A stretch of 64,000 bases of DNA. Source: Demequina sp. NBRC 110051. Lineage in GTDB: Bacteria > Actinomycetota > Actinomycetes > Actinomycetales > Demequinaceae. The stretch is taken from positions 124,001-188,000 of the forward strand of contig NZ_BBRH01000012.1 of NCBI RefSeq assembly GCF_002090055.1, in the 5' to 3' direction. Under the pieces are notes generated by a model that was given only the letters and a program-made list of their open reading frames with translations, had not been told where the DNA came from and searched no databases. This document shows positions 1 to 64,000 of the stretch, piece after piece. Numbering within the stretch: position 1 is the stretch's first letter; each line of letters opens with the position of its first letter. Made by a program: the position numbers and the translations under genes.

Positions 1-15
1 GGATCGACGAAACGG

Positions 16-708
16 TCATGGCCGCGCCTGCCGGGCGGCCCACTCCATGCCACGCAGGACAACCGTCTCCACCTCGGGACGGCGCAGTGTCGTGAGGTCG
101 TGACCCAAGGTGTGAACGAAGATCCTGCCGGCTCCCCAGCGCCGGGTCCACACGGCCGGCATCGTGGCGGGACCATGCCACGCGTCCCCTTCTTCGGGCG
201 CAAGCGTGCTCGTCGCGAGCACGTTGTTCAGCCCATCCGCCAGGACCCAGTACTGCTCCGTGACGACCTCGAACTCCGCGACGCCCGCAGTGATCGGGTG
301 TGCGGCGCCCAATGGGGTGGGTGTCACCCGATAGCGCCGGTACTGCGGTTCGTCGGGCGTCGCGCGGCTTGCCGGATGTGCAACAAACTGGGCGCCGAGC
401 ATCTGTAGGTAGTCGAGTTGACCTCGATAAGCGGCGATCAGCCCCCCGTGCCACCCCGCAAGGCCGGCGCCGCCCTCGACGGCGGCGCGCAGTCCCGCCG
501 ACTGGGCGTCGGTGATGGCGCCGTTCGTGACTGCCTGGACCACCAGGTCATAGGTGGCCATCCGGGTGGCGTCGGCGTACACCTCGGGAGAGTCCTCCAC
601 ATCGAGGGCGAAGCCCCTACGCTCGAGATGGGGGCGCATGGCGTCGGTCTGTCCCACGGGGTCATGACCGGACCAGCCTCCGCGCACGATCAGGCACGTT
701 GCCGTCAT
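16..708 (-). CDS. ThuA-like domain protein
   Basis: 230-residue protein resembling the ThuA (trehalose-utilisation) family, which has a class-I-amidotransferase-like fold and unclear chemistry. Visible family features are the N-terminal strand MTATCLIVRGGWSGHDP, the GLAGWHGG segment near residue 83, HPITAG near residue 138 and the C-terminal AVWTRRWGAGRIFVHTLGHD. I start it at the ATG at 708 because that codon overlaps the TGA of the upstream gene (ATGA), a typical coupling. It is the last gene of the hom-thrC-thrB strand run. The substrate cannot be read from the sequence. The family is often found near sugar metabolism genes, but here the neighbour is a membrane protein. Confidence 0.8.
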   Translation of the reverse strand: MTATCLIVRGGWSGHDPVGQTDAMRPHLERRGFALDVEDSPEVYADATRMATYDLVVQAVTNGAITDAQSAGLRAAVEGGAGLAGWHGGLIAAYRGQLDYLQMLGAQFVAHPASRATPDEPQYRRYRVTPTPLGAAHPITAGVAEFEVVTEQYWVLADGLNNVLATSTLAPEEGDAWHGPATMPAVWTRRWGAGRIFVHTLGHDLTTLRRPEVETVVLRGMEWAARQARP

Positions 709-1676
709 CGTTGCCCCCGGGTGGCCGCACGCTGAGACCACGACCGGTCTAGCCTCGCGACGATCAGCCCCAGGGCGACGGCGGCCAGCCCTCCCACGAG
801 CGTCAGGAGCGCGCGCTGGCCGGCGACCTCCCACGCAGCCTCGGACGTTGAGACCCCTGCGATCAAGACCACAGCCGCCGCGACGAATCCCGCACCACGA
901 GCCTGATTCTTGGCGATGATCCACGCGATGCCCCACACCAGGAGTACCGCCACGAGAGCCAGCGAGATGACCGCGGGCAGCACCATACTCGCGGCCGAAG
1001 CCACCACCGTTCCCACGACAGTACCGAGCACACGCGCTCGAGCGGCGCGGACGGTTTCGCCCGCCACAGGCAGCAAGACAGCACTCAGCGCGACAATGAC
1101 CCACACCCCGTGGGGCACCTCCCATGCGACGATCAGCCCCGCTGCCAGTGCCGATCCGAACGCCACCGCGCCGAGGTACACCACCAAGACGCGTCGCGAC
1201 GGCGTCGGAGGCGCGGGCGCGCGCAGGCGCAGCAGCCGGACGACACCGATCGTCAGCACCGCGGCGAGGAGTATTCCCGCCAAGGCACCCTCCGGACCAA
1301 TCGCGACGGCATCGGTCCCCGCAAGCGCGACGACGACGGGCACACTCGACACGACCGCACCATGGCGCAGCACGAGGGGGAAAGTCGCGAGGACGGACGC
1401 CGCCACCACGGCCGCGAGCCCCCAAGGGGACGGTGCCACGAGGGTGGCGCCCGACGATCCGACGGCGACGATTACTCCGAGCGCGAGGACGTGCGTGGCC
1501 GGCGGCCGCCTCAACGCAAGCATCAGCACCGCGATCACGCCCAGCACGGACGCGACGCCTGCGGATGGACCTCCCCACCACCACACCACGGCACCGATGC
1601 CTCCTGCCGCGGCCACGATGACGCAGACCAGCCGCACCACAGCGCTCGGCGGGAGCCAGGTCGAGAGCGACGACAT
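705..1676 (-). CDS. FUSC-family integral membrane protein
   Basis: About 323 residues, almost entirely hydrophobic, with roughly ten predicted membrane segments. The second half carries the FUSC-type signature: a His-Gly-Val-Trp segment, then a membrane helix ending in GETVRAARARVLGTVVGTVV (about residues 207-226). FUSC proteins are linked to efflux of aromatic acids and similar compounds; the substrate here is unknown. An in-frame GTG lies two codons upstream (1682), but I prefer the ATG at 1676; neither has a convincing ribosome site. It starts 25 nt after thrB and overlaps the ThuA gene by ATGA, so it is probably co-transcribed with both. Confidence 0.75.
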   Translation of the reverse strand: MSSLSTWLPPSAVVRLVCVIVAAAGGIGAVVWWWGGPSAGVASVLGVIAVLMLALRRPPATHVLALGVIVAVGSSGATLVAPSPWGLAAVVAASVLATFPLVLRHGAVVSSVPVVVALAGTDAVAIGPEGALAGILLAAVLTIGVVRLLRLRAPAPPTPSRRVLVVYLGAVAFGSALAAGLIVAWEVPHGVWVIVALSAVLLPVAGETVRAARARVLGTVVGTVVASAASMVLPAVISLALVAVLLVWGIAWIIAKNQARGAGFVAAAVVLIAGVSTSEAAWEVAGQRALLTLVGGLAAVALGLIVARLDRSWSQRAATRGQR

Positions 1677-1701
1677 GGCCACGACGCTACCGCGCCGGTG
1701 T

Positions 1702-2628
1702 CTAGACCCGGTGAGTCGAGGCGCCGGGAACCCGCTCGACGGTGTGCACCACGCGCCAGTTTTCGTCGCCGATGCCGCGTGCCCACTGAGGCATGCCCGA
1801 GGCCAACCCGTGAGACGCGAGGTCCGTACCCAGCACCAAGACGGAGGGCCCGGCCCCCGAGACGACGGCGGCCAGGCCCTGAGCGCGCAGGTGCGACAGC
1901 ATCGCCATGGCGGCCGGCATCACGTCGGCGCGGTAGCCCTGGTGCAGGCGGTCCTCGGTGCCCTCGAACAGCAACTCGGGCTGGCCGTTCAGCGCGGCGA
2001 CCAGCAGCGCCGCGCGGCCCACATTGAACGCGGCGTCGGCGTGCGGGACCTGCAACGGCAGCACGGATCGCGCCTGCTTGGTGGGAAGTGTAGAACCGGG
2101 GATCAGCACCGCGGCCTCGATTCCCTCTGCCATGGGCAGCGTGGCGGCCTTCGCGCCGTGCTCCCCCATCCACGCGACCGTCGCGCCGCCGTAGATGGCC
2201 GGCGCGGCGTTGTCGGGGTGGCCCTCGAACTGGGTGGCGATCTCGAGCGCGACCTCGGCGGACAGCGCCTCGGGCTCGGCGATCAGACCGCGCGCGGCGG
2301 AGATTCCGGCGACCACCGCGGCGGCCGACGATCCCAGGCCGCGCCCGTGCGGGATGCGGTTGACGGCGCGAATCGCAAGACCCGTCTGCGAGGCGTTGAC
2401 GTGGTCGAGCGCGGCGCGCAGGGCCCGCACTACCAGGTGGGACTCGTCGCGCGGCAGCGAGTCAGCACCCTCACCCTCGATCTCGAGTTCGACGGCGGCC
2501 GATGCGACGGCGCGCACCTCGACCTCGTCGGCCAAGCCCAGGGCGAGGCCCAGCGAGTCGAAGCCCGATCCAAGGTTGCCAGCGGTGGCCGGGACGGTCA
2601 CCACCACATGGTCGGCGCCCAGACGCAT
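1702..2628 (-). CDS. thrB: Homoserine kinase
   Basis: 308-residue GHMP kinase that phosphorylates L-homoserine to O-phosphohomoserine, the substrate of the neighbouring threonine synthase. Three family motifs are visible: PATAGNLGSGFDSLGLAL near the N-terminus, the ATP-binding PHGRGLGSSAAA near residue 94, and VSGAGPSVLVL near residue 259. Length is normal for the family. It begins 3 nt after the thrC stop codon, in the classical actinobacterial order hom-thrC-thrB, and is probably translated from the same mRNA. Confidence 0.97.
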   Translation of the reverse strand: MRLGADHVVVTVPATAGNLGSGFDSLGLALGLADEVEVRAVASAAVELEIEGEGADSLPRDESHLVVRALRAALDHVNASQTGLAIRAVNRIPHGRGLGSSAAAVVAGISAARGLIAEPEALSAEVALEIATQFEGHPDNAAPAIYGGATVAWMGEHGAKAATLPMAEGIEAAVLIPGSTLPTKQARSVLPLQVPHADAAFNVGRAALLVAALNGQPELLFEGTEDRLHQGYRADVMPAAMAMLSHLRAQGLAAVVSGAGPSVLVLGTDLASHGLASGMPQWARGIGDENWRVVHTVERVPGASTHRV

Positions 2629-2631
2629 CGC

Positions 2632-3690
2632 TTAGAGCCCCAGTACCTGCGCCGCGGCGGCGACGTCGACGGGGATGACGGTGGGCTCGACCTCGCGGCC
2701 CGCGAGCGCGGTCGCCGTGTCCTTGAGTCCGTTGCCGGTCACGGTGCACGTGATGGTGGCGCCCTTCGGCACCTCGCCCAGCGCGGCGGCGGCGAGCAGG
2801 CCGGCGATCGGCGCGGCGGAGGCGGGCTCCACGAACACACCCACGTCGGCGGCCAGCCGGGCCTGCGCGTTGAGGATCTGCGAGTCCTCGACGGCGCGGA
2901 TCCAGCCGCCGGACTCGTCACGCGCGGCGACCGCGAGGTCCCACGAGGCGGGCTTGCCGATCCGGATCGCGGTCGCGACCGTCTCGGGGTCCTTGATCGG
3001 GTGCCCCGCGACGAACGGCGCGGCGCCGGCGGCCTGGACTCCCCAGATCTTGGGGCGCTTGGTGGCACGGCCGGCCTCGGCGAACTCCGTAAAGCCCATC
3101 CAGTACGCGGAGATGTTGCCCGCGTTGCCGACGGGCAGCATGTGGATGTCGGGGGCGTCGCCCAACTGGTCGATGATCTCGAACGCCGCGGTCTTCTGAC
3201 CCTGCAGGCGGTAGGGGTTCACCGAGTTGACGAGCGCCACCGGGTACTCCTCGGACAGCGATCGCACGATGTCGAGGCATTCGTCGAAGTTGCCGTCGAC
3301 CTGCACCAGCTTGGCGCCGTGCACGATGGCCTGCGCCATCTTGCCCGCCGCGATCTTGCCCTGCGGGATCATCACCACACAGTTGAGGCCCGCATGCGCG
3401 GCGTAGGCAGCCGCCGACGCCGACGTGTTACCCGTCGACGCGCACACCACCGTGTGGTCGCCGTCCTTGACGACGTGCGTGATCGCCGAGGTCATGCCGC
3501 GGTCCTTGAACGAGCCGGTCGGGTTCATGCCCTCGACCTTGACGTAGACCTCGGCGCCCACCTCGGCGGAGATCGACGGGGCGTGCACCAGCGGCGTGCC
3601 GCCCTCACCAAGCGAGATGAGGCGGTCGTCCTCGTCGAACGGCAGGTATTCCAGGTACTCGCGGATCGCTCCGCGCCACACGTGAGCCAC
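2632..3690 (-). CDS. thrC: Threonine synthase
   Basis: 352-residue pyridoxal-phosphate enzyme converting O-phosphohomoserine to L-threonine, last step of threonine synthesis. The PLP-lysine motif NPTGSFKDRGM lies near residue 55 and the phosphate-binding glycine loop LPVGNAGNISAYWMGF near residue 186. It is the short (about 350 aa) class typical of actinobacteria. The start is GTG and follows the hom stop directly (TAAGTG), with GAGGGAGAG inside the hom 3' end serving as ribosome site. Expression is therefore tied to hom. Confidence 0.97.
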   Translation of the reverse strand: MAHVWRGAIREYLEYLPFDEDDRLISLGEGGTPLVHAPSISAEVGAEVYVKVEGMNPTGSFKDRGMTSAITHVVKDGDHTVVCASTGNTSASAAAYAAHAGLNCVVMIPQGKIAAGKMAQAIVHGAKLVQVDGNFDECLDIVRSLSEEYPVALVNSVNPYRLQGQKTAAFEIIDQLGDAPDIHMLPVGNAGNISAYWMGFTEFAEAGRATKRPKIWGVQAAGAAPFVAGHPIKDPETVATAIRIGKPASWDLAVAARDESGGWIRAVEDSQILNAQARLAADVGVFVEPASAAPIAGLLAAAALGEVPKGATITCTVTGNGLKDTATALAGREVEPTVIPVDVAAAAQVLGL

Positions 3691-4977
3691 TTACTCTCCC
3701 TCGATCCTCAGGACGGACCAGACATCATTGACGGCGTCGGACGCGCGCAGGTCCTCGACGGTCGCTCGCAGCGCCGCCTCGGACGCGCGGTGCGACGACA
3801 GGATCAGGCCCGCATGGCCCTTCCCGGCCTGCTGGCGGACGGACTCGATGCCCACGCCGTGGTTGGCGAACATCTGCGCGACGGTCGCGAGCACGCCGGG
3901 GCGGTCCGGCACGCTCATGCGCACGGCGTAGCGGGTCTGGGCGTCGTCGATCGGCAACACGTCGTGGCGCGCATAGTTGGACTCACGCGGGCCGCGGCCG
4001 CCGCCGGCCACGTGGCGGGCCACCGAGACCACGTCTCCCAGGACGGCCGATGCCGTGGGCGCCCCGCCGGCTCCCTGGCCGTAGAACATGAGCTCGCCGG
4101 CCGCCTCGGCCTCGACAAAAACAGCGTTGAACGCTCCGCGCACGCCGGCCAGCGGGTGGGACACGGGCAACAAGGTGGGGTGGACACGGACGCTGACGCC
4201 GGCATCGGCCTGGTCCGCGATCGCCAAAAGCTTGATGACGCGACCAGTCTCCGCGGCCGCCGCGATGTCGTCCGCGGTGATCTCGGTGATGCCCTCGCAG
4301 TACACGTCGTCCAGATGGACGCGCTGGTGGAAGGCGAGGGAGGCGAGGATCGCGGCCTTCGCGGCGGCGTCGTGGCCGCCCACGTCCGCGGTCGGGTCGG
4401 CCTCGGCGTAGCCCAGGCGCTGCGCCTCGGCAACCACGTCGGCGTAGTCCAGGCCCTTGGTGGTCATCTCGTCGAGCACGTAATTGGTGGTGCCGTTGAC
4501 GATGCCGAGGATGCGGGTGACGTGGTCACCCGCGAGCGACTCGCGCACGGGTCGCACCAACGGGATGGCGCCGGCGACGGCGGCCTCAAAGTACAGGTCG
4601 GCGCCGGACTCGTCGGCGGCCTCGTACAGCTCCGCGCCGCGGGTCGCGAGGAGCGCCTTGTTCGCTGTCACCACGCCCTTGCCCGCCGCGAGCGCGCGCA
4701 AGATCAGCGAGCGGGCGGGCTCGTCACCGCCCATGAGCTCGACCACCACATCGGCCGCATCCACAAGGGACTCGGCGTCCGAGGTGAGCAGCGCGGTCGG
4801 CACCACCTCGTCGCGCGGCACCGACGTGTCGCGCACGTAGACCCCAGCGATGTCGACGGGCGCGCCCACGCGCGCGGAGAGGTCATCGCGCTGCTCGGTG
4901 AGGAGTCGCACCACCTGGGTGCCGACGGTCCCGCATCCGAGGATGGCGATCTTGACGGGGCTAGCGGCGGTGGACAC
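3691..4977 (-). CDS. hom: Homoserine dehydrogenase
   Basis: NAD(P)-dependent enzyme reducing aspartate semialdehyde to homoserine, the branch point to threonine and methionine. The Rossmann motif VKIAILGCGTVGTQVV sits at the N-terminus, the catalytic region GIVNGTTNYVLDEMT near residue 172, and a C-terminal ACT-type regulatory domain (YAVRMSVPDRPGVLATVAQM) starts near residue 345, so allosteric control by threonine is likely. An upstream ATG at 5076 would add 33 basic residues unlike the family; I choose the GTG at 4977, which gives 428 aa and lies 7 nt below a good -10 box. The gene heads hom-thrC-thrB. Confidence 0.95.
   Translation of the reverse strand: MSTAASPVKIAILGCGTVGTQVVRLLTEQRDDLSARVGAPVDIAGVYVRDTSVPRDEVVPTALLTSDAESLVDAADVVVELMGGDEPARSLILRALAAGKGVVTANKALLATRGAELYEAADESGADLYFEAAVAGAIPLVRPVRESLAGDHVTRILGIVNGTTNYVLDEMTTKGLDYADVVAEAQRLGYAEADPTADVGGHDAAAKAAILASLAFHQRVHLDDVYCEGITEITADDIAAAAETGRVIKLLAIADQADAGVSVRVHPTLLPVSHPLAGVRGAFNAVFVEAEAAGELMFYGQGAGGAPTASAVLGDVVSVARHVAGGGRGPRESNYARHDVLPIDDAQTRYAVRMSVPDRPGVLATVAQMFANHGVGIESVRQQAGKGHAGLILSSHRASEAALRATVEDLRASDAVNDVWSVLRIEGE
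4043..4056. other. Example of the over-represented word: 14-mer ACGGCCGATGCCGT
   Basis: Full form of a word that recurs across the window: arms ACGGC/GCCGT around an asymmetric CGAT core. Other exact 14-mers are at 25569-25582, 39659-39672 and 53875-53888 (opposite orientation). The 10-bp core GGCCGATGCC is found about 29 times (see findings). Confidence 0.6.
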
Positions 4978-4984
4978 GGCCCCA

Positions 4985-4990
4985 ACTCTA
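4985..4990 (-). promoter_or_regulatory. -10 box for leaderless hom-thrC-thrB mRNA
   Basis: On the minus strand TAGAGT (TANNNT consensus) lies 7 nt before the GTG start of hom. With the usual -10 to start distance, transcription would begin at the start codon itself, giving a leaderless mRNA. No -35 element is obvious. Inferred from spacing only. Confidence 0.5.
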
Positions 4991-5062
4991 TACGGGTCGC
5001 AGGCGACGGCCCGTGCGGTGCGCCTCTTGCCGTGCCGCCCGCCTCTGGTGCTGAATGGGCGG

Positions 5063-5896
5063 GTGACCGCCTTCACCGCCCGCCCCGCGATGATGCGTGC
5101 TCACGCGGAGCTACGGCTCCTGGGGATGTTCGTGGCCACACAGTTGCGCTGCCTGGTGTTCGCGCTGCTGATCTTCGCGGCGATGGCGGTGACGGAACTG
5201 GTGGACACGGGTATCGGCCGCTACGACCTGCTGCTCGCGTGCGGCCTCGCCATCACGGCCGTGCTCTGGTGGACGGGCTACGAGACCACGCGCGAGGTGG
5301 GCGTGATCTTCGCCTTCCACCTGCTCGGTCTCGGCCTCGAGCTCTTCAAGGTCAGCCAGGGCTCGTGGACCTACCCGGCCGAGGGCGTGACCATGATCGG
5401 CGGCGTGCCCCTGTACTCGGGCTTCATGTACGCCGCGGTGGGCTCGTACCTGTGCCAGGCGTGGCGGCGCTTCGACCTGCGGATCACCGGCTACCGGGCC
5501 GGCGCCATGACGGCGCTCGCCGTCGCCGCGTACGCCAACTTCTTCACCCATCACTGGATCTGGGACCTGAGGTGGGTGATCGCCGCCCTGTTCGTCGCGG
5601 CCATGTGGGACACCTGGGTGCATTACAGCCTGGGCGAGACCCGGCTGCGGATGCCGCTCGCGATCGCCTTCGTACTCATCGGCTTCTTCCTCTGGCTCGC
5701 CGAGAACGCCGGCACCTTCCTGGGCGCGTGGACGTATCCGGATCAGGAGGCGTTCTGGCAGGCGGTCCACATGGGCAAGCTCGGCTCGTGGGCGCTGCTC
5801 GTCACTTTGAGCTTCGTGATCGTCGCCTCCCTCAAGCAATTCGAGGGCACGTTTTATGGCCACCCCGGCGACGAGGCGTCGGTGACGAGGCTGTGA
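5063..5896 (+). CDS. DUF817 family membrane protein
   Basis: About 277 residues with roughly eight membrane segments. The segment FHLLGLGLELFKVSQGSWTY, the following PAEG, and the later repeat-like ENAGTFLGAWTYPDQ match what I recall of DUF817, an uncharacterised bacterial membrane family. No catalytic function can be assigned. The start is uncertain: GTG at 5063 or ATG at 5090 both suit, and neither has a strong ribosome site. The gene points away from hom and ends 29 nt before the phosphatase gene, but that gene has its own promoter, so co-transcription is optional. Confidence 0.8.
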   Translation: MTAFTARPAMMRAHAELRLLGMFVATQLRCLVFALLIFAAMAVTELVDTGIGRYDLLLACGLAITAVLWWTGYETTREVGVIFAFHLLGLGLELFKVSQGSWTYPAEGVTMIGGVPLYSGFMYAAVGSYLCQAWRRFDLRITGYRAGAMTALAVAAYANFFTHHWIWDLRWVIAALFVAAMWDTWVHYSLGETRLRMPLAIAFVLIGFFLWLAENAGTFLGAWTYPDQEAFWQAVHMGKLGSWALLVTLSFVIVASLKQFEGTFYGHPGDEASVTRL

Positions 5897-5912
5897 GACG
5901 CCCGCAGTGACG

Positions 5913-5918
5913 TAGCCT
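5913..5918 (+). promoter_or_regulatory. -10 box for leaderless phosphatase mRNA
   Basis: TAGCCT (TANNNT) ends 7 nt before the ATG at 5926 and there is no Shine-Dalgarno sequence between them, the same arrangement as at hom. This suggests transcription starting at the initiation codon. Confidence 0.45.
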
Positions 5919-5925
5919 GCGTGCC

Positions 5926-6504
5926 ATGTCACGAGCCGCCCGCGTCACCATGGTCTGCACCGGAAACATCTGCCGCTCCCCCGCGATGCACTATCTCGCC
6001 AAGCGAGAATGGGGCGACGCCGCCGAGGTTACGAGCGCCGGCATCTACGCCGAGATCGGGATGGACGTCCCCCAGCCCATGCGCCGCGCGGCCGAGCGTC
6101 ATGGCCTCGCCATCCCCCGGCATCGGCCCACGCAGTTGGACCGCGCCATCCTCACGCAGGCGGACCTCGTGCTGGTCGCAACCGCGCAGCACGCGCGCTG
6201 GGCCGAACGTGAATGGGGCGAGCGCGTGCCGCACGTGTTCGGCATCAAGGAGGCGGCGGAACTGGCGAGAAGGGCAGAACGGCCAGCCGGGGACACGGCC
6301 ACCGAGCGGCTCGCGAACGCCGCCGCTGCCCTCGACGCCGCCCGCCAGGCCGTCCCCGCACCACTGCGAAGCCTGGACGACCCCTGGTCGCTGGATCAGG
6401 CCACCTACGACCGGGTCATGGACGAGATCGTCGACGACCTCGTGGCGATCACCGAGTGGGCTGGGCTGGGCCGGACACACGAAAGCGGCGGCCCGAAGCA
6501 CTGA
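5926..6504 (+). CDS. Low-molecular-weight protein-tyrosine phosphatase
   Basis: 192-residue cytoplasmic phosphatase. The P-loop VCTGNICRS near residues 10-18 holds the nucleophile Cys and the phosphate-binding Arg of the CX5R signature, at the N-terminus as in all low-molecular-weight PTPases and the related arsenate reductases. A C-terminal DDPW segment near residue 150 is the likely general-acid Asp loop. The true substrate is unknown; such enzymes in actinobacteria act on tyrosine-phosphorylated proteins or on cell-surface polysaccharide machinery. There is no kinase gene next to it. It carries one copy of the GGCATCGGCC word at 6119. Confidence 0.9.
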   Translation: MSRAARVTMVCTGNICRSPAMHYLAKREWGDAAEVTSAGIYAEIGMDVPQPMRRAAERHGLAIPRHRPTQLDRAILTQADLVLVATAQHARWAEREWGERVPHVFGIKEAAELARRAERPAGDTATERLANAAAALDAARQAVPAPLRSLDDPWSLDQATYDRVMDEIVDDLVAITEWAGLGRTHESGGPKH

Positions 6505-6540
6505 GGGGGGTGTGCTCCGGACCGCCGCCGTGGCGGAGCG

Positions 6541-6762
6541 TCAGTGGCCGAAGGCCTGAACCGGAGGCAACTTCTCGCCTCCCGGATCGACGTCAGTGTC
6601 GCCGACCTCCTCGTTCACCTCGGCGCGCGTCTCGCCCGTGGGACGGTCCTCGGACTCGTCCTGCGCGTCAAAGGCGGTGCGTCCCTTAACGCGGCGTTCC
6701 TCCTCGACCTCCTGGGCGAGGTGGGTCAGGGCGTCGGTGCCCTCGTGGTCCTTGAGTGACAT
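6541..6762 (-). CDS. Small acidic protein, paralogue of the next gene
   Basis: 73 residues, strongly acidic, no membrane segment. I place the start at the ATG at 6762 because it follows an excellent ribosome site (GGAAAGGAG, 6 nt upstream), although the frame stays open further. The helical stretch GTDALTHLAQEVEEER near the N-terminus aligns with GTEALQEIADEVEAER of the protein encoded at 6837-7055, and both have a GETR block mid-protein and a Pro/Gly tail, so the two are tandem paralogues. I do not recognise the family. The composition suggests a disordered or partner-binding protein. Confidence 0.7.
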   Translation of the reverse strand: MSLKDHEGTDALTHLAQEVEEERRVKGRTAFDAQDESEDRPTGETRAEVNEEVGDTDVDPGGEKLPPVQAFGH

Positions 6763-6836
6763 GGCGGTCTCCTTTCCACCGTGCCCGGCTGAACCGGTCA
6801 CTTCAAGGGAACGCCCGCGCCCCACTCAGAAACTTC

Positions 6837-7055
6837 TCATTTAGGGCCGTATCCGGGATTGGCTGCCGCGGGTGGCACATCGAGACCGACTCCGTCGTCG
6901 AGATGGTCCTCGCGGGTCTCACCGTCGTCCGCGAGCGTGTCATCGTCGGGCATCACGCCCGCGCTGCCCTTCTCGCGCTCGGCCTCGACCTCGTCTGCGA
7001 TCTCCTGCAGGGCCTCGGTGCCCGCATGGATCTCCTGCTCGGTGGGGTCTGACAT
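6837..7055 (-). CDS. Small acidic protein, paralogue of the previous gene
   Basis: 72 residues, very rich in Asp and Glu. The ATG at 7055 follows a GGAGGGAG ribosome site at normal spacing. It shares with the 73-residue neighbour the pattern G-T-[DE]-A-L-x3-A-x-E-V-E-x-E-R, the GETR block and a short Pro/Gly-rich end. The two genes run in the same direction 74 nt apart and each has its own strong ribosome site, which supports both being real despite their size. Function unknown. Confidence 0.72.
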   Translation of the reverse strand: MSDPTEQEIHAGTEALQEIADEVEAEREKGSAGVMPDDDTLADDGETREDHLDDGVGLDVPPAAANPGYGPK

Positions 7056-7183
7056 GATCTCGCTCCCTCCGTCGGGTGGGCGGCGATTTACCGCCTCGGT
7101 CGCGTCAACACACGTGACGCGCGAGACCTTCCCTGCGGCCGATGCCGTGGCCGGCCCCCGCTGTCGCGTCGCCCCGGCAGGGT

Positions 7184-7564
7184 TCAGGATCCGTAGCGCT
7201 CCCGCGCCTCCTCGATCTGGGGCACGGCACCCTCGAGCAGATCGGCGAGGTCGCGTAGGCGCACGGCGACCTGCGCCCCCAGAGCCGTAAGTGCGTAGTC
7301 CACCCGGGGCGGGGACTCGGCATACGCAGTGCGCGTGATCATGCCGTCGCGCTCGAGGGTGCGCAGCGACTGCGCGAGCATCCGCTCGCTGACGCCGCTC
7401 ACTCGCGCACGCAACTGTCCGAAGCGTTGCGTTCCCTCGCCCAGCGCGATAAGGATGAGGGACGGCCATTTGTCGGCGACGTCCTCGAAGGTCGACCGCG
7501 AGGTGCAGTCGCGCGCGAAGACATCGGCCACCAAGGCCTGATCCGGCGCGGAGTCGAGTGACAT
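7184..7564 (-). CDS. HxlR-family transcriptional regulator
   Basis: 126-residue winged-helix regulator of the HxlR (MarR-like) family. Conserved features are the N-terminal ARDCTSR, whose single Cys sits where redox-sensing HxlR proteins such as HypR and QorR keep theirs, then DKWPSLILIALGEG and the recognition region VSGVSERMLAQSLRTLERDG. It is divergent from an NAD(P)H-quinone-reductase-like gene, the same pairing as ytfH(qorR)/ytfG(qorB) in other bacteria, so it probably represses that gene and responds to quinone or electrophile stress through the Cys. That role is inference from context and the Cys. Confidence 0.88.
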   Translation of the reverse strand: MSLDSAPDQALVADVFARDCTSRSTFEDVADKWPSLILIALGEGTQRFGQLRARVSGVSERMLAQSLRTLERDGMITRTAYAESPPRVDYALTALGAQVAVRLRDLADLLEGAVPQIEEARERYGS

Positions 7565-7598
7565 GCTCCCCAGGATACGTCCGAAACTGCGGAATAAG

Positions 7599-7631
7599 CA
7601 GTCACTTACGGAACGTTAGTGTAGGCGACTG
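7599..7631. promoter_or_regulatory. Candidate HxlR operator and divergent promoter
   Basis: Between the divergent genes lies an imperfect inverted repeat: CAGTCACTTAC (7599-7609) and GTAGGCGACTG (7621-7631), 9 of 11 positions pairing, with an inner CTTACG-GAA-CGTTAG dyad. A TANNNT -10 box, TAGTGT (7617-7622), for the oxidoreductase gene lies inside it, so a bound regulator would block the promoter. Confidence 0.45.
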
Positions 7632-7676
7632 ACGTACGGACCAGCAGGTCCGCGCCCCCCTACGAAAGGAACCGTC

Positions 7677-8531
7677 ATGACCACCTATGCCGTCACCGGT
7701 GCCAGCGGCCAACTGGGCCACCTCATCGTCGAGCACCTCCTCAGCCGCGGCGCCGCCGCCAGCGACATCGTCGCGATCGCTCGCACTACCGACAAGGTGG
7801 CGAACCTCGCCGAGCGCGGCGTCACCGTCCTTCACGGCGACTACGACGCGCCGGACACCCTCGACTCCGCACTCGAGGGCGTAGACCGCTTGGTCCTGGT
7901 CTCGGCCTCTGAACCCGGCAAGCGCCTGCCCCAGCACCAGGCCGTCATCGCCGCAGCCGAGAAGGCTGGCGTGAACCGCATCGTGTACACGTCGCTTCTC
8001 AAGGCGAGCGACACCTCGAACCCCCTCGCCCCCGAGCACGTGGCGACCGAGGAGGCCCTTGCGGCATCGTCCATCCCCGCGACTGTCCTGCGTAACTCCT
8101 GGTACCTCGAGAACTACACGGGTCAGATTCCCGGCTACCTCGCCCAGGGCGCGATCACCACAGCGACCGCCAACGCGCGCCTGTCGGCCGCGACGCGCAG
8201 CGACTACGCCGAGGCCGCCGCCGTCGCTCTCCTCCAGGACGCCGAGGGGGCGACCTACGAGTTGGGCGGCGATACCTTCACCATGACCAACCTCGCCGAG
8301 GCCATCACGACCGCGGCCAACACCGACGTGCGCCACCACCTGGTGAGCGTCGACGAGCTCGTGGGCGCCATGGTGCAGGGCGCGGGCATGGACGAGGACA
8401 CGGCGCGCTTCTGGGCCAGCGTCGACGCCTCGATCGCCAAGGGCGAGCTCGAAACCGACTCGACGGATCTCGCCGACCTCATCGGCCACGAGCCCACGTC
8501 GATGCAGGACGCCGTGCGCGCCGCGCTCTGA
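7677..8531 (+). CDS. NmrA-like NAD(P)H:quinone oxidoreductase (QorB/YtfG type)
   Basis: 284-residue atypical short-chain-dehydrogenase-fold protein. The N-terminal YAVTGASGQLGHLIVEHL is the dinucleotide-binding loop of the NmrA/QOR2 group, followed by GDYDAPDTLDSALEGVDRLV and the NSWYLENY segment near residue 141, both usual in YtfG-like quinone reductases. It would reduce quinones using NAD(P)H in the cytoplasm. The ATG has a GAAAGGA ribosome site. The divergent HxlR regulator matches the known ytfG/ytfH pairing. A regulatory NmrA-type role without catalysis cannot be excluded. Confidence 0.85.
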   Translation: MTTYAVTGASGQLGHLIVEHLLSRGAAASDIVAIARTTDKVANLAERGVTVLHGDYDAPDTLDSALEGVDRLVLVSASEPGKRLPQHQAVIAAAEKAGVNRIVYTSLLKASDTSNPLAPEHVATEEALAASSIPATVLRNSWYLENYTGQIPGYLAQGAITTATANARLSAATRSDYAEAAAVALLQDAEGATYELGGDTFTMTNLAEAITTAANTDVRHHLVSVDELVGAMVQGAGMDEDTARFWASVDASIAKGELETDSTDLADLIGHEPTSMQDAVRAAL

Positions 8532-8560
8532 CACCGCCGGGGCTCGCGCCCGCCCGCACC

Positions 8561-8651
8561 GCGTCACGAAGTGACGGTCGCTGTGAGGACACGCCGGTTA
8601 CGACCACGATCGGTCCGGCGTGTCGTCCAGACCACCGTCACTTTGTGACGC
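8561..8651. repeat. Nested palindrome element, copy 1 (87-bp family)
   Basis: Outer arms GCGTCACGAAGTGACGGT (8561-8578) and ACCGTCACTTTGTGACGC (8634-8651) pair with one mismatch, and each arm is itself a small palindrome. Inner arms GACACGCCGG (8588-8597) and CCGGCGTGTC (8615-8624) pair perfectly. A second copy of the same length and layout is at 28290-28376. This copy lies between the convergent quinone reductase and lysA genes, so it could also terminate transcription from both sides. Confidence 0.75.
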
Positions 8652-8693
8652 CGCGGCTTGCCGGGCCGCGGTGTGTGAGGCCGATGCGGGGAT

Positions 8694-10028
8694 TCAGTCC
8701 CCCGCCACGTCCCAGCTGAGCAGGTCCTCGAGGGTGTCGCGGCGCACCAGCACCTTCGACTCGCCGTCGCGCACCGCCACCACCGCAGGGCGCAGCGCGG
8801 CGTTGTACGTCGACGCCATGGAGCGGCCATAGGCGCCGGTCGCCGCGACCGCGAGCAGGTCGCCGCGGCGCACGTCTTCGGGCAGGTCCACGTCGCGCAC
8901 CACGATGTCGCCGCTCTCGCAGTGCTTCCCGACCACGCGCGACAGCGTCATGGGCGACGAGGACAGCCTCGAGGCGACCTCGGCGTGGTACTCCGCGCCG
9001 TACATGATGGTGCGCGGGTTGTCGCTCATGCCGCCGTCGACGGCGACGTACTGACGCGAGCCGCCGTCCTCCAGCTTGACGTCCTTGGTGATGCCCACCG
9101 TGTAGAGCGTGAGCCCGGCGGGCCCGGCGATCGCACGTCCGGGCTCGATCGAGAACCGCGGCCACGCGCCACCGATCGGGTCCATCACGGCCGCCACGGC
9201 ATCGGCGATCTCGTAGGCGGCGACGGAAGGCTCGAGTGCCTCGGCATCGGCCGTATACGCGATCGCATACCCACCGCCAAGGTCGACCTCGGGGAGGTCG
9301 GCGCCGGTGTCCGCGGTGAAGGCGGCACGCAGGCGCAGCATGCGGTCAGCGGACTCGCGGAACGCCGCGACGGACAGGATCTGGCTGCCGATGTGGGTGT
9401 GGATGCCCAGCAGCTTCAGGCCCGGGGCGTCGTGGCACGCGAGCAGCGCGTCGTAGGCGGCGCCGGACGCGAGCGACAGGCCGAACTTCTGGTCCTCGTG
9501 GCTGGTCGCGATGTACTCGTGCCCGCCCGCGTGCACGCCGGTCGTGACGCGCACCATCACCGGTGCGATCACTCCCATCTCTCGCGCGAGGGCGTCGAGC
9601 ACCTCGATCTCCGTGAATGAGTCGACGATGATGCGGCCCACGCCCACGGACAGCGCGCGGCGCAACTCATCCTCAGCCTTGTTGTTGCCGTGCAGGCCGA
9701 TGTGCTCGGGCGGCATGCCGCCGCGCAGCGCGATCTCGAGCTCGCCGCGGGACGCGACGTCGAGGCACAGGTCCTCCTCGCGCATCCAGCCGGCCACCTG
9801 CGAGGCCAGAAACGCCTTGCCCGCGTAGTACACGTCGACCTTGGCGCGGTGGCGGCCGAACGCGGCCGTGAAGTGGTCGCGGAAGGCGGCCGCGCGGGCG
9901 CGGAAGTCCGCCTCGTCCACCACGTACAGGGGCGTGCCGTGCTCGTCCGCGAGGTCGCGCACGTCGATGCCCCCCACGCTCAGCGCGCCGTCGTCACCGC
10001 GGGCGACGGACGAGGACCAGACCGCCAT
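8694..10028 (-). CDS. lysA: Diaminopimelate decarboxylase
   Basis: 444-residue PLP enzyme making L-lysine from meso-diaminopimelate. The PLP-lysine motif VYYAGKAFLA is near residue 58, the HTHIGSQI strand near residue 213, DLGGGYAIAY near residue 252, and the C-terminal GKHCESGD supplies the active-site Cys that acts across the dimer. I start at the ATG at 10028, 5 nt below the argS stop; a GTG three codons upstream would overlap that stop (GTGA) and is an equal alternative. argS-lysA is the standard actinobacterial pair. Confidence 0.96.
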   Translation of the reverse strand: MAVWSSSVARGDDGALSVGGIDVRDLADEHGTPLYVVDEADFRARAAAFRDHFTAAFGRHRAKVDVYYAGKAFLASQVAGWMREEDLCLDVASRGELEIALRGGMPPEHIGLHGNNKAEDELRRALSVGVGRIIVDSFTEIEVLDALAREMGVIAPVMVRVTTGVHAGGHEYIATSHEDQKFGLSLASGAAYDALLACHDAPGLKLLGIHTHIGSQILSVAAFRESADRMLRLRAAFTADTGADLPEVDLGGGYAIAYTADAEALEPSVAAYEIADAVAAVMDPIGGAWPRFSIEPGRAIAGPAGLTLYTVGITKDVKLEDGGSRQYVAVDGGMSDNPRTIMYGAEYHAEVASRLSSSPMTLSRVVGKHCESGDIVVRDVDLPEDVRRGDLLAVAATGAYGRSMASTYNAALRPAVVAVRDGESKVLVRRDTLEDLLSWDVAGD

Positions 10029-10033
10029 CCGCG

Positions 10034-11710
10034 TCACATCCGCTCGGGCGCGGAGACGCCCAGCAGGTGAAGGCCGTTGCGCAGCACCTGCTGCGCGGCA
10101 TCGTTCAGCCACAGGCGCGTGCGGTGCAGGTCGGTGACCTCCTCCTCGCCCTGCGGGGTCACGCGGGTGCGGTCGTACCAGCCGTGATACGTCGACGCGA
10201 GCTCCTCGAGGTAGCGGGCCACGCGGTGCTGCTCGCGGAACTCGACGGCCTGCGTGACGATACGCGGGAACTCACCGAGCACGCCCAGCAGTTTCGAGTC
10301 CCACTCGTGCTCCAGCTGGGCGGCGTCGAAGCCGTCCTCGCGTGCAATGCCGTACTCGGCAGCGTTGCGCTGCACGCCGCATGTGCGGGCGTGGGCGTAC
10401 TGGACGTAGAACACCGGGTTCGCGTTGGTCTTCGACGCCAGCAGGTCCAGGTCGATGTCGATCGACGAGTCCGCGGAGGAGCGCGCAAGCGAGTAGCGCG
10501 CGGCATCCACGCCCACGGCGTCGACGAGGTCCTCCATCGTCACGACGGTGCCGGCACGCTTGGACATGCGCACAGGCTCGCCGTCCTTCACGAGGTTCAC
10601 CAACTGGCCGATGATGACTTCGACCAGGTCGGGCGAGTAGCCCAGCGCGGCCGCGGCGGCCTTGAGGCGCGCGATGTAGCCGTGGTGGTCCGCGCCCAGC
10701 AGGTAGATGCACAGGTCGGCGCCGCGCTCGGCCTTGTCACGGATGTAGGCGATGTCGCCCGCGATGTACGCGGCGTTGCCGTCGGACTTGATGACCACGC
10801 GGTCCTTCTCGTCGCCGTGGTCGGAGCTGCGCAGCCACCACGCGCCGTCGGCCTCGTACAGCGCGCCGGACTCCTTGAGTTCCTTCAGAGCGTGCTCGAC
10901 CTTGCCCGACTCGTGCAGCGAGTCCTCGTGAAAGTACACGTCGAACTCGACGCCAAAGTCCTTCAGCGAGTTCTTAATCTCGTTGAACATGAGGCGCACG
11001 CCGCGCACGCGGAAGAACTCGATCGCCTCATCACGGGGCAGCTCGAGCGGGTCGGTGTCGCCGTTCTCCATGGCCTCGACCATGACCTCGTTGGCGATGT
11101 CCTGGATGTAGTCGCCGCCGTAGCCGTTCTCGGGGGCGTCCTCGCCCGCGACGACGGCGTAGAGAGAGCCGGCGAAGTTGTCGATCTGGCTGCCGTGGTC
11201 GTTGAAGTAATACTCGCGGGTCACCATCGCGCCGTGGAACTCGAGCAGGCGCGCGAGCGAGTCACCCACGGCGGCCCAGCGGGCGCCGCCCAGGTGCACG
11301 GGTCCGGTCGGGTTGGCGGAGACGAACTCGAGGTTCACGGACGTGCCGGTCAGCGACTCGCCGCGGCCGTAGTCCGCGCCGTACTCGACGATGCCGCGCG
11401 CGAGTTCGCCCGCGGCGCCGGCGGCCAGGCGGATGTTGATGAAGCCGGGTCCTGCCACCTCGGCGGCGTCGATGCCGTCGATCTCGGCCAGGCACTCGAC
11501 GAGCGTGTCGGCAAACTCACGCGGGTTGGTGCCGGCCTTCTTGGCCAGCTGCATCGCGATGTTGGTCGACCAGTCGCCGTGCTCGCGCTGGCGCGGACGC
11601 TCCACGCGGATGTCCTCGGGGACATCAAACGGGGACAGCTGGAAGTCGCTGTCGTCGATGCCCTGCAGCAGGGCGGCACGAATCTGGGCGGCAAGTTCCT
11701 CGGGAGTCAC
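10034..11710 (-). CDS. argS: Arginyl-tRNA synthetase
   Basis: 558-residue class I aminoacyl-tRNA synthetase charging tRNA-Arg. [19 protein letters not shown] near residue 132 is the HIGH-region signature (HLGG form), VRMSKRAG near residue 379 is the KMSK loop, and the C-terminal all-helical anticodon-binding domain ends in [12 protein letters not shown] as in the family. The start is GTG at 11710, placed exactly where a leaderless promoter (-10 box at 11717-11722) would begin transcription. lysA follows almost without a gap. Confidence 0.97.
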
Positions 11711-11716
11711 CCCGCG

Positions 11717-11722
11717 AGTCTA
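11717..11722 (-). promoter_or_regulatory. -10 box for leaderless argS-lysA mRNA
   Basis: TAGACT on the minus strand ends 6 nt before the argS GTG, with no ribosome site in between, repeating the layout seen before hom, the tyrosine phosphatase and the patatin genes. Confidence 0.5.
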
Positions 11723-11812
11723 TCGGCGCACACACCCTGCTGCCCTCCTGGGTAGTCTCGCTCACGGACGGCCGATGCCATGGCCGGGTGCCGTACGGAC
11801 AAGGGAGTCGCG

Positions 11813-12772
11813 ATGGGGTTCGAGGAGGCGCTGGGCTGGGCGCGCACGCAGGTCGAGACGGGCGCGGTTCCCGGCGGGGTGTTGGGACTCGTGACCGCCG
11901 AGGGCGCGGTCGAGCTCGACGCCGTCGGCGACGCCGCCCCCGGTGACGCCTATCCCCTGTTCTCCATCACCAAGGCGCTCGTCGGACTCACCGTGGGGCG
12001 CCTGATCGAGGCCGGCTCGCTCTCGCTCGACGATCGATTGGCCGATGCCGTGGCCGGCTTTGGCTCCGACCGCCCCGACGAGGTGCGGCTGCGCCACCTC
12101 GTCTCGCACATGGCCGGGATCCCCGAGCCCGCGCTCGACTTCGCGGGCGACCTCGACGAGGCACTGCTCGCGCCGGGCCGCGACTTCGAGGCCGGCACGG
12201 TGTCGCGCTACTCGTCGATCGGTTATCAGGGCGTGGTGCGCATGATCGAGCACGCGACGGGCCGGGCGTGGGAGGACGAGCTCGCCGCCACCCTCACGCC
12301 GGTGGGCGCCACCGGGGTGACGATGGAGACCGACTCCTCGACGCATCGGCCGGTCTTACGCGGTGACGCCGCGCTCGACTGGGACGCCTTCGCGCGGCTG
12401 CGCCACCCCGGTGCGGGCGCGGTGGCGACCGCGGAGGACTTGCTTGCCGCAGGCCGCTCGCTGCTGGCCGACGACGGCCTCCTTGTCTCGCCCGCGACGC
12501 TCGCGCTGATGCGCACGTCGCTCACGGAGAGCGTCACCACCATTGACCCGTACCCGCCCGAGCGCGGCTGCGAGTGGGGCGTCACCTTCTGCCTGCGCAG
12601 GAGCGTGTCGGGGCTCGTCGCGGCCGACGGCTACGGTCACGCGGGCTGGGCGGGCACCGAGTTCTGGGTGCACCCCGAACGCGGCGTCGCGTTCGTGTGG
12701 CTCACCAACGTCGCGGGCGCGGAGGGCGAGGGGATGGATCCCATTGCCCTGGCCAACGCCGTCTTGTCCTAG
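11813..12772 (+). CDS. Serine hydrolase of the beta-lactamase class C family
   Basis: 319 residues with the fold of class C beta-lactamases, penicillin-binding proteins and related esterases. The SITK tetrad near residue 52 provides the catalytic Ser and Lys; YSS near residue 138 replaces the YxN motif; HAGWAGTEFW near the C-terminus matches the HxG motif. No signal peptide is visible, which argues for a cytoplasmic esterase rather than an antibiotic-resistance enzyme. The start at 11813 has an AGGGAG ribosome site. Its stop codon overlaps that of the convergent next gene. Confidence 0.85.
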   Translation: MGFEEALGWARTQVETGAVPGGVLGLVTAEGAVELDAVGDAAPGDAYPLFSITKALVGLTVGRLIEAGSLSLDDRLADAVAGFGSDRPDEVRLRHLVSHMAGIPEPALDFAGDLDEALLAPGRDFEAGTVSRYSSIGYQGVVRMIEHATGRAWEDELAATLTPVGATGVTMETDSSTHRPVLRGDAALDWDAFARLRHPGAGAVATAEDLLAAGRSLLADDGLLVSPATLALMRTSLTESVTTIDPYPPERGCEWGVTFCLRRSVSGLVAADGYGHAGWAGTEFWVHPERGVAFVWLTNVAGAEGEGMDPIALANAVLS

Positions 12773-13527
12773 GGGACCAGGCGGGTCTCGCCGCGCGCAA
12801 GCAGCGTGACGCGGTCGCTCGCGCCGGCCTGGGCCACCGCCGCGACGAAGTCCTCGCGCGGCTGGGTGAAGTGCGCCCAGTCGTCGATGTGGGCCGGGAT
12901 GAGGGCGGCGCGCGGCCAGCGCGACGCGATCTCGAGGGTGCGTTCAGCATCGGCCGTCAGCATCATGTCGTTCAGGCGCGGCGAGCGCGCGGCGCCGGCG
13001 AAGATGACCGCGACGTCCACGTCCGGGAAGCGGTCGGCGACCCTACCGGCCTTGCGCACCGACGAGTTGTCACCCGAGACGTAGAGCGTGGGCCAGCCCT
13101 CGGCCTCGAGGACGAAGCCCGTCACCTGGCCCGCGAGGTGCTTGATCACGGACGGCCCGTGACGCGCGGGCACGGCCGTGATGGTGACGGCCGTGTCGCC
13201 GCCAGGAATGATCGCCTGGTCCCAGCGCCGCATGCCCTGGGCCGCGGCGAGTCGCACGCCACCCTCGGGCGTGGTGAGAATGTGGCGGACCTCGTCGAGC
13301 ATGGCGCGTCCCGAGACGTCGAGGTTGTCCTCGTGCTCGTCGTGGCTGAGGAGCACCACGTCGATGTGGCCCACCTCCTCCCGCGTGAGGGCGGGGCCGG
13401 CGAGCTTGGTGAGGTTGCCGACGGGACCTGGCTCGTCGAACGTCGGGTCGGTGACGAGGCGCAGCCCGGCGTACTCGATGAGCACGGTGGGTCCGCCGAT
13501 GAGGGTGAGCTGCGCCTGCGCCGTCAT
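12769..13527 (-). CDS. Metallo-beta-lactamase-fold hydrolase (UlaG-like)
   Basis: 252 residues. The N-terminal GGPTVLIEYAGLRLVTDPTF and the metal-binding SHDEHEDNLD near residue 73 match the UlaG/MBL-fold 'beta-lactamase superfamily domain' group; ALIPAHIDDWAHF near residue 210 supplies a later metal-ligand His. Substrate unknown. A TTG at 13539 would overlap the upstream lipoprotein stop (TTGA); the ATG at 13527 is the more conventional start. It is the second gene of a pair with the lipoprotein. Its stop TAG shares bases with the TAG of the convergent serine hydrolase gene, forming the sequence CTAG. Confidence 0.85.
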   Translation of the reverse strand: MTAQAQLTLIGGPTVLIEYAGLRLVTDPTFDEPGPVGNLTKLAGPALTREEVGHIDVVLLSHDEHEDNLDVSGRAMLDEVRHILTTPEGGVRLAAAQGMRRWDQAIIPGGDTAVTITAVPARHGPSVIKHLAGQVTGFVLEAEGWPTLYVSGDNSSVRKAGRVADRFPDVDVAVIFAGAARSPRLNDMMLTADAERTLEIASRWPRAALIPAHIDDWAHFTQPREDFVAAVAQAGASDRVTLLARGETRLVP

Positions 13528-13535
13528 GGCGCTAG

Positions 13536-13868
13536 TCAAGCACCTCTGCGCACCTCGACGGCCTCAACCTGGCACTGCACGGGGAACGACTCGGCGCATG
13601 CCCCCGTCCATACGCTGATCGCGTCGCCCTCCATGATGTCCGCGGCGCTATCAACGGCACCGCCGACCGCCACCTCGGGGCCCAGTACAAAGGTGGTGCC
13701 CTCGAAATACTCGTAGCCGGGCGCCGTCCCGAACGACACCCGTGTCGTGTCCCCCTCGGTGACCACGGCATCGGCCGCCCCGACGGCCTCGGGCTCGCGC
13801 TCGGGCAGGGTCGAGCCGCATCCGGCGAGGACCAGGGAGACGCCGGCGACGGCGAGCAATCGCTTCAT
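13536..13868 (-). CDS. Small secreted lipoprotein
   Basis: 110 residues. MKRLLAVAGVSLVLAGCGS is a lipoprotein signal peptide with the lipobox LAGC, so the mature protein is anchored to the outside of the membrane through its Cys. The rest is about 90 residues, acidic, with two further Cys in the C-terminal part that may form a disulphide. I do not recognise the family. The frame is open further upstream, but the signal peptide sets the start at 13868. It lies 8 nt upstream of the MBL-fold gene. Confidence 0.75.
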   Translation of the reverse strand: MKRLLAVAGVSLVLAGCGSTLPEREPEAVGAADAVVTEGDTTRVSFGTAPGYEYFEGTTFVLGPEVAVGGAVDSAADIMEGDAISVWTGACAESFPVQCQVEAVEVRRGA

Positions 13869-13972
13869 CCCCACAGTGTGAACCGGATCGGCATCCAATA
13901 CCCGGCGTGTCGCCCCATTCTTGGCGGTGGCCCCGGCGTGTCGAGCCGCGATCCGGTTCAAAGTGTCTGACG

Positions 13973-14986
13973 TCAGGAGGGCTGGGTGGAGGCGCGGGCC
14001 ACGAGTTCGGGCTGGAACACCACGTGGTCGCGGGTGGCGCCCTCGACGGCCTCGCGCTCCGCGAGCAGCAGCTCCACAGCCGTGGTGCCGATGGCGCGGC
14101 GAGGCTGGCGGACCGACGTAATGGGAACCACCGCTGCCGCTGCGAACGAGATGTCGTCGTAGCCCACCAGGGCGACGTCGCCGGGAATCGACACGGGGTG
14201 GGGCCCCGACAGCAGCGCCTGCTGGACTCCGATCGCCAGCAGATCGTTGGCGGCGAAGACCGCGTCGATCTCGCCCGCGGCGACCATGTCGCGCACCTGA
14301 GCCCCCACGCGCATGCCTTCCTCAAGCGTGAGCGCCTCGGTGTCGAGGCGCACCATCGAGGAGCCGTCCACCTTGGCGATCGCGAGGTCGGCGCCGGCAT
14401 AACGGTCGGCGACCTGATGGATGGAATGCGGGCCCCCCACGAAGGCGAGGCGGCGGCGCCCGCCCTCGAGGAGGTGCTCGGCCGCCATGCGGCCCCCAGC
14501 AACGTCGTCGACGGCGACCGAGGCGACCGAGGCATCGGCCGTCGAACGGTCCACGAGCACCACGGGGATGCCGTGCTCGCGTAGTCGCGCCACGGAGTCC
14601 CCCGCATCCGCGGTGGGCACCAGCAGGACGCCGGCGACGCGCTGGGTCTCGAACTGCTCGAGGTGCTTGCGCTCACGTGCGCCGGACTCGTCCGAGTTGG
14701 CGAGGGTGACGGTGAGCCCGGCCTCCTCGGCGCGGGCCTCGGCGCCGCGCGCGACGTCCGTGAAGAAGGGGTTGGAGACATCGAGCACTACGAGGGCGAG
14801 GGTCGTGGACTGACCCGCACGCAACTGGCGCGCGGCGGCGTTGGGGACGTAGCCGAGCTCGGCGATCGCCTCCCGCACGCGCTCCACCGTGGTGGCCTTG
14901 ACCTGGTCGGGACGGTTGAGCACGTTGGACACGGTGCCCACGGACACCCCCGCCCGCTGCGCGACCTCCCGCACACTGACTGCCAT
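13973..14986 (-). CDS. LacI-family regulator, probably of rhamnose use
   Basis: 337 residues: N-terminal helix-turn-helix VREVAQRAGVSVGTVSNVLN, hinge PNAAARQLRAGQ, then a periplasmic-binding-protein-like sugar-sensing domain (DVSNPFF, VGYDDI, SVRQPRRAIGTTAVELLL). Start ATG at 14986 follows GGAAGCG; the longer frame from 15010 starts before the ribosome site. It is divergent from the alpha-L-rhamnosidase gene, and a LacI-type operator at 15118-15131 overlaps its own likely transcription start, so autorepression is expected. The same operator recurs upstream of rhaI. Rhamnose or a derivative as inducer is inferred from context. Confidence 0.9.
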   Translation of the reverse strand: MAVSVREVAQRAGVSVGTVSNVLNRPDQVKATTVERVREAIAELGYVPNAAARQLRAGQSTTLALVVLDVSNPFFTDVARGAEARAEEAGLTVTLANSDESGARERKHLEQFETQRVAGVLLVPTADAGDSVARLREHGIPVVLVDRSTADASVASVAVDDVAGGRMAAEHLLEGGRRRLAFVGGPHSIHQVADRYAGADLAIAKVDGSSMVRLDTEALTLEEGMRVGAQVRDMVAAGEIDAVFAANDLLAIGVQQALLSGPHPVSIPGDVALVGYDDISFAAAAVVPITSVRQPRRAIGTTAVELLLAEREAVEGATRDHVVFQPELVARASTQPS

Positions 14987-15117
14987 CGCTTCCACCCTCT
15001 CGTCCCGCAACCCATGAATCGTTACACACGGTCACGCACCAGCGGGGACGCTCGCGGGGGTCGACCCGCGCGACGGCCCCGTTGCCGCCGTCGACGCACG
15101 CACCCCGCCAACTGGTC

Positions 15118-15133
15118 GGAAAGCGCTATCCGT
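15118..15133. promoter_or_regulatory. LacI-type operator, copy 1
   Basis: GGAAAGCGCTATCCGT; the core GGAAAGCGCTATCC is a near-palindrome around a central GC step. On the minus strand a -10 box TACGTT (15141-15146) places the lacI transcription start just before this site, so binding would repress the regulator gene. The identical 16-mer occurs at 20252-20267. Confidence 0.6.
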
Positions 15134-15326
15134 TGACTCCAACGTAGCAGGAGACAGCCCTCCTCCAGGAGCCGAGGCGGGGCCAGGCTCGCTGTCGCGA
15201 GCTCCCTATCCCGCGACAGGAGCAGGGAGGTCCGCTACGTTGGCCCCACAGGCACCGGTTTCTCGCGCGTCGACAGCATGGTCGTCGCGCTTTCGTATCA
15301 CCGCAATCTCGCTGAGGAGACTCGTG

Positions 15327-18300
15327 ATGAACGTCGCCCGCACCCTGCCCACGATTCCTCGCAGTGCGATAGCGGCCCTCACGGCCCTCGCCATCGCACT
15401 CACGACCCTCGTGGTGGCGGCACCCGCCAGCAGCGGCGCCGACCAGCCGGGGGCACCGGTGAACGGCACAGCGAGCTTCCTCGAGTCCCCCATGACGGTG
15501 GACCCACAAAGCCCGCCGACCTTTCGGTGGCAACTGCCCGACGACAGCCCGCAGACCGCTTACCAGGTGACAGTCTCCGCGGCCCCGAGCGACGACATCG
15601 CCTGGGACTCGGGCAAGGTTGAGGGCAGCGTCTCGGAGGCGACCTACGCGGGTGGGACGCTGGACGAGTCGCAGCGATACGCGTGGCGGGTCCGGACGTG
15701 GAACGACGACGACATCGCCTCCGCGTGGTCGACGCCCGCCACCTTCGGCACCTCCCCCGACGGTGACTGGTCGGACGCGCAGACCATTTGGGCGGCCGGA
15801 CCCCAGACGTGGGGTGGCGACTTCGACCTCAGGTTCCGCGCTCAATTCGTCCAGAAGCACGTCACGGTCGCCTTTCGCGCCGAAAACGGCGACAACTTCT
15901 ACCTGTGGCAGTTCCGCGGCGACGGCGTGAACGAGCTCGCGGTCCACCGGAAGGTCGACGGCGACTCGGCGCCCGCGGTGCTGAAGACCGCACCCTTGGG
16001 CGTCTCCATTGCCAATGGCGACGATGCCCCGTACTACACCATTCGCCTAGTCGCCGAAGGCAACCGCATCAGCACCTACCTCGACGGAGAACTCGTCGAC
16101 CGGACCGTCGACGACACCTTCTCGAGTGGAGGGTTCGGCTTCTATAGCGGCGGCACAGAGTCGTACCGGATTGACGATGTCCTCATGACGAACCTCGGCG
16201 GAGACGTCCTGTACGACAACTCCTTCGACGACACGGCCTACAACGACTTTGGGTGCGGCGAGCTCACCGGCTCCGAGCTCTACATCCCCAACGCGCAACG
16301 CGCGGGCTGCGTCTACTACGGACCGTGGAGCGACTACGACGTCGACTTCGACCTCACCATCGCGGAAGTGGCCGTAGGCGTCATGTTCCGAGGGCAGGAC
16401 GGCAGCAACAATCTGATGTGGCAGATTCGCGGCGACAACTCGCGGATCGTCCCCCACACGAGGGTCAACGGCTCGTTCACCGCACTCAGCCACGCCACGG
16501 TAAGCCCGGCCATCGGCATCGGCACGACCAACCACGTGAAGGTAGCCGCCCGCGGCAACGATTTCACCACGTACATCAATGGGGTTGAGGTCGACAAGCG
16601 CACGGTAGCCGCTCCGGCGCTGGGCTCGATCGGCTTCCGTACCGGACGGACCGAGAGTGGCACGGTCTCCAACATCACCGTCACCACTCCCCACGGCGAC
16701 GAGGTGTATCGCGCCGACCCCCAGGAGCGACCTCGGGACTTCCCTTGCCTTCCCGTGAACGCCAACGGGGATGGCTTCACCGTTCCACGGAGTGCGGACT
16801 GCCTCCGCGCCGACAGCAACGCCGAGGCCTCGGACTGGGCTTTCTTGCGCACCGAATTCGACGTGGCCGACAAGCCCGTTGCGTGGGCCACGCTCTACGC
16901 GACAGCAAGTTCAACCTCGCCCGCGCGCCAATACGTGCATCGTGTCCTTCTGAACGGCGAGTTCGTTGGCATTGGCCCCGCCTTTCCCGTGGACGACGAG
17001 CACCGCTTCGACGGCTGGGACGTCACCACCGAGGTGCGCTCCGGGGAGACAAACGCGATCGGCGTCATCGCCCACGCCACATCTGGAAGGCAGTTCCTCG
17101 CCACGTTGGTGGTCGGATACGAGGACGGCACTCGCTCGCGCACGAACACCTCGACCGAGTGGACGAGCCTACCCGAGCCTACGGAGGTGTATCCGGATGC
17201 GGGCTCGGTCGGCACCCAGTACTTCTCCGCGCCGGTGGAAAACCTACAGGCGGGCGCGTACCCGTTTGGGTTTGCGCAAGCCGGTTTCGATGACACCGGC
17301 TGGGACGAGGCTGACGCCCGCCCTGCGCTCGTCGACTTGGCGGGCTCGTCCACCGCCAATGTCGTCGAGGAGCTCCACGCGCCGGAACGCATCGTTGAAA
17401 AGGCTCCGGGCCATTACTTCATCGACTTTGGACGCACGTGGATTGGTGGCGTTCGCCTCGATTTGGACGGTGGAACAGGCCAGACGGTCGAGATTCGCTA
17501 TGGCGAAGAGCTCACGGACCGCACCACCACCGCGAACACCGTCCGCTGGCAGATGCGCACCGGCAACAATTTCCGTGACCGGTACACGTTGGCCGGCAAC
17601 GGTGAATCGCTGCAGAACTGGGGATTCCGAGTCTTCCGATACGTCGAGATCATCGGCGCACCGGAGCCGATCACGGAGGACACGATCGCGGCCGCCGCGC
17701 TCGTCTACCCCATGAGCGACGACGCAGCCTTCTCGGCAGACGACAGCAGTCTTGAACAGGTCTGGGAGCTGTCGCGGCACACCATCGACTCCCAGAACCT
17801 CAACGCGTATGCCGACTCGTGGACGCGCGAACGCGCCCCCTACGAGGCCGATGCGTTCATCCAGCTCCAATCCCACATCTACCTCGATGCGGACCCCACT
17901 CTCGCCGAGTACTCGATGGACTACCTGCTGAGCCGCAGGACCTGGCCTACCGAGTGGCCGATGTACCTCATCTTGGGCGCACACGAACTGTGGCAGTCCA
18001 CCGGCAGCGCGGCATTCATCGAGGACAATTACGACCAACTCGTCAGCAGGCTTCCCGCGCAGTACCTCGAGGAGTCGACGGGCCTGATAAGAAAGACATC
18101 CGGCTCCAACGGATGCAACAGCCAGACCGACTGCGACATCGTCGACTGGCCGACGTCCGAGCGTGACGGATACCAGTTCCGTCAGTACAACACGGTGGTC
18201 AACGCTCTCGCTTACCGCAGCTACAGCGACATGGCGGACATGGCGCAAGCGACCGGCCGGGACAGCGATGCAGCGTCGTTCACCTCGATCGCGGAGCGCA

Positions 18301-20186
18301 TGCGCGACGCCATGAACGAATACCTCTACGACGAGGACTTCGGCGCGTACGACGACGGTATGGATGGTTCTCGCACACGTACGGGCCACCACGCGATTCA
18401 CGCGAGCGTGTTCGCCCAGGCATTTGGTGTCACCCCTGAGGCCGAACGCGAACGAGTAGGGACTTACCTCGCCGACAGGGGCATGCAGTGCAGCGTGTAC
18501 TGTGCACCGTTCCTCCTTCAGGCCCTGTACGACGGCAATCAAGGCGACGCAGCGTTTGACCTGCTCACGTCTACCGGACAGCGCAGTTGGATGAACATGA
18601 TCGCCTTGGGAGCCGGCGCGACGATGGAAGCGTGGGACCCCGCTCTCAAGTCGAACACGACCTTCTCGCACCCGTGGGCTTCCTCCCCCGCCTTCATGAT
18701 CCCTCGAGGCGTGTTCGGCATCCGCAGCATCGATCCCGGTTATTCGACGTTCTCCGTGAAGATCCAGCCGGGTTCGCTCACCGAGTCCGCCGTGACCGTG
18801 CCGACCGTTCGGGGTGAGATTCGCGCGGCATTCGCGACCGAAGCCGACGAGATGCTTCTTGGGCTTCATGTCCCTGAAGGAAGCACCGCTCACGTGTCGG
18901 TCCCCGTAGCGTCAGGTGAGATCGAACGGCTCTATGTCGACAACGTGGCGGTCGACGTCGAGGTCGACAACGGCTACGCGGTCATCAACACCGTGGACTC
19001 CGGGTGTCACGTCATCTCCTCGGACAGGGTGGCCGATGCGGCTTCCGTAGCCGCCGCCTGCCCGGCGGGGTTTGACGTCGACACAACGGCTCCGACCGTC
19101 GCGATGTCCATCGACGGCCCCGCGGCCGATCCCTGGATTTCGGGCGATGCCACGATCCTTCTTGAAGGCCAAGACGACGAATCCGGAGTCGCCGCCGTCG
19201 AATACCGTGTCGACGGCAACACGTGGGCGTCCTACTCGGCGCCGCTGGCGCTCGAGGAGGGACTTCACACCGTCGAGGCACGCGCCACGGACCATGCCGG
19301 CAACGTGTCACCGACGGTCGAACGGGAAGTCGGCGTTGACGCGAGCAGCCCCACCACGACCGCTACGACGCAACGCCAAGCGCTCACATCAGCGGGTACT
19401 AGCCCCGTGGAGGTCACCCTGGAAGCCCGCGACGAACTCAGCGGCCCAGCGACCACGCAATACCGCATAAGCGATGGCGAGGCCCTCGCCTACGACGGAC
19501 CCTTCATCGTGACAGACCCGGGAACTCATGACGTGGACTTCTGGTCCGTGGACGCAGTGGGCAACACCGAGGACGAGCAGACGCTGCGCTTCTACGTTGA
19601 CGGCTCGACTGCGGCGCCCGCACGCGGCACCCTTTCCGCCGACGAGGGCTGGGACACGGGGCTCTCCGACGGATCGTTCGTCGTCACCATGAATCTGTGG
19701 TGGGGCATGAACGCCACCGAGTTCGACCTCTACCAAGACGACGCGCTGGTCGCCACAGTCCCCCTCGACTGGGGCGGCCGCGATGCACAGTCAGCAACGC
19801 ATGAGATCGAGGGACTGCCGAATGGGGCATACACATTCCATGCCGTCCTTCGCAACGCGAGCGGCGAGTCAACGACAGCTCCGTTGACGGTCTCCGTCGC
19901 CAATGCGGCCCCTGGCACACCGACCCTCAGCCACGACAATCACGACCGCGACGGCAACTACACCGTGACGGCCAACCTCTGGTGGGGCACTAACGCCACC
20001 GCTTACCGCTTCTTTGAGGACGGGGAACTCGTCGAGGAGGGCACCCTCGAGGCTGCCACACCATCAGCTCAGCATGCCGCAGTGACAGTCGCCGATCGTG
20101 AGCCCGGCACCCACCTCTACAACGTCGAGTTCGAAAATGCTGCTGGCATCACCTCCAGCAAGACACTCAAAGTGGTGGTGAAGTAG
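15327..20186 (+). CDS. Secreted multidomain GH78 alpha-L-rhamnosidase
   Basis: 1619 residues; hydrolyses terminal alpha-L-rhamnose outside the cell. Signal peptide at 1-37 (hydrophobic core then PASSGA). Then an Ig-like rhamnosidase N-domain (about 45-145), two homologous LamG/jelly-roll segments (about 165-290 and 335-460) sharing a WQFRGDG/WQIRGDN block, a carbohydrate-binding rhamnosidase domain (about 510-640), and the six-hairpin catalytic domain with the acid motif DSWTRERAPYEAD near residue 830 and the late SSPAFMIPRGVFGI. The C-terminus has two Ig-like repeats (about 1255-1425) and two modules marked NLWWGMNAT and NLWWGTNAT (about 1455, 1550), like carbohydrate-binding modules of chitinases. 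ATG at 15327 follows GAGGAG. Codon use is less biased than in neighbouring genes. Confidence 0.93.
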   Translation: MNVARTLPTIPRSAIAALTALAIALTTLVVAAPASSGADQPGAPVNGTASFLESPMTVDPQSPPTFRWQLPDDSPQTAYQVTVSAAPSDDIAWDSGKVEGSVSEATYAGGTLDESQRYAWRVRTWNDDDIASAWSTPATFGTSPDGDWSDAQTIWAAGPQTWGGDFDLRFRAQFVQKHVTVAFRAENGDNFYLWQFRGDGVNELAVHRKVDGDSAPAVLKTAPLGVSIANGDDAPYYTIRLVAEGNRISTYLDGELVDRTVDDTFSSGGFGFYSGGTESYRIDDVLMTNLGGDVLYDNSFDDTAYNDFGCGELTGSELYIPNAQRAGCVYYGPWSDYDVDFDLTIAEVAVGVMFRGQDGSNNLMWQIRGDNSRIVPHTRVNGSFTALSHATVSPAIGIGTTNHVKVAARGNDFTTYINGVEVDKRTVAAPALGSIGFRTGRTESGTVSNITVTTPHGDEVYRADPQERPRDFPCLPVNANGDGFTVPRSADCLRADSNAEASDWAFLRTEFDVADKPVAWATLYATASSTSPARQYVHRVLLNGEFVGIGPAFPVDDEHRFDGWDVTTEVRSGETNAIGVIAHATSGRQFLATLVVGYEDGTRSRTNTSTEWTSLPEPTEVYPDAGSVGTQYFSAPVENLQAGAYPFGFAQAGFDDTGWDEADARPALVDLAGSSTANVVEELHAPERIVEKAPGHYFIDFGRTWIGGVRLDLDGGTGQTVEIRYGEELTDRTTTANTVRWQMRTGNNFRDRYTLAGNGESLQNWGFRVFRYVEIIGAPEPITEDTIAAAALVYPMSDDAAFSADDSSLEQVWELSRHTIDSQNLNAYADSWTRERAPYEADAFIQLQSHIYLDADPTLAEYSMDYLLSRRTWPTEWPMYLILGAHELWQSTGSAAFIEDNYDQLVSRLPAQYLEESTGLIRKTSGSNGCNSQTDCDIVDWPTSERDGYQFRQYNTVVNALAYRSYSDMADMAQATGRDSDAASFTSIAERMRDAMNEYLYDEDFGAYDDGMDGSRTRTGHHAIHASVFAQAFGVTPEAERERVGTYLADRGMQCSVYCAPFLLQALYDGNQGDAAFDLLTSTGQRSWMNMIALGAGATMEAWDPALKSNTTFSHPWASSPAFMIPRGVFGIRSIDPGYSTFSVKIQPGSLTESAVTVPTVRGEIRAAFATEADEMLLGLHVPEGSTAHVSVPVASGEIERLYVDNVAVDVEVDNGYAVINTVDSGCHVISSDRVADAASVAAACPAGFDVDTTAPTVAMSIDGPAADPWISGDATILLEGQDDESGVAAVEYRVDGNTWASYSAPLALEEGLHTVEARATDHAGNVSPTVEREVGVDASSPTTTATTQRQALTSAGTSPVEVTLEARDELSGPATTQYRISDGEALAYDGPFIVTDPGTHDVDFWSVDAVGNTEDEQTLRFYVDGSTAAPARGTLSADEGWDTGLSDGSFVVTMNLWWGMNATEFDLYQDDALVATVPLDWGGRDAQSATHEIEGLPNGAYTFHAVLRNASGESTTAPLTVSVANAAPGTPTLSHDNHDRDGNYTVTANLWWGTNATAYRFFEDGELVEEGTLEAATPSAQHAAVTVADREPGTHLYNVEFENAAGITSSKTLKVVVK

Positions 20187-20251
20187 GTCGCCACACCATG
20201 TGCTGGCGGTAAGTCGTAACGGCCATCGGCGACGCACCGACGCGACACGGT

Positions 20252-20267
20252 GGAAAGCGCTATCCGT
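20252..20267. promoter_or_regulatory. LacI-type operator, copy 2
   Basis: GGAAAGCGCTATCCGT, identical over 16 bases to 15118-15133. It lies 66 bp below the rhamnosidase stop and 50 bp above the -35 box of the rhaI promoter, suggesting that the LacI regulator encoded at 13973 also controls the rhamnose operon. Confidence 0.6.
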
Positions 20268-20317
20268 CTGTGACACGATAACAGGACGCGCAGTGCGGCG
20301 CGGCGGGCTCCCCCGTG

Positions 20318-20367
20318 TTGACACGGGGCGCGCCGGGTCGTACTGTCGGCAGAGTTGAAACGATTCA
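20318..20367 (+). promoter_or_regulatory. Rhamnose operon promoter with start-site operator
   Basis: TTGACA (20318-20323), 17-bp spacer, TACTGT (20341-20346): a textbook -35/-10 pair. The perfect-arm dyad TGAAACGATTCA (20356-20367) begins about where transcription starts, a classic repressor position for LacI-family proteins. Its exact reverse complement lies beside the -10 box of the unlinked rhaD-like gene at 50787-50798. Confidence 0.7.
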
Positions 20368-20422
20368 CAACGGCGACAAGGCGACCACGCCCCTCGCCCC
20401 GGCAGGACAGGACGACGACGTC

Positions 20423-21589
20423 ATGACTGATTTCGCGAGCATCGCCCCGCGTCTCGAGGAGCAAGCCATCGAGCTTCCCTCGTGGGCCTTCGGCAACTCC
20501 GGCACACGGTTCAGGGTGTTCACCACCCCAGGCACCCCACGCGACCCCTTCGAGAAGATCTCCGACGCCGCCCAGGTGCACAAGGTCACGGGCCTCGCCC
20601 CCACCGTCGCCCTGCACATCCCGTGGGACAAGGTCGACGACTACAGCGCGCTCGCCGCCCACGCCAAGAACGAGGGCGTCGCGCTCGGCACCATCAACTC
20701 GAACACGTTCCAGGACGCCGACTACAAGCTCGGCTCCCTCGCCCACCGTGATGACCGCATCCGCCGCAAGGCCATCGATCACCACCTCGAGTGCATCGAC
20801 ATCATGGACGAGACGGGATCACGCGACCTCAAGATCTGGCTCGCGGACGGCACCAACTACGCCGGCCAGGACGACATGCGCGGGCGTCAGGACCGCATGC
20901 ACGAGGCGCTCCAAGAGATCTATGCGCGTATCGGCGAGCACCAGCGCCTGGTGCTCGAGTACAAGATCTTCGAGCCGGCGTTCTATCACATGGACGTGCC
21001 GGACTGGGGCACCAGTTACGCGCAGGTGGCGGCGCTCGGCGAGCGAGCGACCGTGTGCTTGGACACCGGCCACCACGCCCCCAGCACCAACATCGAGTTC
21101 ATCGTGATGCAGTTGCTGCGCCTGGGCCGGCTGGGCTCGTTCGACTTCAACAGCCGCAACTACGCGGACGACGACCTGATCGTGGGCGCCGCCGACCCGT
21201 TCCAGCTGTTCCGCATCATCGTCGAGGTCATCCGCGGCGGCGGCTACGGCAAGGACGGCGACACCGCGTTCATGCTCGACCAGTGCCACAACATCGAGGA
21301 CAAGATCCCCGGCCAGATCCGCTCGGTCTTGAACGTCCAGGAGATGACGGCGCGCGCGCTGCTGGTGGACCGCGAGGCGCTCACCGCCGCCCAGATCGAG
21401 GGCGACGTGCTCAAGGCCAACGGCATCCTCATGGACGCGTTCTATACCGATGTCCGTGCCGACCTGGCCGCCTGGCGCGAGTCCCGCGGCCTGCCCGCCG
21501 ACCCGATGCGGGCCTTCGCCGACTCGGGCTACCTCGCCCGCGCCGCCGAGGAGCGCGTGGGTGGGACCCAGGCCGGCTGGGGCGCCTGA
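20423..21589 (+). CDS. rhaI: L-rhamnose isomerase
   Basis: 388 residues, TIM-barrel isomerase converting L-rhamnose to L-rhamnulose; the actinobacterial/Pseudomonas RhaI type rather than enterobacterial RhaA. Recognisable segments are DLKIWLADGTNYAGQDD near residue 137, LVLEYKIFEPAFYHMDVPDW near 175 (with metal-ligand Glu), CLDTGHHAP near 212 and SFDFNSRNYADDDL near 238. I start at ATG 20423; the frame remains open to 20315, but that would run through the promoter. First gene of the rhamnose catabolic operon. Confidence 0.93.
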   Translation: MTDFASIAPRLEEQAIELPSWAFGNSGTRFRVFTTPGTPRDPFEKISDAAQVHKVTGLAPTVALHIPWDKVDDYSALAAHAKNEGVALGTINSNTFQDADYKLGSLAHRDDRIRRKAIDHHLECIDIMDETGSRDLKIWLADGTNYAGQDDMRGRQDRMHEALQEIYARIGEHQRLVLEYKIFEPAFYHMDVPDWGTSYAQVAALGERATVCLDTGHHAPSTNIEFIVMQLLRLGRLGSFDFNSRNYADDDLIVGAADPFQLFRIIVEVIRGGGYGKDGDTAFMLDQCHNIEDKIPGQIRSVLNVQEMTARALLVDREALTAAQIEGDVLKANGILMDAFYTDVRADLAAWRESRGLPADPMRAFADSGYLARAAEERVGGTQAGWGA

Positions 21590-21592
21590 GCG

Positions 21593-21940
21593 ATGCCCCG
21601 CATCTGCTTCACGCTCCAGGTGGACCCGGCGCGGCTCGACGAGTATGTCGAGGCGCACCGGGCCGTCTGGCCCGAGATGCTCGAGGCCATCCGCGACGCG
21701 GGCCGGCGCGACTACTCGCTGTTCCTGTCCCCCACCGGGCTCCTGGTGGGCGTCTACGAGACCGATGACGACGCCGCCTCGGCCGCGGCCCTCGGCGCGG
21801 ACCCGCGCACGGCGCGCTGGGAGCAGACCATGGCGCCGTTCTTCGTCTCCCTCGACGGCGACCGCCCCGACCAGGGCGCGCCGCAGTTGCCCGAGGTCTT
21901 CCACCTCGAGACCCAGCTGAACGAGGCGGGCCTCGCGTGA
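21593..21940 (+). CDS. rhaM: L-rhamnose mutarotase
   Basis: 115 residues; interconverts alpha and beta L-rhamnose so that the isomerase receives its preferred anomer. The RhaM signature RICFTLQVDPARLDEYVEAH is at the N-terminus, and the conserved HRAVWPEM and NYSLFL-like RDYSLFLSPTG follow. Starts 3 nt after rhaI and overlaps the next gene by GTGA, so it is clearly in the operon. Confidence 0.92.
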   Translation: MPRICFTLQVDPARLDEYVEAHRAVWPEMLEAIRDAGRRDYSLFLSPTGLLVGVYETDDDAASAAALGADPRTARWEQTMAPFFVSLDGDRPDQGAPQLPEVFHLETQLNEAGLA

Positions 21941-22770
21941 CCGCCGCCACGCTCACCGTCGAGGACGTCCGCATCGACGGCGCCGTCCCGGCCCGCCTCT
22001 ATCGACCGGCCGATGCCGTGGTGGGCTCTCGCGGCATCGTCTGGTGTCACGGGGGCGGCTTTGTCCACGGCGACCTGGACATGCCGGAGGCCGATGCCGT
22101 GGCGCGCCGCTTCGCGGGCGCCGGTCACGTGGTGCTGTCGGTCGACTATCGGCTGGTCACCGCCGCCGGTGAGCAGCGATTTCCCGCCGCGCACGAGGAC
22201 GTCCTCGCCGCGGTGGCGTGGATGGCCGCGAGCGCCGCGGGCCTCGGCGTCGACGCAGGCGCCCTGGTGCTGGGCGGCGCGAGCGCGGGTGGCAACATCG
22301 CCGCGGGCGTCGCGCTGCGACTGGCGCGCGAGGCCGCCCAGACCGGCGCCACCAAGCCCACGGACCTGTACCTGGCCTACCCCGTCACCCACGCGAGCCT
22401 GCCGAGCGCGAGCCCGGAAGCGGCATCGGCCGTCGTCAAGGCCCCCGAGGGCCGGCGGTTCCGCCCCTCCAAGGTCGCCGCGATGAACCTGCACTACGTA
22501 GGCGACGCCGCACTGCTGGCCGACCCGTACGCGTTCCCCGGCGGTCATGACCTCACGGGCATGCCGCGCACGCTCATCATCGATGGCGACGCCGACGACC
22601 TCAGGGCCATGGGCGAGACGTTTGCCGCGGAACTGGCCGCCGCGGGCGCGGACGTCACCTATGCCGTCGAGCCGGGCACCACGCACGGCCACCTCAACCA
22701 CCCCGAGCTCCCCCACGCGGAGCGCACCCTCACGACCGTCCTCGCCTGGCTCGCAGGCGAGACCCGCTGA
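21937..22770 (+). CDS. Alpha/beta hydrolase (HSL-type esterase)
   Basis: 277-residue carboxyl esterase of the hormone-sensitive-lipase family. The oxyanion motif HGGG near residue 38 and the nucleophile motif GASAGG near residue 111 are clear; the Asp of DGDADD near 212 and the His of TTHGH near 245 complete the triad. GTG start at 21937 overlaps the rhaM stop. No signal peptide, so it acts inside the cell. Its place inside the rhamnose operon suggests it removes an acyl group from an imported rhamnose-containing sugar, which is inference. Confidence 0.87.
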   Translation: MTAATLTVEDVRIDGAVPARLYRPADAVVGSRGIVWCHGGGFVHGDLDMPEADAVARRFAGAGHVVLSVDYRLVTAAGEQRFPAAHEDVLAAVAWMAASAAGLGVDAGALVLGGASAGGNIAAGVALRLAREAAQTGATKPTDLYLAYPVTHASLPSASPEAASAVVKAPEGRRFRPSKVAAMNLHYVGDAALLADPYAFPGGHDLTGMPRTLIIDGDADDLRAMGETFAAELAAAGADVTYAVEPGTTHGHLNHPELPHAERTLTTVLAWLAGETR

Positions 22771-22788
22771 CTACCTCGAAGGACGATC

Positions 22789-24825
22789 ATGACGAACCCC
22801 GTCGCCCATGACCTCATCACCCGCTCCAACCGCCTGGGCTCCAACCCCAAGAACACCAACTACGCGGGCGGCAACACGTCCGCGAAGGGCTCCGAGACCG
22901 ACCCCGTGACGGGCGAGTCCACCGAGCTGCTGTGGGTCAAGGGCTCCGGCGGCGACCTGGGCACGCTCAAGGAGTCCGGCCTCGCGGTGCTGCGCCTAGA
23001 CCGCATGCGCGCGCTCGTGGACGTCTACCCCGGCATCGAGCGCGAGGACGAGATGGTCGCGGCGTTCGACTACTGCCTGCACGGCAAGGGTGGCGCGGCG
23101 CCGTCGATCGACACCGCCATGCACGGCCTGGTCGACGCGAGCCACGTCGACCACCTGCACCCCGACTCGGGCATCGCGATCGCGACCGCCGCGGACGGGG
23201 AGTCGCTGACCCGCGAGATCTTCGGCGACGCCGTGGTGTGGGTGCCGTGGCGCCGCCCGGGCTTCCAGCTGGGCCTCGACATCGCGGAGATCAAGGAGGC
23301 CAACCCGCAGGCGATCGGCTGCATCCTGGGCGGCCACGGCATCACGGCGTGGGGCGACACGTCCGACGAGTGCGAGGAGCGCTCGCAGCACATCATCGAC
23401 ACCGCCGCCGCGTACATCGAGGCGAACGGGAAGGCCGAGCCGTTCGGGGCGTCACTCGAGGGTTACGGTGCCTTGGCGGCCAACGAGCGCCGCGCCAAGG
23501 CCGCCGCGTTGGCCCCCACGATCCGTGGCATCGCCTCGACCGACAAGCCCATGGTGGGCCACTTCACCGACGCGGACGTGGTGCTCGACTTCCTGTCGCG
23601 CGCCGAACACCCGCGCCTGGCGTCGCTCGGCACGTCCTGCCCCGACCACTTCCTGCGCACCAAGGTCAAGCCGATGGTGCTCGACCTTCCCGCCGACGCC
23701 TCGGTCGAGGACGCCAAGGCTCGGCTGAAGGAGCTGCACGAGGCCTACCGCGCGGACTACCAGGCCTACTACGAGGCGCACGCCGATGAGCGCTCCCCCG
23801 CGATCCGCGGCGCGGACCCGCTCATCGTGCTGGTGCCCGGCGTGGGCATGTTCTCCTTCGGCGCGAACAAGCAGACCGCGCGCGTGGCCGGCGAGTTCTA
23901 CATCAACGCCATCAACGTCATGCGCGGCGCCGAGTCGCTGTCCACCTACACGCCCATCTCCGACGCGGAAAAATTCCGCATCGAGTACTGGGCGCTCGAG
24001 GAGGCCAAACTCCAGCGCATGCCCAAGCCGAAGAGCCACGCCACCCGCGTCGCGTTCGTCACGGGCGCCGCGTCCGGCATCGGCAAGGCCATCGCGACCC
24101 GCCTCGCGGCCGAGGGCGCATGCGTGGTCATCGCCGACCTCGACCTCGACAAGGCGGTCGCGGCGGCGGCAGAACTGGGCTCCACGGACGTCGCGGTGGG
24201 CGTCCAGATTGACGTGAGCAAGGCCGATGCCGTGGCCGCGGCCATCGACGAGGCCGTCCTCGCGTTCGGCGGAGTGGACCTCATTGTCAACAACGCGGGC
24301 CTGTCGCTGTCAAAGCCACTGCTCGAGACCACCGAGCGCGACTGGGACCTCCAGCACGACGTCATGGCGAAGGGATCGTTCCTGGTCTCGCAGGCCGCGG
24401 CGCGCGTGATGATTGACCAGGAGATGGGCGGTGACGTGCTTTACATCGCCTCCAAGAACTCGGTGTTCGCCGGCCCCAACAACATCGCGTACTCCGCGAC
24501 CAAGGCGGACCAGGCCCACCAGGTGCGCCTGCTCGCGGTGGAACTGGGGCAGTTCGGCATCAAGGTCAACGGCATCAACCCCGACGGCGTGGTGCGCGGC
24601 TCCGGCATCTTCGCCGGCGGCTGGGGAGCCAACCGCGCCAAGACCTACGGCATCGACGAGGAGAACCTCGGCGAGTTCTACGCCCAGCGCACGATTTTGA
24701 AGCGCGAGGTGCTCCCCGAGCACGTCGCGAACGCGGCAGCCGTCCTCACGGGCCCCGACATGACCCACACGACCGGCCTGCACGTGCCGGTGGACGCGGG
24801 CGTGGCGGCGGCATTCCTGCGATGA
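22789..24825 (+). CDS. rhaEW: Bifunctional rhamnulose-1-phosphate aldolase / lactaldehyde dehydrogenase
   Basis: 678 residues, two enzymes in one chain. The N-terminal part (about 1-400) is a class II aldolase: NYAGGNTSAKG near residue 25, DHLHPDSGIAIAT near 120 with the metal His pair, GGHGITAWGD near 183. It would cleave rhamnulose 1-phosphate to dihydroxyacetone phosphate and L-lactaldehyde. The C-terminal part (about 420-678) is a short-chain dehydrogenase: VAFVTGAASGIGKAIATRL near 418 and YSATKA (catalytic Tyr-Lys) near 566, oxidising lactaldehyde to lactate. ATG follows an AAGGA site. This fusion is a known actinobacterial/firmicute form of the pathway. Confidence 0.93.
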   Translation: MTNPVAHDLITRSNRLGSNPKNTNYAGGNTSAKGSETDPVTGESTELLWVKGSGGDLGTLKESGLAVLRLDRMRALVDVYPGIEREDEMVAAFDYCLHGKGGAAPSIDTAMHGLVDASHVDHLHPDSGIAIATAADGESLTREIFGDAVVWVPWRRPGFQLGLDIAEIKEANPQAIGCILGGHGITAWGDTSDECEERSQHIIDTAAAYIEANGKAEPFGASLEGYGALAANERRAKAAALAPTIRGIASTDKPMVGHFTDADVVLDFLSRAEHPRLASLGTSCPDHFLRTKVKPMVLDLPADASVEDAKARLKELHEAYRADYQAYYEAHADERSPAIRGADPLIVLVPGVGMFSFGANKQTARVAGEFYINAINVMRGAESLSTYTPISDAEKFRIEYWALEEAKLQRMPKPKSHATRVAFVTGAASGIGKAIATRLAAEGACVVIADLDLDKAVAAAAELGSTDVAVGVQIDVSKADAVAAAIDEAVLAFGGVDLIVNNAGLSLSKPLLETTERDWDLQHDVMAKGSFLVSQAAARVMIDQEMGGDVLYIASKNSVFAGPNNIAYSATKADQAHQVRLLAVELGQFGIKVNGINPDGVVRGSGIFAGGWGANRAKTYGIDEENLGEFYAQRTILKREVLPEHVANAAAVLTGPDMTHTTGLHVPVDAGVAAAFLR

Positions 24826-26285
24826 CGGGGGCTTCCACCCGGGCTGGCGGCGTGGTCGGCGGCGCCGTCGCCGTCGCCGCCGTCGACCTGGGTGCCACGA
24901 GCGGCCGGGTCATGGTGGGCCACGTGGGCCGGGACGCACTTCGCCTGCGCCAACTGGCGCGCTTCCCCAACGGCCCCGTGGCCCTCCCCGACGGCCTGCA
25001 CTGGGACGCCCAGGCGCTCTATCGCGCGGCGCTGTCGGGACTGCGCGACGCGCACGCCTGGGAGCCAGGCATCGCCTCGGTGGGCATCGACTCGTGGGCC
25101 GTGGACTACGCGCTGCTGCGCGGCGGCCGGACGCTCGGCGAACCGTTTCACTACCGCGACGCGCGCTGCGACGCGGGGGTAGAGGCCGTGCATGCGCGCG
25201 TGGGCTTCCCCAGCCTCTACGCGCGCAATGGTCTGCAGTTCCTGCCCTTCAACACCGCGTACCAGCTGGCGGCGGAGGACCCCGCGGTGCTGGGGCTTGC
25301 CGACCGCATGCTGCTGGTGCCCGACCTGCTGGCGTATTGGATGACGGGCCGGCAGGTCGCGGAACGCACCAACGCCTCCACGACGGGGCTGCTCGACGTC
25401 GCCGCGCGCGAGTGGGACCTGTCCCTGGTGGAGGCCCTCGGCCTCCCCGCCGGCCTGCTCGCGGACCTCGTCTCCCCCGGCGACCGCATCGGCCCCCTGC
25501 TGCCGTCCGTCGCCGAGGCGACCGGGCTAGAGACCATCACCCCGGTGACGGCCGTGGGAAGCCACGACACGGCATCGGCCGTCCTGGCGACGCCCATGCG
25601 CGAGACCGGCGGCGCCTACATCTCCTGCGGCACGTGGGGCCTGGTGGGCGTCGAGACCGAGGCGCCCGTGCTGACCGACGCGGCGCGCGAGGCGAACTTC
25701 ACCAACGAGGGCGGCGTCGATGGCCGCACGCGGTTCCTGCACAACGTCATGGGCCTGTGGCTGCTGAGCGAGACCATCCGGACGTGGGAGCGCGCGGGCG
25801 AGAGCGTGAACCTCGAGCGACTGCTCGCCGAGGCCGCCGCGGTGGGCGGCGACGTCGCCGTGTTCGACGCGAACGACGATGTCTTCATGGCGCCGGGCGA
25901 CATGCCGGCACGGGTTTCCTCGTGGCTCGCGGAGCGCGCTCTGCCGGTCCCGTCGTCGAAGGCCGAGATGGCCCGCTGCATCATCGAGTCGCTCGCGGTG
26001 GCGTTCGCCGATGCCGTGGCCGAGGCCTCGCGGCTGTCCGGCCAGGCCGTCGACACCATCCACCTGACCGGCGGCGGCTCGCTCAACGAGCTGCTGTGCC
26101 AGCGCACGGCGGACAGGTCCGGCCTGCCCGTCGTGGCGGGCCCCGTCGAGGCGACCGCGCTGGGCAACGTGCTGGTCCAGGCGCGCTCGCTCGGCGCGAC
26201 CGGTGAGAGCATCGAATCCCTGCGCGACCTCGTAGCGCGCACCCAAAACGTCCGCACGCACGAGCCTCAGGGAGGCACCCGATGA
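24822..26285 (+). CDS. rhaB: Rhamnulokinase
   Basis: 487-residue FGGY-family sugar kinase making L-rhamnulose 1-phosphate. N-terminal [19 protein letters not shown] is the ATP-binding lobe 1 motif; [12 protein letters not shown] near residue 88 and HYRDARCD near 111 are typical of RhaB; the ATP-binding [18 protein letters not shown] is near residue 417. It starts with ATG overlapping the stop of the bifunctional gene (ATGA) and in turn overlaps lldD by ATGA, so the proteins are made from one mRNA with translational coupling. Confidence 0.95.
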
Positions 26286-27571
26286 AGATGGAGCGACGCG
26301 TCCCGCGTCCCGCCGACCTGGCCCCGCTGATGCGGTTCAAGGGCTTCGAACCCAACGGCCGCGCCCGGCGCCTGGCCAAGGCACACCGGATCGAGGACCT
26401 GCGCGCCATCGCGAAGCGCCGCACCCCCAAGGGCGCGTTCGACTACACCGACGGCGCCGCGGAGTTCGAGCTGTCGCTGGGCCGCGCCCGCCAGGCCTTC
26501 CGCGACATCGAGTTCCACCCCGCGATCCTTCGCGACGTGTCCTCCGTGGACACGTCGGTGGAGATCCTGGGCGGTGTGTCCGCGCTGCCTTTCGGCATCG
26601 CGCCCACCGGCTTCACGCGCATGATGCACGCCGAGGGCGAGCGCGCCGGGGCCTCTGCCGCGGGCGCGGCCGGCATCCCGTTCTCGCTGTCGACGGTGGG
26701 CACCACCTCGCCCGAGGGCGTGCGCGAGGCCAACCCCGACGGCCGCAACTGGTTCCAGCTGTACATGCAGAAGGACCGGGACAAGTCGATGTCGCTGGTC
26801 TCCCGCGCCGCGGAGGCCGGCTTCGACACTCTGCTCGTCACCGTGGACGTGCCCGTGGCCGGGGCTCGCCTGCGCGACTCGTACAACGGGTTCACGATCC
26901 CCCCGCAACTCACGCCCGCGACGGTGCTGAACGCCATCCCGCGCCCCGAGTGGTGGTGGAACTTCCTCACCACCGAGCCGCTCACGTTTGCGTCGTTGTC
27001 CGAATGGAACGGCACCATCGGCGAGCTGCTCAACGCGCTGTTCGACCCCACCGTCGACTTCGATGACCTCGCGTGGATCCGTGACCAGTGGCCCGGCAAG
27101 GTGGTCGTCAAGGGCATCCAGACGGTCGACGACGCTCGCCGCGTCATGGATCTCGGTGTGGACGGGATTGTGCTGTCGAATCACGGCGGGCGCCAGCTGG
27201 ACCGCGCGCCTGTGCCGTTCCACCTGCTCCCGTCGGTGCGGTCCGCTGTGGGTCCCGACGCCACGATCATCCTCGACACCGGCATCATGTCGGGGGCCGA
27301 TGTCGTGGCCGCCCTGGCGATGGGCGCCGACTTCACGCTCGTGGGCCGCGCCTACCTGTACGGCTTGATGGCGGGCGGACGCGAGGGCGTGGACCGCACC
27401 ATCGAAATCCTGCGCACCGAGATTGTGCGCACCATGAAGCTCCTGGGAGTGGCATCCGTGGCCGAGCTCGACCCCGGCCACGTCACCCAGCTGCGCTCGC
27501 TCGCCCCGTGGACCCCAGCCTCTCCTTCGGGGGCTCTCAGGGCGCCGGCGAAGAAGCGCGCCGCGTCCTAG
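26282..27571 (+). CDS. lldD: FMN-dependent L-lactate dehydrogenase
   Basis: 429-residue alpha-hydroxy-acid oxidase family flavoenzyme oxidising L-lactate to pyruvate. The FMN and substrate motifs are visible: the [20 protein letters not shown] stretch near residue 116, [10 protein letters not shown] near 157, KVVVKGIQ near 274 and [13 protein letters not shown] near 298 holding the catalytic His and Arg. As last gene of the rhamnose operon it fits well: the lactate made by the lactaldehyde dehydrogenase part is fed to central metabolism here. A strong terminator follows. Confidence 0.93.
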
Positions 27572-27582
27572 GGGGAGGAAGC

Positions 27583-27612
27583 GAAAGGGGCCCGCGACGG
27601 CGGGCCCCTTTC
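27583..27612. terminator. Bidirectional terminator after the rhamnose operon
   Basis: Perfect 12-bp stem GAAAGGGGCCCG / CGGGCCCCTTTC with a 6-nt loop, followed by a T-containing stretch on both strands. It sits between the convergent lldD and lipoprotein genes and serves both. Confidence 0.85.
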
Positions 27613-27628
27613 GTCTGTCTGGTGTGAG

Positions 27629-28099
27629 TTACGCGGCGGGAAGCTCGCGTGCCACGGTCAGGCCGTCGCCCTCGAAGGTCTGGAAGTGCGACGAGTCGGT
27701 CGTGGTGATCGTGTAGCCGTCGGCCTCGAGCAGCGCGGTGTCGGCCGAGTCGGCCTCGCGCACGGCCAGGTCGGCCTCCTGGTCCTCGGCGGTGTCGTAG
27801 ATCGCGAGGGTGGTCTCGACGGTGCCATCGCCGTCCACGTCGCAGGTGTACTCCCACGCGGCGACGACGTCCTCGCCTGCGACCTTGCCGCCGGCCCAGG
27901 TGCCACCGAAGGTCTCGCAGCCAGTGAGCGTCTTGACGTCGGCAACGACGTCGCCCACGTTGACGCTCTGCTCGGCTGCCGGGCTGGTCGACGCGGTCGG
28001 GCTCGACTCGGCCTCGCTCGCCGGGGCGCACCCCGCGAGAAGGACGGCGCCGAAGCCTGCAACGGCCAGTGCGGAGACGGTGGAGCGGGAAAAGAGCAT
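27629..28099 (-). CDS. Secreted lipoprotein
   Basis: 156 residues. MLFSRSTVSALAVAGFGAVLLAGC is a lipoprotein signal with lipobox LAGC at the Cys of residue 24, followed by a Ser/Thr/Ala/Glu-rich linker (about 25-45) and an acidic domain with two Cys that may pair. The frame is open to 28234, but the signal peptide and a GAGGATCA ribosome site fix the start at 28099. No family recognised. Its position beside the pectin-sugar loci may be chance. Confidence 0.75.
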   Translation of the reverse strand: MLFSRSTVSALAVAGFGAVLLAGCAPASEAESSPTASTSPAAEQSVNVGDVVADVKTLTGCETFGGTWAGGKVAGEDVVAAWEYTCDVDGDGTVETTLAIYDTAEDQEADLAVREADSADTALLEADGYTITTTDSSHFQTFEGDGLTVARELPAA

Positions 28100-28289
28100 G
28101 GGTGATCCTCGTATCGATGCGGGTGAGGCCGGGTGAGCCTCTTCTATTGCACCGCCTTCCAGGGCGCTTGGTGTGCGCCGTTGGTCCCGTGCGTCGCCTG
28201 TGCGTGGCATGTCGACGCCGTGCTGGCGGGCCAAAAGATTCTAGACCCGGGCACGAGCGCACTCCGCCGCGCGCTGAGCCGCCGCCCGT

Positions 28290-28376
28290 GTCACGAAGTG
28301 ACGGTCTTCCGCCCGACACTCCGGTACGCGGCGTGCCTGAGCCGGCGTGTCGCTCAGATCACCGTCACTTCGTCAC
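28290..28376. repeat. Nested palindrome element, copy 2 (87-bp family)
   Basis: GTCACGAAGTGACGGT (28290-28305) pairs with ACCGTCACTTCGTCAC (28361-28376), one mismatch. Inner arms CGACACTCCGG (28314-28324) and CCGGCGTGTCG (28342-28352) also pair with one mismatch. The element is 87 bp, as in copy 1 (8563-8649), and CCGGCGTGTCG begins at the same offset (52) in both. The rest of the 28100-28438 gap shows nothing I recognise. Confidence 0.75.
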
Positions 28377-28438
28377 GGGTTTGCGCTCAGTTCAGGCGTT
28401 GCGACGGCCGATGTCGTCGCTGGCTTCGCGGTCCGGGT

Positions 28439-29542
28439 TTAGCGGTCGACGCGGGCGCCGCCTCCGGCGGCGAGTTTGTGGACTTCGGCTTTGGTGGCCA
28501 TCGTGGTGTCGCCGGGGGTGGTCATGGCGAGGGCGCCGTGGGCGGCACCAAGGTCGACTGAGCGTTGCAGGGTTTCGCCCTCAAGCAGGCCGTGGATCAG
28601 GCCGGACGCGAAGGAGTCGCCGCCTCCCACACGGTCGAGGATCTCGAGCCCGTCCCTCTGGGTGGCGCGCACGACGCCGGAGTCCTTCGACCAGGCCAGG
28701 GCACCCCAGTCGTTGACCGTGGCGGACTTCACGCCACGCATGGTCGTGGCGATGACCTGGAAGTTCGGGAACGCCTCGGCGGCAGTGGTGATCATGGACT
28801 CGAAGCCGGCCACGTCCAGTTCAGCCAGGTTCTCGTCGACTCCAGGGACCCCGAATCCGAGGCTCGCGGTGAAGTCTTCCTCGTTACCGATCATGACGTC
28901 CACATGCGGGGCGATGGCCCGGTTGACTTCCTGGGCACGCTCCTTGCCACCGATCGCCTTCCACAAAGAAGGTCGATAGTTCAGGTCATACGAGACGACG
29001 GTGCCGTGGCGGTGGGCGGCCTCAACGGCGGCGATCACGGTCTCGGCGGCCGTGTCCGACAGGGCGGCATAGATGCCGCCGGTGTGAAGCCACCGCACGC
29101 CGAGCGTGCCGAAAAGATGATCGAAGTCCACATCCTCGGCCGACAGTTGACTGGCAGCCGTGTGACCGCGATCCGACACCCCGACCGCGCCGCGTACTCC
29201 GAACCCGCGCTCGGTGAAGTTCAGTCCGTTGCGCACCGACCGGCCGATACCGTCATACGACTTCCAGATGACGTTGCTGATGTCGACTCCGCCGGCCAGG
29301 ATGAGGTTCGCCACGAGGTGGCCGACCTCGTTATCCGCCAACGCCGTCACAATTCCCGTGCGATACCCGAACGCGCGGGCCAGGCCGCGTGACACGTTGT
29401 ACTCGCCGCCACCCTCCCAGGCCGTGAACTGCCTGGCCGTGCGGATGCGACCCTCACCGGGGTCGAGCCTGAGCATCACCTCGCCTAGGGAGACCGCATC
29501 AAAGCGGCACTCGGATGCAGATTTGACATTGACCACGCTCAT
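28439..29542 (-). CDS. kdgK: 2-keto-3-deoxygluconate kinase
   Basis: 367-residue PfkB-family carbohydrate kinase. LGEVMLRLDPGEGRIRTA at the N-terminus is typical of KDG kinases, GGGEYNVSRGLA near residue 45 is substrate-binding, and the C-terminal DRVGGGDSFASGL near residue 309 holds the catalytic Asp and anion hole. It would phosphorylate 2-keto-3-deoxygluconate to KDPG, the substrate of the aldolase encoded just upstream. ATG overlaps the aldolase stop (ATGA). Last gene of the uxaC operon. Confidence 0.92.
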   Translation of the reverse strand: MSVVNVKSASECRFDAVSLGEVMLRLDPGEGRIRTARQFTAWEGGGEYNVSRGLARAFGYRTGIVTALADNEVGHLVANLILAGGVDISNVIWKSYDGIGRSVRNGLNFTERGFGVRGAVGVSDRGHTAASQLSAEDVDFDHLFGTLGVRWLHTGGIYAALSDTAAETVIAAVEAAHRHGTVVSYDLNYRPSLWKAIGGKERAQEVNRAIAPHVDVMIGNEEDFTASLGFGVPGVDENLAELDVAGFESMITTAAEAFPNFQVIATTMRGVKSATVNDWGALAWSKDSGVVRATQRDGLEILDRVGGGDSFASGLIHGLLEGETLQRSVDLGAAHGALAMTTPGDTTMATKAEVHKLAAGGGARVDR

Positions 29543-30177
29543 ACGAGGGCCTCCTTGCCCGCCAGCGCGACGGCCTCGGCCGTCAACCGCTGCACCTCAT
29601 CAAAATCACCGGCGGCGATCAGGCCCCTGGGCACCATCCACGAGCCACCCACCGCATGCACCGCCGGAATCGACAGATATTCGTGAAGGTTCTTCGGACC
29701 GATCCCACCCGTCGGCACAAACCGCACGTCCTTGAACGGCGCGGCCAGCGCCTTCACCGCCGCCGCACCGCCGCTGGTCGCGGCCGGGAAGAACTTCACC
29801 GTCGTCACACCCATGTCGAGGGCCGCCATCACCTCGGACGCGGTCACCGCACCCGGCAGAGCCAGCACCCCACGCTCGGCGCACCGCTCCACGACAGACC
29901 GCGACAGTCCAGGCGAGACCACATACGACGCCCCCGCATCGGCCGCCTCATCCACCTGAGAGGCCGTCAACACCGTCCCGGCACCCACGACCATGTCACC
30001 ACGCGCAGCCATCACCCGGATCGACTCAGCCGCCGCCGCCGTACGAAACGTCACCTCCGCCACCGGCAAACCCCCGGCGACCAACGCATCGGCCACACCC
30101 GACGCATCCGACGCCGAATCCATCACCACCACCGGCACCAACCGGTGCTCGCCCAGGCGAGCCAGCACGTCGCTCAC
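29539..30177 (-). CDS. eda: KDPG aldolase
   Basis: 212-residue class I aldolase splitting 2-keto-3-deoxy-6-phosphogluconate to pyruvate and glyceraldehyde 3-phosphate. AEVTFRT near residue 40 contains the catalytic Glu, GAGTVLT near 66 the phosphate region, and TTVKFFPA near 126 the Schiff-base Lys; PTGGIGP follows near 156. GTG start overlaps the stop of the Gfo/Idh gene. With kdgK it forms the shared lower branch of hexuronate breakdown. Confidence 0.95.
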   Translation of the reverse strand: MSDVLARLGEHRLVPVVVMDSASDASGVADALVAGGLPVAEVTFRTAAAAESIRVMAARGDMVVGAGTVLTASQVDEAADAGASYVVSPGLSRSVVERCAERGVLALPGAVTASEVMAALDMGVTTVKFFPAATSGGAAAVKALAAPFKDVRFVPTGGIGPKNLHEYLSIPAVHAVGGSWMVPRGLIAAGDFDEVQRLTAEAVALAGKEALV

Positions 30178-31622
30178 AGTTCCTCCCCCAGGTCGAGCGC
30201 GGCGATGTCGACCGGCTGGCCGGTGCGCAGCGACTGGTTACCGGCGATGCCGACCGACACGGCGCGCAGGCCGTCGCGGTACCCGGCGGCGCGGCGCAGC
30301 GGGTCCTCGCCGATGAGCAGGTCGCGGCGGAAGACCTCCATCAGGAGGATCGCGTCGCCTCCGCCGTGGCCGCCGATGCCCGCGGGAATCTCGACCTCGA
30401 CAGGAGCCTCCCAGTGCCGCTGGACCACCAGGCGGTCACCCTCGGGGCGCAGTGACTGGGTGGCGACGCCCTCGGGCGTCGCAGACGGGTCGAGCGTGAC
30501 GTGCCCGTCCTCGTCGGCAATCACCGCGCCGCGCTCGATGACCTCCAGCTCCGCGCGCCCTTCCGTGCCGTTCACCGTCACCCGGTAGCCCTCCCAGGGC
30601 GCGTGGGCGTTGAGCGAATAGGTCATGACGGCGCCCGAGCGGTAGTCGACGACGAGTGCGAGGTTGTCCTCGATATCGATGCCGTCGTCGAACACGTCGC
30701 GGTCGCGGATGTAGCCGTCGTGGTGCTCGGACTTGAGGTAGAGCTCCTCGAGACGCGGGTCGTCGCGCAGGTCCAGCGAGAAGGGGTCACCCTCGGCACC
30801 GGTGCCTCGCGACGGGCGCTCGCCCAGGCCGCGAGCGCGGGCGTTGTCGCCACCGTAGAACTTGAGCCCGCCGCGGGCGTATACGCGCTCGGGGACGTCA
30901 CCCAGCCACCAGTTCACCAGGTCAAAGTGGTGGGAGGACTTATGGATGAGCAGCCCGCCCGAGTTGGCCTTGTTGCGGTGCCAGCGGCGGAAGTAGTCGG
31001 CGCCGTGCACGGTGTCGAGCGCCCATTCAAAATGCACCGACGTGACGCGACCGATCCGGCCGGAAGCGATGACCTCCCGCAGCGTCGAGTTGCGCGGCGC
31101 GTAGCGGTAGTTGAACGTCATGACGAGGTCGCGGCCCGTGTCCGCGACGGCGGACGTGATGGTCTGGCAGCCCTCGGCCGTCGTGGTGAGCGGCTTTTCG
31201 ACCACCACGTTCGCGCCCGCGCGCATGGCCCGGTCCACCATCTCGGCGTGGGTCGCGTCGATGGTGGTGACGATGACGGTGTCGACCGCCTGCTCGGCGA
31301 TCATCGCTTCAAGGCCGTCCGCGTCGTAGCGCGGCAGTCCCGCGGGCCCGTCGCCGGTGCAAGCGCCGGCCACGCCGTCGTAGTACTCGATGCGACCGGG
31401 GTTGCGGTCCAGCCAGGCGACGATCTGGGCGACGTCCGCATGGTCGCCCGTGATCGCATCCACGTACATGCCGGCGCGGTGGCCGGTGCCGATGACGGCG
31501 TAGCGCGTGCGCGGACGGTCGGGGCTCGGCTCGGCGAAGACCGGCATCACGAGCGGGCTGGGACCGCCGGCGGGCTCGCGGCGCGGCGGGGCGGTGGGGT
31601 TCTGGTCGGCAACCTGGGTCAC
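30174..31622 (-). CDS. Gfo/Idh/MocA-family oxidoreductase
   Basis: About 482 residues. The Rossmann motif RYAVIGTGHRAGMYVDAI is near residue 38 and VVEKPLTTT, with the catalytic Lys of the EKP motif, near 138, both standard for NAD(P)-dependent sugar oxidoreductases of this family. The start is unsure: TTG at 31637, GTG at 31622 and ATG at 31547 are possible, the first two adding a Pro/Ala-rich leader. It sits between uxaC and eda in a tightly packed operon, so its substrate is probably a hexuronate or related sugar, but no known step of the pathway is missing that it would clearly fill. Confidence 0.82.
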   Translation of the reverse strand: MTQVADQNPTAPPRREPAGGPSPLVMPVFAEPSPDRPRTRYAVIGTGHRAGMYVDAITGDHADVAQIVAWLDRNPGRIEYYDGVAGACTGDGPAGLPRYDADGLEAMIAEQAVDTVIVTTIDATHAEMVDRAMRAGANVVVEKPLTTTAEGCQTITSAVADTGRDLVMTFNYRYAPRNSTLREVIASGRIGRVTSVHFEWALDTVHGADYFRRWHRNKANSGGLLIHKSSHHFDLVNWWLGDVPERVYARGGLKFYGGDNARARGLGERPSRGTGAEGDPFSLDLRDDPRLEELYLKSEHHDGYIRDRDVFDDGIDIEDNLALVVDYRSGAVMTYSLNAHAPWEGYRVTVNGTEGRAELEVIERGAVIADEDGHVTLDPSATPEGVATQSLRPEGDRLVVQRHWEAPVEVEIPAGIGGHGGGDAILLMEVFRRDLLIGEDPLRRAAGYRDGLRAVSVGIAGNQSLRTGQPVDIAALDLGEEL

Positions 31623-31643
31623 GGCGGTGGGATCCAATCGGGG

Positions 31644-33080
31644 TCAGCGGTTCAGGGCCGGGTAGACGGCGCGAGGAATCTCGTAGGCGAGGTCCACGGC
31701 CGTTTCGGCCGCCTCCTCGAGGGACAGCCGATGCTCGGCAACCAGGTGAGCAAGGTGGCCGGCATCGATGCGCCTGGCGACGTCGTGCCTGGCAGGAATC
31801 GACAGAAACGCCCTCGTATCGTCGACAAAGCCGGCCGTGTTGTAGAAGCCCGCGGTATCGGTGACGGTGTCACGGAAGCGGCGCATGGCATCGGGCGTAT
31901 CCAAGAACCACCACGGCGCCCCCAGCCGCACGGCCGGGTACACCCCGGCGAGCGGCGCGAGCTCGCGGCCGAAGACGTCCTCGTCCACGGTGAAAAGCAC
32001 CAGCGTGAGGCGCGGGTCGTGGCCATAGAGGTTGAGCAGGGGCCTGAGGGCTCGCGCGTGGTCGATCGGGACGGGGATGTCGTAACCCACGTCCGGACCG
32101 CGCTCGGCGAACACCCGCGCGTCGTAGTCGCGCAGCACGCCGGGATGCAGCTGCATGGCGAGACCGTCTTCGCAGGACATCCGCGCCATCTCGGTGAGCA
32201 TGTGGCCTGCAAAGGTGCGGGCCGATGCCGTATCCACCTTTCCGGCGAGGGCCCCCTGGAGGATCCGGTCGGCCTGGGTGGGGCTGAGTGGCGTGGTCTC
32301 TGCGTAGAGGTGGCCGTGGTCCGTGGCGCGGGCGCCGGCCGCGACGAAGGCCGCGCGGCGCGACTCAATCGCCTCGATGTAGGTCGCGTAGTTGACGATG
32401 TCGACGCCGGCCCGCTCCCCCATGGCGCGGACGTTGGCGAGCCAGTCGGGGCGGTCGAGGTTGACGACGGCATCGGGCCGGAAGGTGGGCACCACGCGCT
32501 CGCCGTAGCCGTCGGCCGCGAGCCGGGCGTGGGAGGCGAGGGGATCGTCGGCGGCGTCGGTGGTCGCGAGGATCTCGATGTTGAGGCTGTCGAGGAGCGC
32601 GAGGGGGCGGAAGCCGGGCTCGGCCAGACGCGCCGAGATCGCGTCGAACGTCTCGTCGGCGTTGTCGGCACTGAGGCGCGAGGTCACTCCGAGGACTTCC
32701 TCGAGGACGTGCTCCATCCAGATCCGCGTGGGAGTGCCGCGGAACAGCTTCCAGCGTGAGGCGAAGGCTCGCCAGATCTCACGGGCGTCGGTCTCGACGG
32801 GCTGGCCGTCGCGCCGGGGCACTCCCAGCGCGTCGTGGGGCACGCCCTGCGAGATGAGCATGCGCACCAGGTAGTGGTCGGGGATGACGAGCAGCGAGGC
32901 GGGATCGCCGAAGGGCCGGTTGTCGGCGAGCATGCCCGCGTCGACGTGGCCGTGCATCGACACGATCGGGAGTGCCCGCGTGGCGGCGAACAACTCGCGG
33001 GCGATGGCGCGTTCCTCGGGCTGTGCGGGCAGCAGCCGGTCGTCGTGGAGAGTGTCGAGCGGCGTGGTGGTGGCGGTCAC
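31644..33080 (-). CDS. uxaC: Uronate isomerase
   Basis: 478-residue amidohydrolase-fold isomerase converting D-galacturonate to tagaturonate and D-glucuronate to fructuronate. The metal motif SMHGHVD is near residue 41; SRWKLFRGTPTRIWMEHVLE near 110, LLDSLNIEILATTDAADDP near 172 and the late GAPWWFLDTPDAMRRF near 399 are all family marks. The GTG at 33080 has a perfect AGGAGG site; the upstream ATG at 33110 does not. Heads the operon uxaC-Gfo/Idh-eda-kdgK, divergent from a LacI gene. Confidence 0.95.
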   Translation of the reverse strand: MTATTTPLDTLHDDRLLPAQPEERAIARELFAATRALPIVSMHGHVDAGMLADNRPFGDPASLLVIPDHYLVRMLISQGVPHDALGVPRRDGQPVETDAREIWRAFASRWKLFRGTPTRIWMEHVLEEVLGVTSRLSADNADETFDAISARLAEPGFRPLALLDSLNIEILATTDAADDPLASHARLAADGYGERVVPTFRPDAVVNLDRPDWLANVRAMGERAGVDIVNYATYIEAIESRRAAFVAAGARATDHGHLYAETTPLSPTQADRILQGALAGKVDTASARTFAGHMLTEMARMSCEDGLAMQLHPGVLRDYDARVFAERGPDVGYDIPVPIDHARALRPLLNLYGHDPRLTLVLFTVDEDVFGRELAPLAGVYPAVRLGAPWWFLDTPDAMRRFRDTVTDTAGFYNTAGFVDDTRAFLSIPARHDVARRIDAGHLAHLVAEHRLSLEEAAETAVDLAYEIPRAVYPALNR

Positions 33081-33126
33081 CTGGACCTCCTCGTCCTGGT
33101 TGGCGTGCACGGTGCCATGAAAATCT

Positions 33127-33191
33127 TGAATGCGCTTTCACGGCTCGAATCCCACTCTCTCACGCTCGGGCGCTTGCGGCAAGCGCTTACC
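33127..33191. promoter_or_regulatory. Pair of LacI-type operators in the uxaC/lacI divergent region
   Basis: TGAATGCGCTTTCA (33127-33140) and GGCAAGCGCTTACC (33178-33191), both near-palindromes around a central GC step and differing in the arms from the rhamnose operators. Their centres are 51 bp apart, close to five helical turns, which would allow one tetramer to bind both. They lie between the divergent uxaC and lacI genes. Confidence 0.6.
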
Positions 33192-33251
33192 AAAATGAAA
33201 ACTCCTATGTCATGATGGGGTGGTTCGCACCGGCCGCGAAGGGAGGCGCCC

Positions 33252-34229
33252 ATGGCCACGCTGCAGGACGTCGCCGTCGCCGCCGGCGTCTCCCCCGCCA
33301 CCGCCTCGCGCGCGCTCAGCACGCCCGCGTCCGTCTCCATGGAGCGCCGCCACCGCGTGCTCGAGGCCGCCGAGCGCCTGGGCTATCGCCCCAACCGCTC
33401 CGCCCAGGCCCTCGCGTCGGGGCGCAGCGGCCACATCGGCCTGGTGGTCCCCGACCTCGCCAACCCCTTCTTCGCGACCGTCGCCAAGGGCGTGCAGTCC
33501 CAGGCCCGCGGCGCCCACCGCTCGGTCCTGGTCGCCGATACCGACGAGGACGTGCGCGCCGAGCGCGAGATCGTCGACGATCTTCAACCCAATGTGGGCG
33601 GCCTCCTGCTGTGCTCACCCCGCATGCCCGAAGACGAGATTCGCGACGCCGCCGCACGCGGACCCGTCGTCGTCGTCAACCGCGAGGTCGCGGGGCTGGC
33701 GTCGGTGAGCTTCGATGTCGCGAGCGGCGTCCACGCCGCACTTGCGCACCTGCGCGCCCTGGGCCACACCCGGGTGGCCTACGTGGGAGGGCCGTCGACG
33801 TCCTGGTCGGACGCGCGCCGCCGTGCGGCCCTCACCGAGGTCGCGGGGCTCGAGATCGTGGACGTGGGCGGCCAGCGCCCCATCCACCAGGGCGGCGTGG
33901 CCGCCGCCGACCTCGTGATCGCCGCCGGCGCCACCGCCGTGCTGGCGTACAACGACCTCGTGGCCCTGGGCGTCATGGCCCGACTACACGCGCGCGGCCT
34001 GTCCGTGCCGGGCGACGTGTCGGTCATCGGCTTCGACGACATCCCGGCCGCGGCCTACGTCTCCCCCGCCCTCACCACCGTGGCCCTTCCCCTCACCCGG
34101 GCCGGCCACGAGGCCACCACCCTGCTCGACGGACTCGACGCCGCGGCCGAGCCTCCCACCGTGCGCCTGCCCGTCGAACTCGTCGTCCGCGACTCGACCG
34201 GCCCCGCCGCCTTACCCCTGAAAGGCTGA
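33252..34229 (+). CDS. LacI-family regulator of hexuronate genes
   Basis: 325 residues: helix-turn-helix MATLQDVAVAAGVSPATASR, hinge NRSAQALASGRSG, then the sugar-binding domain with DLANPFF, AYNDLVALGVMARL and VIGFDDIPAAAYVSP. ATG has a GGGAGG site. It shares a promoter region with uxaC on the other strand and is followed 2 nt later by the reductase gene, so it likely represses both arms of the locus and responds to a uronate intermediate. The effector is inferred from context only. Confidence 0.9.
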   Translation: MATLQDVAVAAGVSPATASRALSTPASVSMERRHRVLEAAERLGYRPNRSAQALASGRSGHIGLVVPDLANPFFATVAKGVQSQARGAHRSVLVADTDEDVRAEREIVDDLQPNVGGLLLCSPRMPEDEIRDAAARGPVVVVNREVAGLASVSFDVASGVHAALAHLRALGHTRVAYVGGPSTSWSDARRRAALTEVAGLEIVDVGGQRPIHQGGVAAADLVIAAGATAVLAYNDLVALGVMARLHARGLSVPGDVSVIGFDDIPAAAYVSPALTTVALPLTRAGHEATTLLDGLDAAAEPPTVRLPVELVVRDSTGPAALPLKG

Positions 34230-34231
34230 CA

Positions 34232-35755
34232 ATGACGTCACTGCCCCGCCTGTCCACCGCCACCCTCGACGCGCTCACCGCGGCTGGGCTCCCGGCCAGC
34301 GTCGCCGCCCCGGCGCTGCCCGACCGCACAGCGCCCCCAGGCATCGTGCATCTGGGCATCGGCGCCTTTCACCGCGCACACCAGGCCGTCTTCACCCAGG
34401 CCGCCGCGGGCGCGACCGGAGACGCGCGCTGGGGCATCGTGGGCGTCACGCAGCGCAGCGCGGGCGTGCGCGACCAACTCGCACCGCAGGACGGCCTCTA
34501 CGGCGTGCTCGAGCTGTCGGATCACGGCACGCGGCTGGACCTCATTGGCCAGGTGCGCGACGTCCTGTTCCCCGCCGAGCAGACCGCGGACGTGCTCGCC
34601 GCCGTCGTGGCACCGACCACCCACATCGTGTCGCTCACCGTCACCGAGAAGGGCTACCGGCGCGCCGCCGGCGGCGGCCCGGATATGGCCGATGCCTCAC
34701 TCGCCTTCGACCTCGACCTCCTGGCGCGCGAGCTCGACGGGGCGGCCGATGCGTCCGTCACCTCCCGTAGCGCCGTGGGGCTCTTGCTCCGCGGCCTCGC
34801 GCATCGTTGGCACGCGGGCGGCGAGCCGGTCACGGTGCTCGTGTGCGACAACCTGATGGACAACGGCCCCCAGGTGGAGAGGCTCGTCCACGCGATCGTG
34901 GAGGCATGCCCCGCGGCGGCAGCGTCCGGCTTCGGCGACTGGCTGCGCGCCGCCGTCACGTTCCCGGCCACCATGGTCGACCGCATCGTGCCCGCCACCA
35001 CCGACGCCCACCGCGCCACCGCGCAGGGCTTGCTTGGCGCCACGGACGCCGGACTCGTGGTGGCCGAGCCGTTCATGCAGTGGGTCATCGAGGATCGCTT
35101 CGCGGGACCGCGTCCTGAGTGGGAACGGGCCGGTGCCCAGCTCACCGACGACGTTGGCCCCTACGAGCACACCAAGCTCCGCATCCTCAACGGCACCCAC
35201 TCGGCGCTGGCCTATCTGGGAGCCCTGCGCGGCCACGAGCTGATCGCGGATGCCGTCGCCGACCCCGAACTCCACGCCTTCGCGCGCGCGCTCATCGACG
35301 AGGACGCCATCCCGTCACTGGGACAGGTCAGCGAGATCGATCTCGCCGCCTACCGCGAGTCCGTGCTCGAGCGTTTCGCCAATGCGGCGATCGGCCACAC
35401 CACCGTCCAAATCGCGATGGACGGCTCCCAGAAGCTCCCCATCCGCTTCCTCGCCACCGCCCGCGACAGGCTCGCGGCGGGCACGGTGCCGCACGCCATC
35501 GCCCGGGCCGTGGCCGCGTGGATGCTCTACGTGCGCGAGACCAGCGCTGGGCGGCTCGAGGTGGCAGAGCGGCGCGTGGACCTCGACGACCCGCTGGCAA
35601 ATCTGCTCGGCGAGCTCGCCGCTGGGCCGCTCGATTCCCTCGCCGACAGGCTCATCGACGGCAGCGGGATCTTCCCGGCCGACGTCGCTGACGACGACCG
35701 TTTCCGTGCCGCGGTGAGATCCGCCGTCGCCGACCTCGAGGGGGTGACGGTATGA
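34232..35755 (+). CDS. Tagaturonate/fructuronate reductase (mannitol dehydrogenase family)
   Basis: 507 residues of the polyol dehydrogenase family that includes UxaB, UxuB and mannitol dehydrogenase. IVHLGIGAFHRAHQAVF near residue 38 is the N-terminal NAD motif of the UxuB/MtlK type, NLMDNGPQVERLVHA near 207 is conserved, and the Lys-containing KLRILNGTHSALAYLGALRG near 313 is the family catalytic signature. By sequence it looks like UxuB, but the coupled next gene is altronate dehydratase, so tagaturonate reduction to altronate is the likely task. ATG follows an AAAGG site 2 nt below the lacI stop. Confidence 0.88.
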   Translation: MTSLPRLSTATLDALTAAGLPASVAAPALPDRTAPPGIVHLGIGAFHRAHQAVFTQAAAGATGDARWGIVGVTQRSAGVRDQLAPQDGLYGVLELSDHGTRLDLIGQVRDVLFPAEQTADVLAAVVAPTTHIVSLTVTEKGYRRAAGGGPDMADASLAFDLDLLARELDGAADASVTSRSAVGLLLRGLAHRWHAGGEPVTVLVCDNLMDNGPQVERLVHAIVEACPAAAASGFGDWLRAAVTFPATMVDRIVPATTDAHRATAQGLLGATDAGLVVAEPFMQWVIEDRFAGPRPEWERAGAQLTDDVGPYEHTKLRILNGTHSALAYLGALRGHELIADAVADPELHAFARALIDEDAIPSLGQVSEIDLAAYRESVLERFANAAIGHTTVQIAMDGSQKLPIRFLATARDRLAAGTVPHAIARAVAAWMLYVRETSAGRLEVAERRVDLDDPLANLLGELAAGPLDSLADRLIDGSGIFPADVADDDRFRAAVRSAVADLEGVTV

Positions 35756-37308
35756 CCGAGCCAGCCACCGCACAGGCCCTGGATTTTGCCGACGTCACCA
35801 TCGTGCTTGCCGAGGGCGACGACGTCGCCGTCGCGACGCGGGACCTCTCCGGGGGCACGGTGCTCGCGGGCGCGCCTCACGGCGACATCACCGTCGGCTC
35901 GAACGTTGCACGCGGCCACAAGGTGGCTCTCAGGGACATCGCCGAGGGAGACCCCGTGCGCAAGTACGGGCAAGTCATCGGGCGTGCCACGGTGCCGATC
36001 CGGGCCGGCGCACACGTGCACGCCCACAACCTGGGCATGGACGACGGCGAGCGCGAGATCGAGGTGGGCGTGGACCGCCGCCCCACCGTGCCCGCCACCG
36101 AGCAACGCACCTTCGAGGGGTACCGCCGCTCGGACGGCTCGTGGGGCACCAGGAACTACATCGGCATCGTGACGTCGGTGAACTGCTCGGCGTCCACCGC
36201 ACGCATGATCGCGGATCAGTTCCGCGGGCCCGTCTTGGATGCCTATCCGCACGTGGACGGGGTGGTTGCGCTGACGCACGACACGGGCTGCGGCCTGGTC
36301 CCCACGAGCGAGGGCGCGCAGATCACCCGCCGCACGCTGCAGGGCTACGCCTCCCACCCCAACATGGCCGGACTCCTGGTGCTGGGCCTGGGTTGCGAGA
36401 TGCTGCCCGCAGCCACCATCCTTGACGGCGTCGCCCTGCGCGACGACCTGCCAGTGAGCACACTCACTATTCAGGAGACCGGCGGCATTCGCGCCACCGT
36501 GCGCGCGGGCGTGACCGCGATCGAGGCGATGCTGCCGGGCGTCGAGGCGCTACGACGGGAGACGGCCCCTGCATCGGCCCTGGTCTTGGGCACCAACTGT
36601 GGAGGGTCGGACGGGTATAGCGGCATCACCGCCAACCCTGCGCTGGGTTTCGCGAGCGACATGCTCATCGCCCAGGGAGGGCGCTCGGCGCTCGCCGAGA
36701 CGCCCGAGGTCTACGGCGCCGAGCACCTGCTGCTGCGCCGCGCGGTGTCGCGGGACGTGGCCGATGCCCTGGTCGCCCGTCTGCGATGGTGGGAGAAATA
36801 CGCAGAACAGGGCGGGGGCACGCTCGACAACAACCCCTCACCTGGCAACAAGGCCGGCGGACTCACCACCATCCTCGAGAAGTCGCTCGGCGCGGTCGCG
36901 AAGTCGGGCTCGTCGGAGCTGGTCGCGGTGCGCGAGTACGCGGAGAAGATCGACCTGCCTGGGCTGACGTTCATGGACACGCCCGGCTATGACCCGGTGT
37001 CCGTGACAGGGCTCGTCGCGGGCGGGGCGACCGTCGTGGTCTTCACCACGGGGCGCGGCTCGGTGCTGGGCTGCAAGCCCTCGCCATCGATCAAGGTGGC
37101 CACCAACACCGAGACCTTTGAGCGCATGCGCGAGGACATGGACCTCAACGCCGGCCGCATCGTCGACGGCACGGCCTCCTTGGAGCAGGTGGGGCGGGAG
37201 ATCTTCGAGAAGATCCTCGCCGTCGCGTCCGGCGAGCAGACGGTGTCCGAGGAATTGGACCTCGGTTCAGACGAATTCGTTCCCTGGCAGCTGGGCACGG
37301 TGACGTAG
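35752..37308 (+). CDS. uxaA: Altronate dehydratase
   Basis: 518 residues; removes water from D-altronate to give 2-keto-3-deoxygluconate. The N-terminal SAF domain (about 1-100) contains GSNVARGHKVALRDIAEGD; the catalytic part has GSWGTRNYIGIVTSVNCSAS near residue 130, LGLGCEM near 212, LGTNCGGSDGYSGITANPAL near 278 and FTTGRGSVLGCKPSP near 431, with the conserved Cys residues of iron-dependent sugar-acid dehydratases. Starts by ATGA overlap with the reductase gene. Together with uxaC, the reductase, kdgK and eda the galacturonate route is complete. Confidence 0.94.
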   Translation: MTEPATAQALDFADVTIVLAEGDDVAVATRDLSGGTVLAGAPHGDITVGSNVARGHKVALRDIAEGDPVRKYGQVIGRATVPIRAGAHVHAHNLGMDDGEREIEVGVDRRPTVPATEQRTFEGYRRSDGSWGTRNYIGIVTSVNCSASTARMIADQFRGPVLDAYPHVDGVVALTHDTGCGLVPTSEGAQITRRTLQGYASHPNMAGLLVLGLGCEMLPAATILDGVALRDDLPVSTLTIQETGGIRATVRAGVTAIEAMLPGVEALRRETAPASALVLGTNCGGSDGYSGITANPALGFASDMLIAQGGRSALAETPEVYGAEHLLLRRAVSRDVADALVARLRWWEKYAEQGGGTLDNNPSPGNKAGGLTTILEKSLGAVAKSGSSELVAVREYAEKIDLPGLTFMDTPGYDPVSVTGLVAGGATVVVFTTGRGSVLGCKPSPSIKVATNTETFERMREDMDLNAGRIVDGTASLEQVGREIFEKILAVASGEQTVSEELDLGSDEFVPWQLGTVT

Positions 37309-37327
37309 GCGCTCACCTCAACCCCGT

Positions 37328-37343
37328 GAGCCACTGAGTGCCC
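37328..37343 (+). repeat. Single arm of a palindrome family (GAGCCACTGAGTGCCC)
   Basis: GAGCCACTGAGTGCCC is identical over 16 bases to the left arm of the hairpin at 44469-44516, but here no matching second arm is present. It lies in the 80-bp gap between the convergent uxaA and asparaginase-like genes and may be a decayed copy. Confidence 0.5.
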
Positions 37344-37388
37344 GGCTTCGACCCGATGCGGGCAGCCATCGGCTCCTGGGAAGCGGAC

Positions 37389-37892
37389 TCAGCCCTCGAT
37401 CGCGACAAACGCCCCCGTCGCGAGATCCTTGCGGACCGCACCCGCGGTGAACAGCCGTGCACCCATAGCCACATAGACGCCGGGACCCGCCAGCTGAGCG
37501 GCCGCGAGCGCGAACCCCAGGTTCACGTGCGCATCGGTCCCGGCCACCGTCTCGGGACGCAAAGCGCCGGTGAGCACCACGGTCACGCCGTCCGCCACCC
37601 GCGCGGCCAAGTACTGTGCCGTGTCCGCCATGGTGTCGGTGCCGTGAGTAATCACGACGGCCTTCGCATCGGCCACCGCCACCTCCCGCGCGAGCACCTC
37701 GCGGTCCGCGTCGGTCATGTCACGGCTGTCGATCGCGAGCACCCCGACCACCCGCACGGTCACCGAAGGCACCATCGTGTGCAGGATGCGCGTCGCGGCC
37801 GGCTCCCCTACCGCAAGGTCGCCCGAGAGCAGGTACTCCTTGTCGATCGTACCGCCGGTGGCGATGACCGTGATGTCCGTGGCGTGGCTCAT
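37389..37892 (-). CDS. Short (N-domain-only) asparaginase-like protein
   Basis: 167 residues, covering only the N-terminal half of a bacterial L-asparaginase (normally about 320 aa). Both catalytic threonine motifs are present: VIATGGTID near residue 10 and VVITHGTDTMADTAQYLA near residue 79, and NLGFALAAAQL near 123. The frame ends cleanly with a proper ribosome site (AGGAGG), so it looks like a natural short family member and not a truncation; such one-domain asparaginases exist. It follows ecfT by 56 nt in the same direction and may belong to the transporter operon. The substrate may not be asparagine. Confidence 0.85.
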   Translation of the reverse strand: MSHATDITVIATGGTIDKEYLLSGDLAVGEPAATRILHTMVPSVTVRVVGVLAIDSRDMTDADREVLAREVAVADAKAVVITHGTDTMADTAQYLAARVADGVTVVLTGALRPETVAGTDAHVNLGFALAAAQLAGPGVYVAMGARLFTAGAVRKDLATGAFVAIEG

Positions 37893-37948
37893 GTGCGTCC
37901 TCCTGAGGCCAGTCTCGAAGGCTCAGGATAGGCGGTGCACTCACCGGA

Positions 37949-38755
37949 TCACGCGATGGTGACGACCGCTCCCAGCTCGAATGCGCCCACCACGGCCACC
38001 AGGGTCACGGCCACGACGGCCACGTCGAGCGCTCCGATCCGCAACTGCGCGATCCGCAGCTCCCGCCCCTGCGCGGCCGTGAACCCGCGCGTCTCCAAGG
38101 ACTCAACCGTGGTGCGCACCGACTTCGCGGTGTTGAGGAAGATCGGATAGAACGCCTGGACGGCCCACGTCCCCCAGCGCCATAGCGCCCTCATCCCCAG
38201 GAACCCTCGCGGCCCCTGCGGGCTGCGCAGCCGCAGACCCGTGAACACCGTCCCGAACTCCTCGAACAGGATCGGCATCATGCGATAGCCATACGAGACG
38301 CCGAACGCGAGCAGCTCGGGCGCCTTCCATGCGAGCAGCCCCGTGCTGAGCTCCTCGGGGTCGAGCGACACGAACGCCGCGATCGACGCGAGTGACACGG
38401 TCGCGAGCTTCAGGGTGATCTCGACGAGCGCGAGGGCCGTCTCGTGGTCGCCGCCAAAGACCCATGCCGCGCCAAACGCGTACGCAAAATCGGTGACGAA
38501 TCCGATGAGGAACAGGCCCAGCACTAGCGGCCCCACGCGTGCGAGCGCCGCGGAGACCGCGGTGAGCCCGAACAGCGCGATGATCGTCACCAGGTCGTGC
38601 GTGAGCCACGGCACCACCGCGAGGATCAGGTACCAGCTGATCACCATGCGCGGATCCATCTTGGCGAACAGCCCGCCGCGGGTCGCATACGCGGTGCGGA
38701 TCAGCTCGAGCTTCACCCACTCGACGGACAGGACGTCCCTGGTCTTGCGGCTCAT
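37949..38755 (-). CDS. ecfT: ECF transporter T (transmembrane) component
   Basis: 268 residues with about five to six membrane segments. The KMDPRMVISWYLIL start region near residue 32 and the two cytoplasmic coupling motifs, LRLRSPQGPRG near 174 and VESLETRGF near 217 (Ala/Ser-Arg-Gly type), identify an EcfT/CbiQ protein, which links the substrate-binding S subunit to the ATPases. Overlaps the ATPase gene by ATGA. Vitamins, metals or other small molecules are usual cargo; here the partner genes point elsewhere (see findings). Confidence 0.9.
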   Translation of the reverse strand: MSRKTRDVLSVEWVKLELIRTAYATRGGLFAKMDPRMVISWYLILAVVPWLTHDLVTIIALFGLTAVSAALARVGPLVLGLFLIGFVTDFAYAFGAAWVFGGDHETALALVEITLKLATVSLASIAAFVSLDPEELSTGLLAWKAPELLAFGVSYGYRMMPILFEEFGTVFTGLRLRSPQGPRGFLGMRALWRWGTWAVQAFYPIFLNTAKSVRTTVESLETRGFTAAQGRELRIAQLRIGALDVAVVAVTLVAVVGAFELGAVVTIA

Positions 38756-40515
38756 GCGCGCACCTCCATCCGGGCGGCGGCGTCCGTGAGCGCGACGGCC
38801 TCACGCCACTGAGCGACGGAGAGCGGAGCAGGCGAAATGCCCAGCGCACGCCCCAGCGCCGTGATCTGCGGCGGCACCACGCGTGCGCCCTCCAACAACG
38901 CATCGGACGAGAACAACTCGAGGGGCGTCACGTCCGCGAGCACTCCCCCTCCTCCCAGGACGATCACGCGCGTGGCCCATTCCGCGACCAGGTGCATGTC
39001 ATGTGTTGCGACCACGGCGGCGGCAATCGCCCCGGAAAGCTCGTCGAGCATCGCGATGACCGAGTCGCGGCTGGCCACGTCGAGCGAGGCGGTGGGCTCG
39101 TCGGCCAGCAGCAGCGAGGGCGTCATCGCGAGGCCGATGGCCAGCGTCGCGCGGCGTTGCTGACCACCCGACAGGGTGCGGCCATCGCGGTCGGCAAAGT
39201 CGCTGAGCCTCACGCGATCGAGCACGCGGTCCACGAGCGCATCGGCGTCGTCGCGCTTCCGCCCCGCAGGGAAAAGCCTCACGTCGGCGCGGATCGAGTC
39301 CTTGAGGAACATCTGCTCGGGCCGCTGAAAGAGATACGCGGCGTGCTCGGCGAGCCTTGTCGCCGACGACTTTTTGGTGTCGATCCCGTCGAGCGTCACC
39401 GATCCCCCGCGCGGCACCTGCAGCCCGCACAGCAGCCGCATCAGCGTGGACTTCCCGGCGCCGTTGCCGCCCACGAGCGCCACGCGGTCGCCCGCGCGGA
39501 TGGTGAGGTCCACGCCGCTCAGCACCGGAAGGAGGTCGCCCGCCACGGAGCGATAGCCATGGGAGACGGCCGATGCGACCGCGACCGGGCGGCGCTCGTC
39601 GCCATCCGTACGGGCCGGGTCCACCTCGGACGAGGCGAGACGGGGAACCGAGCCGGCCACGGCATCGGCCGTCCAGGAATCCCGCTGGCGTGCGCCGGCG
39701 GTGCGCAGCACGGCGGCCGCCTCCTCCACGGTGCGCGGCGCGGCCGCGAGGTCGAGCCCCTCGCACGCGGCGACGATCTGAGGGGCCGGGATGCCGTGGG
39801 ACGCGAGCTCGGCCGCACGGGCGGCGGCCTGTGGCGCGGGCAGGTGCCACACGGGCGCCCCGTCGTCCATGAGCACCACGGACTTCGCGTATTGCGCGAT
39901 GAATTCGGCGTGATGCTCGATCACGATGACGGTGATGCCGTGGACCTGGTTGAGCTCCGTGAGGCGTTCATACAAGGCGTGGGCGCCGGCGGGGTCGACC
40001 TCGGCCACGGGCTCGTCGACCACGATGATGCGCGGACGCATCGCGAGCACGGACGCTAGCGCGGTCAGGTGGGCCTGGCCGCCCGAGAGCTGCCACACGA
40101 ACCGATCCGCGAGGTGGGCGATGCCCAGCATCTCCATGGCCTGCTGGGCACGCTCGGCGTAGTCGGACATGCCGAAGTTGGTGGGGCCGAACTCGATCTC
40201 GTCGCGCACGCGCGGGCGCACCAGCTGGTTCTGAAAGTCCTGGTAAACATAGCCTACGGTGGACGACAGGGCGGCAACGGAGGACTCGTAGGTGTCCACG
40301 CCGTCCACGCGGACCTCGCCCGCGAAGTCGCCCTCCCAGTAGTGCGGCACCAGCCCGTTGAGTGTCTTGCACAGGGTGGTCTTCCCCGAGCCGTTGCCGC
40401 CGATCACGGCCACGAAGTCGCCCTCCTCGATGGTGAGGCAGACGTTGCGCAGGCTGTCGCGCTCGGCTCCGGGGTAGCGGAAGCTCAGGCGGTCGATCTC
40501 GATGATGGCGCTCAT
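38752..40515 (-). CDS. ECF transporter ATPase, two fused ABC domains
   Basis: 587 residues with two nucleotide-binding domains in one chain, equivalent to EcfA and EcfA'. Domain 1: Walker A GGNGSGKTTLCK near residue 38, signature LSGGQAHL near 143, Walker B IIVVDEP near 160. Domain 2: Walker A GGNGAGKSTLMR near 347, signature LSGGQQRRATLA near 452, Walker B LLLADEP near 474. Both sites look intact. It follows the S component by 87 nt and is coupled to ecfT. This fused form is common in actinobacteria. Confidence 0.93.
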   Translation of the reverse strand: MSAIIEIDRLSFRYPGAERDSLRNVCLTIEEGDFVAVIGGNGSGKTTLCKTLNGLVPHYWEGDFAGEVRVDGVDTYESSVAALSSTVGYVYQDFQNQLVRPRVRDEIEFGPTNFGMSDYAERAQQAMEMLGIAHLADRFVWQLSGGQAHLTALASVLAMRPRIIVVDEPVAEVDPAGAHALYERLTELNQVHGITVIVIEHHAEFIAQYAKSVVLMDDGAPVWHLPAPQAAARAAELASHGIPAPQIVAACEGLDLAAAPRTVEEAAAVLRTAGARQRDSWTADAVAGSVPRLASSEVDPARTDGDERRPVAVASAVSHGYRSVAGDLLPVLSGVDLTIRAGDRVALVGGNGAGKSTLMRLLCGLQVPRGGSVTLDGIDTKKSSATRLAEHAAYLFQRPEQMFLKDSIRADVRLFPAGRKRDDADALVDRVLDRVRLSDFADRDGRTLSGGQQRRATLAIGLAMTPSLLLADEPTASLDVASRDSVIAMLDELSGAIAAAVVATHDMHLVAEWATRVIVLGGGGVLADVTPLELFSSDALLEGARVVPPQITALGRALGISPAPLSVAQWREAVALTDAAARMEVRA

Positions 40516-40602
40516 GGGGCGGTGCTCCTGTGGTGGTGCGGGGGGGCGGTGCGGGAGGGACGATGCCGCGGGCGCCCGCGTGGGGCGCCCGCGGCATCCG
40601 GG

Positions 40603-41508
40603 TCAGTTCTCGGTCTTGCGGCTGCGGCTGAACTTCACGAGCGCGACGCCCACGAGGAAGGCGATCGCGGCGGCGCCGACGCCCACCCACAGGAAGCCCG
40701 AGCCGTAGGTGTCGAGGAAGTCGGGCTCGAACACGCCGATCGCCACATCCCATGCCTCGAGGAAGGCGAAGAAGAAGGCGGCGACCGCGAGGGCCAGGGC
40801 CACGCCCACGAACAGGCCCGTGCGCGGCGCGCCACCCTGAATCGGCTCGCCGGGCACGCGTGGACGCATCCCGAGCAGCGGCTCGATGCGGCCGTGGAGG
40901 GCGGGGATCAGCCACATGGCGGGCAGGACGCCGAACAGCACGCCCGTGATGAGGATGTCGACCGCGAAGCCGATGCCCTCGAGCACCAGGATCGACTCGG
41001 GAAGCCCCTCGACGTACTCGGCGTCCTCGACGCCGATCCACACCTTCGACAGGTCAACAATCGCGGACAGCGCCTTGTCGATGACGACGACCGTCACGGC
41101 GGCGATGGCGATCTGCACCTTGTTCTTGGGGTTGCGGATCATCGAGCCCGCGATGAACAGCGCGAGGAACATCTGGATGATGCCCTCGATCTCGGAAAGT
41201 CCGGAGAAGTCGCCCATCAGCAGGTCCACGAAGATGACCTCACCCACCGGAGCGCCGAGCGCCGCCCAGAAGGGGTTGAGCAGGGCGACGAGTGTCAGCG
41301 GCACGAACACGAAGTAGCTGACGGACACGTCGACGGGTCCGATCGACACCTCGGGGATGACCTCGATGACGATGTTCGCGACGCCGGACAGCGCCATCGA
41401 GAGGACAAAGATCATGAGCTTCTGCGAGCCGCTGAGGTCGCGGCGCAGTCCTGCTGCGGTGCCTCGAAGACGGCCGGCCCGCTCATCGGGAACGGTGGTC
41501 TGGGACAT
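40603..41508 (-). CDS. Probable ECF transporter S (substrate-binding) component
   Basis: 301 residues, mostly membrane segments (about seven), with a cytoplasmic N-terminus. Position immediately upstream of the fused ATPase and EcfT genes is the main reason for the S-component call; the sequence (for example NPFWAALGAPVGEVIFVDLL near residue 85) matches no S family of known cargo that I recognise. The start at 41508 follows AAGGAG; the frame extends further but only through arginine-rich shadow sequence of the HAD gene. Substrate unknown. Confidence 0.75.
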   Translation of the reverse strand: MSQTTVPDERAGRLRGTAAGLRRDLSGSQKLMIFVLSMALSGVANIVIEVIPEVSIGPVDVSVSYFVFVPLTLVALLNPFWAALGAPVGEVIFVDLLMGDFSGLSEIEGIIQMFLALFIAGSMIRNPKNKVQIAIAAVTVVVIDKALSAIVDLSKVWIGVEDAEYVEGLPESILVLEGIGFAVDILITGVLFGVLPAMWLIPALHGRIEPLLGMRPRVPGEPIQGGAPRTGLFVGVALALAVAAFFFAFLEAWDVAIGVFEPDFLDTYGSGFLWVGVGAAAIAFLVGVALVKFSRSRKTEN

Positions 41509-41546
41509 GTCTGCTCCTTGGGAGTAGCTGCTGCTGGTGGGGTGGA

Positions 41547-43157
41547 TTACTGGGACAGAGACAGCGACGCGGCGTCGCGCAGCAGCGAGGCGAGCCCCGC
41601 GGCCGAGTCGACGACGTCGGTGGCGAGGCCGCTCTGGAGCGCCTCGTCGATCGGGGCGTCCGCGACGGCGCCGCCGCGGACGATGACACGGCGCGCGATG
41701 CCGGCCGCGAGCGCGCCTGCGGCGTCGGCATGCGGCTTGTCGCCGTAGAACCATGTGGTGGCGGGGTCGGCGCCGGAGATCGTGAGCGCCTCGCGCACGA
41801 TGGACGCGCCGGGCTTACGCTCGCCATGCTCGTCGGAGCACACGTAGGCGCCGATGAGCTCCGCCAGTCCGTGCTCGCGGCACGCGTCGCGCACGGCGCG
41901 GCCGGACAGGGTGTTCGACACGACGACGACCGGCATGCCCTGGGCGCGGCACTCCTCGAGCGCCTCGCGCACGCCGTCGCGCAGCACACGCCGGCTCTTC
42001 GCGCGGCCGTAGCGGTGCATGAGGTCGTGGCACTCGGCGGCGAGCACCGCGCGGGCGCGCTCGTCGAGGTCGCGTCCGAAGTGCTCGACCCAGAACTCGT
42101 GGGGGGTGGTCTCGACGAGCGAATCGCCCTTGGCGGCCGCGCGGCGCTCGCGTGCGGTCACGATCATCTGGATCGCGTCGCCCGGCTCCAGCGGTGCGGC
42201 TCGGGTCGACAGCAGGAACGCGAGGCGCTCCCCCAGCCGCATCATCTCGGCGGGGTTCTTCTCCGACAGGGAGATGACGCCGCCGTGGTCGATCAGCAGC
42301 GCGCCGCGGCGCGAATTCTCGGAGGCCGATGCCGTGGCGGACCCCCGTACGGAACTCTCCTCGGCACGGGCCTCCAGCGAGGCGACCAGCGCATCGGCGA
42401 GCCCCTCGGGGGTCTCAAATGTCGCATCGGCCGTATGAGCGACCGCGAACGGCGGGTGGTCGGTGTGCTTGTCACGGGTGATGAGGACGCGGCCGATGCC
42501 GGCGCGGCGCCCGGCGACGACGTCGCGGTCGAGCGTGTCACCCACGTACCAGCAGTCCGCCGGATCGGCACCCACGCCCGCGGCCGCGAGTGTGAGGATG
42601 CCGGGGTGGGGCTTGCGCATCCCGACCTCGTCCGAATACACCTGCACGGCGAAGGAGTCGTAGAGGCCCAGCGACGCGAGGATGCGCCGATGGGAGCGCC
42701 CGGAGTGCGCGTTGGAGACGATGCCGACGGGGATGCCGTGGCTCGCGGCCGTGTCGAGCAGTCGGCGGATGCCGGGGCGCAGGTGATGGTCGGTGATGAG
42801 GGTCTGGAGGGTGTCGAGGAGCTCGCTCGCCTCGGCGACCAGTAGCGCGCGGGCGTCCTCCGGCAGGTCCCCGGCGAGGAAGTCGCCCACAATTTCCCTG
42901 TGAGTGAGCTCGCGCGGCTCGGGTAGGCGGCTCGACGCGTGCTTCCAGTGGGTGAGCGCCGTGAGGCCAGCGTCGAGCGAGGCGCGCGCCTGGGCGACGG
43001 GGACGTCGATGATGCCGCGCTCGAGCAGCGCCGCGACGTGCGCCGCGGCGTCGTCCAGGCCCGCGGGACGCTTGGCCGTCGTGATGATGACGCCGCCGAA
43101 GTCGAGCAAGAGGGCGGCGGGCACGGGCAGGGGCGTCGCGGGCTGGGTGTCGTTCAC
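41547..43157 (-). CDS. Tandem HAD-superfamily hydrolase (two HAD domains)
   Basis: 536 residues containing two successive HAD-IA-type domains. Domain 1 (about 15-250): LLLDFGGVI, then SNAHSGRS, RKPHPG and WYVGDTLDRD. Domain 2 (about 288-520): LLIDHGGVI, then VSNTLSGRAV, ERKPGAS and FYGDKPHADAAG. All four HAD motifs are present twice; in both motif I the second Asp is Gly, as in the YihX/epoxide-hydrolase-like subgroup. A Ser/Ala-rich linker joins them. First gene of the ECF operon and divergent from a LacI gene. Phosphatase or dehalogenase-like action on the imported compound is possible but not shown. Confidence 0.85.
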   Translation of the reverse strand: MNDTQPATPLPVPAALLLDFGGVIITTAKRPAGLDDAAAHVAALLERGIIDVPVAQARASLDAGLTALTHWKHASSRLPEPRELTHREIVGDFLAGDLPEDARALLVAEASELLDTLQTLITDHHLRPGIRRLLDTAASHGIPVGIVSNAHSGRSHRRILASLGLYDSFAVQVYSDEVGMRKPHPGILTLAAAGVGADPADCWYVGDTLDRDVVAGRRAGIGRVLITRDKHTDHPPFAVAHTADATFETPEGLADALVASLEARAEESSVRGSATASASENSRRGALLIDHGGVISLSEKNPAEMMRLGERLAFLLSTRAAPLEPGDAIQMIVTARERRAAAKGDSLVETTPHEFWVEHFGRDLDERARAVLAAECHDLMHRYGRAKSRRVLRDGVREALEECRAQGMPVVVVSNTLSGRAVRDACREHGLAELIGAYVCSDEHGERKPGASIVREALTISGADPATTWFYGDKPHADAAGALAAGIARRVIVRGGAVADAPIDEALQSGLATDVVDSAAGLASLLRDAASLSLSQ

Positions 43158-43180
43158 ACCGGCGACGCTAGCCAGGGCCG

Positions 43181-43196
43181 ACTGGAGCGTTCCAGT
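43181..43196. promoter_or_regulatory. Candidate LacI operator for the ECF/HAD operon
   Basis: ACTGGAGCGTTCCAGT: arms ACTGGA/TCCAGT pair perfectly around a core with central CG, as LacI-family operators do. It lies 24 bp upstream of the HAD start codon in the region shared with the divergent lacI gene. Confidence 0.55.
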
Positions 43197-43260
43197 ACCG
43201 TTGCCGTTTGTTCGTCCGCGTTCGCCGAATGTTCACCTCGGTCTCTGATTGAATCGGCTC

Positions 43261-44256
43261 ATGCCCGCCGACCGCGTCGCCCCCACCATCGTGGACGTCG
43301 CGCGCGCGGCGGGGGTGTCGAAGTCGCTGGTCTCCCTGGCCATTCGCGGCGATGCGGGGGTCTCGGATGCGACCCGCACGCGCATCCTGGCGGTGGCCGA
43401 TGACCTCGGCTACCGGTCAAACGTGCTGGCTCGCGGGCTCGCGCGCGGACGGACGCAGGTGATCGGTGTACTCGTCTCCGACCTGTCCAACCCGTATCAC
43501 GCGGACGTGGTCGCGGGTATCGAGTCGCGCGCCGAGCACGCGGGGCTCGGCACGGTGATCGGCCATGGCCGCTCACAGCCCGAGGTGCTCGCCGTGCGCC
43601 TGGACCAGATGCTCGACCTGGGCGTGGACGGGGTGATCGTGGTCTCGGCGATGCTTCCCGCCGAGGCACTCGACGCCGCCGCCACCCGCCGTCCCCTCGT
43701 CATGGTGGGCCGGCCCTTCGAGCAGCCCCGCCGCGTCAGCGTGGTGCGCAACCACGACGAGCGCGGCGCCGCATTCGCGCTCGACCACCTGCTGGGCCTG
43801 GGCCACCGGCGCATCGTGCACCTGGCGTCGTCCCGGCGTGCCGCGGCGACGGCCAGGCGTCACGCCTACGGCGAGGCGATGACGCGCGCCGACCTGCCCG
43901 CGACCACGCTGTGGACGGACGAGGGCGGCACCGCCGCGATGCTCGCCGCGGCCCAGACACCCGAAGGCCCCACCGCGTGCTTCGCCGGCAACGATCGCAC
44001 CGCCGCCACCCTGCTCCACGATGCGCTCGACGCGGGCCTCGACGTCCCCGACGGACTCAGCATCGTGGGCTACGACGACGCGCAGATCGCGCGCCAGGTG
44101 CGCCCGGGCCTCACCACGGTCGCGCAGCCGCGCGAGGCGATTGGGCGCGAGGCCGCCCGGCTGCTCCTGTCACGCATCGACGGCGACCGCGACACCGTCG
44201 AGGTCACGCTCGAGCCGAGCCTGATCGTGCGGGGAACCACCTCCGCCCCCTGCTAG
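43261..44256 (+). CDS. LacI-family regulator, next to the ECF operon
   Basis: 331 residues: helix-turn-helix TIVDVARAAGVSKSLVSLAI, hinge RSNVLARGLARGR, then the sensor domain with DLSNPYHADVVAGIE, FEQPRRVSVVRNHD and VGYDDAQIARQVRPGLTT. An in-frame TTG lies four codons upstream (43249); I prefer the ATG at 43261. Divergent from the HAD-ECF operon with a matching operator between. LacI proteins usually sense sugars or nucleosides, which hints at the kind of cargo the ECF system imports. Confidence 0.88.
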   Translation: MPADRVAPTIVDVARAAGVSKSLVSLAIRGDAGVSDATRTRILAVADDLGYRSNVLARGLARGRTQVIGVLVSDLSNPYHADVVAGIESRAEHAGLGTVIGHGRSQPEVLAVRLDQMLDLGVDGVIVVSAMLPAEALDAAATRRPLVMVGRPFEQPRRVSVVRNHDERGAAFALDHLLGLGHRRIVHLASSRRAAATARRHAYGEAMTRADLPATTLWTDEGGTAAMLAAAQTPEGPTACFAGNDRTAATLLHDALDAGLDVPDGLSIVGYDDAQIARQVRPGLTTVAQPREAIGREAARLLLSRIDGDRDTVEVTLEPSLIVRGTTSAPC

Positions 44257-44283
44257 TCTTGACCCTCGCGGGACACCCCGCAT

Positions 44284-44356
44284 GCCCCCGTAGCTCAGCG
44301 GATAGAGCGCCGGTTTCCGGTACCGAAGGTCGCAGGTTCGATTCCTGTCGGGGGCA
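44284..44356 (+). tRNA. tRNA-Arg (anticodon CCG)
   Basis: 73-nt cloverleaf: acceptor GCCCCCG/CGGGGGC, D arm GCTC/GAGC, anticodon loop TTCCGGT giving anticodon CCG (reads CGG), T arm GCAGG TTCGATT CCTGT with one G-T pair, discriminator A. CCA is not encoded. The first anticodon-stem pair is a C-A mismatch (27-43). CGG is a frequent Arg codon in such GC-rich genomes. Confidence 0.95.
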
Positions 44357-44373
44357 CGTCGTATGCTCGCGAC

Positions 44374-44419
44374 ACAAGGGCCGCAGGGCGCGCTGAAAGG
44401 CGCGGACTCCTGCGGCTTT
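44374..44419 (+). terminator. Terminator after tRNA-Arg
   Basis: ACAAG.GCCGCAGG (44374-44387) pairs with CCTGCGGCTTTGT (from 44409), with a 21-nt loop that can fold on itself (GCGCG.../...CGCG), and the stem ends in a T run. Placed 18 nt after the tRNA. Confidence 0.6.
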
Positions 44420-44468
44420 GTCGTTCCCGAACCCGCCGGGCGCACCCCCGCACCCCCGTGCGCCCCAG

Positions 44469-44516
44469 GAGCCACTGAGTGCCCACTTTCGGCGCAAAGC
44501 GGGCACTCAGTGGCTC
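44469..44516. repeat. 16-bp-arm palindrome (GAGCCACTGAGTGCCC family)
   Basis: GAGCCACTGAGTGCCC (44469-44484) and GGGCACTCAGTGGCTC (44501-44516) pair perfectly over 16 bp with a 16-nt loop containing GGCGCAAAGC. It lies between tRNA-Arg and the convergent alcohol dehydrogenase gene. One arm recurs at 37328, and the loop word resembles the palindrome at 50649. Confidence 0.75.
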
Positions 44517-44553
44517 GCAGGACACGTGGGAGGGACAGCGGGACGCCCGCGGA

Positions 44554-45594
44554 CTACAGCGTCGCCGCGTCGATCACGAACCGGTAGCGCACGTCCGACT
44601 TCAGCACCCGCTCCCAGGCGTCGTTGACCTGCTCGGCGCGGATGATCTCGACCTCGGGGACAATCCCGTGCTCGGCGCAGAACTCGAGCATCTCCTGGGT
44701 CTCGGCGATCCCACCGATCGTGGAGCCGGTGAATGAGCGCTGGTTCGTAAACAAGGTGAACACCGACATCGCGGCAGGCTCGGGCGGCGCACCCACGTTC
44801 GCCATCACCCCCGCGAAGTCGAGCATGCCAAGGTACGCGTCCACGTCCAGCGGCGCGGAGACGGTGTTGATGATGAGGTCGAAGGAGTTCGCGAGCTCCG
44901 TGAACACCGCGGGGTCGCTGGTCGCGTGGTGGGCGACAGCGCCGAACGCGAGCGCATCGGCCCGCTTAGACGACGTCTGCGACAACACCGTCACCTCCGC
45001 CCCCATCGCGACGGCGAGCTTCACGGCCATGTGTCCCAGGCCGCCCATCCCGACCACGGCCACGCGCTTGCCAGGACCGGCCCCCCACCGGCGCAGCGGC
45101 GAGTACGTCGTGATCCCAGCGCACAGCAGCGGCGCCACCTTCTCGAACGGCAGGGCGGCGGGCAGCGACAGCACAAAGTGCTCGTCGACCACGACGGCGG
45201 CGCTATAGCCGCCCTGGGTGACGGTGCCATCGACGTCGCGGGAACCGTACGTATCCGTGAAGCCCTTCTCGCAGTATTGCTCGCGTCCCGCCTGGCAGTT
45301 GGCACATTCGCGACACGAGCCGACCATGCACCCCACGCCCACGCGGTCGCCGACGGCAACCGTCGTGACCTCGGCGCCGATCGCCGCGACCATGCCGGCG
45401 ATCTCGTGGCCCACGGTCAGCGGGTAGGTCTGTGCGCCCCAGTCACCACGCACGGTGTGGATGTCGGAGTGGCAGATGCCGGCCCACGCGATGTCGATGA
45501 GGACGTCACGCGGCCCCACCTCCCGGCGAGTGACGGTGCCGCGCTCCAGCGGGGCGTCAGCGGACGTGGCGACAATGGCGGCGACGGTGCTCAT
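44554..45594 (-). CDS. Zinc-dependent NAD(P)-alcohol dehydrogenase (CAD/YahK type)
   Basis: 346-residue medium-chain dehydrogenase. Catalytic zinc ligands lie in CHSDIHTVRGDWG near residue 38 and GHEIAG near 62; the structural-zinc Cys cluster CRECANCQAGREQYC is near 94; the cofactor loop GMGGLGHMAVKLAVAMGAE is near 176. The motif set is that of the cinnamyl-alcohol-dehydrogenase/YahK group, broad-range aldehyde reductases usually using NADPH. It faces the tRNA gene and lies 9 nt below the MFS gene, so the two may share an mRNA. Confidence 0.92.
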   Translation of the reverse strand: MSTVAAIVATSADAPLERGTVTRREVGPRDVLIDIAWAGICHSDIHTVRGDWGAQTYPLTVGHEIAGMVAAIGAEVTTVAVGDRVGVGCMVGSCRECANCQAGREQYCEKGFTDTYGSRDVDGTVTQGGYSAAVVVDEHFVLSLPAALPFEKVAPLLCAGITTYSPLRRWGAGPGKRVAVVGMGGLGHMAVKLAVAMGAEVTVLSQTSSKRADALAFGAVAHHATSDPAVFTELANSFDLIINTVSAPLDVDAYLGMLDFAGVMANVGAPPEPAAMSVFTLFTNQRSFTGSTIGGIAETQEMLEFCAEHGIVPEVEIIRAEQVNDAWERVLKSDVRYRFVIDAATL

Positions 45595-45603
45595 GGCGCC
45601 ATC

Positions 45604-46914
45604 CTAGGAGGCGGCCGATGCCGCGGCGGCACTCGAAGGCTCCTCACCTCGCGCCCGACTCGCCCGGCTCAGCACCAGCAGGACCGCGGCACCGAGCGCG
45701 CAGCACACCGCCATCGCCCCGCCCACGAGCGTGGGGCTGGCCTCGCCGAGCGCGCCCACCAGCGGCGCAGCCGCCGAGCCGGCAATCATCCGCGTCGCGC
45801 CCATGAGCGAGGCGGCGGATCCGGCACGCTCCCGGTGGTCGTGGAGGGCCACCTCCTGCAGCGCCGGGTTCACGAATCCGAAGGCCGTGGTGAACACGAA
45901 CAGAGGCACCAGGAACAGCCATACTCGGGAGTCACCCGCGAAGGGACCCAGTGCCGTCGCCCCCGCCGCGGCGCCCAGCAACACGGTCGCGCCGATCACC
46001 ACGACGCGCACAGGAGCCACGCGCCCGGCGACCCTCGCGCTCACCTGCGCCCCGGCGATCATCATGAGGCCATGGCCGCCAAAGATCACCGCATACGTGC
46101 CTTCGCTGAGCCCAAAGTGCCCGAGGAACAGGAACGCCGAGCTCGCCATGTAGGCCATCATCGCTGCGAACACGAGCGCTCCCCCGGCGACCGCCAGGAG
46201 GTAGCGGCGGTCCGCCACGAGCGGCGCGTAGAGGCGCGGTCGGGCGACCACGGCGTCGGCCGCCGGAGCGGCCCCCAGGCCCAGGCGACGCGGACTGAGC
46301 GTCCAGCCCGTGAGCGCCAGGAGCACCACACCCACGCCGGCGAGGATCCAGAACATCCCGCGCCACGGCGTGATCCCCAAGAGCCAGGCGCCGATGGACG
46401 GCGCAAGCACCACGAAGGTGCCGTTGACCAGCTGGAGGCGGGCGAGGGCACGCACCATCTGGGGCCCCTCGGACGCGTCGCGCACCATCGCGATGGTGAG
46501 GACGGCGGCCGAGGCCGCGCCGAGTCCCTGCGCGAAGCGCGCGCCGATGAGCACGCCGGCGGTGGGGGCAAGCGCGCACGCCACGGAGGCGACGATGTAG
46601 ACGACGAGCGCCACGAGCATGGGGCGGCGTCGCCCCACGCGGTCCGACCACGGCCCGGTGAGCAACTGGCCCAGCGCCATGCCGACGAACGCCGCCGTGA
46701 GGGTCGCCTGAATGGCCGATGCCGACGTGTCCAGGTCCGCGACGATCGTGGGGAAGGCCGGCAAGTACAGGTCCATGGTGAGCGGCCAGATGGCCTGAAC
46801 CAGGCCCAGCACCAGAAAGGTCAGCGCGGTGAGGCGCACAGGCGCGACGACGGCGGCGGGTCGAGCGGCGCGGTGAGACGCAGGTCGGTCAGCGGGCACG
46901 GGGTGCCCCTCCAT
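45604..46914 (-). CDS. MFS drug efflux transporter (Bcr/CflA type)
   Basis: 436 residues with twelve predicted membrane segments. QAIWPLTMDLYLPAFPTIVADL after the first helix is the hallmark of the Bcr/CflA subfamily, and GPWSDRVGRRRPM near residue 87 is the MFS loop motif (GxxxDRxGRR). Such proteins export drugs or small peptides by proton antiport. The N-terminal 25 residues are Pro/Ala/Arg-rich. A perfect 14-bp palindrome just upstream of its -10 box suggests control by a regulator not encoded in the window. Confidence 0.9.
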   Translation of the reverse strand: MEGHPVPADRPASHRAARPAAVVAPVRLTALTFLVLGLVQAIWPLTMDLYLPAFPTIVADLDTSASAIQATLTAAFVGMALGQLLTGPWSDRVGRRRPMLVALVVYIVASVACALAPTAGVLIGARFAQGLGAASAAVLTIAMVRDASEGPQMVRALARLQLVNGTFVVLAPSIGAWLLGITPWRGMFWILAGVGVVLLALTGWTLSPRRLGLGAAPAADAVVARPRLYAPLVADRRYLLAVAGGALVFAAMMAYMASSAFLFLGHFGLSEGTYAVIFGGHGLMMIAGAQVSARVAGRVAPVRVVVIGATVLLGAAAGATALGPFAGDSRVWLFLVPLFVFTTAFGFVNPALQEVALHDHRERAGSAASLMGATRMIAGSAAAPLVGALGEASPTLVGGAMAVCCALGAAVLLVLSRASRARGEEPSSAAAASAAS

Positions 46915-46948
46915 CCGGCCGCATGACGGGAACGGGCGGCCTGGTCCT

Positions 46949-46972
46949 ACGCTAGAACGGAAAGGCCTTTCC
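46949..46972 (-). promoter_or_regulatory. MFS promoter with perfect palindrome
   Basis: On the minus strand the palindrome GGAAAGGCCTTTCC (46959-46972) is followed 4 bp later by TAGCGT (46954-46949), a TANNNT -10 box. The palindrome covers the -35 position, a likely repressor or activator site. A hairpin ending the aldo-keto reductase transcript is an alternative, but no T run follows. Confidence 0.45.
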
Positions 46973-47008
46973 CGCTACGGTGTGCGCCCATGGGGCACTC
47001 GCCGCCAC

Positions 47009-47257
47009 TCAGCGGCGCGCGAGCACCCGCGGCACCACCGCCACGAGCGCGAGGCCCACCACGACCTCGACGACGGCGAACGCGGGCGACTCGACGGCCT
47101 CGCCCACCACGCGCCTGACGGACCGCCGCCACACCTTGCGTGGCGCCGCCCACTCCTTCTCGCGTTGACCGGGCACCGCGAGCCCCACCACGCCGTCCGT
47201 GACGAGTGCGAGCCCCGCGGTGCGCGAGACGCTCGTGATCAGTCGGTTCTTGGCCAT
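47009..47257 (-). CDS. Small protein with C-terminal membrane segment
   Basis: 82 residues: a basic N-terminal half (MAKNRLITSVSRTAG, then KVWRRSVRRVV) and a C-terminal hydrophobic stretch AFAVVEVVVGLALVAVVPRV that probably spans the membrane. It begins 4 nt below the aldo-keto reductase stop with GAGG before the ATG, which supports translation from the same mRNA. No family recognised. Confidence 0.6.
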   Translation of the reverse strand: MAKNRLITSVSRTAGLALVTDGVVGLAVPGQREKEWAAPRKVWRRSVRRVVGEAVESPAFAVVEVVVGLALVAVVPRVLARR

Positions 47258-47261
47258 GGCC

Positions 47262-48131
47262 TCAATCCTGCAACACGGAACCCAGCAGCGCCATGTCGTC
47301 CTCGGACAACTCGAGCTCGGCGGCCGCAGCGGAGTCCAGGATCGAGCTGGGGCGCGACGCGCCGGGGATGGGGATCACGACGTCGGCGAGCGCGAGCTCC
47401 CACGCGAGGACCACCTGCTGCGCGGAGACGCCGCGGGCATCGGCCACCTGCTGGAAAAGAACGAACCGGGTACCCACGTCGCCCGCCTTGCCGATGCCAC
47501 CTAGCGGGCTCCACGGCAGGAACGCGATGCCCATCTCGGCGCACAGCTCGAGCTCGGGATACGAGGACACGAACGCGGGCGAGAACTGGTTCTGCACGCT
47601 CGCGAGCCGGCCGCCCAGCACGTCGTGAGCCTCACGGATCTGATCCGGGTTGGCGTTGGAGATGCCCGCCTGACGGATCACGCCCTCGTCCAGCAGCTCG
47701 GCGAACGCACCTACCGAGTCGGCGTAGGGAACCTTGGGGTCGGGGCGGTGAAATTGCAGCAGGCCGATGCTGTCCACGCCCAGCCGCAGCGCCGATGCCT
47801 TGGCGGCCTCCTTGAGATACGCCGGGTCGCCGTTCTGGTACCAGGTGCCGTCGCCTGGGCGCAGGCTCCCCGCCTTGGTCGCGATCAGCACGGCGTCGGT
47901 GCCGCCGGGGTAGGCGGCGACGGCGCGGGTGATGAGTTGCTCGTTGTGGCCGGTCTCGCCCGGGTTGAGCAGGTACGCGTCCGCGATGTCGATGAGCGTG
48001 ACGCCCGCGTCGAGCGCGGCGTGAATGGTCGCGAAGGACCTGGCCTCGTCGGGCCGGCCCTCAATGGACATCGGCATGGCGCCCAATCCGATGGCGCTCA
48101 CCACCGTCTGGCCGAGATTGCGCTGGTCCAT
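47262..48131 (-). CDS. Aldo-keto reductase
   Basis: 289 residues, TIM-barrel NADPH-dependent reductase. Catalytic tetrad visible: Asp and Tyr of DIADAY near residues 48-53, Lys of ATKAG near 84, His of QFHRP near 126; the cofactor-binding C-terminal part has IPGASRPSS near 256. Substrate cannot be told. ATG at 48131 follows AGGAGAGG; the frame is open further but without a ribosome site. Followed by the 82-residue membrane protein. Confidence 0.92.
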   Translation of the reverse strand: MDQRNLGQTVVSAIGLGAMPMSIEGRPDEARSFATIHAALDAGVTLIDIADAYLLNPGETGHNEQLITRAVAAYPGGTDAVLIATKAGSLRPGDGTWYQNGDPAYLKEAAKASALRLGVDSIGLLQFHRPDPKVPYADSVGAFAELLDEGVIRQAGISNANPDQIREAHDVLGGRLASVQNQFSPAFVSSYPELELCAEMGIAFLPWSPLGGIGKAGDVGTRFVLFQQVADARGVSAQQVVLAWELALADVVIPIPGASRPSSILDSAAAAELELSEDDMALLGSVLQD

Positions 48132-48197
48132 GCCTCTCCTTCGCGTCCGGGGTGTCCCTCGAACGTACCGGGAAGGCAGGCGATGCCTCAAATAGGG

Positions 48198-48551
48198 CTA
48201 CGCGGAGGGCGAAGGGCTCGGGCTGGCCGCGATGTCGCCCACCAAGGCGGGCTCGCCCGCGACGCCGTCGATCACCTCGACCTGGCAGCCGCCAAAGGTA
48301 CCGTCCGCGAACTCCCACGACACGTCGACCACGCCATCCTCGGGACCGGCGACGTCGCCGCGCACAATCTCGGGCAGGCCCTCATCGATCGCGAACTGCT
48401 CGCACGCGACGATGCCCACCTGCTGCTCGTCCGACACTCCCGCACCGGCGATCCACCAGATCACGGCGGCGATCAGTACGACCGCGGCGATGACCCCGGC
48501 GCCGGCAACGGGAGCCCAACTGCGTGGGGGCTGGTCAGGGCTCTCGGTCAT
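48198..48551 (-). CDS. Small membrane-anchored protein
   Basis: 117 residues. A Pro-rich N-terminus (SPDQPPRSWAPV) is followed by one membrane helix GAGVIAAVVLIAAVIWWI (about 18-36) and an outside domain with two Cys (CEQFAIDEG and GGCQVEV) that may form a disulphide; the end is a Ser/Pro tail. Layout resembles the small lipoproteins encoded at 13536 and 27629, but there is no lipobox. Family not recognised. It is divergent from the patatin gene. Confidence 0.65.
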   Translation of the reverse strand: MTESPDQPPRSWAPVAGAGVIAAVVLIAAVIWWIAGAGVSDEQQVGIVACEQFAIDEGLPEIVRGDVAGPEDGVVDVSWEFADGTFGGCQVEVIDGVAGEPALVGDIAASPSPSPSA

Positions 48552-48600
48552 GGGCACCAAGGATAGGCGTGCCACCGCGCGCACCCGGCACACCTGTTTC

Positions 48601-48606
48601 TACGAT
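48601..48606 (+). promoter_or_regulatory. -10 box for leaderless patatin mRNA
   Basis: TACGAT ends 6 nt before the ATG at 48613, with GGGCCC between and no ribosome site, again the leaderless layout. Confidence 0.5.
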
Positions 48607-48612
48607 GGGCCC

Positions 48613-49500
48613 ATGCCCGCGCTCGACGACCTGCGCTATGTCCCTCGGCTCGGCCTCGCTCTCGGCGGAGGCGGCGCACTCGGCGCCGCCCACGTGGGGG
48701 TGCTGCAGGTACTGCACGAGCGGGGCATCGTTCCCTCGATCATCACCGGCACCTCGGCCGGGGCGATCGCCGGCGGCGCCACTGCGCTCGGCGTGGACCC
48801 GTACGACCTCGAGGAGCGCGTGCTCACGTGGTCGTGGACCACCTTTGGCCGCTGGACGCCTCGGCCCGGCTTGGGCCTCCTGACGGCCGATGCGCTTCTT
48901 GAGGGCGTCCGTGCCGTCACCGGCGGCGATCCCCAGATCGAGGACCTGCCCACCCGCTTCGCCGCCGTCGCCACGGACGTCAACACCCGCAAGGCAGTGG
49001 TTGTCGACCACGGCTCGCTGTCCCTTGCCGTCGCCGCATCCATCGCCGTGCCCGGCGTGTTCCGGCCCGTGCCGCACCTGGGTCGCCACCTCCTCGACGG
49101 TGGGCTGGTGCAAAACGTGCCGCTCGAGGCGTGCTTCGGCCTGGGCGCCACCCACGTCATCGGCGTGCGCCTGCAGCCCGAGTGGGACTTCCACGGCTTC
49201 GAGTCCTCCGTCAGCGTGCACGAGTGGGAGATCAGCGCGGACGTGACCATGATCGAGCCGCGCCTCGCGGGGCACACGGCGTGGGGCGTCGACGATCTCG
49301 GCACGCTCGTGACGCTCGGCCGCGAGGCGGCCGAGCGCGAACTGGACGACTATCCCGTCATTGCCGGGCGGCCGGAGTATCCCACGGCGGCCGACCACCA
49401 CATCGGCCGCGTTACGGCGCCACCACCGAATCCCCGCTCGGAAGGTGAGGAAACGCCTGGGCGACAGCACGGTATCGGAGGCTTCCTGCATCGACATTGA
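48613..49500 (+). CDS. Patatin-like phospholipase
   Basis: 295 residues. GLALGGGGALGAAHVGVLQV near residue 13 forms the oxyanion hole, GTSAGA near 45 holds the nucleophile Ser in GxSxG, and LLDGGLVQNVPLEA near 160 has the catalytic Asp of the Ser-Asp dyad. RssA-like bacterial patatins of this size are cytoplasmic lipid esterases. The last 30 codons overlap the 3' end of the convergent ald gene by 89 nt; the overlapping tail (PPPNPRSEGEE...) is low-complexity. Confidence 0.92.
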   Translation: MPALDDLRYVPRLGLALGGGGALGAAHVGVLQVLHERGIVPSIITGTSAGAIAGGATALGVDPYDLEERVLTWSWTTFGRWTPRPGLGLLTADALLEGVRAVTGGDPQIEDLPTRFAAVATDVNTRKAVVVDHGSLSLAVAASIAVPGVFRPVPHLGRHLLDGGLVQNVPLEACFGLGATHVIGVRLQPEWDFHGFESSVSVHEWEISADVTMIEPRLAGHTAWGVDDLGTLVTLGREAAERELDDYPVIAGRPEYPTAADHHIGRVTAPPPNPRSEGEETPGRQHGIGGFLHRH

Positions 49501-50515
49501 GCCCGCGCGCGAGGGCGCTGTCCAGGGTGAGTGCACCGCGTCCGTGCTCGGCGAGCAGGTCAACATAGACTGCGGTCGCGTGCGTGAGCGCGGCGGTCGC
49601 CGTCGCGCCGACGGCGCCGGGCATGTTGGCCACGCAGTACAGGGTGGAGCCCGCCACGCGAAACACGGGGTCGTCGTGCGTGGTGGGCCGCGAGTCCTCG
49701 AAGCATCCACCCTGGTCGATCGCGATATCCACGAGCACCGACCCCGGCCGCATCCGTTCGACCGTGGCGTGGGAAACGACCTTGGGCGCCGGCCGTCCAG
49801 GCACCAGGACGGCGCCGATGACCAGGTCCGCGCTCATGACCTCGCGCTCCACCGTCGCGGCGGTCGAGAGCTCGGTACGGACCCTGTCGCCGTGGGCGTC
49901 CCGTACCGAGGCGAGGCGGGACTCGTCGAGGTCGAGGACCACGGCATCGGCCCCGAGTGCCACCGCCTCTGCGAGCGCCGCGCGGCCCGCGACCCCCGCG
50001 CCGATCACGACCACGCGTGCGCCCGGCAGTTCGCCGACCCCGCCCAGCAGCACCCCGCGGCCGCCCGCGGGCGACAGGAGATGGTGGGCACCCTCGAGCG
50101 TGGCGAGCCGGCCCGCGATCTCGCTCATGGGCGTCAGCAGCGGCAGGGTGCCGTCATCGATCTGGACCGTGTCGTAGGAAATGGCGGTGGTGCCGGCGTC
50201 GATGAGTGCGCGGGCGAGCGGCTCGTTGGCACCGAGGTGGAGAAACGTGAACAGGATGTTGTCGCTCAGCAGGCCGTACTCCTGGGGCACGGGCTCCTTG
50301 ACCTTGAGCACCAGCTCGGCGCCCCAAGCGTCGGCGACGGTGCCCATGCGTGCGCCCGCCTCGCGATAGGCCTCGTCGGTCAGGAACGACGCGGCACCGG
50401 CTCCCGCCTGGACGACGACCTCGTGGCCAGCCCGCGTGAGGCGCGCGGCGCCCTCGGGGGTGAGAGCCACCCTGGTCTCGCGGTTCTTGATCTCGGCGGG
50501 GACTCCGATGCGCAT
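49412..50515 (-). CDS. ald: Alanine dehydrogenase
   Basis: 367 residues, NAD-dependent conversion of L-alanine to pyruvate and ammonia (or the reverse). MRIGVPAEIKNRETRVALTP is the N-terminal signature, FTFLHLGANEPLA near residue 91 has the catalytic His, and VVVIGAGVAGRAALAEAVAL near 168 is the NAD site. Usual length about 370. Start ATG at 50515 after GGAG; the open frame to 50764 crosses a palindrome and is not coding. The 3' end overlaps the patatin gene on the other strand by 89 nt. Confidence 0.94.
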   Translation of the reverse strand: MRIGVPAEIKNRETRVALTPEGAARLTRAGHEVVVQAGAGAASFLTDEAYREAGARMGTVADAWGAELVLKVKEPVPQEYGLLSDNILFTFLHLGANEPLARALIDAGTTAISYDTVQIDDGTLPLLTPMSEIAGRLATLEGAHHLLSPAGGRGVLLGGVGELPGARVVVIGAGVAGRAALAEAVALGADAVVLDLDESRLASVRDAHGDRVRTELSTAATVEREVMSADLVIGAVLVPGRPAPKVVSHATVERMRPGSVLVDIAIDQGGCFEDSRPTTHDDPVFRVAGSTLYCVANMPGAVGATATAALTHATAVYVDLLAEHGRGALTLDSALARGLNVDAGSLRYRAVAQAFPHLPSGDSVVAP

Positions 50516-50648
50516 GGCTGCTCCTGTTCTGCACTCACCCGGCTGATGGCCGACGGTGCGGGTGGGGCGGGCGACCCAAGGATGGCGGGCCGCCTCGCCA
50601 TCAAGCCTGGTGCATCGGGGTGCGCCGCGCATCTCGACGCCCCTCCCC

Positions 50649-50678
50649 CCTGGCGCAAAAGTGGACACTTGCGCCAGG
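50649..50678. repeat. Palindrome CCTGGCGCAA/TTGCGCCAGG
   Basis: CCTGGCGCAA (50649-50658) and TTGCGCCAGG (50669-50678) pair perfectly with the 10-nt loop AAGTGGACAC. The words GGCGCAAAAGTGGACACT here and GGCGCAAAGCGGGCACT in the hairpin at 44469 are similar, so the two may belong to one family. It lies between the divergent ald and rhaD-like genes. The rest of the 50516-50780 gap shows nothing else. Confidence 0.6.
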
Positions 50679-50780
50679 ACACGCGCATTCGTGGCGGATA
50701 TCGGGCCACCAGGAGCACGCGGGAGGAGGCGGGACGCAGGCGGCGGACCTTTGTCCCGCACCACCGTCGCGCATCGGCCC

Positions 50781-50798
50781 TAAAGTTGAATCGTTTCA
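50781..50798 (+). promoter_or_regulatory. Promoter and operator of the rhaD-like gene
   Basis: A TANNNT box, TAAAGT (50781-50786), is directly followed by the dyad TGAATCGTTTCA (50787-50798), which is the exact reverse complement of the operator at the rhamnose operon start (20356-20367). Binding there would block transcription start. Confidence 0.65.
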
Positions 50799-50850
50799 TA
50801 TCAGCACGCCGGGCCCGCATCGCCGCAGGCCCGCCTTCAGAGGAGACACC

Positions 50851-51675
50851 ATGCTCACCGACCAGCCCCGCCCCACCCTCGAGGAGCTCATCGAGCAGAT
50901 CGGCGACGGGGGCGCACGCATCTGCGACATCGACGCGTCAGAGGCCGGCGCCGGCAACATCTCCGTCTACATGGGCTGGGAGGTCGAGGTCCGCCGCCAC
51001 TTCCCGCACGCGGAGGAGATCACGCTGCCCGACCCCGCTCCGGCTCTCGCTGGGGGCACGGTGCTCGCCACCGGATCCGGCCGCCGCCTGCGCCAGCTCG
51101 CCGCCGATCCCCTGTCGGCCATGGGCGCCGTCGTCATCCACGCGGACGGCGTGACCGGCACGCTCTACACCTCGAGCACGCGCCGCTTCGCGCGCCTCAC
51201 CAGCGAGTTCAACTCCCACGTCGCCGTCCACCAGGACCAGGTCGAGCACCGCGGCATTGACTTCCAGGCCGTGGTGCACGCCCAGCCCCCGCACCTCACG
51301 TACCTCTCACACATCCCCAGCTACCGCGACACCGAGGCCATGAACAGAGCGATTCTGCGCTGGGAGCCGGAGACGATCGTGTCACTCTCGGACGGCATCG
51401 GCGTCCTGCCCTTCTTCATCCCCGGATCCGAGCAGATGGGACGCGCGAACGTAGAGGGGCTTCGCGAGCATGAAATTGTGCTGTGGTCCAAGCACGGCAC
51501 CATGTCCCGCTCGGATGTCTCGGTCTACCGTGCCGTCGACCGCGTCGAGTACGCCGAGACCGCCGCGAAGTACGAGTACATGGACATCGTCGCGGGCGGC
51601 CGCGCGGAGGGCCTCACGCGCGACGAGATCACCTCGGTCGCGACCACGTTCGACATCCACTCGCGCTGGCTGTAG
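50851..51675 (+). CDS. rhaD: Rhamnulose-1-phosphate aldolase-like protein (class II)
   Basis: 274 residues resembling E. coli RhaD over the whole length: GNISVYMGWEVEV near 29, LATGSGRRLRQLAADP near 71, LTSEFNSHVAVHQ near 114 with the acidic ligand, SDGIGVLPFFIPGSEQMGRA near 180 and IVLWSKHGTMSRS near 208. It would cleave rhamnulose 1-phosphate to dihydroxyacetone phosphate and L-lactaldehyde. Odd point: the usual HxH metal pair reads HAQ (VVHAQPPHLTYLSH), so one zinc ligand is Gln. Start ATG follows AGAGGAG. It duplicates the activity of the bifunctional enzyme at 22789 and shares its operator. Confidence 0.85.
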   Translation: MLTDQPRPTLEELIEQIGDGGARICDIDASEAGAGNISVYMGWEVEVRRHFPHAEEITLPDPAPALAGGTVLATGSGRRLRQLAADPLSAMGAVVIHADGVTGTLYTSSTRRFARLTSEFNSHVAVHQDQVEHRGIDFQAVVHAQPPHLTYLSHIPSYRDTEAMNRAILRWEPETIVSLSDGIGVLPFFIPGSEQMGRANVEGLREHEIVLWSKHGTMSRSDVSVYRAVDRVEYAETAAKYEYMDIVAGGRAEGLTRDEITSVATTFDIHSRWL

Positions 51676-51694
51676 TCACCACCCTCGATACGAA

Positions 51695-51728
51695 ACGACC
51701 CGGGTCGCCGCCAGGCGATCCGGGTCGT
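51695..51728. terminator. Terminator between rhaD-like and vanY-like genes
   Basis: ACGACCCGG (51695-51703) pairs with CCGGGTCGT (51720-51728), 16-nt loop, followed by GCTTAT. It lies between convergent genes and can serve both strands. Confidence 0.65.
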
Positions 51729-51745
51729 GCTTATACGGGGGACCG

Positions 51746-52588
51746 TCAGTCCGAGGACCGGTACGCGCCGGTGTTGGACCAGTACGTGGACTCGTAGACG
51801 CCGAGGTCGTCGGTGCCGGGCACGTACTCCCAGTGCCAGGGCTCCCACTTGCGCGACTTCGCCCACGACGGGTTCTCCCACCCCCACACGGGGCCGTTGG
51901 CCTCGAGCCAGCGCTTGGTCGCGCCGGTGTCGTCGGAGCCGCACAGATCGATCGCGAGGCCCCAACCGTGCACCGAGGTGCCGGGGGTGGCAGCGAGGTA
52001 GCCCTGGCTGCGCTTGGTCGCATACTGGCTCGCGAGCGTGCGGTAGCCGTTACCCACGCACAGGTCGCGACCGAACACCGCCTTGAACTGAACATTGAGC
52101 TCCGCGAGCGCCACCGCGGCGTCGTTGCGCACCACCTCGCCGTTCCACAGCGTGCACAGCGAGGATTCGGTGAGCTTGCCGTTGTAACCGGCCCAGCCCT
52201 TCGAGGGGTCGCAGTTGGGAAGGCTCGTCGAGACGATGTATTCGGCCGATGCCGCAAGCGCCGTCGCGGACTCGTCGATGCCGGGCAGCGGCAGGTCCGA
52301 GGACTCCAGCGCGGCGCCTCCCGTGAGGAGGGCCGAGGCCGCCGAGGTCGCGGGGACGGTCGAGGTCGCGAGCTCCTGAGCGGCCTCGTTCGCCTCGGCG
52401 CCCGGCGTCAGCGTGCCGACCATGGGGTAGACCACCATCGCGACGGCAAATCCCGCGAGGACACCGGAGCGCGTCAGCAGCTTGCGACGACGGTGAGTGG
52501 TGCGGACCTGGAGCTCTTGAGTCTCCTGGAGGCGTCGCAGGCGACGCGAGCGGGGGTGCGCGCTTGCGCCATCCTCACGCTTGCTCAC
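51746..52588 (-). CDS. VanY/D-alanyl-D-alanine carboxypeptidase-like protein
   Basis: 280 residues. Basic N-terminus, then one membrane helix GVLAGFAVAMVVYPMVG (about 42-60) anchoring an outside domain. The LAS-type zinc site is clear: GTSVHGWGLAID (SxHxxGxxxD) near residue 208 and WEPWHWEY near 250. It trims D-Ala from peptidoglycan peptides. I choose the GTG at 52588, preceded by GGAGG, over the GTG four codons upstream. A Thr/Ser/Ala-rich linker of about 60 residues precedes the catalytic domain. A promoter with -10 TACAAT lies about 65 bp upstream. Confidence 0.88.
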   Translation of the reverse strand: MSKREDGASAHPRSRRLRRLQETQELQVRTTHRRRKLLTRSGVLAGFAVAMVVYPMVGTLTPGAEANEAAQELATSTVPATSAASALLTGGAALESSDLPLPGIDESATALAASAEYIVSTSLPNCDPSKGWAGYNGKLTESSLCTLWNGEVVRNDAAVALAELNVQFKAVFGRDLCVGNGYRTLASQYATKRSQGYLAATPGTSVHGWGLAIDLCGSDDTGATKRWLEANGPVWGWENPSWAKSRKWEPWHWEYVPGTDDLGVYESTYWSNTGAYRSSD

Positions 52589-52652
52589 ACAAGCCTCCAC
52601 ACAGATCGATTGCCATCGTCACCCGGCCACCCCCCTGGCCAAGATTCCGTCG

Positions 52653-52658
52653 ATTGTA
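52653..52658 (-). promoter_or_regulatory. -10 box upstream of the carboxypeptidase gene
   Basis: TACAAT on the minus strand, within GTTACCATTTGGTTACAAT. It would give an untranslated leader of about 58 nt. The GTTACC/GGTTAC words just before it may be a regulator site. I looked for a cyclic-di-AMP riboswitch in the leader and did not see one. Confidence 0.4.
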
Positions 52659-52773
52659 ACCAAATGGTAACGGTGGACGCCACCCTCGGTCCCAGGTGTC
52701 ATCGTCACCGGCGACCCAACGCTTGAGCCTAAGCGCGGGTTCCAGGCGCTGCCAAGGGGTTGTGAAGAACGCC

Positions 52774-53808
52774 TCAGACCTCGCGAGACATCGCGTCGCG
52801 GACCTCGCCCACCAGCTCCTCGATGATGTCCTCGAGATAGACCAGCCCCACGGGCTCGTCGTCGCGCAACACCTGCGCGAGGTGGGCGGCGGAGCCACGC
52901 ATCAGGGCCAGGACGGACTCCACGCCCGCCTCGGCATCCACGTGCGGCAACGCGCGCACGCGCCACTCCTGGATCGGTTCTTCGCGCTCACCCGGGCGCG
53001 CATAGAGCGTGTCCTTGATATGCAAATAGCCCACGTACCGACCCGAGTCGTCGTGCACCGGCAGGCGCGAATACCCGGTCTGGGCGACCACGCCCTCGAA
53101 CACGTCGACGCTCACGCCTGCTGGGACCCCGGTGACGGACTCGAGCGGGACCATCACGTCACCGGCGGTGCGGTCGGAGAATTCGATGGCGCCGGACAGG
53201 AGGCCCTCGGCGTCCTGGAGCGTGCCTTCCTCGCTCGAGCGCTCCACGATCGAGTGCACCTCGTCCGCCGTGAACGCGCTCGTCACCTCGTCGCGCGGCT
53301 CGATACCGACCAGCCGCAGCACACCGTTGGCGAACCAGTTGAGCGCGGCGATGATGGGGCCCAGCACCCGCGCGATCCACACCAGGGGCGGGCCGAACAG
53401 CAGCGCCGCGCGCTCGGGGTTGGACACGGCCGAGTTCTTCGGCACCATCTCCCCCACCACCACGTGCAGCCCCACCACGATCACCAGCGCGATGATGACG
53501 GCGACCACGTGGGAGGCCTCCGACGGGATCCCCAGCCAGTGCAGCGGCCCCTCGAGCGCGTGGGCCACCGCCGGCTCGGCCACCACACCGAGCGACACCG
53601 AGCACACGGTAACGCCCAGCTGCGCCGTGGCGAGCATGAGCGAGACGTTCTCGAGCGCCCACAGCACCGTGCGCGCGGCCCGCGATCCTTCCTCTGCGAG
53701 CGGCTCGATCGAGCTACGCCGCGCCGTGATGACCGCGAACTCGGCACCCACGAAGAAGGCGTTGGCGAGCAACAGGCCGGCCACCAACAGGATCATCTGG
53801 ATGCTCAT
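52774..53808 (-). CDS. CNNM/CBS-domain membrane protein (CorC/HlyC family), second copy
   Basis: 344 residues: N-terminal CNNM (DUF21) domain of about four membrane helices (LANAFFVGAEFAVITARRSS, then VVGEMVPKNSA near 122) followed by two CBS domains (about 205-335; MVPLESVTGVPAG, YLHIKDTLYA, VGLVYLEDIIEELVGEVRD). No C-terminal transporter-associated domain, unlike its neighbour. The family is tied to magnesium/cobalt efflux and membrane-protein quality control. It overlaps the related upstream gene by ATGA, so the two are co-translated and may form a hetero-oligomer. Confidence 0.92.
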   Translation of the reverse strand: MSIQMILLVAGLLLANAFFVGAEFAVITARRSSIEPLAEEGSRAARTVLWALENVSLMLATAQLGVTVCSVSLGVVAEPAVAHALEGPLHWLGIPSEASHVVAVIIALVIVVGLHVVVGEMVPKNSAVSNPERAALLFGPPLVWIARVLGPIIAALNWFANGVLRLVGIEPRDEVTSAFTADEVHSIVERSSEEGTLQDAEGLLSGAIEFSDRTAGDVMVPLESVTGVPAGVSVDVFEGVVAQTGYSRLPVHDDSGRYVGYLHIKDTLYARPGEREEPIQEWRVRALPHVDAEAGVESVLALMRGSAAHLAQVLRDDEPVGLVYLEDIIEELVGEVRDAMSREV

Positions 53809-55091
53809 GGCGCCCCCGTGGGACGGACGCGAACCCGGTCGATACGGCGGCCCACCATCCGCTCGACCCTCACCACGGCATCGGCCGTCGTCACCTCATC
53901 GCCCACCTTCGCGACCCTGCCCAGGCTCGCCATCACGAAGCCGCCCAGCGTCTCGTAGGCGGGCGACTCGGGGATGGTGACGCCCACGGCCTCGGCGACC
54001 TCGTCGGGGCGGAGCACGCCGGGCACCACCCAGTCGCCCGAGGGCATGCGATGCGCGGCGCTGCGCCGGCGGTCGTGCTCGTCTGCGACCTCGCCCACGA
54101 GCTCCTCGACCACGTCCTCGAGCGTGACGAGGCCCGCGGTGCCGCCGTATTCGTCCTCGACGATCGCGACCTGGAGGCCGAGGTCGCGCAGCTCGAGGAG
54201 GAGTGGACGCATCTGGAGCGTCTCGGGCACGCGCGGGGCGTCCACCATGAGCTCGCGCACCGGGGTCGTATCGCGATCGTGCGCGGGCACGGCGATCGCG
54301 GCGCGCAGGTGCACCAGGCCGATGACGTCGTCGAGGCCGTCGCCGATCACGGGAAAGCGCGAGTGGCCGCTCGCGCGCGACAGGGCCATCACGTCCGCCG
54401 CGGTGGCGTCGCGTTCCAACACGGCGAGCCGGGTGCGGTCCGTCATCACGTCGATCGCCGTGAGCTGGTCGAGTTCGATGGTGTTCTTCAGCAACAGCGC
54501 CGTGGACGGCGCGAGCGTGCCGGCCTCCGCGGAGCGCCGCACCAGCGCGGCGAGCTCCTGGGGCGAGCGTCCGCCCGAGAGCTCCTCGCGAGGCTCGATG
54601 CCCATGAGCCTCAGGATTCCGTTCGCGGAGCGGTTGAGCAGCGAAATGAGAGGCGACAGCGCCGTCGTGAAGGCCATGAGCCACGGCGCGACCAGCCGTG
54701 CGGTGCGGGTGGGGTCCGCGAGCGCCGCGTTCTTGGGCACCAGCTCGCCGAACACCATCGAAAACGCGTTGACGAGGACAAGCGACACGGCGCCGGCAAT
54801 ACCCGCGACGGCGGCGCGACCCAGCGCGGTGGTCTCGAGGGGGACGCTGAGCAGGGTCACGAGCGCGGGCTGCGCGGTGTAGCCCAGCAGGATGGTGGTG
54901 AGCGTGATGCCCACCTGGGCGCCGGAGAGTTGCGTGGACAGCTTCGCGAGGGCTCGCCGCACGCGGCGGTCCTTGCCCCCGTCCTCGACGTGCGCGGGGT
55001 CGAGCGCCACGAGGGAGAACTCGGCGGACACGAACACGGCGGTCCCGATGGTCAGCAGGACGCCGACGCCCACCAGTAGCCACTCGGTCAT
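53805..55091 (-). CDS. CNNM/CBS-domain membrane protein (CorC/HlyC family), first copy
   Basis: 428 residues: CNNM membrane domain (AVFVSAEFSLVALDPAHVE near residue 18; FGELVPKNAAL near 119), two CBS domains (about 210-330; IGLVHLRAAIAV, EYGGTAGLVTLEDVVEELVG) and a C-terminal CorC_HlyC domain (DWVVPGVLRPDEVAEAVG onward, to about 425). Start ATG at 55091; the open frame to 55811 runs antisense to the ABC gene and is not real. Paralogous to the coupled next gene, a tandem layout common in actinobacteria. Confidence 0.93.
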   Translation of the reverse strand: MTEWLLVGVGVLLTIGTAVFVSAEFSLVALDPAHVEDGGKDRRVRRALAKLSTQLSGAQVGITLTTILLGYTAQPALVTLLSVPLETTALGRAAVAGIAGAVSLVLVNAFSMVFGELVPKNAALADPTRTARLVAPWLMAFTTALSPLISLLNRSANGILRLMGIEPREELSGGRSPQELAALVRRSAEAGTLAPSTALLLKNTIELDQLTAIDVMTDRTRLAVLERDATAADVMALSRASGHSRFPVIGDGLDDVIGLVHLRAAIAVPAHDRDTTPVRELMVDAPRVPETLQMRPLLLELRDLGLQVAIVEDEYGGTAGLVTLEDVVEELVGEVADEHDRRRSAAHRMPSGDWVVPGVLRPDEVAEAVGVTIPESPAYETLGGFVMASLGRVAKVGDEVTTADAVVRVERMVGRRIDRVRVRPTGAP

Positions 55092-55181
55092 CTCAGGCGA
55101 AGACTCTGATCGTCCATAGTCCCGCCAGCATAGCCAGGCGTCGCTAGCATCGGCTGAGACGACCGCGACGAAAGGGAATCC

Positions 55182-56087
55182 GTGCACGCACAGGCCATCG
55201 AGGTCGACGGACTGACCAAGCGCTACGGGGACGTGACGGCCGTCGACGACCTCAGTTTTACGGCTGAGCCGGGTCGCGTCACGGGGTTCCTTGGCCCCAA
55301 CGGCGCGGGCAAGTCGACCACGCTGCGCATCCTCGTGGGGCTCGCGACGGCCACGGAGGGCTCGGCGACGTTCGGCGGCCGCGCCTATCGCGACATCGAG
55401 CGTCCCGCCGGCGTGATCGGCGCGCATTTCGAGGGCGCGTTTCACCCTGGCCGGAGCGCCCGCGACCACCTGCGCGTCTACGCGCCCGTGGTCGGCGTCG
55501 AGGACTCCCGCTGCGACGAGGTCCTGGCGATGGTGGGCATGGCCGATGCCGCACGTCGTCGCGTAGGCGGCTACTCCCTGGGGATGCGTCAGCGCCTGGG
55601 GCTCGCCACGGCGTTGCTCGGCAACCCCCGGGTGCTGGTCCTGGACGAATCCGCCAACGGCCTGGACCCCGCGGGCATCAAGTGGCTGCGCTCGTTTCTG
55701 CGCGCCTTCGCCGACGACGGCGGCACAGTGCTGCTCAGCTCGCACCTGCTGAGCGAGGTCGAGCAGACCGTCGACGATGTGGTGATCATCGCCGAAGGCA
55801 GGCTCCGCCATCAGTCGTCGCTCGACGAGCTACGCGCCATGACGCGTCCTGGCGTGACACTGCGATCGCCCGATGCCGTGGCTCTGGCCGCGTTTGCACG
55901 CTCCCGTTTTGGTCAGGCCGCCACGGTCGAGGCCGCGAACCGGGCGCGGATTGCCGGTGTGACGGCGGCAGAGGTGGGCGCCGCTGCCTTCGCGGACGGG
56001 CTCGAGGTGCACGGGCTGAGCGACGAGGGCGAGAGCCTCGAGGAATTGTTCTTGCGGCTCACGGCCGCGGCGGAGGTGGCCCGATGA
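55182..56087 (+). CDS. ABC transporter ATP-binding protein
   Basis: 301 residues. Walker A GPNGAGKST near residue 41, Q-loop region GAHFEGAFHPGRSARDHL near 86, signature YSLGMRQRLGLA near 132, Walker B VLVLDESANGLDP near 152 (Ser in place of the common Pro after DE), H-loop LLSSHLLSEVEQ near 187, and a C-terminal extension of about 90 residues. This is the DrrA/CcmA-like export subtype. GTG start after AAAGGG. Overlaps the permease gene by ATGA. Cargo unknown. Confidence 0.93.
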   Translation: MHAQAIEVDGLTKRYGDVTAVDDLSFTAEPGRVTGFLGPNGAGKSTTLRILVGLATATEGSATFGGRAYRDIERPAGVIGAHFEGAFHPGRSARDHLRVYAPVVGVEDSRCDEVLAMVGMADAARRRVGGYSLGMRQRLGLATALLGNPRVLVLDESANGLDPAGIKWLRSFLRAFADDGGTVLLSSHLLSEVEQTVDDVVIIAEGRLRHQSSLDELRAMTRPGVTLRSPDAVALAAFARSRFGQAATVEAANRARIAGVTAAEVGAAAFADGLEVHGLSDEGESLEELFLRLTAAAEVAR

Positions 56088-56890
56088 AGGCGGCGCTGAC
56101 CTCGGAGGTCCGCAAGGTCGTCACGACCCGGTTGTGGTGGGTCCTGCTGATCTGCATGGTGGCCGGCTCCGCCTTCATGGCGGGGATCGTCGCGTTCTCG
56201 TTCGCGTTTGCCGATCAGCTGGGCGGGGAGTCGGCCACTCCCCCGGGCATGGACCCGCGGATGATGGCGGCGACCATCTACGGTCTGGCGGTGTCCTTCG
56301 GCTACGTGTTCCCCGCCATCCTCGGAGCCCTCGCCGTCACCGGTGAGGTCCGTCACCGCACCATCGACACCACCGTGCTCGCGGATCCCAGCCGCGGCCG
56401 CATCATCATCGCCAAGCTTGTGGCCGTGCTGCCCGTGGCCGCGCTGTACGGCGTGGCGGGCATGGCAGGCGCGGTCGCGACAGGGGCCGCCGGGCTCGCC
56501 TTGGCCGACAGTCCCACGTATCTCGACGACGCCTCGATGTGGGGCTCGATCGGCATGGGCGCCGTGGCGCTCACCACGTGGGGCCTGGTGGGGGTGGGGC
56601 TCGGCGCCGCCGTGCCGCACCAGGTCGCGGTCATCGTCGCCCTGATCGGCTGGACCCAGCTGGTCGAACCCATCCTGCGGCTGGTGCTGGGGCTCATCGA
56701 GCCGCTGGCTGGCGTCTCCGCCTACCTGCCCGGCGCGGCGGGCGACGCCATGGTGGGCGCATCCTTCTATTCGACAACCGGAGCGGGCGACCTGCTCGCC
56801 CCGTGGGCAGGCTTCGCGGTGCTCCTGGCATATGGCGCACTCGCGGCGATCATCGGGTGGCTGACGACCTTCCGGCGCGACCTCACCTGA
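56084..56890 (+). CDS. ABC transporter permease
   Basis: 268 residues with six predicted membrane segments, ABC-2 type. The cytoplasmic TGEVRHRTIDTTVLADPSRG near residue 88 is the usual coupling region of such permeases (GEFRHRTIxxT-like). ATG at 56084 overlaps the ATPase stop. The pair probably works as a dimeric exporter of a lipid, drug or peptide; nothing in the context fixes the substrate. Confidence 0.9.
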   Translation: MKAALTSEVRKVVTTRLWWVLLICMVAGSAFMAGIVAFSFAFADQLGGESATPPGMDPRMMAATIYGLAVSFGYVFPAILGALAVTGEVRHRTIDTTVLADPSRGRIIIAKLVAVLPVAALYGVAGMAGAVATGAAGLALADSPTYLDDASMWGSIGMGAVALTTWGLVGVGLGAAVPHQVAVIVALIGWTQLVEPILRLVLGLIEPLAGVSAYLPGAAGDAMVGASFYSTTGAGDLLAPWAGFAVLLAYGALAAIIGWLTTFRRDLT

Positions 56891-56994
56891 CGGGCGCGGC
56901 CGGGTGTTGAGCATGGACGCACAGCGACTAGGCTGGGCCACGATCACACTGACGTATCTGACGCTACAGCGCCAAGAAAGCGAGCGGTCCCGCT

Positions 56995-59900
56995 GTGTCT
57001 ACCGACACTTCCTCGCCTGATATCGAACGCACCACCGTCTCCCGGCCCGCCGATGCGCCGTCCGTGGCCTCCCTCGTCGTGGGCTCCGGCGCCACGCAGG
57101 CGAGTCCCAGCGCCGCCCCGCCCAGGCCGTCCGAGGTTCCCTCCGCGGACACCGGCGAGCGCGCGAAGAAGGTCGTGATTGCCCCCGCCGCGACGGATGC
57201 CTCGGCAGCCACGTCGGCGCCGAGTAGCGCCTCCGCGGCAGCTCCGGCATCGGCCCCGGCGGTCTCCTCCGCACCCACTCCTGCCCCCGAACCGGCGACC
57301 CCATCGCCGGAGGCGAGTGGCGCATCGGCCGTGACGCCCGCCGAGCCGGCCACGGCATCGGCCGACAGCGCCGAGCACCCCGCCACGCAGCCCATCGCGA
57401 CCGCCCAGGCGCCCTTCGCTTCCTACCTGCAGCGCGACGACCACCAGCTGCTGAGCGCCAAGGACGTGAAGAGCGGCATCGAGCGCCTGCGCGGACCCGC
57501 GGCGCGCGTGGTGACGAACATGGAGGCCTCGCTCGAGGTTCCGACCGCGACGTCGGTGCGCACCATCCCCGCCAAGCTGCTGATCGACAACCGCATCGTG
57601 ATCAACAACCACCTGTCGCGCACGCGCGGCGGCAAGGTGTCGTTCACGCACCTCATCGGCTACGCGATCGTCGAGGCGTTGTCCGAGCTGCCCGCGATGA
57701 ACGCCGCCTACGTCGAGGACGAGGGCAAGCCCGCGGTGCGCACGCCCGAGCACATCAACTTTGGCCTCGCAATCGACCTGGCCAAGTCCGACGGTTCGCG
57801 CCAGCTGCTGGTGCCGAACGTCAAGGACGCGGACAAGATGAATTTCGCGACGTTCTTCGCGGGCTACGAGGACGTCGTCAAGCGCGCGCGTGCCGGGACG
57901 CTGCAGGCGACCGACTTCCAGGGCACCACCATCACGCTGACCAACCCCGGCACCATCGGCACGGTGCACTCCGTGCCGCGCCTCATGGGTGGCCAGGGCA
58001 CCATCATCGGCGTGGGCGCGATGGACTACCCCGCGGAGTTCCAGGGCGCCTCGATCGACACCGTGACCCGCCTGGGCGTGTCCAAGGTGATGACGCTCAC
58101 CTCGACGTACGACCACCGCGTGATCCAGGGCGCACAGTCGGGCGAGTTCCTCGCGCTCGTGCACAAGAAGCTGCTAGGTCTCGACGGGTTCTTCGACCGC
58201 GTCTTCACGGCGCTGCGCGTGCCCTACGAGCCCGTGCGCTGGATCCAGGACGCCGCGACCAACGAGACGGCCGAGGCCGCCAAGCCCGCGCGCATCGCCG
58301 AGCTCATCCACGCGTACCGCTCGCGCGGCCACCTCATGGCCGACGTCGACCCGCTGTCGACTCGTATCCGCAAGCACCCCGACCTCGACGTGCAGACCCA
58401 CGGCCTCACGCTGTGGGACCTTGACCGCGTCTACGCGACGGGCGACTTTGGCGGCAAGGACCGCTGGAAGATGCGCGACGTGCTGGGCCTGCTGCGCGAC
58501 GCGTACTGCCGCACCATCGGCATCGAGTACATGCACATCGCCGACCGCACGCAGCGCCAGTGGCTGCAGGAGCGGCTCGAGGTGGGCTACACGAAGCCCG
58601 CCCCCGAGGAGCACCTGCGCATCCTCCGCCGCCTCAACGCCGCCGAGGCCTTCGAGGCATTCCTGCAGACCAAGTACGTGGGCCAGAAGCGCTTCTCGCT
58701 CGAGGGCGGCGAATCGCTGATCCCGCTGCTGGACGCCGTAATGTCCTCGGCCGCCGAGGCCGGCATCCAGGAGGTCTGCATCGGCATGGCCCACCGCGGC
58801 CGCCTCAACGTGCTCGCGAACCTCGCCGGCAAGTCCTACTCGCAGATCTTCTCCGAGTTCGACGGCACAGCGGTGCCCGGCTCGGTGCAGGGCTCCGGTG
58901 ACGTGAAATACCACCTGGGTACCGAGGGCACCTTCACCGCCGAGACCGGCGCGACCACCAACGTGTACCTCGCCGCGAACCCCTCGCACCTGGAGGCCGT
59001 CAACCCCGTTCTCGAGGGCATCGTGCGCGCCAAGCTGGACCAGCTGGGCGCCGACCCTGCGACCGAGGGCTTCCCTGTCCTGCCCGTGCTGGTGCACGGC
59101 GACGCGGCCTTCGCTGGCCAGGGCGTGGTGATGGAGACGCTGAACCTCGCGGGCCTGCGCGGCTACAAGACCGGCGGCACCGTCCACGTCATCATCAACA
59201 ACCAGGTGGGCTTCACCACGGGACCGGGCGACTCGCGCTCCACGCGCTACTGCACCGACCTCGCCAAGGGCTACCAGATCCCCATCCTGCACGTGAATGG
59301 CGACGACCCGGAGGCCGTGGTGCGTGCCGCGCGCCTCGCATTCGAGTACCGCGAGGCCTTTGGTCGCGACGTCATCATCGACATGGTCTGCTACCGCAGG
59401 CGCGGCCACAACGAGGGCGACGACCCGTCGATGACGCAGCCGCGCATGTACGACCTCATCGAGGGCAAGCGTTCCGTGCGCCACCTCTACACGGAGTCGC
59501 TCATCCGTCGCGGTGACATCACCGAGGAGGAGGCCGAGGCGGTCTCGCAGGACTACCTCGCTCAGCTCGAGCGGGTGTTCCTCGAGACCCGCGAGGGCTT
59601 CTCCGGCACCGACACCGAGTCCATCTCGGGGCTTGAGCTGCCGTCCTCGCAGTCGTCCGATGCCGGCGTCATGGTCGGCTGGCAGACGGCCGTCTCGCAG
59701 GGACAGGTCGAGCGCATCGGCCGTGCCCACACGCGCCCGCCCGAGGGCTTCGCCGTCCACCCCAAGCTCGCCAAGCTGCTCGAACGCCGCGAGGCGATGA
59801 GCCGCGAGGGTGGCATCGACTGGGGCTATGGCGAGATCCTCGCCTTCGGCTCGCTCCTGCAGGAGGGTGTCCCCGTGCGCCTGGCCGGCCAGGACGCACG

Positions 59901-60828
59901 CCGCGGCACGTTTGTGCAGCGTCACGCCGTGTTCCACGACCGTGCCACGGGCGCCGAGTGGACCCCGCTGCAGTACCTCGCCTCCGACCAGGCGCGCCTG
60001 CACATCTACGACTCGTCGCTGTCCGAGTACGCGTGCCTGGGCTTCGAGTACGGCTACTCGGTGGAGCGTCCCGACGCCCTCACCCTGTGGGAGGCGCAGT
60101 TCGGCGACTTCGTCAACGGCGCACAGACCATCATCGACGAGTTCATCTCGTCGGCCGAGCAGAAGTGGGGACAGTCGTCCTCCGTGGTGCTGCTCCTGCC
60201 CCACGGCTACGAGGGCCAGGGTCCGGACCACTCGTCCGCACGCCCCGAGCGCTTCCTCCAGCTGTGTGCCGAGGACAACATGATCGCGGCGATGCCGTCG
60301 ACCCCGGCGTCCTACTTCCACCTGCTGCGTCGCCAGGCCTACCAGCGCCCGCGCCGCCCGCTCGTGGTGTTCACGCCCAAGTCCATGCTGCGCCTGCGTG
60401 CCGCACAGTCCGACGTCGAGGACTTCACGACCGGCACCTTCCAGCCGATCATCGGTGACACCGTCGACCCTGCCGGCGTGACCCGCGTGCTGCTGTGTGC
60501 GGGCAAGGTCTACTACGACCTGGCCTCCAAGCGCGAAAAGGACGGCGACACGTCGACGGCCATCCTGCGCCTGGAGCAGCTGTACCCGCTGGACCACGAC
60601 GCGATCCAGGCGGCCCTCGCCCCCTACGGCGACGCCGAGATCGTCTGGGTCCAGGAGGAGCCGCGCAATCAGGGCGCATGGACCTACCTCGCGCACGCGC
60701 TGCCGCACGTCATCGGCCGCGAGGTGCGGGGCGTCACGCGTCACGCGTCTGCCTCCCCCGCCTCTGGCCTCAGTTCGCGCCACCAGGCCGAGCAGGCCGA
60801 TGTCGTGGAGAGGGCCTTCGCGCGATGA
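56995..60828 (+). CDS. kgd: Multifunctional 2-oxoglutarate decarboxylase/dehydrogenase E1-E2 fusion
   Basis: 1277 residues; actinobacterial OdhA/Kgd, which decarboxylates 2-oxoglutarate with ThDP and carries an E2-type succinyltransferase domain, completing the TCA cycle. Residues 1-140 are an Ala/Pro/Ser/Thr-rich disordered leader. E2 domain about 150-410 ([25 protein letters not shown], catalytic His in [10 protein letters not shown] near 371). E1 domain from about 425: [15 protein letters not shown] near 597, ThDP motif GDAAFAGQG...[16 protein letters not shown] near 702-744, [15 protein letters not shown] near 804. GTG start. The conserved N-terminal helix of OdhA/Kgd proteins (EWLVxEMYxxF-like) is not visible. 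Coupled to the next gene by ATGA. Confidence 0.95.
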
Positions 60829-61433
60829 GAAACGTGTTCTTCGTGGGCGACGAGCTGGTCGCGGGTCAGGGCGACCCCAAGGCCCTGGGCTGGACGGGCC
60901 GCGTCGCGGCACGCACGGCCCCGCTCGCGGCGGACCTGCGCTTCCACACCCTCGCCGTCCCCGGCGAGACCACGGCCGAGCTCTCCGGCCGCTGGGACGA
61001 GGAGGCGCTGCGCCGGGTGGGCCACGACGACGCCGCTTCCACGCAGAACTTCGTCATCTTCGCGCTGGGCCGCCACGACGTGTCTCGTGGGGTCTCCCCC
61101 ACCATGACGCGCCTGCATCTGGCCAACACGCTCGACCGCGCCTCCGGGCTGGGCTTTCGCGCGATGATCGCCGGCCCCCCGCCCATCGCGTCCGTCGACA
61201 AGCGCGCGCTCGCCGAGTACGCGGCGCTGACCGAGGAGGCCGCCGCCCGCCGCGACGTGCCCTTCATCGACATGTACGGCCCGCTCGCTCGCCACGAGCA
61301 GTGGGCGACCGACATGGACGCCTCTGGCGGCGAGGTGCCGATGCAGGCCGGCTACGGCCTCATGGCGTGGCTGGTGCTGCACTCGACGTGGCACGGCTGG
61401 CTAGGCGTGGAGCCCGCGCGCTCGGAGGACTGA
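60825..61433 (+). CDS. SGNH/GDSL-fold protein lacking catalytic residues
   Basis: 202 residues. [20 protein letters not shown] at the N-terminus is block I of an SGNH hydrolase in which the nucleophile Ser (GDS) is Glu. The block III-like segment [11 protein letters not shown] near residue 75 has no GxND, and the usual C-terminal DxxH is replaced by [11 protein letters not shown]. So it is probably a non-catalytic relative. Its ATG overlaps the kgd stop, meaning it is translated with 2-oxoglutarate decarboxylase; a binding or regulatory role is possible. Function unknown. Confidence 0.82.
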
Positions 61434-61481
61434 GCGGCTCGCTCACACTCCCGCGCACCTGCGGTCCCGCGACCCCGCTCC

Positions 61482-61597
61482 CCATGGGACAACCACCGTC
61501 GCTCTGACGACATCTCTGCGTCCTATGGGACGCTCACCGCGCAGGCGTCCCATAGCGCGCACGAAAGTGCTGAGAGCAACGGTGAGCGTCCCATAGG
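61482..61597. repeat. Composite palindrome with TATGGGAC words
   Basis: CCTATGGGACGCTCACCG (61522-61539) pairs perfectly with CGGTGAGCGTCCCATAGG (61580-61597). Further left, CCCATGGGAC and ACCGTCGCTCT (61482-61506) also pair with the right side (AGAGCAACGGT), and a third GCGTCCCATAG lies inside at 61545. The element fills the gap between the convergent SGNH and pilT genes and may terminate both. Confidence 0.7.
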
Positions 61598-61627
61598 GGG
61601 CAGGACCCGGGACGGGATACCCGCCGA

Positions 61628-62719
61628 TTACGCGATCACACCCGCGTTCTTCAGCGTCACCGTGAGGTCGTGCGGGCGCGACGCGATCGAGACGGCGTCG
61701 TCGAGCGTGACCGACCCGTCGGCGACCAGGCGGAACAGGTGCTGGTCGAAGGTCTGCATCTTGTAGTACTCGCCCTCGGCGATGAGGTCGAGGATGGGAG
61801 GCTGGCTCGACGGGTCGACGATCGCCTCGGCGATGCGCCCGTGGTTGACCATCACCTCGGCGGCGAGCGTGCGGCCGTTGCCGTCGGCCTTGCGGATCAG
61901 GCGCTGCGACACGATGCCGCGCAGCGTCTCGGCAAGCGTCGAACGCACCTGGCCCTGCTCATGCGGCGTGAAGAAGTCGATGATGCGGTTGATGGTGTCC
62001 TGCGCGTCCACGGTGTGCAGGGTCGCGAGGACCAGGTGACCGGTCTCCGCCGCGGACAGCGCCGCGCGCACCGTCTCGATGTCGCGCATCTCACCGATGA
62101 GGATGACGTCGGGGTCCTGACGCATGGCGCCGCGAAGCGCCGCGGTGAAGTCGAGCGTGTCCGATCGCACCTCGCGCTGCGAGACGATCGCCTTCTTGTC
62201 CTTGTGGAGGACCTCGATCGGGTCCTCGATGGTGATGATATTCACCTCGCGCAGGGTGTTGATGAGGTCGATCATCGAGGCGAGCGTGGTGGTCTTTCCC
62301 GAACCCGTGGGGCCGGTCACGAGCACCAGTCCGCGCGGCTCGAGCGCGAGGTCGGCGATGACCTGCGGCAGCCCCAGCTCCTCCCACGGGGTCGCACCCA
62401 CGGCGACGCGGCGGAACACCAGGCAGTCCGTGCCGCGCGCCACGTAGGTGTTGACGCGGAAGCGCCCCACACCGGACAACGAGAAGGCGAAGTCCGCCTC
62501 GTGCGTGTCGCGGAACTGCGCGACCAGATCCTCGGGGAGCACCTGCGCGACCATGTGCTGGGTGTCTTCCGCCGTCAGCGGCGGCACCTGCAGCTTGCGC
62601 AGGCGTCCATCGACGCGGATACGCGGCGCCGATCCCACCTTGCAGTGAAGGTCCGAGCCCCCCGTCGACGCCAAGGCATGGAGGAAGGGAATCACTGATA
62701 CCGGCTGCTGCTCGCTCAC
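61628..62719 (-). CDS. pilT: Type IV pilus retraction ATPase PilT
   Basis: 363-residue secretion ATPase of the PilT/PilB family. N-terminal HCKVGSAPRIRVDGRLRKL, Walker A VTGPTGSGKTTTLASMIDL near residue 133, Asp box ITIEDPIEVLHKDKKAIVSQ, Walker B region DVILIGEMRD near 200, His box ATLHTVDAQDTINRIIDFF near 228. GTG start after AAGGGACAGG. PilT powers pilus retraction or twitching; no other pilus gene is in this window, so partners must lie elsewhere. Confidence 0.93.
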   Translation of the reverse strand: MSEQQPVSVIPFLHALASTGGSDLHCKVGSAPRIRVDGRLRKLQVPPLTAEDTQHMVAQVLPEDLVAQFRDTHEADFAFSLSGVGRFRVNTYVARGTDCLVFRRVAVGATPWEELGLPQVIADLALEPRGLVLVTGPTGSGKTTTLASMIDLINTLREVNIITIEDPIEVLHKDKKAIVSQREVRSDTLDFTAALRGAMRQDPDVILIGEMRDIETVRAALSAAETGHLVLATLHTVDAQDTINRIIDFFTPHEQGQVRSTLAETLRGIVSQRLIRKADGNGRTLAAEVMVNHGRIAEAIVDPSSQPPILDLIAEGEYYKMQTFDQHLFRLVADGSVTLDDAVSIASRPHDLTVTLKNAGVIA

Positions 62720-62841
62720 GCCTGTCCCTTCGGCACATTCGACGATTTTCTTGAGGGTACCGTGACCGGCGTCACGCCCGGGCCGAGTATGGGATGATGG
62801 AGGGTCGAATCGTCAGCTGCGCGTGAGAAAGGGGGAACCCG

Positions 62842-62916
62842 ATGAGCAAGCGAGGCCGCAAGCGCAAGGCACGTGCCAAGGGCGGAGCCAACCACGGCAA
62901 GCGTCCCAACGCATAA
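62842..62916 (+). CDS. Ribosomal protein bL37 (24 residues)
   Basis: 24-residue highly basic peptide, starting MSKRGRKRKARAKGG and ending ANHGKRPNA. It matches the tiny actinobacterial 50S protein bL37 (first seen in mycobacterial ribosome structures), which shares the KRGRK start and NHGKRPN end. A strong GGGGGA ribosome site precedes the ATG and a terminator follows 22 nt after the stop, so it is a single-gene unit. Too short for common ORF calling. Confidence 0.9.
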   Translation: MSKRGRKRKARAKGGANHGKRPNA

Positions 62917-62938
62917 GTGGATGTACCCCCACGAACGA

Positions 62939-62964
62939 GCCCGCATCGGAGTGCCGATGCGGGC
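62939..62964 (+). terminator. Terminator of bL37
   Basis: Perfect 11-bp stem GCCCGCATCGG / CCGATGCGGGC with loop AGTG, followed by TTCGTCGTGTTT. Right arm contains CCGATGC, part of the word over-represented across the window. Confidence 0.85.
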
Positions 62965-63014
62965 TTCGTCGTGTTTAGGGAGGCGGCCGATGCGCCGGCG
63001 GGGTTGCATGCGAG

Positions 63015-63032
63015 CCTCACCTCTCGGTGAGG
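63015..63032 (-). terminator. Hairpin downstream of rsrA
   Basis: CCTCACC (63015-63021) pairs with GGTGAGG (63026-63032); read on the minus strand the loop is GAGA, a GNRA tetraloop. It lies 65 nt after the rsrA stop. No T run follows, so it may be a transcript end or a stabilising hairpin. Confidence 0.4.
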
Positions 63033-63096
63033 TCGCCCGCACTCCCCGGGGACCGCCGCGTGCAGCGCTGCCCCCTCAGGCCGCGCGCGAACGGAA

Positions 63097-63333
63097 TTAG
63101 ACGCTTGCGGAGCGAATCGACGCGAGGATGCGCGCGCGCATCTCCTCGGGTGCGGTCTGCCCCCCGGCCCGCGCGGTGAGGTTTTTGATGCGTTCCTTGA
63201 TCTGATGCTCTGCCTCGCACGGCGGGCAGGTCTTCAGGTGCGCACCGATGCGCTGCAGTTCGTCCTGAGGAAGTTCGTCGTCGATGTACTCGAACAGTCG
63301 ATCCAGGGCCTCTTCACACTCTCTACCGGGCAT
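63097..63333 (-). CDS. rsrA: Zinc-containing anti-sigma factor RsrA
   Basis: 78 residues. The ZAS signature HLKTCPPC (HxxxCxxC) near residue 32 plus the upstream Cys (REC near residue 6) make the zinc/disulphide switch of RsrA-type anti-sigma factors, which release SigR when oxidised. ATG at 63333 overlaps the sigR stop (TGATG) and has a GGGAGG site, so it is translationally coupled to its sigma factor, ensuring balanced amounts. Confidence 0.93.
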   Translation of the reverse strand: MPGRECEEALDRLFEYIDDELPQDELQRIGAHLKTCPPCEAEHQIKERIKNLTARAGGQTAPEEMRARILASIRSASV

Positions 63334-63935
63334 CACACACCTCCCTTACTTTCCTTCTTGGCTGCCGGGCGCTTGTCCGTAAACCCGCGATCGGCCGCAT
63401 ATTCCTTTAACTGTTCCCTCAGCAGTTTCCTGCCGCGGTGGAGCCGAGACATCACGGTTCCCACAGGGGTATCCATAATTTCGGCAATCTCTTTATAGGC
63501 AAAGCCCTCGACGTCGGACAGGTACACGGCCATCCGGAAGTCCTCGCTCAGCGAGTCGAGCGCATCCTTGATGTCGTCGTCGCCGATCCGTTCGAGCGCC
63601 TCCTGCTCGGCCGAGACGAGACCGGTGCTGGTGTGCTCCGACGCGGCGGCGAGCTGCCAGTCCTCGACCTGCTCGGCGTCCGAACGCTTGGGCTCGCGCT
63701 GCTTCTTGCGGTACGTGTTGATGAACGCGTTGGTCTGGATCCGGTACAGCCACGCCTTGAGATTGGTGCCCGGCGTGAACTTGTCCTGCGCGGCGAATGC
63801 CTTGGCGTACGTCTCCTGGACCAGGTCCTCGGCGTCAGCTCCGTTGCGCGTCATGCGCAAGGCCGCGGCGTAGAGCTGGTCCATATAGGACAGCGCCTCC
63901 ACCTCGAAATCGAAGTCCTGCACAGTGTCGCTCAT
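63333..63935 (-). CDS. sigR: ECF sigma factor SigR (oxidative stress)
   Basis: 200-residue extracytoplasmic-function sigma factor. Region 2 includes [20 protein letters not shown] and VQETYAKAF, then [20 protein letters not shown]; region 4 includes [40 protein letters not shown] and RKLLREQL. With the adjacent RsrA it fits the actinobacterial disulphide-stress regulon (thioredoxin, mycothiol genes). I take the ATG at 63935, close below a -10 box; the frame continues to 63995, and sigR genes in Streptomyces also have a longer form, so a second start is possible. Confidence 0.94.
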
Positions 63936-63943
63936 GATGGGCG

Positions 63944-63985
63944 AGCCTACCGCGGTGCGTACGGCTGTCGCCGACGCACCGCGGT
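63944..63985 (-). promoter_or_regulatory. sigR promoter region with perfect 12-bp inverted repeat
   Basis: TAGGCT (minus strand, 63949-63944) is a -10 box 8 nt above the sigR ATG. Just upstream, ACCGCGGTGCGT (63949-63960) and ACGCACCGCGGT (63974-63985) form a perfect inverted repeat spaced 13 nt apart. I see no GGAAT/GTT SigR-type promoter in the few bases left before the window edge. Confidence 0.45.
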
Positions 63986-64000
63986 CTCGCGTCACGGTGG

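Follow-up and report, generated by a model that had tools for sequence, protein, structure and literature searches.

To judge from sequence comparison, the gene cluster analysed here encodes an ECF importer that belongs to a real and conserved family, one whose S component has no name in the libraries searched. A phosphatase-type partner is nearly always encoded near the importer, and the partner sequences, from bacteria and salt-loving archaea, fall into at least four unrelated enzyme families. The cluster lies in a 64-kb stretch of Demequina DNA, the whole of which is called the window here. The divergent LacI gene and the genes for the tandem HAD protein (HAD2), the S component, the fused EcfAA' and EcfT were all confirmed in it, and the features are as follows.

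43249..44256, + strand: LacI-family repressor; Pfam LacI HTH and Peripla_BP_3; the complete actinobacterial loci examined have an orthologue in this position.
43181..43196, no strand: LacI-type operator ACTGGAGCGTTCCAGT, palindromic at 14 of 16 positions.
41547..43157, - strand: tandem HAD (subfamily IA) hydrolase, 536 aa; Pfam PF00702 twice.
40603..41508, - strand: S component of a new family, 301 aa; unmatched in Pfam and in curated NCBIfam; predicted S fold.
38752..40515, - strand: fused EcfA-EcfA' ATPase, 587 aa; TIGR04520/04521 (ECF_ATPase_1/2) above cut-off; two ABC_tran domains.
37949..38755, - strand: EcfT transmembrane component, 268 aa; Pfam CbiQ PF02361, E 7e-11, 42.6 bits (cut-off 25).
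37389..37892, - strand: short-chain L-asparaginase (RrA-like), 167 aa; Pfam PF00710, E 5e-28.

The LacI gene is on the plus strand and the tandem HAD, S component, EcfAA', EcfT and short asparaginase genes are all on the minus strand with short intergenic gaps, the EcfT and EcfAA' genes sharing a 4 bp overlap. The LacI start codon is either TTG at 43249 or, more likely, ATG at 43261. The open reading frame listed for the S gene begins too far upstream, and the most likely start is the ATG at 41508, the position at which the orthologues start in the alignment. Matches to TIGR04521 and TIGR04520 above cut-off, in two stretches each, identify EcfAA' as an ECF ATPase, and PF02361 marks EcfT as a T component of the CbiQ/EcfT type. 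The S, EcfAA' and EcfT genes are neighbours in nearly all loci, as in the dedicated sets of group I ECF systems. On these sequence features the system has the testable properties of a group I ECF importer, with S, A-A' and T as its own set.

The S component had been assigned to no recognised family in the first-pass annotation and this description stands. The window protein gave no Pfam match, even at E 10, and no curated NCBIfam match, a PDB search with its sequence found nothing convincing and no S-component family was present among the 25 Pfam families listed for 34 members of the S family (E up to 10); by sequence it thus matches no known vitamin S family. Four annotated plasmid records were checked, and each labels the family member a 'hypothetical protein'. 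An AlphaFold model was built from 34 sequences (pLDDT 75). When this predicted model was compared using VIA-align, rows 1–17 were all ECF S components with Z of 9.8–11.9, and while helical bundles may reach middling Z by chance, here there is a clear gap beneath the top 17 rows, with BtuM entries at Z 6.5–6.8 followed by other proteins at 6.0 or less. The 17 include the group II vitamin S components RibU, FolT, ThiT, PanT and BioY, a metal-transporter S component and YkoE. Foldseek with the same model gave nothing below E 0.001, although its top rows were S components. The six-helix S fold is present in the model, which is a prediction and not a solved structure, and its core covers approximately residues 24–213 followed by two additional C-terminal helices. 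The group II vitamin proteins share this core fold (Z 10–12 across 150–180 residues) whereas the Demequina protein has no detectable sequence family, carries the two further helices and has its own ECF module encoded alongside. The predicted topology places the conserved charged residues E49, E90, E106, E108, D152, E161, D162, E164 and E177 in the outer half of S, where K155 is the sole basic one. So placed, this acid-rich conserved face argues against a simple anionic phosphate and would fit a ligand that is cationic, zwitterionic, bound to a metal or polyhydroxylated.

When the S protein was used to scan genomes, 35 loci were returned, the named relatives among them being up to 97% identical to the window in the S component; wider searches added more. 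The gene order LacI (divergent)-HAD2-S-EcfAA'-EcfT was found in all complete loci examined from the class Actinomycetes, including one on a Streptomyces cavourensis plasmid, and is present in at least ten actinobacterial genera besides Demequina (Brachybacterium, Brevibacterium, Cellulomonas, Kocuria, Jonesia, Microbacterium, Corynebacterium, Rhodococcus, Gulosibacter and Flavimobilis). This strong conservation leaves the earlier proposal of a linked system standing, though not in its five-gene form: HAD2, S, EcfAA' and EcfT with LacI are conserved, but the asparaginase is present in some loci only. The module is patchy, occurring in 10 of 47 genomes of the host family and 9 of 297 genomes of the class. 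The neighbourhood comparison found no other widely shared neighbours that might point to the cargo, only genes of generic kinds such as those for ABC ATPases, alcohol dehydrogenases and response regulators. In Brachybacterium massiliense mt5 (locus L012, 8246–10909, + strand) HAD2 and S share a single 887-aa reading frame, possibly a genuine fusion or else an error in the draft sequence. One Bacilli genome has a relative of the S component alone (L090, 9199–10080, + strand), without adjoining EcfAA' or EcfT. A separate observation at a Bacilli locus was a tandem pair of tmRNA copies, both full length (L084, 12128–12978, + strand; Rfam 191.7 and 189 bits).

Across 38 orthologues of HAD2, the nucleophile Asp, the motif II Ser, the motif III Lys and an acidic motif IV (GD..D) are kept nearly everywhere in both domains. 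Motif I reads DxGGV in both, the usual second Asp being replaced by Gly. A search of solved structures with HAD2 gave general HADs only. On these motifs a phosphatase activity for HAD2 is plausible.

In Bacilli and Clostridia, and in two genomes from a different actinobacterial class, the HAD and LacI genes are replaced by a PHP gene behind EcfT and a gene for an RpiR regulator. One of these two actinobacterial genomes has a single HAD in addition, and Emergencia has an additional gene of the inositol-monophosphatase family. The partner genes behind EcfT on haloarchaeal plasmids are ComB with a HisJ-like PHP in Halobacterium hubeiense, two IMPase-type genes in Halopiger and ComB alone in Halostagnicola. 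The type of partner phosphatase tracks the S tree. The ComB and inositol-monophosphatase families take their names from phosphatase activity and we know of no chemistry except phosphate-ester hydrolysis that is known across all of the partner families. The first-pass annotation had noted a phosphatase-like enzyme in the cluster; that part of its proposal is strengthened by finding unrelated phosphatase families at the same position in other lineages, and it is this repeated occurrence in separate lineages that suggests a phosphatase link.

Against NCBIfam the PHP protein scores best with CehA/McbA metallohydrolase, at a score under the cut-off, and solved structures gave only distant matches (PsfC at 1e-12, endonuclease Q), so no substrate was taken from them. 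One Clostridia locus has a gene for a DeoD-type purine nucleoside phosphorylase directly upstream of S; no phosphatase was seen there and the contig breaks off 104 bp beyond EcfT. In another (L092, 8363–19501) the genes for RpiR, S, EcfAA', EcfT and PHP stand directly before PhnD-, PhnC- and PhnE-type genes together with PhnG and PhnH (C-P lyase), and a C-P lyase link was set aside since it is seen at this one Clostridia locus only. Divergent from one haloarchaeal S gene is a gene for a xylose-isomerase-like TIM barrel (L106, 6951–7736, - strand) with a match below cut-off to CbiR, a cobamide phosphodiesterase.

The dyad ACTGGAGCGTTCCAGT precedes the HAD start by approximately 24 bp. Its core, CTGGARCGYTCCAG, has a single exact match in the whole Demequina genome, at this same dyad (43181–43196). 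Of 37 LacI-HAD intervals, 26 contain the operator TGGAACGTTCCA with one mismatch or none, where shuffles at two mismatches gave an expectation of 0.16. The other 11 intervals are from Brachybacterium and Brevibacterium loci, and several of them carry a different palindrome, CTGCAGATCTGCAG. Given that the exact core is found once in the Demequina genome and that the motif is conserved at the same place, the LacI repressor looks to be dedicated to this operon. A wider LacI regulon was rejected; apart from the one exact operator genome-wide there are two more sites with one mismatch, which is no more than a control with the backward pattern gives. The palindromic operator and its conservation thus agree with the local, sugar-type repressor control that was first suggested for the cluster. 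The accompanying suggestion, that the riboswitch control usual for ECF systems does not apply, also holds: no riboswitch was found with Rfam in the 64-kb window or adjoining S in seven Bacillota loci. L032 has a SAM riboswitch, which adjoins other genes and is approximately 1.7 kb away from S. In several Paenibacillus-like loci the Bacilli RpiR-S interval contains the palindrome TGTAAATATTTTTACA. The RpiR proteins, read by eye, appear to be without the usual SxSGxT phosphosugar loop. The regulators single out no cargo; LacI is nearest to regulators of ribose, cytidine and purine genes, its top scores being to the RbsR, CytR and PurR models, yet all of these are far under the cut-offs.

Because a phosphatase is the only steady enzyme partner, a probable link of the cargo to phosphate is indicated. 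The reading which we favour, with somewhat less than even confidence, is that the ECF importer is a dedicated one and that its cargo carries, or soon acquires, a phosphate ester which the partner enzyme takes off. More tentative again is the broader proposal that a new ECF family of Actinomycetota, Bacillota and haloarchaea imports a phosphorylated organic metabolite and that its dedicated cytoplasmic phosphatase has been swapped for unrelated families (tandem HAD, two PHP kinds, inositol-monophosphatase type and ComB) while the importer stayed unchanged. The local LacI repressor would hold the importer operon off. The S component would bind a small scavenged metabolite, whose entry through the importer would be driven by ATP, and the tandem HAD would strip the phosphate ester either from the cargo as such or from the form that it first takes in the cytoplasm. 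The dephosphorylated product, probably the inducer as well, would then enter general metabolism. In the other lineages a phosphatase of the PHP, ComB or inositol-monophosphatase type would have the same role. What the analysis shows is the genes and their order, the predicted fold of S, the conservation of the operator and the swap of phosphatase family among lineages; from these we infer the phosphatase activity, the phosphate-bearing cargo and the relief of repression by cargo or product. Counting against the phosphate reading are the acidic S face, the apparent lack of SxSGxT in RpiR and the DxG motif I of HAD2, together with the Clostridia locus with a nucleoside phosphorylase and the Bacilli locus with S alone.

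It is rather less likely that the cargo, perhaps a sugar, nucleoside, polyol or cationic compound, enters without phosphate and is phosphorylated by a housekeeping kinase, with the linked phosphatase reversing or controlling that step or clearing a harmful phosphorylated by-product. The conserved outer face of S would suit a neutral polyhydroxyl or cationic ligand, and the order of the LacI scores and the purine nucleoside phosphorylase gene upstream of S in one Clostridia genome are also in keeping with such a cargo. However, this explanation requires an unlinked kinase in each lineage; no kinase is common to the neighbourhoods and the phosphatase is the only enzyme kept near.

The system might instead be a diverged transporter that takes in a known cofactor, or a phosphorylated precursor of one (thiamine or HMP phosphates, FMN, PLP or cobamide fragments), which the phosphatase readies for salvage, but this seems unlikely. 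The closest comparison is with YkoEDC, a group I ECF transporter of thiamine or HMP, which likewise has S, fused EcfAA' and EcfT in a single operon as a dedicated module (PMC5037267). The S model also shares the fold of YkoE (5edl, Z 9.8), and the weak match to CbiR next to one haloarchaeal copy would fit a cobamide fragment. In contrast, the YkoE family is unmatched by sequence to the Demequina S component, and YkoEDC is under a THI-box riboswitch with no linked phosphatase in the described operon, whereas the present system is controlled by LacI or RpiR and is paired with a phosphatase. The lack of riboswitches noted above, the failure to recognise any S-component Pfam family and the absence of cofactor genes common to the neighbourhoods all count against a cofactor importer.

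Less likely still, the partner enzymes may cut some other bond, HAD2 acting as a dehalogenase-like or other hydrolase and PHP acting on an ester in the manner of CehA/McbA. The DxG motif I in both HAD domains and the best, though below cut-off, NCBIfam match of PHP would be consistent with this, but the haloarchaeal ComB and inositol-monophosphatase partners are named for phosphatase activity and the hydrolysis of phosphate esters is the chemistry in common.

Import of an amide-bearing sugar or nucleoside to be processed by the asparaginase-like enzyme, which the first-pass annotation had suggested with the amidase as a working part, is very improbable: in the window the asparaginase gene follows EcfT on the same strand after a gap of 56 bp, but the gene is present in only 5 of 10 Demequina loci (the window, L002, L003, L004 and L009) and in no other genus, and its product resembles the stand-alone RrA family. 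The best PDB match was 8uoo (E 1.6e-33), and the closest solved entries are short asparaginases of 185 residues, which we take to be RrA. The window protein has one N-terminal asparaginase domain, a length within 160–185 aa and a close match to RrA, and is therefore of the RrA type. RrA is the stand-alone short-chain L-asparaginase of Rhodospirillum rubrum and also has a single N-terminal domain, of 172 aa compared with 167 in the Demequina protein (PMC10949315), which differs only in its genomic position beside the ECF operon. The distribution rules out the asparaginase as a core part and, on the sequences compared, it is a lineage-specific neighbour outside the conserved group. EcfT and the asparaginase are in a single frame in Demequina litorisediminis (L004); this apparent fusion was put down to assembly frameshifts, the EcfAA' frame being broken too, and the completeness listed for G011, evidently the same genome, is 50%. 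Tail to tail with the asparaginase gene of the window is an open reading frame (35752–37308, + strand) that by eye resembles altronate dehydratase.

The literature search found no description of the present gene combination. ECF transporters are best known for the uptake of vitamins and metal ions. If the favoured reading of a phosphate-linked cargo is true, an ECF family under sugar-type repressors, whose one steady enzyme partner across bacteria and archaea is a phosphatase, would widen the range of ECF cargo, perhaps to phosphate-bearing nutrients. The swap of phosphatase family among lineages also offers a way to the cargo itself, as the substrates common to the HAD2, PHP, ComB and IMPase-type partners should name it.
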